Below are positions 1-37,470 of a stretch of 37,470 bases of DNA, in pieces (the stretch's first letter is position 1; each line of letters starts with the position of its first letter). The translations under genes and the position numbers were made by a program. Source of the stretch: Eubacterium sp. Its GTDB lineage: Bacteria > Bacillota > Clostridia > Lachnospirales > Lachnospiraceae. Under the pieces are notes generated by a model. The model did no database searches. It was given only the letters and a program-made list of their open reading frames with translations, and was not told where the DNA came from. Location: assembly GCA_017541035.1 (NCBI GenBank), contig JAFXZW010000077.1, positions 1 through 37,470 of the forward strand, written 5' to 3'.

Positions 1-23
1 ATGACTCATTGAAATGTACATTT

Positions 24-50
24 CGGCATCCGTATCGCGTATAAAGAGAG
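24..50. repeat. Fragment of candidate dispersed intergenic repeat
   Basis: The segment reads cggcatccgtatcgcg followed by tataaagagag. The right part of the palindromic element near 3690-3730 has ccgtatcgcgcatataaaaagaga, and 16957-16974 has cccggcatccttatcgcc. The similarity is short and was judged by eye, so membership of one repeat family is an inference. Confidence 0.35.
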
Positions 51-51
51 A

Positions 52-82
52 ACGCGGGCCCTAACATAACGCCGGCCCGCGT
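52..82 (-). terminator. Hairpin terminator downstream of acpP
   Basis: The arms acgcgggcc (52-60) and ggcccgcgt (74-82) form a perfect 9-bp GC-rich stem just downstream of the acyl carrier protein stop codon. On the minus strand the stem is followed by a pyrimidine-rich tract (tctctcttt), weaker than a classical U tract. Confidence 0.6.
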
Positions 83-96
83 CTACCAAAAAAAAT

Positions 97-321
97 CTAT
101 CTGTGAGATTCTACATAGTCTACAAGATCCTGTACCGTCTTAATGTTCGGGAGATCCTCATCCTCGATCGTAACACCAACAGCCTCTTCGATGGCCATTC
201 CCAGCTCTACGGCATCCAGAGAGTCAGCTCCCAGATCATCTGTCAGAGATGCCTCGGGTACTACCTTATCCTCATCGCAGCTCAGAGTATCAACAATCAC
301 ACTTTTAATTTCCTCAAACAT
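97..321 (-). CDS. acpP: Acyl carrier protein
   Basis: This 74-residue acidic protein carries growing acyl chains on a phosphopantetheine arm and is the carrier of cytosolic type II fatty acid synthesis. The attachment motif GADSLD is present, with the modified serine at residue 34, and length and acidity are typical of ACP. An AGGAGA ribosome site lies about seven bases before the ATG. The gene is alone on its strand, has its own strong promoter and terminator, and diverges from an acyl ligase and a ketosynthase. The genome may hold another ACP in a main fab operon, so this one could be the housekeeping ACP or one dedicated to the adjacent module. Identity as an ACP is certain, its pathway assignment is not. 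Confidence 0.95.
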
Positions 322-390
322 TCCTTTTCTCCTTTTTATTTCGTGCTTGAATTCGTCAAAAAATTATTTAAAATTTTTTAACTAAATCAC

Positions 391-418
391 ATTATATTCA
401 TGAATCATGACTTGTCAA
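391..418 (-). promoter_or_regulatory. Sigma-A-type promoter of acpP
   Basis: On the minus strand, TTGACA (413-418) and TATAAT (391-396) are both exact consensus hexamers separated by 16 bases. The start of transcription would fall about 65 bases upstream of the acpP start codon, leaving an A+T-rich leader. Confidence 0.85.
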
Positions 419-426
419 GTACAAGT
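410..426. promoter_or_regulatory. Inverted repeat over the acpP -35 box
   Basis: ACTTGT (410-415) and ACAAGT (421-426) are perfect inverted arms separated by five bases, and ACTTG-T-CAAGT (410-420) is also palindromic. The element covers the -35 hexamer of the acpP promoter, where a repressor dimer could act. It does not match the FapR or FabT consensus as I know them. The operator role is an inference. Confidence 0.35.
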
Positions 427-488
427 TTTACGGTTTTTTTGCACAGTTTTCCGCCCTGTTTTTCGGCATGTATATGCTCCTGTTTTTC

Positions 489-517
489 TTGACATATAAG
501 GAATTATGTAGTAAGTA
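489..517 (+). promoter_or_regulatory. Likely promoter of the acyl ligase gene
   Basis: A consensus TTGACA at 489-494 is followed after 17 bases by TAAGTA (512-517), a weak -10 box. It lies about 90 bases before the chosen start codon at 605. The -35 box is convincing and the -10 box less so. Confidence 0.5.
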
Positions 518-604
518 TATCTTGAACGTATCATGTCGTTTTCAAAACGATATGTAATCATTTTCCAGTCAAGGAAAGCGACTGATGAAGGAGATGTCCA
601 TTCT

Positions 605-2320
605 ATGAACGAGCCTGTATTTACACAGGAACCCGGCATTGCCGGGCGCTATATCTATACCTCACATGATGAGAACGAGATGCTGACCGGTATCCGCTTT
701 CAGAATGACGAACATTTCAACTTTGCCTTTGACATCATGGACGAGCTGGCAAAAGCCCACCCGAAAAAAAGAGCCATGCTGCACCTCAGCAAGTCCGGCC
801 GGGAACGCTTCATAACCTTCGACGACATGATGAAGTATTCCAACCAGACTGCCAATTATCTGGAATACCTGGGGATCAAACGTGGGGACCGTGTCATGCT
901 GATCCTGAAAAGGCATTACCAGTTCTGGTTTATTATGCTTGCTCTGCATAAGATCGGTGCCGTTGCCGTTCCGGCTTCCTTTCTTTTAACAAGGAAGGAT
1001 TTCGAGTATCGCTTCCAGAAGGGAGAGATCAGCGCTGTCATCGCATCCGGCGAAGGCACTCTGACAGATGAGATCGATAAAGCTGCCAAATACTATGGGA
1101 AGCTGACCGCCAAAATCATTGTAAACGGGACCAAGGACGGCTGGGAATCCTACAACCGCGGAATCCGCTACTTCAGCAGGATTTACGAGAGAACCTATGA
1201 CGCTCCCGGCGGAGACGATCCCATGCTGATGTTCTTCACCTCCGGAACAACGTCTTATCCGAAGATGGTCACCCATAATTACAAATACGCCCTTGGGCAT
1301 TACATCACAGCCCGTTACTGGCACGGGATCAAGCAGGACGGAATCCATTTCACCATCAGTGATACCGGCTGGGGTAAAGCTCTTTGGGGTAAAATGTACG
1401 GTCAGTGGCTGTGTGAAGCGACCGTCTTTACCTATGATTATTCCGACTTCTATGCAAAGGAGATCCTGGCAATTCTTCAGAAATATCATATTACCACCTT
1501 CTGTGCTCCTCCGACCGTATATCGTTTTCTGGTGCACATAAACATGAAGGAATATGATCTCTCCTCCCTTCAGAATGTTACCACCGCAGGGGAGGCACTG
1601 AATCCGGAGATCTTCCGCCGCTTCAAGGAAGCAACCGGTCTTTCCATCATGGAAGGCTACGGCCAGACGGAATCCACACTGATCATCGGTAATCTCGCGG
1701 GCATGACACCCCGTCCGGGTTCCATGGGAAAACCCTCTCCCCAATATGATGTTCATCTTCTCCGGCCGAACGGGGAGGAATGTGGCGTAAGGGAAACCGG
1801 CGAGATCTGCATCCGCATTTCCGAGCATCGTCCGAACGGTCTCCTGACCGGGTACTACGGGGACGATACTCATCTGGAACACACGATCAATAACGGTTAT
1901 TATCACACAGGCGATACTGCTTATCAGGATGAAGACGGATTTTTCTGGTATGTTGGACGTGCAGATGATATAATCAAGTCCGCCGGCTATCGGGTAGGCC
2001 CCTTCGAGATCGAAAATGAGATCATGCGGCTGCCCTATGTTCTGGAGTGTGCCGTTACCAGCATCCCGGATTCGATCCGGGGGCAGGCTATCAAGGCTTC
2101 CATCGTGCTTGCCGAAGGAACAGAGGGAACGGATCTGTTAAAGAAGGAGATTCAAAAGTATCTTCGGGGTTCTCTTGCTTCCTACAAGCGTCCCAAAACC
2201 ATCGAATTTGTAAAGGAGCTTCCGAAAACCACCAGCGGCAAGGTGCGACGGGCTGAGATCAAGGAAAGTGACTGGAAAGCACCTCAGAAGTCCGCAGAAA
2301 TAAAAGGAGAACAGCAATAA
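605..2320 (+). CDS. AMP-forming acyl-CoA synthetase (medium-chain/acetyl type)
   Basis: This 571-residue member of the adenylate-forming superfamily should activate a carboxylic acid with ATP and pass the acyl group to CoA or another thiol. Visible motifs are the phosphate loop TSGTTSYPK near residue 212, EGYGQTES near 355, YHTGDT near 435 with the following GRADDIIKSAGYR hinge region, and the C-terminal PKTTSGKVRR with the catalytic lysine near 546. The frame is open upstream to an ATG at 533, but the ATG at 605 is preferred because GGAG lies 11 bases before it and family similarity begins there. The fabF-like gene starts two bases after the stop, so the two are co-transcribed and may be coupled. 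The acid substrate cannot be read from sequence; acetate, a medium-chain acid or an aryl acid are all possible. Confidence 0.88.
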   Translation: MNEPVFTQEPGIAGRYIYTSHDENEMLTGIRFQNDEHFNFAFDIMDELAKAHPKKRAMLHLSKSGRERFITFDDMMKYSNQTANYLEYLGIKRGDRVMLILKRHYQFWFIMLALHKIGAVAVPASFLLTRKDFEYRFQKGEISAVIASGEGTLTDEIDKAAKYYGKLTAKIIVNGTKDGWESYNRGIRYFSRIYERTYDAPGGDDPMLMFFTSGTTSYPKMVTHNYKYALGHYITARYWHGIKQDGIHFTISDTGWGKALWGKMYGQWLCEATVFTYDYSDFYAKEILAILQKYHITTFCAPPTVYRFLVHINMKEYDLSSLQNVTTAGEALNPEIFRRFKEATGLSIMEGYGQTESTLIIGNLAGMTPRPGSMGKPSPQYDVHLLRPNGEECGVRETGEICIRISEHRPNGLLTGYYGDDTHLEHTINNGYYHTGDTAYQDEDGFFWYVGRADDIIKSAGYRVGPFEIENEIMRLPYVLECAVTSIPDSIRGQAIKASIVLAEGTEGTDLLKKEIQKYLRGSLASYKRPKTIEFVKELPKTTSGKVRRAEIKESDWKAPQKSAEIKGEQQ

Positions 2321-2322
2321 GA

Positions 2323-3573
2323 ATGAAAAATGACATCGTGATCACCGGCATGGGGGCTGTTACGCCTCTGGGCATCGGTGTGGAAACCTACTGGAACAAC
2401 ATGATAGCCGGAAAATCCGGCATCCGGACCATAACCCGGTTCGACGCATCCTCTCTTCCGGTTCAGATAGCCGGCGAGGTTCCGGATTTTATCCCTGAAG
2501 ATCATATGCCGAAAAAACTGGCAAAGGAAATGGAGCTCTTCATGCAGTACGGCTATGTTGCCGCGGAAGAAGCTTTAAAGGATGCCGGACTGATCGAGGA
2601 TGAGAACGGCACAATGCCACTTCCGAAGGAACGGATCGGTATCGTACTGGGAACCGTATTCTCCGGTATTTCCGAGATTGCCGAGGTTCAGCATAAAATA
2701 TCCACCGGTGCCGGCTCCAAGGTCGGTCCCCGTTTTATCACCCGTATTATCGGAAATATCGCCGCTGCCGAGATTGCTATTGCTCACGGCCTGCGCGGTC
2801 CAAGTCTTACTGTTTCCACAGCCTGTGCTTCCGGACTGGACGCCATTTCCACCGGTATCCTTTTACTCGAACAGGATCTGGCTGACGCCGTGATCTGTGT
2901 AGGTTCCGAAGCAGCCACCACCCCTCTCACCATTCAGGGGCTTTCCTCCATCCATGCACTGTCCCGCAGAAATGATGCGCCTGCTCTGGCCAGCCGCCCC
3001 TTTGACGGAGACCGGGACGGATTCGTTATGGCAGAGGGCGGCGGCGCCGTCATCATTGAGAAAAAGGAATCCGCTTTACGCAGGGATGCACGGATCCGCT
3101 GCAACATAGCCGGCTTTGCCAACAGCACCGACGGTTACCACGTAACCAGTCCCCACCCGGAAGGGATCGCAGCCATTTTCTGTATGGAACAGGCTGTTAA
3201 GGTATCCGGAATGAAGCTGACAGATGTGGAATACATCAACGCTCACGGAACTTCCACTCCCAAGGGAGACATCATTGAGGTAAATGCCATCAAGACGCTT
3301 TTCGGGGATCATGCCCGGAAGCTTGCCGTATCCTCCACCAAGTCCTCTACGGGACACCTGATGGGTGCCGGCGGCATCACGGAGGCCATCGCCTGTGTAA
3401 AAGCTCTGGAGGAAGGCATCCTGCCTCCCACCATCAACCAGACCACGCCGGATCCGGAATGCGATCTGGATTTTGTTCCGAACGAAGCCCGCAAAGCCGA
3501 CATCAAAACCGCCATGTGCAACGCCTTCGGCTTCGGCGGTCAGAATGCCAGCCTGCTTATGACGAAGGTGTGA
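2323..3573 (+). CDS. fabF: Beta-ketoacyl-ACP synthase II (FabF type)
   Basis: This 416-residue thiolase-fold enzyme condenses malonyl-ACP with an acyl-ACP. The KAS II triad is complete: Cys168 in TACASGLDA, His308 in NAHGTSTPKGD and His345 in STGHLMGAGG. Length is typical. Its AGGAGA site lies inside the end of the upstream ligase gene. Pairing with an acyl-activating enzyme and facing an ACP gene suggests that it elongates or tailors a specific primer rather than serving as one gene of a complete fab operon, since no fabD, fabG, fabZ or acc genes are nearby. The enzyme class is secure and the dedicated role is an inference. Confidence 0.9.
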   Translation: MKNDIVITGMGAVTPLGIGVETYWNNMIAGKSGIRTITRFDASSLPVQIAGEVPDFIPEDHMPKKLAKEMELFMQYGYVAAEEALKDAGLIEDENGTMPLPKERIGIVLGTVFSGISEIAEVQHKISTGAGSKVGPRFITRIIGNIAAAEIAIAHGLRGPSLTVSTACASGLDAISTGILLLEQDLADAVICVGSEAATTPLTIQGLSSIHALSRRNDAPALASRPFDGDRDGFVMAEGGGAVIIEKKESALRRDARIRCNIAGFANSTDGYHVTSPHPEGIAAIFCMEQAVKVSGMKLTDVEYINAHGTSTPKGDIIEVNAIKTLFGDHARKLAVSSTKSSTGHLMGAGGITEAIACVKALEEGILPPTINQTTPDPECDLDFVPNEARKADIKTAMCNAFGFGGQNASLLMTKV

Positions 3574-3629
3574 ATCTGAAGCCCCCTATAACCTGTCGCA
3601 CATGGAAACCCACACAGATATCGGGTATA

Positions 3630-3660
3630 ATCGAGTAGGAGGGGGCCCCTCCTACTCGAT
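3630..3660. repeat. Perfect 31-bp palindrome, core of intergenic element
   Basis: The arms at 3630-3644 and 3646-3660 are exact reverse complements of 15 bases around a single G at 3645. A second, imperfect inverted repeat follows (about 3660-3716), whose arms contain cgcg and ggccggc on the left and gccggcc and cgcg on the right, around gcatgc-rich sequence. Together they fill most of the 205-base gap between convergent genes and resemble a mobile palindromic repeat unit. Confidence 0.75.
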
Positions 3661-3721
3661 GTCGCGTTGGCCGGCCTATGTGCATGCAAGCATGCCCGCA
3701 TGCCGGCCGTATCGCGCATAT

Positions 3722-3755
3722 AAAAAGAGACTGTCCAACGAGACAGTCTCTTTTT
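3722..3755. terminator. Bidirectional intrinsic terminator
   Basis: A 14-bp perfect stem (3722-3735 with 3742-3755) has a six-base loop and is flanked by A and T runs. It ends the fabF transcript on the plus strand and serves the convergent ABC permease gene on the minus strand. Confidence 0.9.
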
Positions 3756-3778
3756 TGCATGAATTTATCTCCGAAGGT

Positions 3779-5875
3779 TTATCTTCTCCTTCTCAGGATC
3801 AGAAGGATCAGACCGGCAAGTAGGACCAGCCCCGGCAGAACGCCGGAAAGGATGATGCCGAAGAACCGTGCATCCGCAAGGGATACGGTAACATACTGAT
3901 ATGCATAGCTTTTGGGTTCGACAGCGATACGTACCGGATGGTTTACCAGCTTACTGAAGATCTCCGCAAAAAGCTTCCGGTTCACGCCGGAAATGTAAGT
4001 ATCGATGGAATCCTGCGTCATAAAGGGAGAACCGAAAACCACGATCCGTCCGGTTTTCGTCACATCAGCTGCCCCCTCCGTATGATCCGCCGAAGTATTT
4101 ACCACCTGCTCCCGGTACAGGCCCAGGATATATTTTCCTTTCTCATCTCCTGCTTCCCACTCACTGGTTTCGGAGGTATGGGGATCCTTCTTCAGGAATG
4201 CGTTTTCACCTGTTTCCAGAATGACCTGAATATCCTTATCCTCCGCCTTCATTCCTACTGTCATAACGGAAAGAGCGAGATTACCCGCCACCTTCTCCGT
4301 TACAGCCGTAGATTGGATCTCCGGTATCAGATAGTAGGGCTCCTGGAAATAGATATCCTCATTCGTTTCGGAAACAATTCCCTGTTCCACCCGGATTCCC
4401 AGTTCGGAAAGAAGTCCGTTCAGCCTTTCCGTCGGTTCCTCCCGCCATTTAAGCAGTACATAGAGATTTCCACCCCTGCTTAAATAATCCCGGATGGCAC
4501 CGATTTCCTCCGCACTGTAATCCTCATCAGGAGCCAGAATGAAGAGACATTGCGCATCCTCGGGGACGGATCCTGCGGATACAATGGATAACGTTTCCAG
4601 ATCCACATTTTCCCGTATAATGCTCTCCTTGAATCCACCCTCCAGAAGGAGTTCTCCATGCCCTGTCACCTGATAGACCTTCGGAACGCTGCCGCTTGTT
4701 ACATAGTCGATGGCGCTGGTCAGCTGTCCTTCCAGATCAAAGCCGTCCGGAGCCATCCCATATTCCTGCATACTTTCATCGGAATAGGTATAAATACCTC
4801 CTGCGGAAATGGTGCGCCTATGCTCGCCGGATTCCACGATCAGACTTCCCTCATCCAATCCTTTATGCATCCGGGTAAATTCCGGAGAAAGCTGTGGATC
4901 CATATATTCCGCACGAAGATGCGGGTACTCACAGTAATTTTTCACCATTTTCACTACATTGACATCCGTGGTTTCCTCCCGTCCGTAAATGTAGATCGTG
5001 ACATCATCGTTCAGATCCCGCAGGAGCATTTTGGTCTGCTCCGTCAGCTGCTGGTAATCCCGTACGGCCAGATCATGCTCCGTCACACTGTCCGGAAGCA
5101 GCTCCGCACCGATATTCAAAAAAAGAAGCCCCACCGGAACCAGCAGGTAAGGAAGCCCCCGTAAGACGGAGAGTTGTCCCTGAAGTATCTTCAACCGAAG
5201 AATGGTCAGCAGAATCCCGCCCGCTGCAACCGAAAGAAAATAAAGCAGCGACCGAAGAGAAAAGACCCCTGTCTCCATGGCAAGGAAACGACTCTGCATA
5301 TCAAATACACTGAATAGCTTCTGCAAAAATGCCACACCCAGCATTTCCCCGAAACCACTGACAGTCTGAAGCACGAAAAGAACAACTGCCGTGATCACCG
5401 CCGCGATCACATTGCTCCTCGTTAAAGAGGAAATGAACATCCCGATGGCAATGGCCGCCATGCCGTACAAAATATAGGCAAGCAGTGTGGTATAGGATTC
5501 CGTCAGGGCAACGTCCCCGTAAGAGGTTAGAAGAAGGGGATAACCTGCCGCCGGAAGTACCGGGATCAGAAAGTAAGTCAGCATGGCCAGATATTTTCCC
5601 AGCACAATCCGTACCGTTGATACAGGAGCCGTGAAAAGCAGCTGATCCGTCCTGTCATGAAATTCCTGGGAAAAGGAACGCATGGTGAGCACAGGTATCG
5701 TTACCATAAAAAGGGTGACACACGAAGCAAAGGAATAGCTCACATGGGCCATGCCCTGATACAGGTTGATCACATAAAAATAGATTCCGAAAAGGAAAAG
5801 CGCTGCTGCCACATAAAGTACGCCGACGAAGCCGGCGGAAAGGGAACGCATTTCCTTCTTCCATATGCTAATCAT
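3779..5875 (-). CDS. Fused ABC-2 permease and GldG-like protein
   Basis: The 698-residue product joins two parts. Residues 1-260 form an ABC-2 type permease with about six hydrophobic helices, like the GldF/NosY family. Residues 270-660 resemble the extracytoplasmic GldG/ABC auxiliary domain, with segments such as YIYGREE and VYQVTGHGE, and are followed by a C-terminal helix and an RRRR anchor. The start at 5875 is preferred over an in-frame ATG at 5935 because GGAGG lies seven bases before it and because it overlaps the ATPase stop by only eight bases. Translational coupling with that ATPase implies one membrane complex. In gliding Bacteroidetes GldA/F/G support motility, but in Firmicutes the substrate of such systems is unknown. 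The domain reading is firm and the function is not. Confidence 0.82.
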   Translation of the reverse strand: MISIWKKEMRSLSAGFVGVLYVAAALFLFGIYFYVINLYQGMAHVSYSFASCVTLFMVTIPVLTMRSFSQEFHDRTDQLLFTAPVSTVRIVLGKYLAMLTYFLIPVLPAAGYPLLLTSYGDVALTESYTTLLAYILYGMAAIAIGMFISSLTRSNVIAAVITAVVLFVLQTVSGFGEMLGVAFLQKLFSVFDMQSRFLAMETGVFSLRSLLYFLSVAAGGILLTILRLKILQGQLSVLRGLPYLLVPVGLLFLNIGAELLPDSVTEHDLAVRDYQQLTEQTKMLLRDLNDDVTIYIYGREETTDVNVVKMVKNYCEYPHLRAEYMDPQLSPEFTRMHKGLDEGSLIVESGEHRRTISAGGIYTYSDESMQEYGMAPDGFDLEGQLTSAIDYVTSGSVPKVYQVTGHGELLLEGGFKESIIRENVDLETLSIVSAGSVPEDAQCLFILAPDEDYSAEEIGAIRDYLSRGGNLYVLLKWREEPTERLNGLLSELGIRVEQGIVSETNEDIYFQEPYYLIPEIQSTAVTEKVAGNLALSVMTVGMKAEDKDIQVILETGENAFLKKDPHTSETSEWEAGDEKGKYILGLYREQVVNTSADHTEGAADVTKTGRIVVFGSPFMTQDSIDTYISGVNRKLFAEIFSKLVNHPVRIAVEPKSYAYQYVTVSLADARFFGIILSGVLPGLVLLAGLILLILRRRR

Positions 5876-6650
5876 CGCCGTCCTCCTCGGCCCAGGCCGC
5901 CTCTTCTTCCGCTTCCTTCCGGGATATTTCTTCATAAGCCTTCTTAGTAGCGGTAAGGAAAAGCTCCTCCAGATTCCCCGCTCCGTTTTCGGAAAGCAGG
6001 TTCTCCCGGTTTCCCCGGAGTATCAGTCTTCCCCCGGCCAGGATCAGATATTCATCCGCAAGTTGCTCGATTTCGGAAAGCACATGTGAACTGAGAACGA
6101 TGACCTTCTCCTTTTTCAGCTCCGTGAGCTGTTCCCGAAAGGTAACGATCTGCACAGGATCCAGTCCGTTCACCGGTTCATCCAGAAGGAAGACTTCCGG
6201 ATCTCCCAGCATGGCCGAAGCCAGACTGACTCTCTGACGAAAGCCCTTGGAAAGCTGGCTGATCAGCCTTCCCTCCACACGCCGCAGCATTCCTTTCCGT
6301 ATGGCCTGCTCTACCTTCGTCCTTCTTTCGCTCTTCCTGATTCCCTTCAACTCCGCTGCGAAGGAAAGATACTCTCTCACCGTTAATTCCGGGTAAAGAG
6401 GCGGTACCTCGGGAAGATAACTGATCTTCCTTTTACAGGCAGCCGGAGCCTTCTCCATACTGATCCCGTCAATCCGAACCTCCCCCTGAGAAGGAGCAAA
6501 GAATCCGGAAAGCAGCTGCAGTGTTGTGGACTTTCCCGCGCCATTCACCCCCAGTAGCCCATAAATCTTTCCTCTTTCCAGAGTGAAGCTGACATCGCAC
6601 AGTGCTACATTTTTTCCGTATTTTTTTGTCAGGTTGATTGCTTCTACCAT
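5868..6650 (-). CDS. ABC transporter ATPase (GldA/NatA-like)
   Basis: This 260-residue nucleotide-binding subunit should power the fused permease encoded immediately downstream. Walker A is GVNGAGKST (residues 34-42), the signature is a degenerate QLSKGFRQR (132-140, with LSKGF in place of LSGGQ), and Walker B is VFLLDE (153-158). The degenerate signature is common in ABC-2 drug and Gld-type ATPases. After residue 235 the protein carries an acidic Glu-rich tail not needed for ATPase folding. A GGATAAAG ribosome site precedes the ATG. A repeat-like stretch separates it from exodeoxyribonuclease III, so it may form a separate transcription unit with the permease. Confidence 0.88.
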   Translation of the reverse strand: MVEAINLTKKYGKNVALCDVSFTLERGKIYGLLGVNGAGKSTTLQLLSGFFAPSQGEVRIDGISMEKAPAACKRKISYLPEVPPLYPELTVREYLSFAAELKGIRKSERRTKVEQAIRKGMLRRVEGRLISQLSKGFRQRVSLASAMLGDPEVFLLDEPVNGLDPVQIVTFREQLTELKKEKVIVLSSHVLSEIEQLADEYLILAGGRLILRGNRENLLSENGAGNLEELFLTATKKAYEEISRKEAEEEAAWAEEDGDD

Positions 6651-6660
6651 TTTCTTTATC

Positions 6661-6786
6661 CAATTCCGAGATTCTTCGCTGCGCTCAGAATGACATTCGC
6701 TGTCGTTCCGCTACTGCAGCCTGCATCCGTTGTTATCCTGAGCCATGAAGGAGGGAAGGTTCGATCGGCTGACGATTTGCTAACCT
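6661..6786. repeat. Dispersed intergenic repeat of the 'VILSAAKNL' type
   Basis: The gap between two minus-strand genes contains gattcttcgctgcgctcaga followed by atgaca, and later tgttatcctgagc. Read on the minus strand, the first part encodes the spurious peptide VILSAAKNL, which turns up repeatedly as a false ORF in unrelated bacterial genomes carrying this repeat. The assignment rests on recognition of that sequence and was not checked by a search. Confidence 0.6.
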
Positions 6787-7551
6787 TCAGAATGAAAGCA
6801 CCAGTTCCACCGGACAGTGGTCCGATCCGAAGAATTCCGGCCGGATCGCAGCTTCTTTGATCCTGTCCTTCCATGCCTCGGATATCAGGAAATAATCAAT
6901 CCGCCACCCAACATTTCTTTCCCTGGCCTTCATCCGATAGGACCACCAGGAGTAAGCATCCGTCCGATCAGGATAAAGGCAGCGGAAGCTGTCCACAAAA
7001 CCTGCAGATAGAAGCTCCGTCATCTTCTGCCGTTCTTCGTCCGTAAAACCGGGATTCATGTGATTCGTGGCCGGGTTCTTCAGATCGATCTCTTCATGAG
7101 CCACGTTCATATCCCCACAGATGATCACCGGTTTTTTATTCTGAAGCTCCGTTACATAATTCCGGAAGTCGTCCTCCCATTCCATCCGGTAGGAAAGCCG
7201 CTTCAGCTCGTTCTGAGAGTTCGGCACATAAACGGTGATGAAATAATACTCTCCCATATCCAGGGTAATGAGCCTTCCCTCCTGGTCATGTTCCTCTATC
7301 CCCATGCCCAGGATCACTTCCTGAGGTTCCTCCCGCGTAAAAATGGCAGTTCCGGAATAGCCCTTCCTTTTTGCATAGTTCCAATATTGATGATAACCCG
7401 GAAGCTCTATCTTCAGCTGTCCCTCCTGCATTTTACTCTCCTGAATGCAGAAGATATCCGCATCCAGCTTCTGAAAAGTATCCCGAAAACCCTTGTCCCA
7501 GCAGGCGCGGATTCCGTTTACATTCCATGATACATATCTTTTGCTTCCCAT
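6787..7551 (-). CDS. xth: Exodeoxyribonuclease III
   Basis: This 254-residue DNA repair enzyme of the endonuclease/exonuclease/phosphatase fold should cleave at abasic sites and trim 3' ends. The N-terminal NVNGIRA, the metal-binding QESK, ICGDMNVAHEEIDL, the GWRIDYFLIS strand and the final SDHCP Asp-His pair are all present in order. An in-frame ATG exists at 7599, but the ATG at 7551 is chosen because AAGGGAGAG lies just before it and the family begins there. It follows lactate dehydrogenase across a hairpin-rich 130-base spacer. Confidence 0.93.
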   Translation of the reverse strand: MGSKRYVSWNVNGIRACWDKGFRDTFQKLDADIFCIQESKMQEGQLKIELPGYHQYWNYAKRKGYSGTAIFTREEPQEVILGMGIEEHDQEGRLITLDMGEYYFITVYVPNSQNELKRLSYRMEWEDDFRNYVTELQNKKPVIICGDMNVAHEEIDLKNPATNHMNPGFTDEERQKMTELLSAGFVDSFRCLYPDRTDAYSWWSYRMKARERNVGWRIDYFLISEAWKDRIKEAAIRPEFFGSDHCPVELVLSF

Positions 7552-7576
7552 TTTTCTCTCTCCCTTACATTGTAAA

Positions 7577-7605
7577 CGCCGGATACGGCCTCTCCGCATC
7601 CGGCG
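7577..7605 (-). terminator. Strong hairpin between ldh and xth
   Basis: On the minus strand a 12-bp stem (CGCCGGATGCGG with CCGTATCCGGCG, one G-U pair) closes a five-base loop and is followed by TTTACAAT. It could end part of the ldh transcript or stabilise the xth end. Two more inverted repeats lie just upstream on the minus strand: CTGTTCCG/CGGAACAG (7628-7650) and GGACC/GGTCC (7651-7675). Confidence 0.5.
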
Positions 7606-7683
7606 CTGTAACAGATACTTCAGTTCTCTGTTCCGTCATTCGCGGAACAGGGACCGCAAGAAAGGTTTATGGTCCTTAAGGAT

Positions 7684-8727
7684 CTACATTTCTCCTGACT
7701 TTTCCTCAGGAACTGCTTCTTTCTTCTCTTCCTTCTTCTCCTCGGGAAGTGTGAGATCCAGAGAATCCGCGATTTCCTTTAATGCTCTGGCCGAAGCCAT
7801 CAAAGCGGTGATCTCATCCTCATCCAGGGAAATGGGGATCTTCTCCTCCACGCCATCCGCACCGACGATGGCCGGCATGGAAAGGCAGATATCCGAAAGC
7901 CCGTACTGGCCTGTCATCAGGCTGGATACGGAAAGAATGGACTTCTCATCACGGGCGATGACCTCGCAGATCCTGCGGACCGCCATGGCCACGCCGTAAT
8001 AGGTGGCTTTCTTTCGGTTTATGATCTCATATGCCGAATTCTTCACCATTTCCTGAATATGCTTCTCGGACTGGTCATGATTGAAATGTCCCCTCATCTC
8101 GCAGAACTTGGAAAGGGGCACGCCAGATACCATGGCGCTGCTCCAGGCCGCCAGCTCACTGTCACCATGCTCACCGATGATAAATGCATGAACGGTCCTG
8201 TTATCAATGGACAGATGTTCACCCAGCATGGTCTTCAGTCTTGCGGTATCCAGAACCGTACCGGAACCGATAACACGGTTTGTCGGGAAACCGGAGAGCT
8301 TCTGTGCCACATAAGTAAGAATATCCACGGGATTGGAAACGATCAGCAGAACGCCCTCGCATTTTCTCTTCGCGATCTCGGGAATGATGGTCTTGAAGAT
8401 CGCCACATTCTTCTGCACCAGCTGAAGCCGCGTTTCACCGGGCTTCTGAGCTGCGCCTGCGGTAATGATGATCACCGAAGCATCTACGATATCATCATAG
8501 GTACCTGCATAGATCTTCATGGGCTTTGCAAAGGGAACGCCATGGCTGATATCCATTGCCTCGCCTTCCGCGCGGTTATGATCCACATCGATCAGCACCA
8601 GCTCTGAAAAAATACCTCCCTCCATCAACGCAAAGGCTGTTGAGGAACCGACAAATCCGCAGCCGATGATGGCCGCCTTGCGGATATCCACATTTTTCTC
8701 CACTGTGTTATCAAGCAGCTTTTTCAT
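7684..8727 (-). CDS. ldh: L-lactate dehydrogenase
   Basis: This 347-residue NAD-dependent enzyme interconverts pyruvate and L-lactate in fermentation. The nucleotide-binding motif GCGFVG (residues 22-27) and the NAD-selecting Asp47 are present. The substrate loop has QKPGETR with Gln94 in the position that is Arg in malate dehydrogenases, and Arg100, Asp160, Arg163 and His187 (IGEHGDSE) complete the active site. The start at 8727 is chosen because GGAGGAGGG lies five bases before it; an upstream ATG at 8754 has no such site. An odd feature is a charged Glu/Lys tail of about 20 residues after the normal C-terminus. The gene follows a membrane protein gene by 33 bases, so the two probably share a transcript. 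Confidence 0.9.
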   Translation of the reverse strand: MKKLLDNTVEKNVDIRKAAIIGCGFVGSSTAFALMEGGIFSELVLIDVDHNRAEGEAMDISHGVPFAKPMKIYAGTYDDIVDASVIIITAGAAQKPGETRLQLVQKNVAIFKTIIPEIAKRKCEGVLLIVSNPVDILTYVAQKLSGFPTNRVIGSGTVLDTARLKTMLGEHLSIDNRTVHAFIIGEHGDSELAAWSSAMVSGVPLSKFCEMRGHFNHDQSEKHIQEMVKNSAYEIINRKKATYYGVAMAVRRICEVIARDEKSILSVSSLMTGQYGLSDICLSMPAIVGADGVEEKIPISLDEDEITALMASARALKEIADSLDLTLPEEKKEEKKEAVPEEKSGEM

Positions 8728-8760
8728 GTAACCCTCCTCCCCTTTATCGGGCAAAATAAA

Positions 8761-9465
8761 TTATTCTCCCGCTTCCTCAGACATCTGCATCACATGCTGC
8801 AGGAAGCCGTAGAAAAGAAGAACGACACCAAAGGATGCAAAGCCTCTGGTAAAATTACTGATCAACGTTACATTAAACAGGCGAAGTATCCATCCGAGCA
8901 GCCAGAGCACCAGTGGATTCAGAGCGATGAAATAAATGGGAAGCTTCAGACGTCTCTGCCAGATCTGGTACATATAGGGAATCGATGTACAGACGATCTT
9001 CATGATCATGAGTACATAGAACGGGATAGCCATGTAGAAGAAAACATCCTCTACGATGGTCAGCATATCCGCTCCCATCAGAGATGTGGCGTACAGCTTC
9101 TTGTACATGATGGGAAGGATGCATCCTTTTGCATGCAGGAAAAGCTCTCCAACGACGAGAGAAATGCCCCCCAGTTCAAAGGCCTGTACCGCGCGCAGAC
9201 TCCAGGGATCCTTCCTGGAAGCCGTCATCTTCATCAGGCGGATCATATCACGCATACCGAAGAAAAGAAGGAACACTGCCACACAGCAGATCAGCATACC
9301 TGCCTCATAGCGCCAGGTTGCTGCTTTTGTCCAGCTGCTTTGAACGATTCCGTTGGACACATTATCTGACGAAAGACTTTCCATAAACCAGTCACTGATC
9401 ATAAGAAGCGCGCCGCCGGACATCCCGGTGATCATACTCTGCATCAGCTTTTGCTTATTTTTCAT
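8761..9465 (-). CDS. Predicted six-helix membrane protein, family not recognised
   Basis: The 234-residue product has about six hydrophobic segments (roughly 11-28, 55-71, 98-112, 135-158, 173-196 and 206-224) and no soluble domain. Short basic stretches between helices, such as RDMIRLMKMTASRK, are probably cytoplasmic. I do not recognise the family. It has its own consensus-like promoter and a preceding terminator, and it lies directly upstream of L-lactate dehydrogenase. A role in exchange of fermentation products or membrane physiology would be a guess from position only. Confidence 0.8.
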   Translation of the reverse strand: MKNKQKLMQSMITGMSGGALLMISDWFMESLSSDNVSNGIVQSSWTKAATWRYEAGMLICCVAVFLLFFGMRDMIRLMKMTASRKDPWSLRAVQAFELGGISLVVGELFLHAKGCILPIMYKKLYATSLMGADMLTIVEDVFFYMAIPFYVLMIMKIVCTSIPYMYQIWQRRLKLPIYFIALNPLVLWLLGWILRLFNVTLISNFTRGFASFGVVLLFYGFLQHVMQMSEEAGE

Positions 9466-9506
9466 CCCCGTTCCCCTTCCTCAAATGAACCTCACTCCTA
9501 TCCTCT

Positions 9507-9535
9507 ATCATACTCTTTGACCGGTTTTCGGTCAA
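9507..9535 (-). promoter_or_regulatory. Promoter of the membrane protein-ldh unit, with overlapping palindrome
   Basis: On the minus strand TTGACC (9530-9535) and TATGAT (9507-9512) are spaced by 17 bases. The -35 hexamer is one arm of an inverted repeat, TTGACC/GGTCAA (9517-9522 and 9530-9535, seven-base gap), so a repressor could bind here. The promoter is well supported; the operator is an inference. Confidence 0.7.
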
Positions 9536-9537
9536 TC

Positions 9538-9566
9538 AAAAAATGCCCCGTCCGGGGCATTTTTTT
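9538..9566 (-). terminator. Intrinsic terminator of the htrA-tgt-yajC-lipoprotein run
   Basis: aaaaaatgcccc and ggggcatttttt form a perfect 12-bp stem with a four-base loop, 13 bases after the lipoprotein stop codon. The T run is present in the minus direction. It separates the upstream group from the membrane protein-ldh unit. Confidence 0.92.
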
Positions 9567-9578
9567 GTATGTCTGTTG

Positions 9579-10340
9579 TCAGGATGTAATCAGCTTTGAA
9601 ACATGAGAAGCCGCATCTTCCAGAGTATCTTCACCCTGCAGCGTATAGGTAAGAAGGATAATGATATCCGACTTTCTGATGGCAAACTGCGCACGTCTTC
9701 CAACGCCTTCCCGTTGTTCCTCTATGGTCAGCGTCGACCAGGTCTCCCCCAGATAGTCCATATCAATCACATCAACATTTTCATACTGACGGGCGGAAAG
9801 CTCCAGATACTCTCTGGCGGTCATATCCTTCATGTAATACAGCTTCGGGTTCACATATGATACGATCAGATTGGAACCCGTGTCTGCATCATAAGCAATG
9901 GCACAGGTCATATTCTTTATGGAGTAAGGGCTTACCACCCCATACCACTGACGGTTCACTTCATCCTCCGTCTGACCGGTAGCCGCGGCTACACCTGCCG
10001 CATCATACATGCGCCACAAAGCGCCGTCCACCTGAATGACAAAGCCTGCGAAGGGATTATAGTAGGTATTCCCGTCATAGGTTCCTGTCAGAGTCGTGCT
10101 TGTGGAAAGATCCGCATCCACATCATTTCCGTTTACGGGATCCCCCTCACTCAGTCCTGAGGGCACAACCTCCGGTTTCTCCGTGGATTGTCCGGTATAT
10201 TTTTCCCCGGGTTTAATGGTTTCCTGCTCAAAATTCGGTGATGTGTACTTCTCCTCCGGTTCGTTTCCGCAGGCGGAAAAACCGCACATAAGCAGAACAG
10301 CCCCTGCCAAAAGGAGTGTCTTCCTTCGTATGCTCTTCAT
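9579..10340 (-). CDS. Predicted lipoprotein, function unknown
   Basis: The 253-residue product begins with a basic and hydrophobic signal (KSIRRKTLLLAGAVLLMCG) ending in a lipobox-like FSAC at residues 21-24, so it should be a surface-anchored lipoprotein. A Pro/Glu/Ser/Thr-rich linker of about 60 residues follows, then a compact domain (about 90-253) containing WYGVVSPYSIKN and LGETWSTLTIEEQREG. I do not recognise this domain. It is the last gene of the htrA-tgt-yajC-lipoprotein run, 42 bases after yajC, and proximity to secretion and quality-control genes is compatible with an envelope role. Confidence 0.8.
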   Translation of the reverse strand: MKSIRRKTLLLAGAVLLMCGFSACGNEPEEKYTSPNFEQETIKPGEKYTGQSTEKPEVVPSGLSEGDPVNGNDVDADLSTSTTLTGTYDGNTYYNPFAGFVIQVDGALWRMYDAAGVAAATGQTEDEVNRQWYGVVSPYSIKNMTCAIAYDADTGSNLIVSYVNPKLYYMKDMTAREYLELSARQYENVDVIDMDYLGETWSTLTIEEQREGVGRRAQFAIRKSDIIILLTYTLQGEDTLEDAASHVSKLITS

Positions 10341-10381
10341 ATCCGTCTCCTGATCCGATCCGGGTCAGTGCATCTCCGGAT

Positions 10382-10813
10382 CTATTTCTTTTCCTTGGAT
10401 TCTTTGGAATCCTTTGCGTCCTTTGCATCCTTTGACTCTTTGGAATCCTTTGCGTCCTTGCTGTCCTTTGTATCGGTGGTCTCGGTCACCTCAGCGGATC
10501 CGGCTTTTTCTACCTCGGCAATGGCGCGCTTATGCATGGGAATACGGCAGTTTTTATTATTACCGAACTCGACGATAACGGTCGTATCATCCACTACATC
10601 CAGAATGGTTCCGTAAAACCCGCTGGTGGTCATGATGTTATCACCCGGCTCGAGGGAATTCTGAAGCTCATCCGCCTTCTTCTGCTGCTTCTTCTGAGGA
10701 CGGATCAGCATGAAATACATCAGTCCCACAAAGAACAGAAGATAGATCACGATCATCCAAATGCTTCCGCCGCCGCCACCTTGTTCGCCACCTGAAAGAA
10801 TCATTCCTGTCAT
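10382..10813 (-). CDS. yajC: Preprotein translocase subunit YajC
   Basis: This 143-residue protein has the YajC plan: a short N-terminus, one transmembrane helix (about 15-37, WMIVIYLLFFVGLMYFMLI), then RPQKKQQKK and the conserved core LEPGDNIMTTSGFYGTI. YajC associates with SecDF at the Sec translocon. The frame extends to an ATG at 10870, but 10813 is preferred because AGGAG lies eight bases before it. The C-terminal 35 residues are an unusual Lys/Asp/Ser repeat (KDSKDAKDSKESKDA), encoded by near-identical 18-19-base units at about 10385-10470. It follows tgt, a common arrangement in Firmicutes, and has a candidate promoter of its own. Confidence 0.92.
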   Translation of the reverse strand: MTGMILSGGEQGGGGGSIWMIVIYLLFFVGLMYFMLIRPQKKQQKKADELQNSLEPGDNIMTTSGFYGTILDVVDDTTVIVEFGNNKNCRIPMHKRAIAEVEKAGSAEVTETTDTKDSKDAKDSKESKDAKDAKDSKESKEKK

Positions 10814-10872
10814 TTCCATATCTCCTTTATAAAACTTTTTTCTGCATCTTTCGTCAGAACATATACCCACCT

Positions 10873-10901
10873 ATATTACATTGTTTTTCCAAAATATGCA
10901 A
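10873..10901 (-). promoter_or_regulatory. Candidate promoter of yajC
   Basis: On the minus strand TTGCAT (10896-10901) and TAATAT (10873-10878) are spaced by 17 bases, in the gap between tgt and yajC. It would allow yajC and the lipoprotein to be transcribed independently of tgt. Confidence 0.5.
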
Positions 10902-10912
10902 CCGATTCTTTC

Positions 10913-12049
10913 TTAATTTTTCGTAACAGTATTCAGCTTCTCCAGCGTGTCTTTTTTGAATGTGCTCCACCTTCCTTCCCGGATGGCCTCCCGGATCTCC
11001 TCCATCAGATGGTTGTAAAACCAGAGATTATGCAGAACGGCAAGCCGGAGTCCCAGCATTTCCTCGGCTTTCAGAAGATGGCGGATATATGCCCGGGAAA
11101 AACGTCTGCAGGCCGGACACATACAGCCCTCCTCGATGGGCCGGGAATCCAGTTCGTAGCATTTGTTCTTCAGATTCAGTTTTCCGTAATGGGTATAAAC
11201 CTGCCCATGGCGTCCGTTGCGGGAGGGATACACACAGTCAAAAAAGTCCACGCCGCGGTCCACGGCTTCGAGGATATTCTCCGGTGTTCCGACTCCCATC
11301 AGATATGTGGGCTTCTTCCGGGGAAGATGCGGAACCGTAACGTCCAGAATGTGATACATTTCTTCATGGGTCTCACCTACGGCAAGACCACCGATGGCAT
11401 ATCCCGGAAGCTCAAGCTCCGAGATCCTTTCCGCATGGTCGATCCTGATATCATCGATGACCCCGCCCTGATTGATGCCAAAAAGATACTGCTCCCGGTT
11501 GACCGTATCCGCAAGACCGTTCAATTCCGCCAGCTTCTCCTTACAGCGCACCAGCCAGCGGAAGGTTCTGTCCACGGAGGGCTGTATATAGGAACGCTCC
11601 GCTTTTGCCGGAGGACACTCGTCAAATGCCATGGCAATGGTGGAGCCCAGATTCGACTGAATCTGCATGGATTCCTCCGGGCCCATGAAGATCTTCCGTC
11701 CGTCGATATGGGAATGGAAGGATACGCCTTCCTCCCGTATGGCCCGCAGCTTTGCCAGGGAATACACCTGAAAACCTCCCGAATCCGTCAGGATCGGTCC
11801 CCTCCAGGTCGTAAAATCCCGCAGCCCTCCAAGCTGCTTCACGATCTCATCACCGGGTCGAACATGAAGGTGGTAGGTATTACACAGCAAAACGCCAGTG
11901 CCGATGGTCGTAAGATCCTCGGCACTGACTGCTCCCTTGATAGCTGCCACGGTTCCCACATTCATGAAAACCGGAGTCTCGATCACCCCATGGGGTGTAT
12001 GGAAACGGCCGCTTTTGGCGCGGCCGTCCTCCGCGATCAGTTCATACAT
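10913..12049 (-). CDS. tgt: tRNA-guanine transglycosylase
   Basis: This 378-residue TIM-barrel enzyme swaps guanine 34 in GUN-anticodon tRNAs for preQ1, on the way to queuosine. Asp89 in TDSGGFQVYSL and the nucleophile Asp271 in FFDCVYPSRNGRHG are present. The zinc site is formed by Cys309, Cys311, Cys314 and His340 (CMCPAC and VLHNLWFY). An AGAGGATAA ribosome site precedes the ATG. The gene starts 27 bases after the htrA-like stop and is followed by yajC. No other queuosine gene is in the window. Confidence 0.97.
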   Translation of the reverse strand: MYELIAEDGRAKSGRFHTPHGVIETPVFMNVGTVAAIKGAVSAEDLTTIGTGVLLCNTYHLHVRPGDEIVKQLGGLRDFTTWRGPILTDSGGFQVYSLAKLRAIREEGVSFHSHIDGRKIFMGPEESMQIQSNLGSTIAMAFDECPPAKAERSYIQPSVDRTFRWLVRCKEKLAELNGLADTVNREQYLFGINQGGVIDDIRIDHAERISELELPGYAIGGLAVGETHEEMYHILDVTVPHLPRKKPTYLMGVGTPENILEAVDRGVDFFDCVYPSRNGRHGQVYTHYGKLNLKNKCYELDSRPIEEGCMCPACRRFSRAYIRHLLKAEEMLGLRLAVLHNLWFYNHLMEEIREAIREGRWSTFKKDTLEKLNTVTKN

Positions 12050-12076
12050 GAATTATCCTCTGTGCTAAAAGATTAT

Positions 12077-13630
12077 TTACTCCTGCGCAAGGGTTACCTT
12101 AACGGTTTCGGACGAATACTGTCCCGAATTGCTTGCTCTCTGCAGTGTCAGTTCAACCTGATCTCCACCCTTATAGGCCTGAAGCGCATCCATCAGCTCA
12201 TCCATCGTCTCAACCGTCTTTCCGTTGATCGCCGTGATGATATCGCCTGTACGGATTCCCGCGTCCTCTGCCGGTCCGTCGGAAATGAGGCTCTTTACGT
12301 AAATGCCTATGGGCATTCCGTAGATCTGGGAATACTCCTGTGTCACGGTGGCGCCGGTGATCCCGACATAGGTTCTTCCCCGGGTACCGTTCTGGATCAG
12401 ATTATTAATGATACTCATGGCCTTATTGATGGGGATGGAGAAGCCCATTCCCTCAACCTTGCTGTCCACATATTTTACGGAATTGATTCCGATCACTTCA
12501 CCCTTTGCGTTGAAAAGGGCGCCGCCGCTGTTGCCGGGGTTGATTGCCGCATCCGTCTGGATATAGAAGCTTCCGTTATTTCCGGAGATCGTACGGTTCA
12601 GAGCACTGATATAACCAACGGTAACCGACTGGCCGTAGCCAAGTGCATTACCGATGGCGATGGCCGGCTCACCTACCTGCAGGGCATCGGAATCACCCGT
12701 TACGGCAATGGAGATCGCTTTGGCCGTGCTCTCCGGAATGTCCTTGATGGGGATCTGAACAACCGCTACGTCAGCATTACTATCATAGCCTGTTACCTTT
12801 GCCTTCAGCATCTGACCGTCATTGAAGCCCACATTGATTTCTTTGGCATTTTCAATCACATGATAATTCGTTGCAATATAAAGATAATCATCTGTCTTTC
12901 CGATAATGATACCGGAACCGGCTCCCGTCGCTTCCCTCTCATACTGCTGGAAATAATACTGATAGGACGTAGTAACCGTTGTGGTGATGGAAACTATGGA
13001 AGGCTGTGCCTTCTTCACGATTTCTGCCACATCATAGGAAATGGTATTCGTTGTTCCGTTATCGGGGTTTACAGTAGTCTGTGTTCCGATGGAATCAGGC
13101 GTTGCCGGCGTATAGGAAGCCTGGGTGGAAGAGGATTCCGTACTGCTCTTCTTATCACCGAAGAGTCTGTTCATTCCAATAAAGACTCCGGATGCGATCA
13201 CACCGAATACCAGTGCAAGTGCCGCAGTCAGAAGGAATTTTCTTCCGTTTCCGGACTTCTTTTCCGGTCCCTTTCCTCCCGCCGGGTTCGGCTTCTTCGG
13301 TTCATAACCGCTTACATAGCTTCCCTTCGAGATCTGTCCCTGATCAAAGCTTCCGTTTTGCAGCGCCCCCCGGTCATAACTCTGTGTTGTTCTCTGTGCT
13401 TGATAACCGCTATACTGAGACGTCGCACCCTGAACAAATCCATTTGTGGGACGGGAAGCAGGTTCGCCGGTTTTCGCTTCCTGCATCTTCCTTTCTGCCG
13501 CTGTCATATACTGATCGGGATAGGGTTCCGGCCGGTAAGCAGTAAGCCGGGGATCATACCCCTCCGGTTTGTCCTGTCTTGATTCCATTTCCTTCTTTCC
13601 GTATGTAAAGGTTCCGAATTCATCATTCAT
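12077..13630 (-). CDS. htrA: Membrane-anchored HtrA/DegP-type serine protease
   Basis: The 517-residue protein is an envelope quality-control protease. Residues 1-130 are a hydrophilic, Gly/Ser/Gln/Tyr-rich cytoplasmic segment. One helix spans about 131-155 (KFLLTAALALVFGVIASGVF). A Ser/Thr-rich linker is followed by the trypsin-like domain (about 205-395) with His257 (NYHVI), Asp287 (NADVAV) and Ser368 (GNSGGA). A PDZ domain occupies about 410-510 (GPAEDAGIRTGDIITAINGK). AGGAGG lies seven bases before the ATG. The long low-complexity cytoplasmic segment is common in Firmicute HtrA proteins but longer than minimal. It heads the tgt-yajC-lipoprotein run. Confidence 0.94.
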   Translation of the reverse strand: MNDEFGTFTYGKKEMESRQDKPEGYDPRLTAYRPEPYPDQYMTAAERKMQEAKTGEPASRPTNGFVQGATSQYSGYQAQRTTQSYDRGALQNGSFDQGQISKGSYVSGYEPKKPNPAGGKGPEKKSGNGRKFLLTAALALVFGVIASGVFIGMNRLFGDKKSSTESSSTQASYTPATPDSIGTQTTVNPDNGTTNTISYDVAEIVKKAQPSIVSITTTVTTSYQYYFQQYEREATGAGSGIIIGKTDDYLYIATNYHVIENAKEINVGFNDGQMLKAKVTGYDSNADVAVVQIPIKDIPESTAKAISIAVTGDSDALQVGEPAIAIGNALGYGQSVTVGYISALNRTISGNNGSFYIQTDAAINPGNSGGALFNAKGEVIGINSVKYVDSKVEGMGFSIPINKAMSIINNLIQNGTRGRTYVGITGATVTQEYSQIYGMPIGIYVKSLISDGPAEDAGIRTGDIITAINGKTVETMDELMDALQAYKGGDQVELTLQRASNSGQYSSETVKVTLAQE

Positions 13631-13673
13631 AGCCGTACCTCCTTACCTGTCTATACGTTTTTCCTCAATCATT

Positions 13674-13686
13674 TTATGTGACATAA
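13674..13686. promoter_or_regulatory. 13-bp palindrome in the htrA leader
   Basis: TTATGT-G-ACATAA is a perfect odd palindrome 44-56 bases upstream of the htrA start codon, inside an A+T-rich 266-base gap shared with the divergent ABC exporter. It could be an operator for a stress regulator. I found no convincing -35/-10 pair beside it, so the role is uncertain. Confidence 0.25.
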
Positions 13687-13896
13687 TTTATTCTTTTTTT
13701 ATGTTTATTTTGTGATATACTTATTATGCATTTTTTAACTTTTATCGATGTAACTGTGAATAAACTGTAACGACAATGCGGTAACCACAAGGGTATGATA
13801 ACTCTTGTCCCGGCATAAAAGGCCGGATCATCTGCAGGTCAGAAAACTCCAGTAGAGTATACCCGATCTGGGTGAGGATGTCAAAAAGGAGTCAAA

Positions 13897-14574
13897 ATGC
13901 TTACCTTGTCCAATGTAAAACTGAACTATCGGAAGCGCACCATCCTGCAGGATGTGAATCTTACCGTCCGCCCCGGCCAGACAGTGGGGCTGCTGGGACT
14001 TAACGGCTCCGGCAAATCCACTCTTCTGCTCAGCATGGCGGGAGTCAAGCGACCCGCGGAAGGAGAGATCCTTCTGGACGGGAAAAGTGAGAAAGAGGAT
14101 CCAAAGGGATATCACGCTTCCATCGGCTTTGTCACTCAGGAAAATGCACTGATCGATGAGCTTACAGCCATGGATAATCTCAGACTGTGGACGGACATGG
14201 ATAAGGAAGGGATCCGGAACACACTGGAGAATACGAATCTGTCCGTACTCGGAGTCCATACCTGGCTTTCCACGAAGGTATCCCGGATGTCCGGTGGTAT
14301 GAAGAAACGTCTCTCCATCGCCACGGTTCTGATCAATAAGCCCCGTATTCTTCTTCTGGATGAACCTCTGGCTGCTCTGGACCTTCTTGCAAAAAAAGAC
14401 ATCCTGCATTTTCTCTCCCTGTTCCGGGCAGGAGGCGGTCTTACGGTAGTCGCTTCCCACGACCAGCAGATCTTTGATTTCTGCGATGATATCTATCTTC
14501 TGAAGGACGGTTTCTGCCAGAGCCTGTCCGGACTTCCTGCCGGAACTCCGGTTACGGAGGTTCTGAGCCGGTGA
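13897..14574 (+). CDS. ABC exporter ATPase subunit
   Basis: The 225-residue nucleotide-binding protein should energise the two permeases that follow. Walker A is GLNGSGKST (residues 34-42), the signature is RMSGGMKKR (130-138) and Walker B is ILLLDE (151-156). AAGGAG lies five bases before the ATG. It heads a three-gene plus-strand unit: 55 bases separate it from the first permease. The type resembles small drug or lipid exporters (ABC-2 class). No histidine kinase, immunity gene or bacteriocin precursor lies beside it to indicate a substrate. Confidence 0.9.
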   Translation: MLTLSNVKLNYRKRTILQDVNLTVRPGQTVGLLGLNGSGKSTLLLSMAGVKRPAEGEILLDGKSEKEDPKGYHASIGFVTQENALIDELTAMDNLRLWTDMDKEGIRNTLENTNLSVLGVHTWLSTKVSRMSGGMKKRLSIATVLINKPRILLLDEPLAALDLLAKKDILHFLSLFRAGGGLTVVASHDQQIFDFCDDIYLLKDGFCQSLSGLPAGTPVTEVLSR

Positions 14575-14629
14575 CGATACCTGCCTTTTCTTCGGTCCAC
14601 TATCCCCAGCGGAAAAAAGGGAGCTTCCC

Positions 14630-15739
14630 ATGAACTTCTCACAGTTAAAAAGAACCATACGAATGGATTTGAAGCGGGCGATACACCTGCTTCCTTCCGT
14701 TGCCATTTATACCCTGATCTTTCTCCTCGGATCTCTTGTGATCATTAAAAGCGGCGAGGCACTCTTCTTTCAGCCCAATCAGAACGCCAAGGTGACCGTA
14801 GGTCTTCACATGCCGCTGGAAGACGAAGACAACGCCTTCGGTCTGAAGCTGGTTGAGGAAATGGAGAGCTTCCGGGAAACACTGGATATTCATGAATATG
14901 ACAGCATAGAAGCCGGTATGGCCGACCTGAATGACAAGAAGATCATCGCCTTTATCGTGATCCCGGCGGATTTCGTCAGCTCCCTCAACAAAGATGAGCA
15001 TCAGCCGGTGCGTATTCTCTTTCAGGAGAATAACACACTGGATGAGCATATCGTCAATGACCTTCTCCTGAACAGTGCGGATCTTCTGGGAACCGCCGAA
15101 GCAGTGAGCTACACTATCCGGAAGGTTTCTTCCGATCTCGGAGTGGAACCGGAAAAGGCTGATGCTCTGGAGAAGTCACTGAGCAGTTCGAATTTCACCT
15201 ATGTGATCGCGCGTGATCAGCTTTTTGCCCTGGAACAGTTCGATGAACTGGCGGAGCTTTCCCTCAACATGCAGCTGGCAGCCTGTTTTACCCTTCTGGT
15301 TCTCAGTCTGCTTTCTTTTCTGCTGACACCCTTCTATCAGGGGCGGAAGCCCACCTATATCATGCGTCAGCATTCCGCCGGACTCGGTCGCTTCGGCATC
15401 CGTTTTTCGGAATGGATCAGCACGGTCTTTCTACTCTACGCCTCTTATCTCATTATCTTTGCAGGACTTTTCATTGCCGGTTTCCGGGCGAATTTCATCT
15501 CGCTGGTACTTATCATCCCGGTGCTGATGCTGCTTGCGCTTTTTATCCATCTGCTGGCATACAGCGTGAAAAGCTCGGTCTATGCGAATCTGGTGATCCT
15601 GGTAGGGATCGTTCTTCTGATGTACATTTCCGGAGGACTGATCCCCATGACTCTGTTGCCGAAATTCCTGCAGAATCTGTCACATGTAAACCCTGTATAC
15701 GGAATGATCCGGCTGATGCAGCGGATCATGTTCCTGTAG
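14630..15739 (+). CDS. ABC-2 exporter permease, subunit 1
   Basis: The 369-residue membrane protein has one N-terminal helix (about 22-44), an extracytoplasmic domain of roughly 170 residues, then four clustered helices (about 215-345). This is the plan of ABC2_membrane_3/YhgE-like permeases. A GGGAG site precedes the ATG. The sequence stops shortly after NPVYGMIRLMQ, with no final helix, whereas many relatives carry one more helix. The next permease follows after 10 bases with a perfect AGGAGG site, so the two are co-translated and probably form a heterodimer. The substrate is unknown. Confidence 0.85.
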   Translation: MNFSQLKRTIRMDLKRAIHLLPSVAIYTLIFLLGSLVIIKSGEALFFQPNQNAKVTVGLHMPLEDEDNAFGLKLVEEMESFRETLDIHEYDSIEAGMADLNDKKIIAFIVIPADFVSSLNKDEHQPVRILFQENNTLDEHIVNDLLLNSADLLGTAEAVSYTIRKVSSDLGVEPEKADALEKSLSSSNFTYVIARDQLFALEQFDELAELSLNMQLAACFTLLVLSLLSFLLTPFYQGRKPTYIMRQHSAGLGRFGIRFSEWISTVFLLYASYLIIFAGLFIAGFRANFISLVLIIPVLMLLALFIHLLAYSVKSSVYANLVILVGIVLLMYISGGLIPMTLLPKFLQNLSHVNPVYGMIRLMQRIMFL

Positions 15740-15749
15740 GAGGTGCAAG

Positions 15750-16787
15750 ATGAAACTGAATCGAAATCGTTTCTTCATCCTCTGCAAGCGGAGTCTTCTG
15801 CAGCCTGTCAATCTGGCCATGCTGATCACTCTGCTCCTTCTTGCGCTGATCTATAACGGAATCCCCACATCCGAGAGATCCGTATACATTCCCGTAGCCA
15901 TCCTCTGTGAGGATGATGATCCCCTGATTATCGAAACGGCTGAGGAAATGATCACCCGGAACTCGATCTTCCATTTTTACGCCGTCAGCTCCAGGGAAGA
16001 AATGTACAATGACATCTCCGGCGGAAAAGCGAATTCAGGTCTGTACCTTCCCGCCGGACTGGGGAAAGAGGTAACGAATATCGCATCGGACGTTAAGATC
16101 ATCATGTATATCAGTCCCGCCTCTCTGCTTCCCTCCCTCTGCCGGGATGAGATCTTCAATGTTCTCTTCCGGAAGATTGCTCTCCGCATGGCAAAGGAAA
16201 AGGTGGCCGCGACAGAGCCCTATTCCGATATGGATCCCGCTGCTCTGGATCAGCTTCTGGAGGAGACCTATCAGTATTACACAGAAGGATCGGAGATCTT
16301 CCGTGTGGAAGACACCTCCGGCGGTGTTTACAACGCCATTACCCGCGAGGAAAAGACTGAACTTCCTGTACGAAAGCTGGCGGGCCTCTTCATTTTCGCA
16401 GCCGGCATGATGGGCATTGCAACTTATCTGAAAGACAAGGAAGAGCGCCTTTATGACCGTCTCCGAAGAAGCGAGCGCCCCTTAATGCGGCTCTTTCACA
16501 TTGCTTCCGCCATTCTTCCCATCACGCTGATCTCCTGGCCGGTGATTCTTGTTACGGAAGGCGGAAACCCCGCGATGCTTCTGCTGAGGATCTTCCTCTA
16601 TGCGCTGGCCTGCATAGCCTACGCCACCCTTTTTGGATTTCTTTTACGCCGCAGCGCGGTTTATCAGAAGGTTCTGCCCGTGATCCTTACCCTGGCGATC
16701 CTTCTGGGAGGCGTGATCTTCGATGTGTCAAAATTCGAGCAGAGCATGCGCATCCTGTCCATGCTTTTCCCACCCTATTATTTCTAA
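15750..16787 (+). CDS. ABC-2 exporter permease, subunit 2
   Basis: The 345-residue protein shares the plan of the preceding permease: an N-terminal helix (about 18-38), an extracytoplasmic domain (about 40-205) and four helices in about 210-330. It likewise ends early, after FPPYYF, without the last helix of many ABC-2 permeases. AGGAGG lies seven bases before the ATG. The matching shape and matching early end of both subunits suggest that they arose by duplication and that the short form is native rather than a frameshift. It is the last gene of the exporter unit. Confidence 0.85.
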   Translation: MKLNRNRFFILCKRSLLQPVNLAMLITLLLLALIYNGIPTSERSVYIPVAILCEDDDPLIIETAEEMITRNSIFHFYAVSSREEMYNDISGGKANSGLYLPAGLGKEVTNIASDVKIIMYISPASLLPSLCRDEIFNVLFRKIALRMAKEKVAATEPYSDMDPAALDQLLEETYQYYTEGSEIFRVEDTSGGVYNAITREEKTELPVRKLAGLFIFAAGMMGIATYLKDKEERLYDRLRRSERPLMRLFHIASAILPITLISWPVILVTEGGNPAMLLLRIFLYALACIAYATLFGFLLRRSAVYQKVLPVILTLAILLGGVIFDVSKFEQSMRILSMLFPPYYF

Positions 16788-16896
16788 GCAATCTTTCCCC
16801 GGATGCAGAGGAAGAATTGCCTCCCGCCCGATTGTGATGTTGACCGTCCAATGATCTGCTTCGATGTTACATCATTCGCCTGACGACCGCATTCCA

Positions 16897-16975
16897 AAAT
16901 CGAGCCGAGGGGGAACACAGGATTTTCGCGTTGGGTGCCAAATGGGGAGCACGCCGCCCGGCATCCTTATCGCCC
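16897..16975. repeat. Degenerate copy of candidate intergenic repeat
   Basis: This stretch reads aatcgag then gaggggg, tcgcgttgg, and cccggcatccttatcgcc. The same blocks in the same order occur at 3629-3716 around the perfect palindrome (aatcgag, gaggggg, tcgcgttgg, gccggccgtatcgcg). The intervening bases differ and the palindrome is lost. Shared order of blocks supports common origin, but the copies are diverged. Confidence 0.45.
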
Positions 16976-17015
16976 AAAAAACGGGTGAAGAGCCATAATC
17001 TCTCCACCCGTTTTT
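16976..17015. terminator. Intrinsic terminator, purA (and exporter)
   Basis: aaaaaacgggtg (16976-16987) and cacccgttttt (17005-17015) form an 11-bp stem with an inner partial stem. It lies 12 bases beyond the purA stop on the minus strand. A runs on one side and T runs on the other allow use from both directions. Confidence 0.9.
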
Positions 17016-17027
17016 AATAAACAGCAA

Positions 17028-18305
17028 CTAACGATAAATGATCTCGTGCCGTCCCGGTCCATTGGATACCATGGTGATGGGGAAGCCGATCTCTTTCTCG
17101 ATAAACTCGATATAATTCCGGCAGTTCTCCGGAAGCTCTTCATACTTTGTGATGCCGCGGATCTCCGACTTCCAGCCGGGAAGCACCTTATATACAGGCT
17201 TTGCCTTCTTCAGCTTTGTGGTTACGGGGAATTCCTTCGTCACCTCACCGTCGATCTCGTAGCCGACGCATACCGGAATCTCGTCAAGATAGCCCAGTAC
17301 ATCCAGCACCGTGAAGGCCACATCCGTGGTTCCCTGAATCCGGCATCCGTAACGGGTTGCCACACAGTCAAACCAGCCCATTCTTCTGGGGCGGCCTGTG
17401 GTTGCTCCGTACTCTCCGCCATCACCGCCGCGATTTCTCAGCTCTTCCGCTTCGGAACCGAAGATCTCACTGACGAACTCTCCCGCTCCGACCGCACTGG
17501 AGTAAGCCTTCACAACGGTTACGATCCTCTTGATCTCATAAGGCGGAATTCCCGCACCGATGGCGCCGTAAGCCGCCAGCGTGGAGGATGAGGTTACCAT
17601 GGGGTAGATACCATGATCCGGATCCTTCATGGAACCCAGCTGACCCTCCAGCAGGATATTCTTTCCTTCCTTAACAGCCTGATACAGGAAGGAAGAAACA
17701 TCACATACATAGGGTTCAACCATTTTCTTATATTCCATCAACGTATCATACACTTCATCCACCGTCAGCAAAGGCTTCTGATACAAATGCTCCAGCAGAA
17801 CATTTTTCTGTGTAATGACACGCTCGATCTTCTCCTTCAGAGAAGCCTCCTCATCAAAAAGCTCGCTGACCTGGAAACCGATCTTTGCATATTTATCCGA
17901 ATAGAAGGGAGCAATGCCGGATTTGGTGGAACCGAAGGATTTTCCGGCCAGCCGTGCTTCCTCATAGCTGTCCAGCAGCACGTGATACGGCATAACCATC
18001 TGTGCCCGGTCAGATACCAGGATCTTCGGTCTCGGAACGCCCTTGCTGATGATATCCTCAATCTCATGGAACAGCTTGGGGATATCCAGTGCCACTCCGT
18101 TTCCAATGATGCTTACGGTATGATCGTAAAATACTCCGGAAGGCAGCGTATGCAGTGCGAACTTCCCGTAATTGTTGATTATGGTATGTCCCGCATTGGC
18201 TCCGCCCTGAAACCGGATGATGATATCCGAGGTTTCGGCAAGCATATCCGTGATCTTTCCTTTGCCTTCATCGCCCCAATTTGCACCTACGATAGCTGTA
18301 ACCAT
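17028..18305 (-). CDS. purA: Adenylosuccinate synthetase
   Basis: The 425-residue GTP-dependent enzyme joins aspartate to IMP, the first committed step to AMP. The glycine-rich loop GDEGKGK (residues 11-17) with Asp12 and the catalytic His40 (NAGHT) are present, and the GRPRRMGWFD region is intact. GGAGAAAGGATG precedes the ATG. A consensus promoter lies upstream, between fdhD and purA, and its transcript would begin with a strong hairpin. purB, which releases fumarate in the next step, is two genes upstream in the same direction. Confidence 0.97.
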   Translation of the reverse strand: MVTAIVGANWGDEGKGKITDMLAETSDIIIRFQGGANAGHTIINNYGKFALHTLPSGVFYDHTVSIIGNGVALDIPKLFHEIEDIISKGVPRPKILVSDRAQMVMPYHVLLDSYEEARLAGKSFGSTKSGIAPFYSDKYAKIGFQVSELFDEEASLKEKIERVITQKNVLLEHLYQKPLLTVDEVYDTLMEYKKMVEPYVCDVSSFLYQAVKEGKNILLEGQLGSMKDPDHGIYPMVTSSSTLAAYGAIGAGIPPYEIKRIVTVVKAYSSAVGAGEFVSEIFGSEAEELRNRGGDGGEYGATTGRPRRMGWFDCVATRYGCRIQGTTDVAFTVLDVLGYLDEIPVCVGYEIDGEVTKEFPVTTKLKKAKPVYKVLPGWKSEIRGITKYEELPENCRNYIEFIEKEIGFPITMVSNGPGRHEIIYR

Positions 18306-18399
18306 GGTTCATCCTTTCTCCTGCATGGATCTTATGTCTTTCTTCCGGCTTATCCGTTCTGACCTAAGATCATCAATGGAATCATAATAAAACACACAA

Positions 18400-18434
18400 C
18401 AAAAGCCACCTGCAAAAACGCAGAGTGGCTTTTG
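18400..18434 (-). terminator. Hairpin at the predicted 5' end of the purA transcript
   Basis: The arms CAAAAGCCAC plus CTGC and GCAG plus GTGGCTTTTG form a 14-bp stem with one bulged base and a six-base loop. On the minus strand it is followed by TTGTGTGTTTTATT. It could end the purB-fdhD transcript. It also starts about where a transcript from the promoter at 18442-18470 would begin. Confidence 0.8.
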
Positions 18435-18441
18435 CCAAAAT

Positions 18442-18470
18442 ATTATAGCCTACCCTCTGATTGTTGTAAA
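18442..18470 (-). promoter_or_regulatory. Sigma-A-type promoter of purA
   Basis: On the minus strand TTTACA (18465-18470) and an exact TATAAT (18442-18447) are spaced by 17 bases. The start of transcription is expected near 18435, giving a leader of about 130 bases before purA. Confidence 0.8.
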
Positions 18471-18516
18471 GCATAATTTTCGAAGCAGCATTTCCGCTGT
18501 TCCTTTGCTCTGCCGG

Positions 18517-19305
18517 TCAGGGACTAACCGCTTCCCAGCAGGAATCCGGCCATGCTCTTACGATCAGCTTCATTCCGTACTCGTCGGCAAACCGGATTGC
18601 TTCATCCGTCGGAACCGCCTTGCTGACCAGAATCGGAATACCCGATGCGATTGCCTTCACAATGAGATCCGCCGCCACCCGGCCCGTGGTAAAAAGAATA
18701 CAGTCCTCCGGTACATAACCGGAAAGGAGCATGTGTCCCACCGCTTTATCCAGCGCATTGTGACGCCCTACATCCTCAAAGCTTTTGATCTCCCCCTTGC
18801 CGTTCAGAATGTAACAGCTGTGGGTCCCTCCGGTGCTTCGGTGAAGCTCCGAATCCTGCCGGAATGACTCCGAAAGACGGAAGATCCGATCCGGATCGAT
18901 CTCCTTCTCCGGAAGATGCCGCAGCCCGGCATCCTCTCTTCCGGAAAGGAAGGATTCATTCCCCGTACAGCAGGTGGGAATATCCTTTTCTGCCGGAGAA
19001 AAGGCTGCCTTATCAGACAAGGTTACCTCGGCGATCTCCCCTTTTCCGCAGATAAAGAGGTCCTCAACCTCCGTAAGGCTTCGGATCAGGCGTTCCGTGT
19101 AAAGCCGTCCCAGAACCAGCTCCGCCAGATCACCCGGCGTACAGGAAAGGCGAAAAGCCGGAATCCCGTTTACGGAAACGGACAGAATATGCTCCGTTGC
19201 AACCTCCATTTTCCTTTCGACCACTTCCCCCGATGCAGAGCGCACAAGAAATGTTGCCTTTCTTTTTTTCTCCAGTCCGGACGCATTATTCCTGATCTTC
19301 ATCAT
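18517..19305 (-). CDS. fdhD: Formate dehydrogenase accessory sulfurtransferase FdhD
   Basis: FdhD passes sulfur from a cysteine desulfurase to the molybdenum (or tungsten) cofactor of formate dehydrogenases. Family blocks seen are STGGTHSCYIL, FEDVGRHNALDK and GRVAADLIVKAIASGIPIL. The cysteine region is PTCCTGNE, a tandem Cys pair instead of the usual spaced CxxC pair. The reading frame is open to an ATG at 19377, one base after the purB stop. The ATG at 19305 is preferred because GGAGG lies five bases before it, giving 262 residues, normal for the family. No formate dehydrogenase or molybdopterin gene is in the window, so its client must lie elsewhere. Confidence 0.88.
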   Translation of the reverse strand: MMKIRNNASGLEKKRKATFLVRSASGEVVERKMEVATEHILSVSVNGIPAFRLSCTPGDLAELVLGRLYTERLIRSLTEVEDLFICGKGEIAEVTLSDKAAFSPAEKDIPTCCTGNESFLSGREDAGLRHLPEKEIDPDRIFRLSESFRQDSELHRSTGGTHSCYILNGKGEIKSFEDVGRHNALDKAVGHMLLSGYVPEDCILFTTGRVAADLIVKAIASGIPILVSKAVPTDEAIRFADEYGMKLIVRAWPDSCWEAVSP

Positions 19306-19378
19306 TTGATCCTCCCGGAAGGAGACAGGATGGCTAAAATGAATCACATCCTGCCGGTCAGCCATGCCTGTATCCATC

Positions 19379-20830
19379 CTATACCGTAATCTCCGCCGTG
19401 AGTCCCAGCAGCTCCCGGTTGGCTTCCAGTACGGGGCGGATCACCTCTTCGATGAATTCTTCAGTCTGCTGAGGTGCACGGCCAACGTAAAGTGCCGGCT
19501 TCATCAGTTCCTCCAGCTCCTCCTTACTTCTGCCGAAGGCCGGATCAGCAGCGATCAGACTGAGCAGATTATTGGGCTTTCCCTCCTGCTTTACCTGACG
19601 TCCTGCTTCCATGGAATAGGTTCGGATCTTCTCATGCAGCTCCTGTCTGTCGCCGCCGGCCTTTACCGCATCCATCATAATATTTTCAGTTGCCATGAAG
19701 GGAATTTCCTCCATGAAATGCTTTGTGATCACCTTATCATATACCACCAGACCATCTACGACATTGAGATAGAGATCCAGGATACCGTCAATGGCAAGGA
19801 AGCCCTCCGGTACGGAAAGACGCTTATTTGCCGAATCATCGAGGGTCCGCTCGAACCACTGGGTTGCCGCAACCAGTGCCGGATTCATGGCGTCGCTGAT
19901 CACAAAATCCGCAAGAGATGCGATTCTCTCACTGCGCATGGGGTTCCGCTTATAAGCCATAGCGGAAGAACCGATCTGGTTCTTCTCAAATGGTTCTTCA
20001 ATCTCCTTCAGATGCTGGAGAAGACGGATATCATTGGTAAACTTGTGTGCACTCTGGGCGATACCCGCAAGCACATTTAAAACCCGGGAATCTACCTTCC
20101 GGCTGTAGGTCTGACCGGACACGGGATAAACTCCGTCGAAGCCCATCTTCTCGGCGATCCTTTCATCCAGTCGACGCACCTTTGCATGGTCTCCGTTGAA
20201 AAGCTCCAGGAAGCTGGCCTGGGTTCCCGTGGTTCCTTTCGAGCCGAGGAGTTTCTGCTGGCGGATCATGTACTCCACATCCTGCAGATCCAGATAGAGA
20301 TCATGCAGCCAGAGAGTGGCACGCTTTCCCACCGTAGTCGGCTGGGCAGGCTGGAAATGAGTAAAGGCAAGCGTCGGCAGGTCCTTATATTTCATGGCAA
20401 AGCCTGCCAGCTCATTCATGACATTGAGAAGCTTTTTTCTCACCAGAAGCAGCGCTTCCGTCATGATGATCACATCCGTATTGTCACCCACATAACAGCT
20501 GGTGGCACCGAGATGGATGATTCCCGCTGCCTTCGGACACTGCTGCCCATAGGCATAAACATGACTCATGACATCATGGCGAACCTCCTTCTCACGGGCC
20601 TTCGCCACATCGTAATTGATATCCTCCGCATTGCTGCGAAGCTCTTCCAGCATTTCATCCGTGATACGGGGTTGTCCGTCTTCACCGGTCAGTCCCAGCT
20701 CCTGCTCCGTCTCCGCCAGTGCGATCCAAAGCTTTCTCCATGTCCGGAATTTCTTATCCGGAGAGAAAATATACTGCATTTCCTTACTTGCATACCGCTC
20801 GGAAAGCGGACTCACATACTTATCAGTCAT
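19379..20830 (-). CDS. purB: Adenylosuccinate lyase
   Basis: The 483-residue homotetrameric enzyme of the fumarase/aspartase superfamily removes fumarate from SAICAR and from adenylosuccinate. The signature loop GSSAMAYKRNPM (near residues 283-294) and the HLGATSCYVGDNTD block are present. An AAAGGAAA site precedes the ATG. The stop is followed almost directly by the fdhD frame, so fdhD is probably co-transcribed. A repeated TGTACCACA element lies upstream, next to an extended -10 box. Confidence 0.96.
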   Translation of the reverse strand: MTDKYVSPLSERYASKEMQYIFSPDKKFRTWRKLWIALAETEQELGLTGEDGQPRITDEMLEELRSNAEDINYDVAKAREKEVRHDVMSHVYAYGQQCPKAAGIIHLGATSCYVGDNTDVIIMTEALLLVRKKLLNVMNELAGFAMKYKDLPTLAFTHFQPAQPTTVGKRATLWLHDLYLDLQDVEYMIRQQKLLGSKGTTGTQASFLELFNGDHAKVRRLDERIAEKMGFDGVYPVSGQTYSRKVDSRVLNVLAGIAQSAHKFTNDIRLLQHLKEIEEPFEKNQIGSSAMAYKRNPMRSERIASLADFVISDAMNPALVAATQWFERTLDDSANKRLSVPEGFLAIDGILDLYLNVVDGLVVYDKVITKHFMEEIPFMATENIMMDAVKAGGDRQELHEKIRTYSMEAGRQVKQEGKPNNLLSLIAADPAFGRSKEELEELMKPALYVGRAPQQTEEFIEEVIRPVLEANRELLGLTAEITV

Positions 20831-20919
20831 GTCGGTTTCCTTTCTCTATCATTCATACTGTCCTTTGGGTTTCGTATCACAAGCTGATGATTCGCACGGA
20901 CCTTTTGACCCATCACCAT

Positions 20920-20950
20920 ATTGTACCACAAATCATTTCAATGTACCACA
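20920..20950 (-). promoter_or_regulatory. purB upstream region: extended -10 box and 20-base-spaced direct repeat
   Basis: tgtaccaca occurs at 20922-20930 and 20942-20950, exactly 20 bases apart, or two helical turns. On the minus strand the first copy overlaps TGGTACAAT, an extended -10 box (20920-20928), with no good -35 box. An activator binding the repeats is a plausible but untested reading. Confidence 0.45.
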
Positions 20951-20966
20951 GCGAGTCACACCGGGT

Positions 20967-22622
20967 TTATTCCGGTTTGCAGATCTCCGTGGCCCAGGCA
21001 ATGGCATCATCGATGTGAGGGCGGAAATTATCGCGCCCGATACGGTCCACGAAACCGCTCTTCACCATCGTCCGCATGGGCTGTTCGTTAACGTGGGAGA
21101 AAACAAGGCGGATGCCTTTCTCCTCGCATCGTTCGCAAAGCTGTTCCATAGCATGCATGGCCGTTGCATCCAGTGCCGGCACGCCTCGCATGCGCATGAT
21201 GATCACTTTGGTATAGTCCTTAAAATGAACTCCTGCCAGACGGTCCGCATCTCCAAAGAACATGGGGCCCGAGATCTCATATACCCGGACTGATTTGGGG
21301 ATTTTCTTCAGTTCGATACCGTCGGGATCTTCCTCCGGGTCGTAATATTTCCAGGAAGATACGCCGGATTCATCGCTCATTCTTTTCATGAAAAGCACAC
21401 AGGCCATGATCATGCCCGCTTCAATGGCAACGACAAGATCAAAAACGATGGTGAGCACGAAGGTTGTGACCAGGACAAAAATATCACTCTTCGGTGCCGT
21501 TTTGCAGAGATGAACGAAGGTCCTCCACTGACACATATTATAAGCCACCATGAAAAGAATTGCCGCTATGGTAGGCATAGGGATCATTGCCGCATATGGC
21601 ATAAGGAGAACCAGTACCAGAACAAGGACAACGGAGTGAACCATACCTGCGATGGGGGATCTTCCGCCATTCTTGATATTTGCAGCGGTTCTGGCAATGG
21701 CACCCGTCGCAGGAATTCCGCCAAAAAGTGCAGAACCGATATTGCCTGCTCCCTGTGCGATAAGCTCCATATTGGGACGATGGTGGGAATTGATCATGCC
21801 ATCCGCCACCACGCAGGAAAGAAGGGATTCAATGGCGGCCAGGATTGCGATGGTAAAAGCATCCGGTGCCACCTCCTTTATCATAGCGAAGGAGAAGTCC
21901 GGCATGGTAAAGCCGGGCAGGGAGTTGCTGATATTATAGAGGTTTCCGATGGTATTCACATCCATATTCAGGAACTTCACCATCAGAATTCCAACGATCA
22001 CTGCTATCAGGGATCCCGGGATCTTCCGGGAGATAAAGGGCCATACGATCAGGATCAGCAGACTCACACCACCGACGATCAGAGCCTGATAATTCAACGT
22101 GGAAATATTTGCTCCTATTGCTCTGGTCTTATCCATGGTTTCCACAGTAACCGTTCCCTTGGGATAAGTGAGCCCCAGGAAATCCTTCACCTGACCGATC
22201 AGAATGGTCACGGCAATCCCTGCGGTAAAGCCTGTGGTTATCGTATACGGGATAAACCGGATCAGGGAGCCAAGGCGCAGAAAGCCCATAATGATCAGGA
22301 TCACCCCTGCCAGTACTGTGGCCAGCGCCAGACCGCCCATCCCGTTCTTTGCCACAATTCCGGCCACAATCGTAGCAAAAGCTGCTGTAGGACCTGCGAT
22401 CTGTACACGGCTTCCCCCCAGGAAGGAAATGATAAACCCGGCTACGATGGCGGTATAAATACCCTGCTCCGGTCCCACACCGGAAGCAAGAGCCAGGGCA
22501 ATGGACAGCGGCAGCGCAATGATCGCAACGATAATACCGGATATCACATCCGTAACCAGTTTTTTTCCGTCATAGGACTTCATCACGCTGAAAAGCATAG
22601 GTTTCAGTTTGTCTTTTTTCAT
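20967..22622 (-). CDS. SulP family anion transporter with STAS domain
   Basis: The 551-residue protein belongs to the SLC26/SulP family, which moves sulfate, bicarbonate or other anions across the membrane. Residues 1-430 hold 10-14 hydrophobic helices with the Gly/Ala-rich core (AGPTAAFATIVAG), and about 440-545 is a STAS domain (VRVYEISGPMFFGDADRL, VIIMRMRGVPALDATAMHAM). A GGAG site lies just upstream, and a good promoter sits at 22666-22694. Many bacterial members transport bicarbonate or dicarboxylates rather than sulfate, so the substrate is left open. It precedes purB by about 136 bases and probably forms a separate unit. Confidence 0.92.
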   Translation of the reverse strand: MKKDKLKPMLFSVMKSYDGKKLVTDVISGIIVAIIALPLSIALALASGVGPEQGIYTAIVAGFIISFLGGSRVQIAGPTAAFATIVAGIVAKNGMGGLALATVLAGVILIIMGFLRLGSLIRFIPYTITTGFTAGIAVTILIGQVKDFLGLTYPKGTVTVETMDKTRAIGANISTLNYQALIVGGVSLLILIVWPFISRKIPGSLIAVIVGILMVKFLNMDVNTIGNLYNISNSLPGFTMPDFSFAMIKEVAPDAFTIAILAAIESLLSCVVADGMINSHHRPNMELIAQGAGNIGSALFGGIPATGAIARTAANIKNGGRSPIAGMVHSVVLVLVLVLLMPYAAMIPMPTIAAILFMVAYNMCQWRTFVHLCKTAPKSDIFVLVTTFVLTIVFDLVVAIEAGMIMACVLFMKRMSDESGVSSWKYYDPEEDPDGIELKKIPKSVRVYEISGPMFFGDADRLAGVHFKDYTKVIIMRMRGVPALDATAMHAMEQLCERCEEKGIRLVFSHVNEQPMRTMVKSGFVDRIGRDNFRPHIDDAIAWATEICKPE

Positions 22623-22665
22623 TCTTTCATCTCCAGATCCGGCAATGTTCTTTTTCAGAGCCTTT

Positions 22666-22694
22666 ACTATATGACATTATCAGGGATTTGTAAA
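22666..22694 (-). promoter_or_regulatory. Sigma-A-type promoter of the SulP gene
   Basis: On the minus strand TTTACA (22689-22694) and TATAGT (22666-22671) are spaced by 17 bases, about 45 bases upstream of the start codon. Confidence 0.7.
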
Positions 22695-22779
22695 TCCTTT
22701 TCTTACGAAGAGCTGTGAAATCCCCAGCATAAAAAAAACTGTCCGAAAACAAAAAAAGATAAAATGTTTCCTTAGGACG

Positions 22780-22788
22780 TGGTATAAT
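22780..22788 (+). promoter_or_regulatory. Extended -10 promoter of the 22834-24988 unit
   Basis: TGGTATAAT is an exact TATAAT with an upstream TG dinucleotide, 46 bases before the start codon of the first gene. No clear -35 box is seen, which fits an extended -10 promoter. Confidence 0.65.
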
Positions 22789-22833
22789 AAAGAATGTCAA
22801 AATCGTTTTTACCTATGAAAAAGGAAGAATTCT

Positions 22834-23322
22834 ATGAGTGAAGAAGCACGCATACGAAAAGACAGAGACACTCTGGTGGTTGCCGGAACCGGCGTTATCG
22901 CATTTGGCGTATGGAATGTTCTGAAGGCGGTAATGGTCACTTACAATTCCCAGGACACTCTCCTCGAGATGCTTGGTGATACGGAAAATAAGGATTTAGT
23001 TATGATCTTTCTATGGCTCTCTCTGGCAGTCGTTCTGCTTGCGGTCTTCGGGATCAGCTTCTATGTCGGAGTATCCGCAAGAAAAGAAGGAATCGGGAGA
23101 AAGCCGCGTAAATACCGGGTTCTTGCCTGTCTCATGATCCTTCCGCACTTTTTCAGTGCTCTTACCAGTGTCTTCTACGCTTTTAACGATACCAACGACG
23201 ATCTGGAGATGGTTGTGTCTGCTCTGGTCGATGTTATGGGTCTTTATGTGATGATCGATCTGGTGATCGCCGCATTCCGTGTAAAAAAATGGATGAAGGA
23301 AAATCCAGGGAAAATAGTGTAA
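22834..23322 (+). CDS. Predicted four-helix membrane protein, family not recognised
   Basis: The 162-residue product has four hydrophobic segments (about 14-35, 54-79, 93-115 and 123-148), with basic loops (SARKEGIGRKPRKYR) and ends (RVKKWMKENPGK). I recognise no domain. GGAAG precedes the ATG. It is the first gene of a three-gene plus-strand unit and is followed after 17 bases by the DUF6765-like gene. Conserved pairing with that gene would be the best clue to its role. Confidence 0.8.
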   Translation: MSEEARIRKDRDTLVVAGTGVIAFGVWNVLKAVMVTYNSQDTLLEMLGDTENKDLVMIFLWLSLAVVLLAVFGISFYVGVSARKEGIGRKPRKYRVLACLMILPHFFSALTSVFYAFNDTNDDLEMVVSALVDVMGLYVMIDLVIAAFRVKKWMKENPGKIV

Positions 23323-23339
23323 AGGAAGGGTAGAAAAGC

Positions 23340-24458
23340 ATGCAGAGAGATTTTCATTATTATGCTACATATTGTGCTGCCTTTCTGGCCGGGTACTCCC
23401 ACGCTGAAAGTGAAGCCATCGCATACAGCGCCGCTTTGGTGGACTTTTGCTCGGCAACATTTCTTACGGAACTGAACGGGCCGGGGGAAGCTGCCACCAC
23501 GCAGCTGCAGCTGGAAATGATGGAAATGCCCACCGACCGCTACGGAAGGCAGGAGATCACACGGATCTGGGCAGCCTTTCATTTTCTTCCCTATGACCTT
23601 CATGCCGAGGTTAAGGGAGGCCGCAAATACCGGGATAAGTACCGGATGATCTGTAACACAAACAGCGATCTTCTGGTGGAAACCGTACAGCTGGCGAAGG
23701 ACGCCTCACCGGAGGCTGCAGGTATCGCCATGCATGTTCTGGCGGACACCTGGGCGCACCGTTACTTTGCGGGAACTCCGTCTCTGGTGATCAATAATAC
23801 GAATTACCATTTCTATGAGGAAATTCCGGGAAAAGGATCAAGGCCTGTGATCTTCCGTCACAACCCCTCCCGTCCGGATGATCCGGAGCATGGTATTTAT
23901 ACAAATACCATTTACCAGATGAGTGAGAATTCCATCATGAATCTCGGACACGGCCGTGCCGGACATCTGCCGGATTTCAGTTTTATTAAATACCGTTATC
24001 TCCCCGCCTGGGCACAGTATGAAGAGTATGTGAAGGACAATCCGAAGGAGTTCTATACCGCCTTCTGCCAGATGGTATATGCCCTGAAATACCTGCGTGG
24101 TGTACATCCCACATTTGAAAAGGAGGTATACGATACCGAAGCCGTAGAGCCCTATCGGGAGGAGATCGATCAGTTTCTGCGGGTACGGCGGGTGGATTCC
24201 GATCTGGGCTGGAAGGTTCTGGGTGAACGTCTCTCCGGTAATCCCATCACCGATTTCATGATGGATCGTTATAAAGCTGAGTACCGGTCGGCAAAGGAAA
24301 AGGACGATACGGTACTGGGGCGTTTCTTTACCGCAGCCATAAAACAGAAACAGCTGGTTTCTCTCCGGATCGCCGAATCAGGAAACCATATCGTGACGCT
24401 TCGTAAGATTAAACATCAGGAAGAAAAAAAGCAGAAAAAGGAGGGGAAAGCGGTATGA
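23340..24458 (+). CDS. DUF6765-like His-rich protein
   Basis: The 372-residue soluble protein matches my memory of the DUF6765 family, common in Lachnospiraceae. Conserved-looking His/Asp clusters are RDFHYYATY (residues 3-11), HAESEAIAYSAALVD, FHFLPYDLHAE, MHVLADTWAHRYFAG (about 130-144) and LGHGRAGHLPD. The spacing of an HxxxDxxxH helix recalls zinc phospholipase C / P1 nuclease folds, which suggests metal binding, but this is an inference and no catalytic activity is claimed. There is no signal peptide. It ends in a Lys/Glu-rich tail and overlaps the next gene by four bases (ATGA). Confidence 0.8.
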   Translation: MQRDFHYYATYCAAFLAGYSHAESEAIAYSAALVDFCSATFLTELNGPGEAATTQLQLEMMEMPTDRYGRQEITRIWAAFHFLPYDLHAEVKGGRKYRDKYRMICNTNSDLLVETVQLAKDASPEAAGIAMHVLADTWAHRYFAGTPSLVINNTNYHFYEEIPGKGSRPVIFRHNPSRPDDPEHGIYTNTIYQMSENSIMNLGHGRAGHLPDFSFIKYRYLPAWAQYEEYVKDNPKEFYTAFCQMVYALKYLRGVHPTFEKEVYDTEAVEPYREEIDQFLRVRRVDSDLGWKVLGERLSGNPITDFMMDRYKAEYRSAKEKDDTVLGRFFTAAIKQKQLVSLRIAESGNHIVTLRKIKHQEEKKQKKEGKAV

Positions 24459-24988
24459 AACATCTCAGAATAATCTACAGCATCCTGATCGGCATCGCGA
24501 TGATCCTGGTTGCTTTCGTTCTTCTGCTTTACCCCCATGACGGACTCACACTTGTTTTGGGCTTTCTGTCTCTGGTTCTGATCGCCATGGGAATCCGGCA
24601 GATGATCCAGTATTTCACCATGGCAAGGTACATGGTGGGCGGAAAAATAACATTCTACCTGGGTCTCATCATACTGGATTTCGGTTTTATTTCCGCATCG
24701 ATGATCAACCAGTCAAAGATTTACATTCTGATCTATCTCATAGGCATCAACGGCTTCTACGGAGTCATCAGTACCCTGCGTTCCTTCGAAGCCAAGCGGC
24801 ACGGTGTTAATACCTGGTGGATCAAACTGACGAACGGTATCATCAGCCTAGTCGTTGTTGTCACCTGCTTCTTCTTCATCAAAAACCCGGATAATCTCGT
24901 CCGCATTTATGCCATCGGACTTACCATCTCCGGTTTATACCGGATTGCAACCATCTTCCGTAAGGAAGAAGTGGTCTACGTTCAGTAA
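24455..24988 (+). CDS. DUF308/HdeD-like membrane protein
   Basis: The 177-residue protein has about six closely spaced helices, paired as in DUF308 (HdeD-like) proteins, with the short motifs YPHDGLTLVLGFLSLVLIAMGI and KNPDNLVRIYAIGLTISGLYRI marking two repeats. It overlaps the DUF6765-like gene by four bases and uses an AGGAGG site inside it, so the two are translationally coupled. In enteric bacteria HdeD relates to acid stress, but the function in Firmicutes is unknown. A strong terminator follows. Confidence 0.82.
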   Translation: MKHLRIIYSILIGIAMILVAFVLLLYPHDGLTLVLGFLSLVLIAMGIRQMIQYFTMARYMVGGKITFYLGLIILDFGFISASMINQSKIYILIYLIGINGFYGVISTLRSFEAKRHGVNTWWIKLTNGIISLVVVVTCFFFIKNPDNLVRIYAIGLTISGLYRIATIFRKEEVVYVQ

Positions 24989-25070
24989 ATCAAAGGAGGG
25001 GGATTATCCCGCAATTTATCAAAAATGGGCTGCGGCAATCGGCAACCCTTTATCCTCTTACCAATAACGT

Positions 25071-25119
25071 AAAATGAGATCCTTCGCAGGTGGAAAAACC
25101 ACCCAAAGGATCTCATTTT
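25071..25119. terminator. Bidirectional intrinsic terminator
   Basis: aaaatgagatcctt (25071-25084) pairs perfectly with aaggatctcatttt (25106-25119), and an inner ggtgg/ccacc stem extends the hairpin. It lies between convergent genes and can serve the DUF308-like gene and the GH43 gene. Confidence 0.93.
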
Positions 25120-25133
25120 CATTTCGATTCATT

Positions 25134-26711
25134 CTAACTCAGGATCAGTTCCCGAAGCCGTACCATTCCTTTTCCGTGATAAACGAAATACAGAGCATGA
25201 ATGCCCTCCGGTATGCTCACCTCACCGATAGCTTCCTTCCAGTCCCCACTCTCCGCTTCTACGGAAATGCTCCCGACAGCCGGGCCGTCAATGGACAGCC
25301 GAACCTCAAAGCTTCCGGAGCAGGGCTGCTGATCCGCCGCAAAAATGATTCTGATCCGGTCCGTATCATGGAAATCAAAATATTTATATCCGATCAGCGT
25401 TCCATCAGCGATCTCACCCACATAGCGCTCGATCCCGGAATGATCTCCCGCCTCCCTGTGTGTCACATTTGGGAAGCTGTCCTGATAAATGCTGTTGCAG
25501 CCGTGGGGCATATGTCCATTGGTCAGGTGGCAGCAGATGGCAGCCGGATAGGTTCCCTTTCCCCTGAGGGGTCCGCCGTTCAATCCGCAGCTGGTGATCT
25601 CAACCTGTTCGATCCGCCCGTCCGGAAGGATCCTGATGGGTTCTGCACAGCCCTGACGGCTGTAATCGGATTTGTGCGTCAGCCGGTGATAAAAGACATA
25701 CCACTGCCCTTCCACCTCAATAATGCTGCCGTGGGTCGTACCGGTCATATTCAGCTTGTCATCCAGCTCTCTCCCGTTGATCCCCACATCCCCGTTGGAT
25801 ACGATGGATCCGCCAAAGACGAAATCCCTGTCCGGATAGTCACTGACGGCATAGCACAGCTCATGATTCTGCTTAGACGAATAGATGAAATAATACTTCT
25901 CTCCCACCTTCCGCATGGACGGCCCTTCGAAGAAGGGATGCGTTTCAAAGCCCGTCCCCTTTACACGGTAGGGGATGATATGCCGCGGTTCATCCGCAAT
26001 GGTAAGCATATCCGGAGCAAGGGTTACGGTTATTGCTCCCATGATGGAATCCGGATAGGAAAGGATCTCCTCTCTGGTCCGCCCGAACATACCCATTTCC
26101 GATTTTACATAATCGGAATCCGGTGTAAAATCAGGTCTCTCCTCAAAATCATACTGAGTGCCGTAGTACAGGCGGATCACCCCGTTATCATTGAGTACTG
26201 CCGGATCGAAGAGCACATATTTCAACATCGGAGTTCCATCGGGATTCCTTACATATCCCAGATATTCGTAAGGTCCGGCAGGGCTGTCCGACGCAGCCAC
26301 ACTGATGGGGCCCACATATCCTCCCACACCGAAATCACCGCTCATGCTGTAGTACAGATAATACCGTCCATCCGGTCCCTCCACCACATCCGGAGCATAC
26401 ATATACCGGTAGGTATTCTCCATGGCGGAGGTATCTGCATTCCCTCCGGCCAGCTGCACACTGGGGATCTTCGTTCCGTACTGCGGATCCTGATCTGCCC
26501 GGTAGATCACTCCTTCATACCGCCAATCCGTTAGATCTCCTGCCGGAGCGGACCAGGTCACATAGTTTAGCATGCAGAAGGTTTCTCCGCCTTCCTTGTC
26601 ATGAGAGCCGAAGATATATACCCTGTCTCCGAACTGATGCGGTTCCCCGTCGGGAATGTATTCCTCCAGAGGCAGGTACGGGTTAAAGCATTGTTTTTTT
26701 TCATCCGCCAT
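25134..26711 (-). CDS. Glycoside hydrolase family 43 with C-terminal CBM6-like domain
   Basis: The 525-residue enzyme has a five-bladed propeller domain (1-385) of GH43, which includes xylosidases and arabinofuranosidases. Probable catalytic residues are the base Asp21 (YIPDGEP), Asp169 (LFDPAVL) and the acid Glu262 (FFEGPSMRK), with His327 in TTHGS near the site. Residues about 430-525 form a beta-sandwich like CBM6 (KYFDFHDTDRIRI to GIHALYFVYHGKG). No signal peptide is present, so it acts inside the cell on imported oligosaccharides. AGGAG precedes the ATG. It starts 27 bases after the hydrolase gene. Substrate specificity cannot be read from sequence. Confidence 0.9.
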   Translation of the reverse strand: MADEKKQCFNPYLPLEEYIPDGEPHQFGDRVYIFGSHDKEGGETFCMLNYVTWSAPAGDLTDWRYEGVIYRADQDPQYGTKIPSVQLAGGNADTSAMENTYRYMYAPDVVEGPDGRYYLYYSMSGDFGVGGYVGPISVAASDSPAGPYEYLGYVRNPDGTPMLKYVLFDPAVLNDNGVIRLYYGTQYDFEERPDFTPDSDYVKSEMGMFGRTREEILSYPDSIMGAITVTLAPDMLTIADEPRHIIPYRVKGTGFETHPFFEGPSMRKVGEKYYFIYSSKQNHELCYAVSDYPDRDFVFGGSIVSNGDVGINGRELDDKLNMTGTTHGSIIEVEGQWYVFYHRLTHKSDYSRQGCAEPIRILPDGRIEQVEITSCGLNGGPLRGKGTYPAAICCHLTNGHMPHGCNSIYQDSFPNVTHREAGDHSGIERYVGEIADGTLIGYKYFDFHDTDRIRIIFAADQQPCSGSFEVRLSIDGPAVGSISVEAESGDWKEAIGEVSIPEGIHALYFVYHGKGMVRLRELILS

Positions 26712-26738
26712 TATGATACTCCTCTCCTTTTCTTACGC

Positions 26739-28295
26739 TCACTTCAAAATCTCTTTTACCGTCTCTGCAAACTGTTCCGGCTTTGAATACTGTACATTAT
26801 GTCCGCAGCCCGTAAACCGGACAAGGCTTTTCTCCGGAGCAGAGATACTGTCCATGTATTCCTCCACCGAATCCAGGGGGCAAATCCAGTCATCTGTACC
26901 GGAAATGAAATACACCGGCATCTGATAATGATTGTCCATCCTGTAAATATCAAAATCCAGTGTTTCGTCGAAAAGCTGTCTGTTCAGCTTATAATATTCA
27001 TTCAAATCTCCCAGCTGTACCAGAAACCATTTCAGATCATCCATCCCGAAATAAGGGGAAGTGGCGGACATCCAGATGGCATTATCCCTCACTCTTACAG
27101 GATGATACTTTGCGGTTTCCTTCCGCAGAGCCATCTGATTCTTTCCGCTCTTCTCCGCACAAAAGGCGATATATGCCTTCTCCAAATCCCGTGTATCCTC
27201 TCCTGCCTCCTGCGCCCTGGCCAGAGCATCCCGATAGCTGTACAGATCCGTTTTCTCCAGGGATGTCACCTGGGCCACAGACACAAGCGCCGACACCTTC
27301 TCCGGGTAAGCCTGTGCATATCTGCTTCCCAGGATCGTCCCATAGGAATGTCCCATCAGGATCACCTTTTGCTGACCGAAGCGCTGCAGCGCATAATCTA
27401 CAAGCTCATCCAGGTCCGTCAGTGCCTGTTCATAGGTTGCGGTTACGTTCTGCGGATCCGCAGCCTCATTTTTATAATACGTTCTTCCACAGCCCCGTTG
27501 ATCCCAGCAGATAAAGGTATAGTCATCCGTCAGATAGTCAGCAAAGGTATAGGTGCAGAAGGTATCCGGAGAAGCAGGCCCTCCATGCAGATAAATGATC
27601 ACCGGATTCTTCACATTTTTTCCTGTCATCAGAACATACTGCTCCTCACCGCCGAGAGAAAGATATACCTGTTCATCCACTCCTTCAAAAAGGTTTCCAT
27701 AATGGTTAAAATAACGCACATTCCGTATAGCGATTCCTGTCGACAGGATTCCAAAGAAAAGGACCAGTGCCGTGATAAGGATACCCTTTCCAAACCGCAG
27801 CGGAAAAGGCGGCTTCTTCCGCGCTCCGTAAATCTCCTTTTCATGGGCCAGGTGGATACCAATATGACCGATCCCCAGGATCAAGGAGGAAAGGATCATC
27901 AGTATATTACTTCCATAGATCCCGAGCAGGAAGAATGCGGCCACCGGAAGTGTGGCTCCCGCCACCCGGAAAAAAAGCAGCCGGGAATAAAAATCCTTCA
28001 TGGTCTGCCCGCTTCTGAAATACCGTATCCAGTAGATCTCATACAGGATCATCAGCAAAAAAGAGACCACAAGCCACCAGCACCAAGCAGTCCACATTCT
28101 CAGATTGAAATCCGAGAAGAAAACCGCCGTTGCCGTGACCAGGATCTCTCCTGCTCTCTCCATAAACAAAAGAAACCTGCTTTCTTTTTTTACATACTCT
28201 TCATAGTCCTTCGGCCGGTGCTTCGTCCATATTATGTTGGGTATAAACAACAGGACGAGGTATATCAGGCCCACATAGGAGAATCCAAAATGCAT
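26739..28295 (-). CDS. Membrane-domain fused alpha/beta hydrolase (peptidase S33-like)
   Basis: The 518-residue protein is a fusion. Residues 1-195 are a membrane domain of about six helices beginning HFGFSYVGLIYLVLLFIPNI, which I believe also occurs as a stand-alone family in Clostridia. Residues about 205-518 form an alpha/beta hydrolase like proline iminopeptidases: the oxyanion region YLHGGPASP, WDQRGCGRTY, the nucleophile elbow GHSYG (Ser near 316), the Asp in ISGTDDWICP and the His in GCGHNVQ. Whether it cleaves peptides or esters is unknown. It is followed by the GH43 gene and is preceded by the VirB4-type operon across a 133-base gap. Confidence 0.85.
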   Translation of the reverse strand: MHFGFSYVGLIYLVLLFIPNIIWTKHRPKDYEEYVKKESRFLLFMERAGEILVTATAVFFSDFNLRMWTAWCWWLVVSFLLMILYEIYWIRYFRSGQTMKDFYSRLLFFRVAGATLPVAAFFLLGIYGSNILMILSSLILGIGHIGIHLAHEKEIYGARKKPPFPLRFGKGILITALVLFFGILSTGIAIRNVRYFNHYGNLFEGVDEQVYLSLGGEEQYVLMTGKNVKNPVIIYLHGGPASPDTFCTYTFADYLTDDYTFICWDQRGCGRTYYKNEAADPQNVTATYEQALTDLDELVDYALQRFGQQKVILMGHSYGTILGSRYAQAYPEKVSALVSVAQVTSLEKTDLYSYRDALARAQEAGEDTRDLEKAYIAFCAEKSGKNQMALRKETAKYHPVRVRDNAIWMSATSPYFGMDDLKWFLVQLGDLNEYYKLNRQLFDETLDFDIYRMDNHYQMPVYFISGTDDWICPLDSVEEYMDSISAPEKSLVRFTGCGHNVQYSKPEQFAETVKEILK

Positions 28296-28374
28296 CCGAT
28301 CATCCGTCGCTTTCCTGTTTTTGTCCTATACAGACATATACTGACATTTTGTCTTCGTTTCCGGGTTTCTTTCC

Positions 28375-28413
28375 CCGGGTGACTTTTCGCCGGCTTCAAT
28401 CCTGGTCACCCGG
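28375..28413. other. Inverted repeat between the VirB4-type operon and the hydrolase gene
   Basis: CCGGGTGAC (28375-28383) and GTCACCCGG (28405-28413) are perfect 9-base arms around a 21-base loop, 16 bases beyond the stop of the Asn/Gln-rich gene. There is no T run after it on the minus strand, so it may be a weak terminator or an RNA end structure. Confidence 0.4.
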
Positions 28414-28428
28414 TTACCCCAATTCCGC

Positions 28429-29871
28429 TTACAGAGCAGAAGCCGGTTTGGGCTGCTTGATCTCCGGCTGATTTTTCTGATTCTGTTTCTGAATATTTTC
28501 CCTGCGTTTTTGCTGGGTGATCTTCCTTGCATTTCTCTGAATATAATCATTCTGAATCTTCTGAATATCATCCACAGTCAGCTTCTCACCTTCCTGGATA
28601 CGCTTCATTCCCTGATCCACAATCTTTTTCGTCAGTTCATGATTCGCGATATTCTGAAGGTCCTGCTGTGTCGGTTCAATTTCGATATTCATCTGGTTCT
28701 TCACATTTTTATATGAATGGAGCCAGTTTATCTTCATACTCTTATCCAGGGAATCCATGCGGTTCATATAATAGAGTGTGCTGGAAACGGACTCGGTAAG
28801 GGCCTCCTTTATCACCTCATGCTTTGCCCCTGCATGAGTAAGGCCGTCCATCGCTTCCTGAAGATCATTCATCTTATCCTGACATTCATTTCTTAATTCA
28901 TCCTTCATGCGTTTAAAATCTTTTTCATAAATATTTTGACGCATTCCCGAGATAGACTTCATTACTTCCTTTATGGCAAGGCGACGCTTCTGATCGTATA
29001 CGGAGGGCTTCTTTCCCTTGCTCAGAAGCGCTTTATCCTGAGCGTCTTTCTTTTTCATATATTTCTTACAGGCAAGATAAGCGTTTCTGGTGAGTAATTC
29101 ATACCGTTCCATCTCTTCCTTTGTGAGACTGGTTCTTCCGGCTATTTGCTTCATATACTGATCCAGAATATAAAGATGCTTTTTAATATTTCTGAACTCG
29201 GGTGATGAAAAACCGCTCCTTGCTCCGAAGGTTACCTCCCGTGTCAGGAAACGAAGGGAGTGCACCTGCTTCTGCTGTTTATCGAGAAGCGTTTCTTCGA
29301 TCTCAGGCTGGGCGTTAACCGTTCCCTTGTAACGGTTCACAATCTTTTTGGGAACCTTCTTCTCGTCCCCTACCGGAGGCTTTTCCTTCTGCTTTGGATT
29401 TTTCACCTTTTGCTGATTGGCATTCTGCTTTGCTTTCTGCTGCTCCGCCTGCCTCTGATTGTTCTCATTTCGGCGGCGGCGTTCCTCATCCATCTTCTCC
29501 TGAAAAGCCTCAATATCATTTTCGATGGTAAAACGGGATCTCTTCTTCCAGATATCCTCAGCTTCTCTGAGCTTCCGTTCCGGTACTTCTACGATATCGA
29601 TTTCAGGCAGCTGTTCCTCTATCTGTTCCCGGTTGCGATTTTGATTTTCTGCCTGATTTCGATCTGCCCGTTCATTTCCGGCCTCGTTGGGATTCCGGTT
29701 CTGATTTGCATTCCGGTTATTATTCCGGTTCTGCCGATTCCCGATCTCGTTATTATTCTGATTCTGCCGATTCCCGATATTATTCTGGTTTTCTGCCTCC
29801 GCCTGATCTTCATTTATGTCATCATCAAAGTCAACTTCCGGATTATCCAGTTCATATAATCTTTTCGGCAT
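28429..29871 (-). CDS. Asn/Gln-rich coiled-coil protein, function unknown
   Basis: The product (480 residues from the ATG at 29871) starts with about 15 ordinary residues and an acidic patch, then about 65 residues dominated by Asn, Gln and Arg (NIGNRQNQNNNEIGNRQNR), a prion-like composition. Residues 100-185 are a charged, Gln/Lys-rich coiled coil, and 190-450 are a helical domain (HSLRFLTREVTFGARSGF and after) that I do not recognise. The tail is Gln/Lys/Pro-rich. A GTG at 29880 and an ATG at 29877 are alternatives; 29871 is preferred because AAGGGG lies eight bases before it. It is the last gene of the VirB4-type operon, directly after the RsbW-like kinase gene. Confidence 0.75.
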   Translation of the reverse strand: MPKRLYELDNPEVDFDDDINEDQAEAENQNNIGNRQNQNNNEIGNRQNRNNNRNANQNRNPNEAGNERADRNQAENQNRNREQIEEQLPEIDIVEVPERKLREAEDIWKKRSRFTIENDIEAFQEKMDEERRRRNENNQRQAEQQKAKQNANQQKVKNPKQKEKPPVGDEKKVPKKIVNRYKGTVNAQPEIEETLLDKQQKQVHSLRFLTREVTFGARSGFSSPEFRNIKKHLYILDQYMKQIAGRTSLTKEEMERYELLTRNAYLACKKYMKKKDAQDKALLSKGKKPSVYDQKRRLAIKEVMKSISGMRQNIYEKDFKRMKDELRNECQDKMNDLQEAMDGLTHAGAKHEVIKEALTESVSSTLYYMNRMDSLDKSMKINWLHSYKNVKNQMNIEIEPTQQDLQNIANHELTKKIVDQGMKRIQEGEKLTVDDIQKIQNDYIQRNARKITQQKRRENIQKQNQKNQPEIKQPKPASAL

Positions 29872-29876
29872 ACTCA

Positions 29877-30386
29877 TCACCCCTTATTTTCAAAAAAGCG
29901 CTTGATCCTTAAAATATTCATTCCGTCCCGGTATTCATAGGTTACTTCGTCCATTACCTGTTTCACAAGGTGTATCCCAAATCCTCCCTGCTTATTCTCA
30001 AACTGCTTTCCTGTGATATCCGGTGTTTCCTTATGAAGAGGATTGAAGGGAATTCCTGTATCTGTAAACTGGATCAGGATATAGGACTGATCCTCCACTA
30101 CCCTGCAGCTGATACGCGCCTCCCCATTGCCCGGCTCATAGGCATATGAGCAGATGTTGACAAAGATTTCTTCTACCGCAAGCCGTATCTCAGCCTTTAC
30201 TTGCTTGCTGCATTGGTTTTTAATCAGATATTCGCTGATAAAATCCAAAAGCGGGTCAAATGCTTCCTTAACGGCTTCTACAGTAATGGTATTATCTTTC
30301 CTTTCGATAAAGAAATCCTTTTTCCCCCAGCTTCCGCCAAGATGAAACACTTCATCATCGAATGAATTAACCGTGTCTGAACCCAT
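29877..30386 (-). CDS. RsbW/SpoIIAB-type serine kinase (anti-sigma-like)
   Basis: The 169-residue protein has a GHKL/HATPase fold of the RsbW/SpoIIAB class. The N box AVEEIFVNICSYAY holds Glu73 and Asn77 in the E-x-x-x-N spacing of these kinases, FTDTGIPFNP (107-116) is the G1 box and QGGFGIHLVKQVMDEV (133-148) the G2 region. Such kinases bind a partner and phosphorylate a STAS antagonist. A STAS protein is encoded two genes upstream. No sigma factor lies in the visible operon, so the target of this kinase may be another operon protein or a distant sigma factor. An AGGGGG site precedes the ATG. Confidence 0.88.
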   Translation of the reverse strand: MGSDTVNSFDDEVFHLGGSWGKKDFFIERKDNTITVEAVKEAFDPLLDFISEYLIKNQCSKQVKAEIRLAVEEIFVNICSYAYEPGNGEARISCRVVEDQSYILIQFTDTGIPFNPLHKETPDITGKQFENKQGGFGIHLVKQVMDEVTYEYRDGMNILRIKRFFENKG

Positions 30387-30434
30387 AAATGTCCCCCTGA
30401 AACCATCTGTTCAAATGAAACCGTCAGGTTTATA

Positions 30435-31037
30435 TCATTCCCTCTCCGCTGCCTCATTTATCTCTTTGGCTTCCTTCTCCAGTTGTGTCTGCTCGTGCCT
30501 CTCCTTTGCTGCCTTTTTTGCCTCTTTGCGTGCTTCTTTTTTCTCACGCTTCTTTTCTGCTTCCCCTTCCTTTTTCTCATTTGCCGCACGGACAAGGAAA
30601 CCGGAAGCATGCTTTTCAAATCGTTTTACCGCCAGAGCAATGGCGATACGAGCCGTGATGCATCTCGGAGTAAAGGCAGAAAGCTGAAGCTTCTGCTCAT
30701 CATTTTCATAAAATGCCAGGATAACGGGATAGAATATGTATGTCTTCAGCTGACAGCCGTAAATATTATCTCTGGAAGTAAAATGGACCCCTCTTCCTAT
30801 ATTCCTGAATACTTTTCCCGCTTCAAAAACAGCCTGGGAGTTATTCTTTCCCGAATCATAGATACGGTGTACTCTGGTAAGGCCCAAAGTTCTCAGCTTT
30901 GTGGATCCGTCGGTCGGTCCGTAGCCAACATTTTCTACAGCCACATAACGCCCGCTCTCATCAAATACCACATGACCGAGAAGAACATGATAGGCCTCCA
31001 TCAGTATAGGATTATTTCTGCTTTTCTTTGATAACAT
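30435..31037 (-). CDS. Unrecognised protein with Lys/Glu-rich tail, between STAS and RsbW genes
   Basis: The 200-residue product has a compact N-terminal domain (1-140) containing YHVLLGHVVFDESGRYVAVE, RNIGRGVHFTSRDNIYGC and FTPRCITARIAIALAVKRF, then about 50 residues of Lys/Glu/Ala (a highly charged helix). I do not recognise it. AGGATATAACC precedes the ATG. Its place between the two partner-switch genes suggests that it is a target or modulator of that switch, which is inference from gene order only. Confidence 0.75.
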   Translation of the reverse strand: MLSKKSRNNPILMEAYHVLLGHVVFDESGRYVAVENVGYGPTDGSTKLRTLGLTRVHRIYDSGKNNSQAVFEAGKVFRNIGRGVHFTSRDNIYGCQLKTYIFYPVILAFYENDEQKLQLSAFTPRCITARIAIALAVKRFEKHASGFLVRAANEKKEGEAEKKREKKEARKEAKKAAKERHEQTQLEKEAKEINEAAERE

Positions 31038-31077
31038 GGTTATATCCTGCCACTATCTCAAATTTACCTTCAGCTGC

Positions 31078-31383
31078 TTAATTCCCTCTGAGATTCAGTA
31101 GTCCTGCCAGTCCTGTCATTTCAAAGACTTCCATGACATTATCATTTACATTTGTGATCCTCAGCTTCCCACCCTTTTTATTCAGACGAATATACAGATT
31201 TCGGATGGTTCGCAGACCGGCACTGGATATGTAATTCATATTCTGCATATTGAGGGTAAGGGCTTCGAATCTGTCCGCCAGCTGGGCAAAGAGCATATCG
31301 GCATCGCCAGCTGTTCTGGTATCCAGATCACCTGATAGCAACAGTTCCCCTTCACTTCCTCGGTTTACCAGTTTTACATCCAT
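31078..31383 (-). CDS. STAS-domain anti-anti-sigma-type protein (RsbV/SpoIIAA-like)
   Basis: The 101-residue STAS protein has the fold pattern of SpoIIAA/RsbV, with the phospho-acceptor region YISSAGLRTI (51-60). Ser54 aligns with the Ser that RsbW-type kinases modify; the usual preceding Asp is Ser here, a common variant. The GGKLRITNVNDNVMEVFEMTGL stretch is typical. It should be the substrate of the kinase encoded by 29877-30386, freeing or sequestering a partner according to phosphorylation state. It begins 10 bases after the VirB4-like stop, with GGAG 14 bases upstream, so coupling to the ATPase gene is likely. No PP2C phosphatase is visible. Confidence 0.88.
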   Translation of the reverse strand: MDVKLVNRGSEGELLLSGDLDTRTAGDADMLFAQLADRFEALTLNMQNMNYISSAGLRTIRNLYIRLNKKGGKLRITNVNDNVMEVFEMTGLAGLLNLRGN

Positions 31384-31392
31384 AATCCGATA

Positions 31393-34300
31393 CTATGCTC
31401 CTCTTTTTTTCTTATTCCTGTCACGTATATACTCACTCAACTCATCCAGTGTGATGGTCATAACCATTTCACCGGATTCTTCCATTTGCTCATCGAGACT
31501 CATATTCGAATACTCTTCTGCAGCCTCAGCGAGCAATTCGGCAAAGAGGAAGGGAGTATGTTCGAAGTCATCTTCGTCATCGAAGTCATCATCTAAATCA
31601 TCCAGATCGTCCAACATCTCATCGTCAAAGCCATCGTCCAGATTATCATCAAAATCTGTATCCATACCTTCTTCCTCTTCCAGATCCGCGTCAAAATCAT
31701 CGTCCAGGTCGGCGTCGAACTCATCGTCCAGATCCGCATCCTCTTCCAGGTCTGCATCGAATTCGTCATCCAGGTCCGCATCCTCTTCCAGGTCCGCATC
31801 GAATTCGTCGTCCAGGTTCGCATCTTCTTCCAGGTCGGCGTCGAATTCGTCATCCAGATCCGCATCCTCTTCCAGGTCTGCATCGAATTCGTCATCCAGG
31901 TCCGCATCCTCTTCCAGGTCCGCATCGAATTCGTCGTCCAGATCCGCATCCTCTTCCAGGTCGGAATCGAACTCATCATCCATGTCCACATCGAATTCGT
32001 CATCCAAGTCTGCATCGAATTCGTCATCCAGGTCCGCATCCTCTTCCAGGTCGGAATCGAACTCATCATCCATGTCCACATCGAATTCGTCATCCAGGTC
32101 TGCATCGAATTCGTCGTCCAGATCCGCATCCTCTTCCAGGTCGGCGTCGAATTCGTCGTCCAGGTCGGCATCCTCTTCCAGATCCACATCGAATTCGTCG
32201 TCCAGGTCGGCGTCGAACTCATCGTCGAGGTTCGCATCGAATTCATTGTCCGAATCTGAAGTCGTATCCATTTCGGATTCCGAGTAGAAATCTTCCCCGT
32301 AACGCAGATCCGATTCTTCTGAAGCGACTGCACTGTCATCACCGAAATCATTTTCCTGCATATACGGCGTTCCATTGCCCGGTCTTTGTTCAGATCCGTA
32401 AGCGGCACCCGATGCATAAGCTATCTGACCATCCATATTTCTGTTTATGGATGAAGGCTCTGCCGCACGAACATCATTTCCCGGATCTCCGTATGCTAAA
32501 GCTCCTCCGGCAAGTCCTGCTCCGACGGATATCCATCTCAACTTCTCCAGCAGCTCCTGCTCCAGCTCCTGACGTATACTGGCCCGCAGCTGATCAAGTC
32601 TGGCATCCAGCTCTTCTGCAGAATAAACCGGCTGACCATAGGAAACCTGATTCTCTTCAGCCCTGTATTCATTTGCGGAAACCTCTGTCAGATTGAGGCT
32701 TCCGTACTGAGTGCCTGACATGCCGGAATCATACGGGATATTCTGCTGCATCTCCGGCTCGTCTGCCTCGTAATCATCCTCAGCAGCATCCACTTCCTGC
32801 AGATTGATACTGCCATAGGACTGTGTATTGCCGGATAACGCGTCTTCGTCGACTTCCGAAAAACTGATTCCTCCGAATCTTCCTGTAGCCAGTTCATACT
32901 CACGACGGTTCACCGTCTCTTCTGCAGCGATCATCCTGTCTACCGCTCCGATCCGACCTTCGGATACCGGCTCCTCATTTTCGATATTCATGTCAGAGGA
33001 GATTTCCGTAAAGCTGATGGAGGAAGGTTTTTTCTCCTCGATTCCCGGATGTTCCGCTTCATATTCGATACGTTCGTCATAGTTCGTATCATGAGCAGCC
33101 CGGCTGCTTTCTACAAAGTCTTCCCAGGCCCCTTCCCCTTCCGCTCCGGAGAAGTAGACGCTCTCGAAATCCATATTTTCAAACATACTGACAAAAAGAT
33201 CCGGAACGTCAATATGGAAGGAGGAACGTGAGGATGGACTCATGATGGCAAAAGCCTGACCGCGTTTTGCATTCAGAATGTCATCCTGCTCCTGCTCGTT
33301 AATACCACCGGCCTTTTCATAAAGCTTGCAAAGGTCATCCATATCATTCGGAGCAAGTCCGAATACGAAGCTGTACTGGCAGGCATTAATGATTGCCGTT
33401 GACTTCCTGGCGATCTCTTCACTTCCCACAAAGTCCTTGATATTCTGGGTAATAACGATCTGCATACCGTTATACTTACGGATACGCTTTGCCAGCTGGA
33501 ACATGAAGTCCAGAGCCACCGGGAATTTGGTATCGATGAATACATGGGCCTCATCGATTACAACAACGATCTTCCGCTTCAGATTGTACCTGATGTTATA
33601 ATCACGGTTTTTGATGATCTCATTATCGATATACTTCAGCACCAGAAGCATCTGGGCATTCGCAATGGTGGTATTTCTGTTTGCCAGCAGGGACTGGAAG
33701 TTAAATACCGAGAAATTCTCTTCGGTCGTAATGGTCGAAGGACCATTCCAGATATTTGCGTTTCGTCCTCCGGTAGAGAACTTGGAAATGTAATTCACAA
33801 GAGAACGAAGCAGCTGACGCAGATACTCGTTGTTCGTACGTTCAAATTCGGACAGAACCACATCATACAGGTCATCAAAAATGGGATAATCCTCCGCATG
33901 CAGGGTTGACAGATCCGTTTCCGCCGTAATGCCGAAGTTCAGATACACACGTTCAACCAGTGAATTCAGGTATTCCAGCGCATCCTTGTCTATATCGGGA
34001 AGAATCTGTCTGAAGAATTCTTCCAGGAACTGTAAATGTGTGGAGAAGCTTCCGGCCGGGCCTCCACCACCCTCCCCTGCCTCGTCATCATCAAGTGCAG
34101 TAATGATGTGGAAGGGATTCAGACGTCCATAGGTTGCATTTCCGACATTGATGATCTTACCATGCAGATTATGTGCAAGCTCCGAGTACTCATTCTCCGG
34201 GTCAAGTATGAAGATCTTGGCATCCTCGGAGGCCAGATTCAGAAGCAGCGATTTCGTGGTATAGGATTTACCGGAACCGGACTTACCCACGATAACCATA

Positions 34301-36126
34301 TTCGAATTGACACGTTCCGCATCACGACGGAAGAAATTGATAAATACCGGGATTCCATCCGAAGATCCCAGCTTGACACCGCCCTGGTCGGAAATATGAG
34401 CGAAGATCCAGGGATACATTCCAGCAATGGTATTGGAAGGAATGCCCCGGGACTCCTTCGTCATGGGATCATAGGCTGATATCTGGGAGCCGATAAAGCT
34501 CTGAATCTGCATGAAGTCCATTCCGGAGAGCTTCATTCCGGCTTCCGACCAGCTGTGGCGAACACTCTTCTTCATTTCAGGAATAAAGGGAACAAGTGTT
34601 TCGGCTTTTTCACCCAGAACCGGATCATCCTTTGTCTGAATCGCATCATATGCCGTAACATAAACATTTACGGAAAGAAGCGTCTCATTTTCCTGCTGAA
34701 GGGTGACCAGAAGCGAAGACAGAGTCTCGATATGTGCCTGCAGTTCCAGTCTCTTGGAATCAATGCCCGTATTGACATATCGTCCGCGCAGTTCCGCCAG
34801 AGACCGGTCAATGGCCCGGATGGCTTTTGCCACATCCATGGGCTGACATTTCACAACCACCTTTGTTCCCGGGAAGGACATGACTCCTGCGAGCCATGCA
34901 TCTCCGACAATGGCCGGATAGCTGATAACCCGGAGATTGTGGCTGATCATATTATTCACGATGGTCTTACGAGGTGTAAATCTCACCTTTTCAGGCATCG
35001 CCCACTCAAACCAGTGCTCGGGATCAATCCTGTTGATCTGCTTTTCATCAAAGTCAAGGGAATTCGAATACTTCAGGAATAACGCCAATCCCTTGCTATC
35101 CAGTCTGCGCGCCGGAAGCTCACCCTGTTCCAGGATATCCAGTGTCTGGCTGATGGCGGAATTCAGCTTATTTCTGTTTCTGTCGAATAGTACGAGATAG
35201 AAGAAGGATTCAATAACCTTATTCTCTGTGCAGAGATCCTCGATCTCATTAATCCGCACATATTCAACCTCTACTCTTGCCTTCAGCTCTTCCTCGGAAA
35301 TCAGTCCGCTTTCGTATGATTTTTTCAGATTATCAAGTTTGTTATATTCCGCTGTCAGATAACTGTCATAAACAATGGGGCGCTGGATTTTAACGATATT
35401 AACACCAAATTCTCCGGCCATGCTCCGGAGAATCCTCCCGAAACAAGCCTCAATGGAATTGTTTCGGCGGTGTTGTGAAAAGAAACGGAACTCAACAGGG
35501 TCAATCTCAACGACCGCACCCACGTATTGTCCTGCATACTCAATAAAATTATCCTTGATGCCGGTAAATGGCATCAGTCCACTGATATCCTCGTGCTTGG
35601 AATTCTCTTCCTTTCCTGAGGACTTCTTTTTCTTTTTTTCGGCAGACCGCTGGGCCCTGGCCTTCCAAACCTCGTCCTGTTCCTCCTTCGTCGATTTCTT
35701 GTCCTTCAGGATCTTATTCTCGGCTTTTATGATCTCCTTAAGTCTTTTCTTTTCTTCCTTCGGATCAAGCTCAACCTCTTCTTCAGCGCCCTCTTCATCA
35801 TAGAATTCATCTACAATTTCCTGCAGATTTCCTTTCGACATACGCTCCAGTTCCTTGTCGTTATATACACGGGCAAGGCGCTTCGGAAAAGCATTATACC
35901 GGAGCATATGCCAGAAGAAGATATAAAGCGGCTCATCATTGACACGGACGAGCAGCATACCGAAAATACTGATCACAATGATCGTGATCGCCCAGCGGGC
36001 CGGCAGCGACGATACCGCGCAGAGCGCAGCTATCCCAAGGCCTACCAAAGCAACGATAATATCGGCAAAGGTAATGCCCTTAAACAGCTCGATCTTAACT
36101 TTTGTTTTTCCAGGTATCAGTCGCAT
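31393..36126 (-). CDS. VirB4-like ATPase with fused PrgI-like membrane segment and acidic repeat tail
   Basis: The 1577-residue protein begins with a PrgI/VirB3-like part: two helices (about 18-38 and 43-62) and RYNAFPKRL. A charged linker (95-175) leads to a VirB4/TraC-like ATPase (180-980): Walker A VGKSGSGKSYT near 610-620 and Walker B VVVIDEAHVF near 853-862. In type IV secretion such ATPases power pilus assembly or DNA/protein transfer. Residues 1000-1150 carry four copies of a (S/N)hxEh-type motif (SISFTEI, GISFSEV, SINLQEV, SLNLTEV). A hydrophobic stretch near 1195 is followed by a Asp/Glu repeat tail (1292-1508) and a conserved-looking end (FAELLAEAAEEYSNMS to RNKKKRGA). AAGGG precedes the ATG, 14 bases after the upstream stop. 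No relaxase or coupling protein is visible, so conjugation is not shown. Confidence 0.85.
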   Translation of the reverse strand: MRLIPGKTKVKIELFKGITFADIIVALVGLGIAALCAVSSLPARWAITIIVISIFGMLLVRVNDEPLYIFFWHMLRYNAFPKRLARVYNDKELERMSKGNLQEIVDEFYDEEGAEEEVELDPKEEKKRLKEIIKAENKILKDKKSTKEEQDEVWKARAQRSAEKKKKKSSGKEENSKHEDISGLMPFTGIKDNFIEYAGQYVGAVVEIDPVEFRFFSQHRRNNSIEACFGRILRSMAGEFGVNIVKIQRPIVYDSYLTAEYNKLDNLKKSYESGLISEEELKARVEVEYVRINEIEDLCTENKVIESFFYLVLFDRNRNKLNSAISQTLDILEQGELPARRLDSKGLALFLKYSNSLDFDEKQINRIDPEHWFEWAMPEKVRFTPRKTIVNNMISHNLRVISYPAIVGDAWLAGVMSFPGTKVVVKCQPMDVAKAIRAIDRSLAELRGRYVNTGIDSKRLELQAHIETLSSLLVTLQQENETLLSVNVYVTAYDAIQTKDDPVLGEKAETLVPFIPEMKKSVRHSWSEAGMKLSGMDFMQIQSFIGSQISAYDPMTKESRGIPSNTIAGMYPWIFAHISDQGGVKLGSSDGIPVFINFFRRDAERVNSNMVIVGKSGSGKSYTTKSLLLNLASEDAKIFILDPENEYSELAHNLHGKIINVGNATYGRLNPFHIITALDDDEAGEGGGGPAGSFSTHLQFLEEFFRQILPDIDKDALEYLNSLVERVYLNFGITAETDLSTLHAEDYPIFDDLYDVVLSEFERTNNEYLRQLLRSLVNYISKFSTGGRNANIWNGPSTITTEENFSVFNFQSLLANRNTTIANAQMLLVLKYIDNEIIKNRDYNIRYNLKRKIVVVIDEAHVFIDTKFPVALDFMFQLAKRIRKYNGMQIVITQNIKDFVGSEEIARKSTAIINACQYSFVFGLAPNDMDDLCKLYEKAGGINEQEQDDILNAKRGQAFAIMSPSSRSSFHIDVPDLFVSMFENMDFESVYFSGAEGEGAWEDFVESSRAAHDTNYDERIEYEAEHPGIEEKKPSSISFTEISSDMNIENEEPVSEGRIGAVDRMIAAEETVNRREYELATGRFGGISFSEVDEDALSGNTQSYGSINLQEVDAAEDDYEADEPEMQQNIPYDSGMSGTQYGSLNLTEVSANEYRAEENQVSYGQPVYSAEELDARLDQLRASIRQELEQELLEKLRWISVGAGLAGGALAYGDPGNDVRAAEPSSINRNMDGQIAYASGAAYGSEQRPGNGTPYMQENDFGDDSAVASEESDLRYGEDFYSESEMDTTSDSDNEFDANLDDEFDADLDDEFDVDLEEDADLDDEFDADLEEDADLDDEFDADLDDEFDVDMDDEFDSDLEEDADLDDEFDADLDDEFDVDMDDEFDSDLEEDADLDDEFDADLEEDADLDDEFDADLEEDADLDDEFDADLEEDANLDDEFDADLEEDADLDDEFDADLEEDADLDDEFDADLDDDFDADLEEEEGMDTDFDDNLDDGFDDEMLDDLDDLDDDFDDEDDFEHTPFLFAELLAEAAEEYSNMSLDEQMEESGEMVMTITLDELSEYIRDRNKKKRGA
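31640..32260. repeat. Tandem repeats encoding the acidic tail
   Basis: The coding strand repeats 24-base (DxDLDDEF) and 18-base (DxDLEE) units, with gaattcgtc recurring in the plus strand. About sixteen DDEF-type and ten DLEE-type units are present. Two 90-base blocks (31951-32040 and 32041-32130) are identical except for three bases, showing recent expansion. Confidence 0.95.
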
Positions 36127-36140
36127 GTGTCAACCCTTCA

Positions 36141-37466
36141 CTACTTTTTTCTCTGGTTTGTCGGATCACCCTTGTTGGCGTTATTCTGCTGCAGTGTGTT
36201 CAGAATTCCGGCATTATTGAACATATTATTGCCTGACTGACTGTTTGTTGAATTAACAGGATTCGTATTCACAGTCTGATTCACCGGCTGACCATGATCC
36301 ATAACCGGATTCTGGTTATTCAGTCCTGTCAGATTGCCTGTATTACCACCGGTATTGATCCCGGAGTTTGTATTTGTACCGGTCGGATTTGTATTGCCCT
36401 GTACACCACCGACGCTGCCGGTATTACTTCCCGAATTCCGATTTATACTTTGGTTATTGGGAATATTTACAGGACCCTGTAAGCCCGGATTGCTTCTCTG
36501 TGTGTTTCTTTGCGCCCCGGAAATATTTCTCTGGGTGCCGGTAGTATTGACCCGGGTACCGGTAGTATTTCTCTGGGTACCCGGAATAGCACCGGCTGCG
36601 TTATTGGCCCGGTTCTGGTTCTGCGGAATACCTCCGCGAGCCGATCCGGTTGCGCTGCCGCGATTAGCCATCCCCTGGTTACGATTGGCAACGCCGCCTG
36701 TGCGATTCACTGCTCCGCCCGCATTATTTGCCGTTTGCGGATTTGCATTTGCACCCTGGCTTTGGTTGTTTACACCGTTATTTCCACCCAGATTGTTCGC
36801 CATTTGCTGCTGCGGTCCTGCGGGATTCTGATTATTCTGATTATTTGGAAGATTTTGATTCTGATTGTTCGGAAGATCATTATTCCGGTCATCGCCCCCG
36901 GCTTCGCCCTGCTGGTCATCATTCTGTCCGCCATCAGCGTCAAAATTGTTGTCCTGCATATCTCCGGCATCTGCAAAATCATTTCTCTGGTTCTGCGGGA
37001 GTCCTGCATCATCGCCATTATTATTGCCAGCATTTCCGATTATGTTGCCGCCAAAATCATTTCCTTCCTGACCGGGTTCGAAAGGGTTATTATTATCCCC
37101 ATCATCACCCTGCCCCTGGTGTCTCTGGTTTCCGGGAAGATCTCCCCCGGCTCCTGCTCCACCACCGAGACCGCCGCCTCCTCCGAGGCCGCCGCCTCCG
37201 GGACCACCCTGGCCGCCTCCTCTGTGACCGCCGCCTCCGGGACCGCCCTGACCGCCGCCTCCGGGACCGCCCTGGCCGCCACCCCCGTGGCCGCCCTGGC
37301 CGCCGTTATTATTCTGAAGCATCTGATTGGTGGGCAGCTCATGAGCCATCTCTCGTCCCGTACGTTCAGCATCCTTTTTATCCTCAGCATAATCAACTTC
37401 AGCAAGCTTCTTAGCCTGGCTTAAAGAATGGCCGCCTTTCTTCATATGATCATAAGCATATTGCAT
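36141..37466 (-). CDS. Gly/Asn/Gln-rich low-complexity protein, start unresolved at window edge
   Basis: At least 441 residues are visible. The first 50 (HSLSQAKKLAEVDYAEDKK) are an ordinary charged helix. About 52-105 is Gly-rich with repeated GQGGPGGGG units. The remainder is dominated by Asn, Gln, Gly, Thr and Ser, e.g. NNQNQNLPNNQNNQN, ending in NANKGDPTNQRKK. The first ATG lies four bases from the window end and the frame is open to the edge, so the real start may be outside. There is no clear signal peptide. It precedes the VirB4-like gene by 14 bases and is probably co-transcribed. Such proteins can scaffold assemblies or bind partners, but no known domain is seen. Confidence 0.7.
   Translation of the reverse strand: MQYAYDHMKKGGHSLSQAKKLAEVDYAEDKKDAERTGREMAHELPTNQMLQNNNGGQGGHGGGGQGGPGGGGQGGPGGGGHRGGGQGGPGGGGLGGGGGLGGGAGAGGDLPGNQRHQGQGDDGDNNNPFEPGQEGNDFGGNIIGNAGNNNGDDAGLPQNQRNDFADAGDMQDNNFDADGGQNDDQQGEAGGDDRNNDLPNNQNQNLPNNQNNQNPAGPQQQMANNLGGNNGVNNQSQGANANPQTANNAGGAVNRTGGVANRNQGMANRGSATGSARGGIPQNQNRANNAAGAIPGTQRNTTGTRVNTTGTQRNISGAQRNTQRSNPGLQGPVNIPNNQSINRNSGSNTGSVGGVQGNTNPTGTNTNSGINTGGNTGNLTGLNNQNPVMDHGQPVNQTVNTNPVNSTNSQSGNNMFNNAGILNTLQQNNANKGDPTNQRKK
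37150..37310. repeat. Gly-rich tandem coding repeats
   Basis: Units of about 24 bases built from ccgccgcctccgggaccgcc encode GQGGPGGGG in tandem within the low-complexity gene. The G+C content here is far above that of the flanking Asn-rich coding sequence. Confidence 0.8.
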
Positions 37467-37470
37467 ACGC

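Follow-up and report, generated by a model that had tools for sequence, protein, structure and literature searches.

The Btr partner switch of Bordetella also involves a sigma/anti-sigma pair. Its components BtrU, BtrV and BtrW are all required for type III secretion and comprise a PP2C phosphatase, a STAS protein and an RsbW-like kinase, the set acting on the secretion machine (accessible text of PMC8256260); the same three families recur at the loci analysed here, where they may act likewise. It differs in that the machine is a T3SS and the phylum is another. The sigma switches RsbU-RsbV-RsbW and SpoIIAA/SpoIIAB draw on the same STAS, kinase and phosphatase families; here, in contrast, the genes are embedded in a T4SS locus, and none of the locus genes scanned with Pfam encodes a sigma-factor domain, as had been predicted. 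Partner switches with a non-sigma output are an open problem: in SypA/SypE of Vibrio fischeri and HmpU/V/W of Nostoc the STAS protein is likewise the output, with the targets of SypA and HmpV unproven in the accessible part of the source (PMC8256260), and these systems govern biofilm formation and hormogonium motility/polysaccharide, not a T4SS.

On the side of the machine, the T4SSs of Patescibacteria combine a monoderm-type VirB4, a coupling protein and VirB2-like pilins including PF18895, mostly lack a relaxase and are thought to have been co-opted (accessible text of PMC12102498). The present locus resembles them in gene content, with a PF18895 pilin, a VirD4 and no relaxase of three families, and differs in its phylum; the word 'STAS' is absent from the accessible part of that article. 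MPF_FATA-type conjugation machines of Firmicutes ICEs and plasmids, including the CD1110 and Mbov_0397 families, share VirB4, VirB6, VirD4 and a pilin with the locus. Five loci of this type, found in the same genomes and with a VirB4 about 25-27% identical, differ from it, since PF03432 lies within 10 kb (3-9 kb from VirB4) in all five and STAS, RsbW and PP2C genes were undetected. In the literature searched, which leaves most subscription journals and preprints outside, we found neither a description of a T4SS with STAS/RsbW nor a paper pairing a STAS domain with VirB4, and the words 'STAS' and 'partner switch' are absent from a 2025 T4SS review.

The window, i.e. the whole analysed stretch of 37,470 nucleotides from Eubacterium sp. 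(Lachnospiraceae), carries at its end six minus-strand ORFs separated by 14, 9, 40, 48 and -4 bases, in line with the original prediction of six genes in one direction with gaps of at most about 50 bases. We give about an even chance to the reading that they belong to a relaxase-less chromosomal T4SS, probably serving protein export or surface contact, that is set by an RsbU-RsbV-RsbW-type switch. The outermost ORF (36141..37469, minus strand, 442 residues), first described as a Gly/Asn/Gln-rich low-complexity protein, turned out to be the Gly/Asn/Gln-rich C-terminal part of a putative VirB6/TrbL-like channel protein cut by the contig end. Its N-terminal 638 residues, the last 6 of them shared, are encoded on another contig of the same genome (C90:1-1914), which overlaps the window by exactly 19 bases with the reading frame kept. 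The homologue in strain AC2029 spans both sides of this join: its residues 619-665 align with residues 2-48 of the window fragment (51%) and the preceding residues resemble the C90 part. The VirB6/TrbL-like assignment is suggested by TrbL_4 matches below the cut-off (0.003 and 0.0099), hydrophobic segments and position.

Beyond the VirB6 N-terminal part, C90 holds a VirD4 coupling protein (C90:2950-4974; PF02534 5.5e-53, compared to 3.5e-54 in AC2029), a T4SS pilin and a two-component pair, along with a secreted-type protein of 1897 aa and two large proteins of unknown kind. The pilin family PF18895 is matched at 1.6e-10. VirD4 had been reported as missing, an error caused by the contig edge. 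Together with the VirB4 ATPase (31393..36126, minus strand, 1577 aa), the core set of a conjugative T4SS is thus present. The proposed PrgI-VirB4 fusion held for its VirB4 part (NF045975 1.7e-163, 545.6 bits, under the model cut-off of 590; P-loop_TraG 1.7e-15), while the PrgI part is a weak match (E 0.21) in an N-terminus with two hydrophobic segments. The ATPase core places Walker A at 614 and Walker B at 854, and is followed by a long acidic low-complexity tail whose final stretch of about 60 aa is a conserved module. Promoter and terminator counts show no excess over shuffles, and the window has no Rfam match at gathering thresholds.

Directly behind virB4 lies the RsbV/SpoIIAA-like STAS protein (31078..31383, minus strand, 101 aa), whose STAS identity was borne out (PF01740 3.2e-14, TIGR00377 1e-17). 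Its S53-S54-A55-G56 motif (SSAG) is invariant in 11/11 aligned rows and contains the serine predicted to be phosphorylatable. The RsbW/SpoIIAB-like serine kinase (29877..30386, minus strand), also called correctly, matches HATPase_c_2 (PF13581 1.7e-20) with the RsbW equivalog models under their cut-off; its N-box and G-box residues E72, E73, N77, D109, G111, G134, G135 and G137 are invariant in 11/11 rows. A plasmid search with RsbW returned 8 records, all distant and none reaching 80% query coverage. For the third component, the locus of AC2029 encodes a SpoIIE-type PP2C phosphatase (PF07228 1.4e-42). Used as a query, it finds 16 matches in the window's genome, one a fragment and all outside the locus, which indicates that other switches exist there.

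These properties bear on a possible but less probable explanation, namely that the switch governs an unlinked alternative sigma factor transcribing the T4SS genes or a wider regulon, adjacency reflecting co-regulation only. Such a role would be the canonical one for RsbV/RsbW (accessible text of PMC8256260), it suits a kinase that is a normal family member with its conserved boxes kept, and it is consistent with the many phosphatase matches of this genome. However, the scanned locus genes lack a sigma-factor domain, the two-component system of the locus already offers transcription control, and the STAS gene keeps its place next to virB4 in most type-A loci (see below). A T4SS set by the switch, our preferred reading, would need no unlinked sigma factor. 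Short peptides were also considered as a sign of VirB4-RsbW docking: VirB4 tails in one type-A subclade bear GGISFSEV-like peptides, and RsbW in that subclade frequently starts with an FHLGG-like peptide (G002 has three cases), as does the window's kinase with its N-terminal FHLGG. This was set aside and not counted as evidence because the patterns were derived from these same sequences and the subclade is nested.

VirB4 with the long tail (type A) is present in 19 genomes and, within the sample of the family, spans 12 genera, the 18 besides the window's own being 59-82% identical over the matched part. Of the 16 where at least 15 kb could be read, 15 have STAS, 13 RsbW, 8 PP2C, 14 VirD4, 15 the giant protein and all 16 the 200-aa protein described below. 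PP2C, claimed to be absent, accompanies half of them, and the co-occurrence that was to be checked is seen, in these proportions, across the 16 genomes. Three of the 19 were left out, with less than 15 kb covered: RUG12082 has STAS and RsbW, and G147 and G332 (contigs of 4.9 and 5.9 kb) show neither. In G245 the RsbW, PP2C and 200-aa genes sit on a different contig from virB4. The STAS gene immediately follows virB4 in 13 of the 16 STAS-bearing type-A loci, which argues against the sigma-factor explanation; its location elsewhere in G074, G075 and G215, as in type B, counts against the favoured reading of direct action on the machine. A sister kind without the VirB4 tail (type B) has STAS in 7, RsbW in 3 and PP2C in 3 of 8 loci, here with STAS not behind virB4; three of 11 type-B loci (G063, G048, G342; less than 15 kb read) were left out, STAS being seen in none.

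All three switch genes were undetected in 11 control loci, comprising six deeper VirB4 loci (from six of nine genomes, with G500, G569 and G667 left out) and five of conjugative elements (a 5-kb locus, G397:C76, was left out). For STAS this corresponds to a Fisher p of 1.9e-7, not corrected for kinship. The profiles applied to type-B and control loci derive from type-A proteins, those for RsbW and STAS included, and may overlook diverged copies; at E<=10 the controls yield a single weak STAS match (E 0.05, ICE_G153_C16). In the deeper controls G681, G445 and G407 the profiles detected no VirD4, VirB6 or pilin, so that their sensitivity there is unsure. In the VirB4 tree types A and B jointly separate from the remaining 9 rows with support of 100/99, and support for type B on its own is weak (86/69); the tree is rooted at its midpoint and the long rows G766, G697 and G523 are unsure.

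Short gaps among six genes prove little alone, and chance neighbourhood of unrelated genes in one assembly could produce them. With the content recurring in 16 genomes, a similar gene arrangement in type B and 0/11 in controls, this explanation is refuted and we regard it as extremely improbable. Recurrence in many genomes and two VirB4 kinds, together with non-detection in the controls, strengthens the idea that the partner switch and the secretion-like machine are coupled. RsbW was not detected in G120 (38 kb read), in G074 or in 5/8 type-B loci; these gaps and the lack of PP2C in half of type A indicate that switch and machine can separate.

The original prediction held that a relaxase and conjugation genes beyond the contig edge would mark an ordinary mobile element. 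T4SS genes do follow there; a relaxase of the families PF03432, PF03389 and PF02486 does not, and its predicted absence applies to the locus in all 11 type-A genomes tested (of 19). PF03432 occurs elsewhere in 7 of the 11, never within the locus, whereas all three families are missing from the whole genomes of G120, G160, G075 and G215. Across 13 genomes PF02486 is absent and PF03389 is present in 3, off the locus contigs. These data weigh against the view that an integrated element encodes a conjugation system whose relaxase went unrecognised, the switch being cargo or a transfer control. So do the spread of type-A VirB4 over 12 genera and the housekeeping genes dapB, thrC and queD/E/C that form one flank in the window's genome. 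What speaks for conjugation is that VirD4 and VirB4 are of conjugative type, the top NCBIfam match of VirB4 being an ICE ATPase family, that the genome-wide test covers three relaxase families, and that flanking genes differ among genomes whose flanks were read. Moreover, the switch-less deeper control genomes G697, G681 and G523 also lack PF03432, whose absence is thus not special to switch-bearing loci. Taken together we consider conjugation unlikely. A mobile element as carrier was set aside: the flanking genes scanned with Pfam at two loci include no integrase, although a group II intron maturase is located upstream of the AC2029 locus.

Because genes of a switch that normally governs gene expression adjoin those of a secretion machine of a kind usually employed for DNA transfer between cells, the switch may decide whether the machine is active. 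In the Gram-positive T4SS that we favour, VirB4 with a VirB3-like N-terminus, VirB6, VirD4, the pilin and exposed accessory proteins would form a machine working with the giant secreted-type surface protein. The kinase would phosphorylate the STAS serine and thereby inactivate or hold the protein, and, in response to a signal from outside, a PP2C phosphatase in the membrane would take the phosphate off. Free STAS protein could then license the machine at its cytoplasmic face by binding the VirB4 tail or the 200-aa protein. As machine and switch also adjoin in the strain records AC2029 and LC2019, the target is directly testable. A further-reaching version, which is tentative and rather doubtful, sees a dedicated, non-conjugative T4SS on chromosomes across the Clostridia through which proteins enter neighbouring cells. 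A phosphorylatable STAS protein docking on the VirB4 tail would fire it post-translationally, and its large helical effectors would form tandem families. If protein export holds true, Clostridia would possess a chromosomal relaxase-less T4SS relevant to bacterial contact.

The 200-aa protein named as a possible docking site (DUF4; 30435..31037, minus strand) is an alpha/beta protein whose helical tail is charged (AF2 pLDDT 71.5). As predicted it was unrecognised, with no match in Pfam or NCBIfam. It is matched in 11/397 family genomes, each of them one of the 13 whose VirB4 is at least 59% identical, and was seen only alongside long-tailed VirB4. The machine would most likely export proteins, the candidates being cytosolic proteins encoded at these loci that are large and helical and have basic C-termini. 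In such hand-picked, partly paralogous candidate substrates (n = 26) the last 30 residues carry a mean charge of +3.7, compared to -0.9 (n = 189). The Asn/Gln-rich protein (28429..29880, minus strand), a candidate substrate or adaptor whose family occurs in 8/16 type-A regions, has no Pfam or NCBIfam match above cut-off; its N-terminal part is disordered, its C-terminal domain helical and its C-terminus basic.

The draft genome holding the window comprises 2.98 Mb in 139 contigs and is 95% complete, with the window representing all of contig C127 (37470 bases). As originally noted, six ORFs lie in one direction, on the minus strand, with short intergenic gaps (14, 9, 40, 48 and -4 bases), and domain searches support the assignment of VirB4, STAS and the RsbW-like kinase; the remaining three ORFs gave no match above cut-off in these searches. 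Using VirD4 of AC2029, a relative with a related locus on one 3.86 Mb contig, as query we found a second contig of the window's genome, C90, at 82% identity. The low end of C90 and the high end of the window share an exact 19-base overlap, the reading frame is continuous across the join and the AC2029 VirB6-like protein resembles both flanks. Thus, the Gly/Asn/Gln-rich ORF, previously taken for a separate protein, is the tail of a VirB6 begun on C90, and the reported lack of VirD4 was an artefact of the contig edge.

In gene direction C90 carries dapB, thrC, queD/E/C and an acetyltransferase gene. Next come genes for the giant protein (1897 aa, signal-like N-terminus), for two unknown proteins 578 and 1446 aa long, for a response regulator, for a protein of 255 aa bearing about six hydrophobic segments, and for a histidine kinase; those for pilin, VirD4, a protein of 324 aa whose two ends carry hydrophobic segments, and VirB6 complete the series. 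The window continues with VirB4, STAS, a 200-aa protein, RsbW and an Asn/Gln-rich protein. GNAT acetyltransferase genes lie in or beside the T4SS locus in C90 (L075:956-1501) and in the regions of genomes G330 and G400, with 58-60% identity among the three. Across window 31250-32417 the acidic repeats of the virB4 tail leave extra frames open, of 274 codons on the same strand (31593-32417) and 345 codons on the opposite strand (31250-32287); these most likely arise from the repeats and are not genes.

Long-tailed VirB4 proteins with at least 59% identity (type A) occur in 13 of 397 family genomes from 12 genera. These include all 11 of the 397 in which the 200-aa protein was matched; in the other two (G147, G332) virB4 sits on contigs of only 4.9 and 5.9 kb. 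All seven loci found with the 200-aa protein carry Lachnospiraceae titles. A related-locus search added six genomes to give a type-A set of 19. For 16 of these 15 kb or more had been read, and gene content was counted over their fetched regions, using profiles trained on many of these loci. The locus recurs, with switch genes (STAS 15, RsbW 13, PP2C 8) alongside T4SS genes (VirD4, VirB6 and pilin 14 each). The 200-aa protein is present in 16/16, the giant protein in 15/16, the Asn/Gln-rich protein in 8/16, a response regulator in ten and a histidine kinase in nine. G245 is counted with RsbW, PP2C and 200-aa genes on a different contig from virB4. Three genomes (G160, G328 and that of the window) have the locus divided between two contigs, with a broken gene common to both. 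Only G328 yielded no STAS. The giant gene lies between the STAS and 200-aa genes in 10 of 15 genomes and upstream in the window's genome. In-frame stops in virB4 of G330 (G330:C2:180586-184704) and the 200-aa gene of G328 (G328:C39:11476-11904) reflect either decay or assembly error. G397 (RUG13730) has two contigs (L003, L004), each with 200-aa, RsbW and Asn/Gln-rich genes, and may harbour the system twice or represent a mixture of strains.

A sister kind (type B) has a tail-less VirB4 with 51-55% identity, found in eight of the 397 family genomes and three from the class sample (G658, G458 and G736, the last through a partial match); ORF length is close to 900 aa in 10/11 and 1202 aa in G458. 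The eight type-B loci for which 15 kb or more was read encode VirD4 (8), pilin (8), STAS (7), RsbW (3) and PP2C (3), and profiles detected neither the giant nor the 200-aa family in them. In the VirB4 tree, rooted by midpoint only, type A forms a single cluster (19 rows, support 100/100), and the 30 rows of both types together separate from the other nine at 100/99; support for type B by itself is weak (86/69). Profiles detected no STAS, RsbW or PP2C in 11 control loci, of which six hold a deeper VirB4 and five are conjugative loci from type-A genomes, but these controls are imperfect because the profiles see VirB4 with VirD4 in two of the five conjugative loci and VirD4 only in three, though a 25-27% identical VirB4 is known in each, and VirB4 alone in three of the six deeper loci. 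The STAS enrichment has a Fisher p of 1.9e-7, uncorrected for kinship.

Judged by conserved residues the switch looks functional: the STAS SSAG and the RsbW N-box and G-box residues are kept in 11/11 aligned rows. In the AC2029 phosphatase, hydrophobic segments precede a SpoIIE domain (1.4e-42). PP2C, originally noted as missing, was not found in the locus of the window's genome, but the AC2029 phosphatase query gave 16 matches elsewhere in this genome (one fragment, two full-length at 42-43%), in addition to the PP2C genes of relatives. Partner switches thus seem plentiful in this genome, which also has three phosphatase-like genes clustered with one for an RsbW-like kinase at G000:C42:28391-36152 (L171). 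Short peptides recur in one type-A subclade, GGISFSEV-like in VirB4 tails and FHLGG-like at RsbW N-termini. Directly behind the AC2029 phosphatase gene lies a TraX-family gene (L006:14657-15415; PF05857 3.6e-30); TraX acetylates F pilin.

An ordinary mobile element had been envisaged if conjugation and relaxase genes followed beyond the edge. T4SS genes do follow on C90, and the three relaxase families searched (PF03432, PF03389, PF02486) were not found in the locus of the 11 type-A genomes tested. PF03432 is present in 7/11 type-A genomes tested, off the locus contig in all but AC2029, where the nearest copy is >350 kb away; for fragmented genomes this exclusion covers only the flanks read. 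PF03432 lies 3 to 9 kb from the five low-identity VirB4 copies taken into the distance test (G153:C16, G153:C8, G002:C25, G002:C29, G400:C43; a sixth, G397:C76, was left out). Among 13 genomes (11 type A, two type B) PF02486 was absent and PF03389 present in three, on other contigs; G120, G160, G075 and G215 lack all three families. In ten type-B and three deeper genomes PF03432 is on the VirB4 contig in G046 only, >350 kb away, and was not found in G048, G063 or G161. Its lack is not limited to switch-bearing loci, since the deeper G697, G681 and G523 also have none.

We propose that the two-component system would set expression of the machine and the partner switch its activity. STAS was seen in 16 type-A genomes (the 15 plus RUG12082) and directly follows virB4 in 13 of them (exceptions G074, G075, G215); in several type-B loci it lies near virD4. 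These gene positions make a cytoplasmic ATPase, or the 200-aa protein as its possible adaptor, the likeliest target of STAS; the main rival is a switch acting on an unlinked sigma factor. The VirB4 tail, which is acidic and closes with a conserved module about 60 residues long, could offer the switch a natural docking site. A precedent for a partner switch acting on secretion is found in Bordetella, where all three Btr switch proteins are required for type III secretion (PMC8256260); the machine there is type III. T4SS and partner switches are each already known; for their combination in chromosomal loci that lack a recognised relaxase, the portions of the open literature searched, including 2025 T4SS papers searched by word, gave no description.

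Type-A loci also encode large soluble proteins, of which 26 were listed; 13 were scanned and had no Pfam domain above cut-off. The last 30 residues of these hand-picked unknown proteins, among them paralogues and the Asn/Gln-rich protein of the window, are basic (mean +3.7 vs -0.9 in 189 other ORFs, p 6e-9). Basic C-termini are signals of some VirB/VirD4 substrates, and as a mark of secretion substrates they offer a lead only. In G245 a tandem array of genes for five large unknown proteins with common N- or C-terminal blocks lies upstream of the pilin gene of the T4SS (L069:957-13749). Among the giant proteins of five relatives (the window genome's own was left out), PLAT is above cut-off in three and below it in one, that of AC2029 has a CBM_56 match below cut-off, and the fifth, from G120, carries InlB-type B-repeats.
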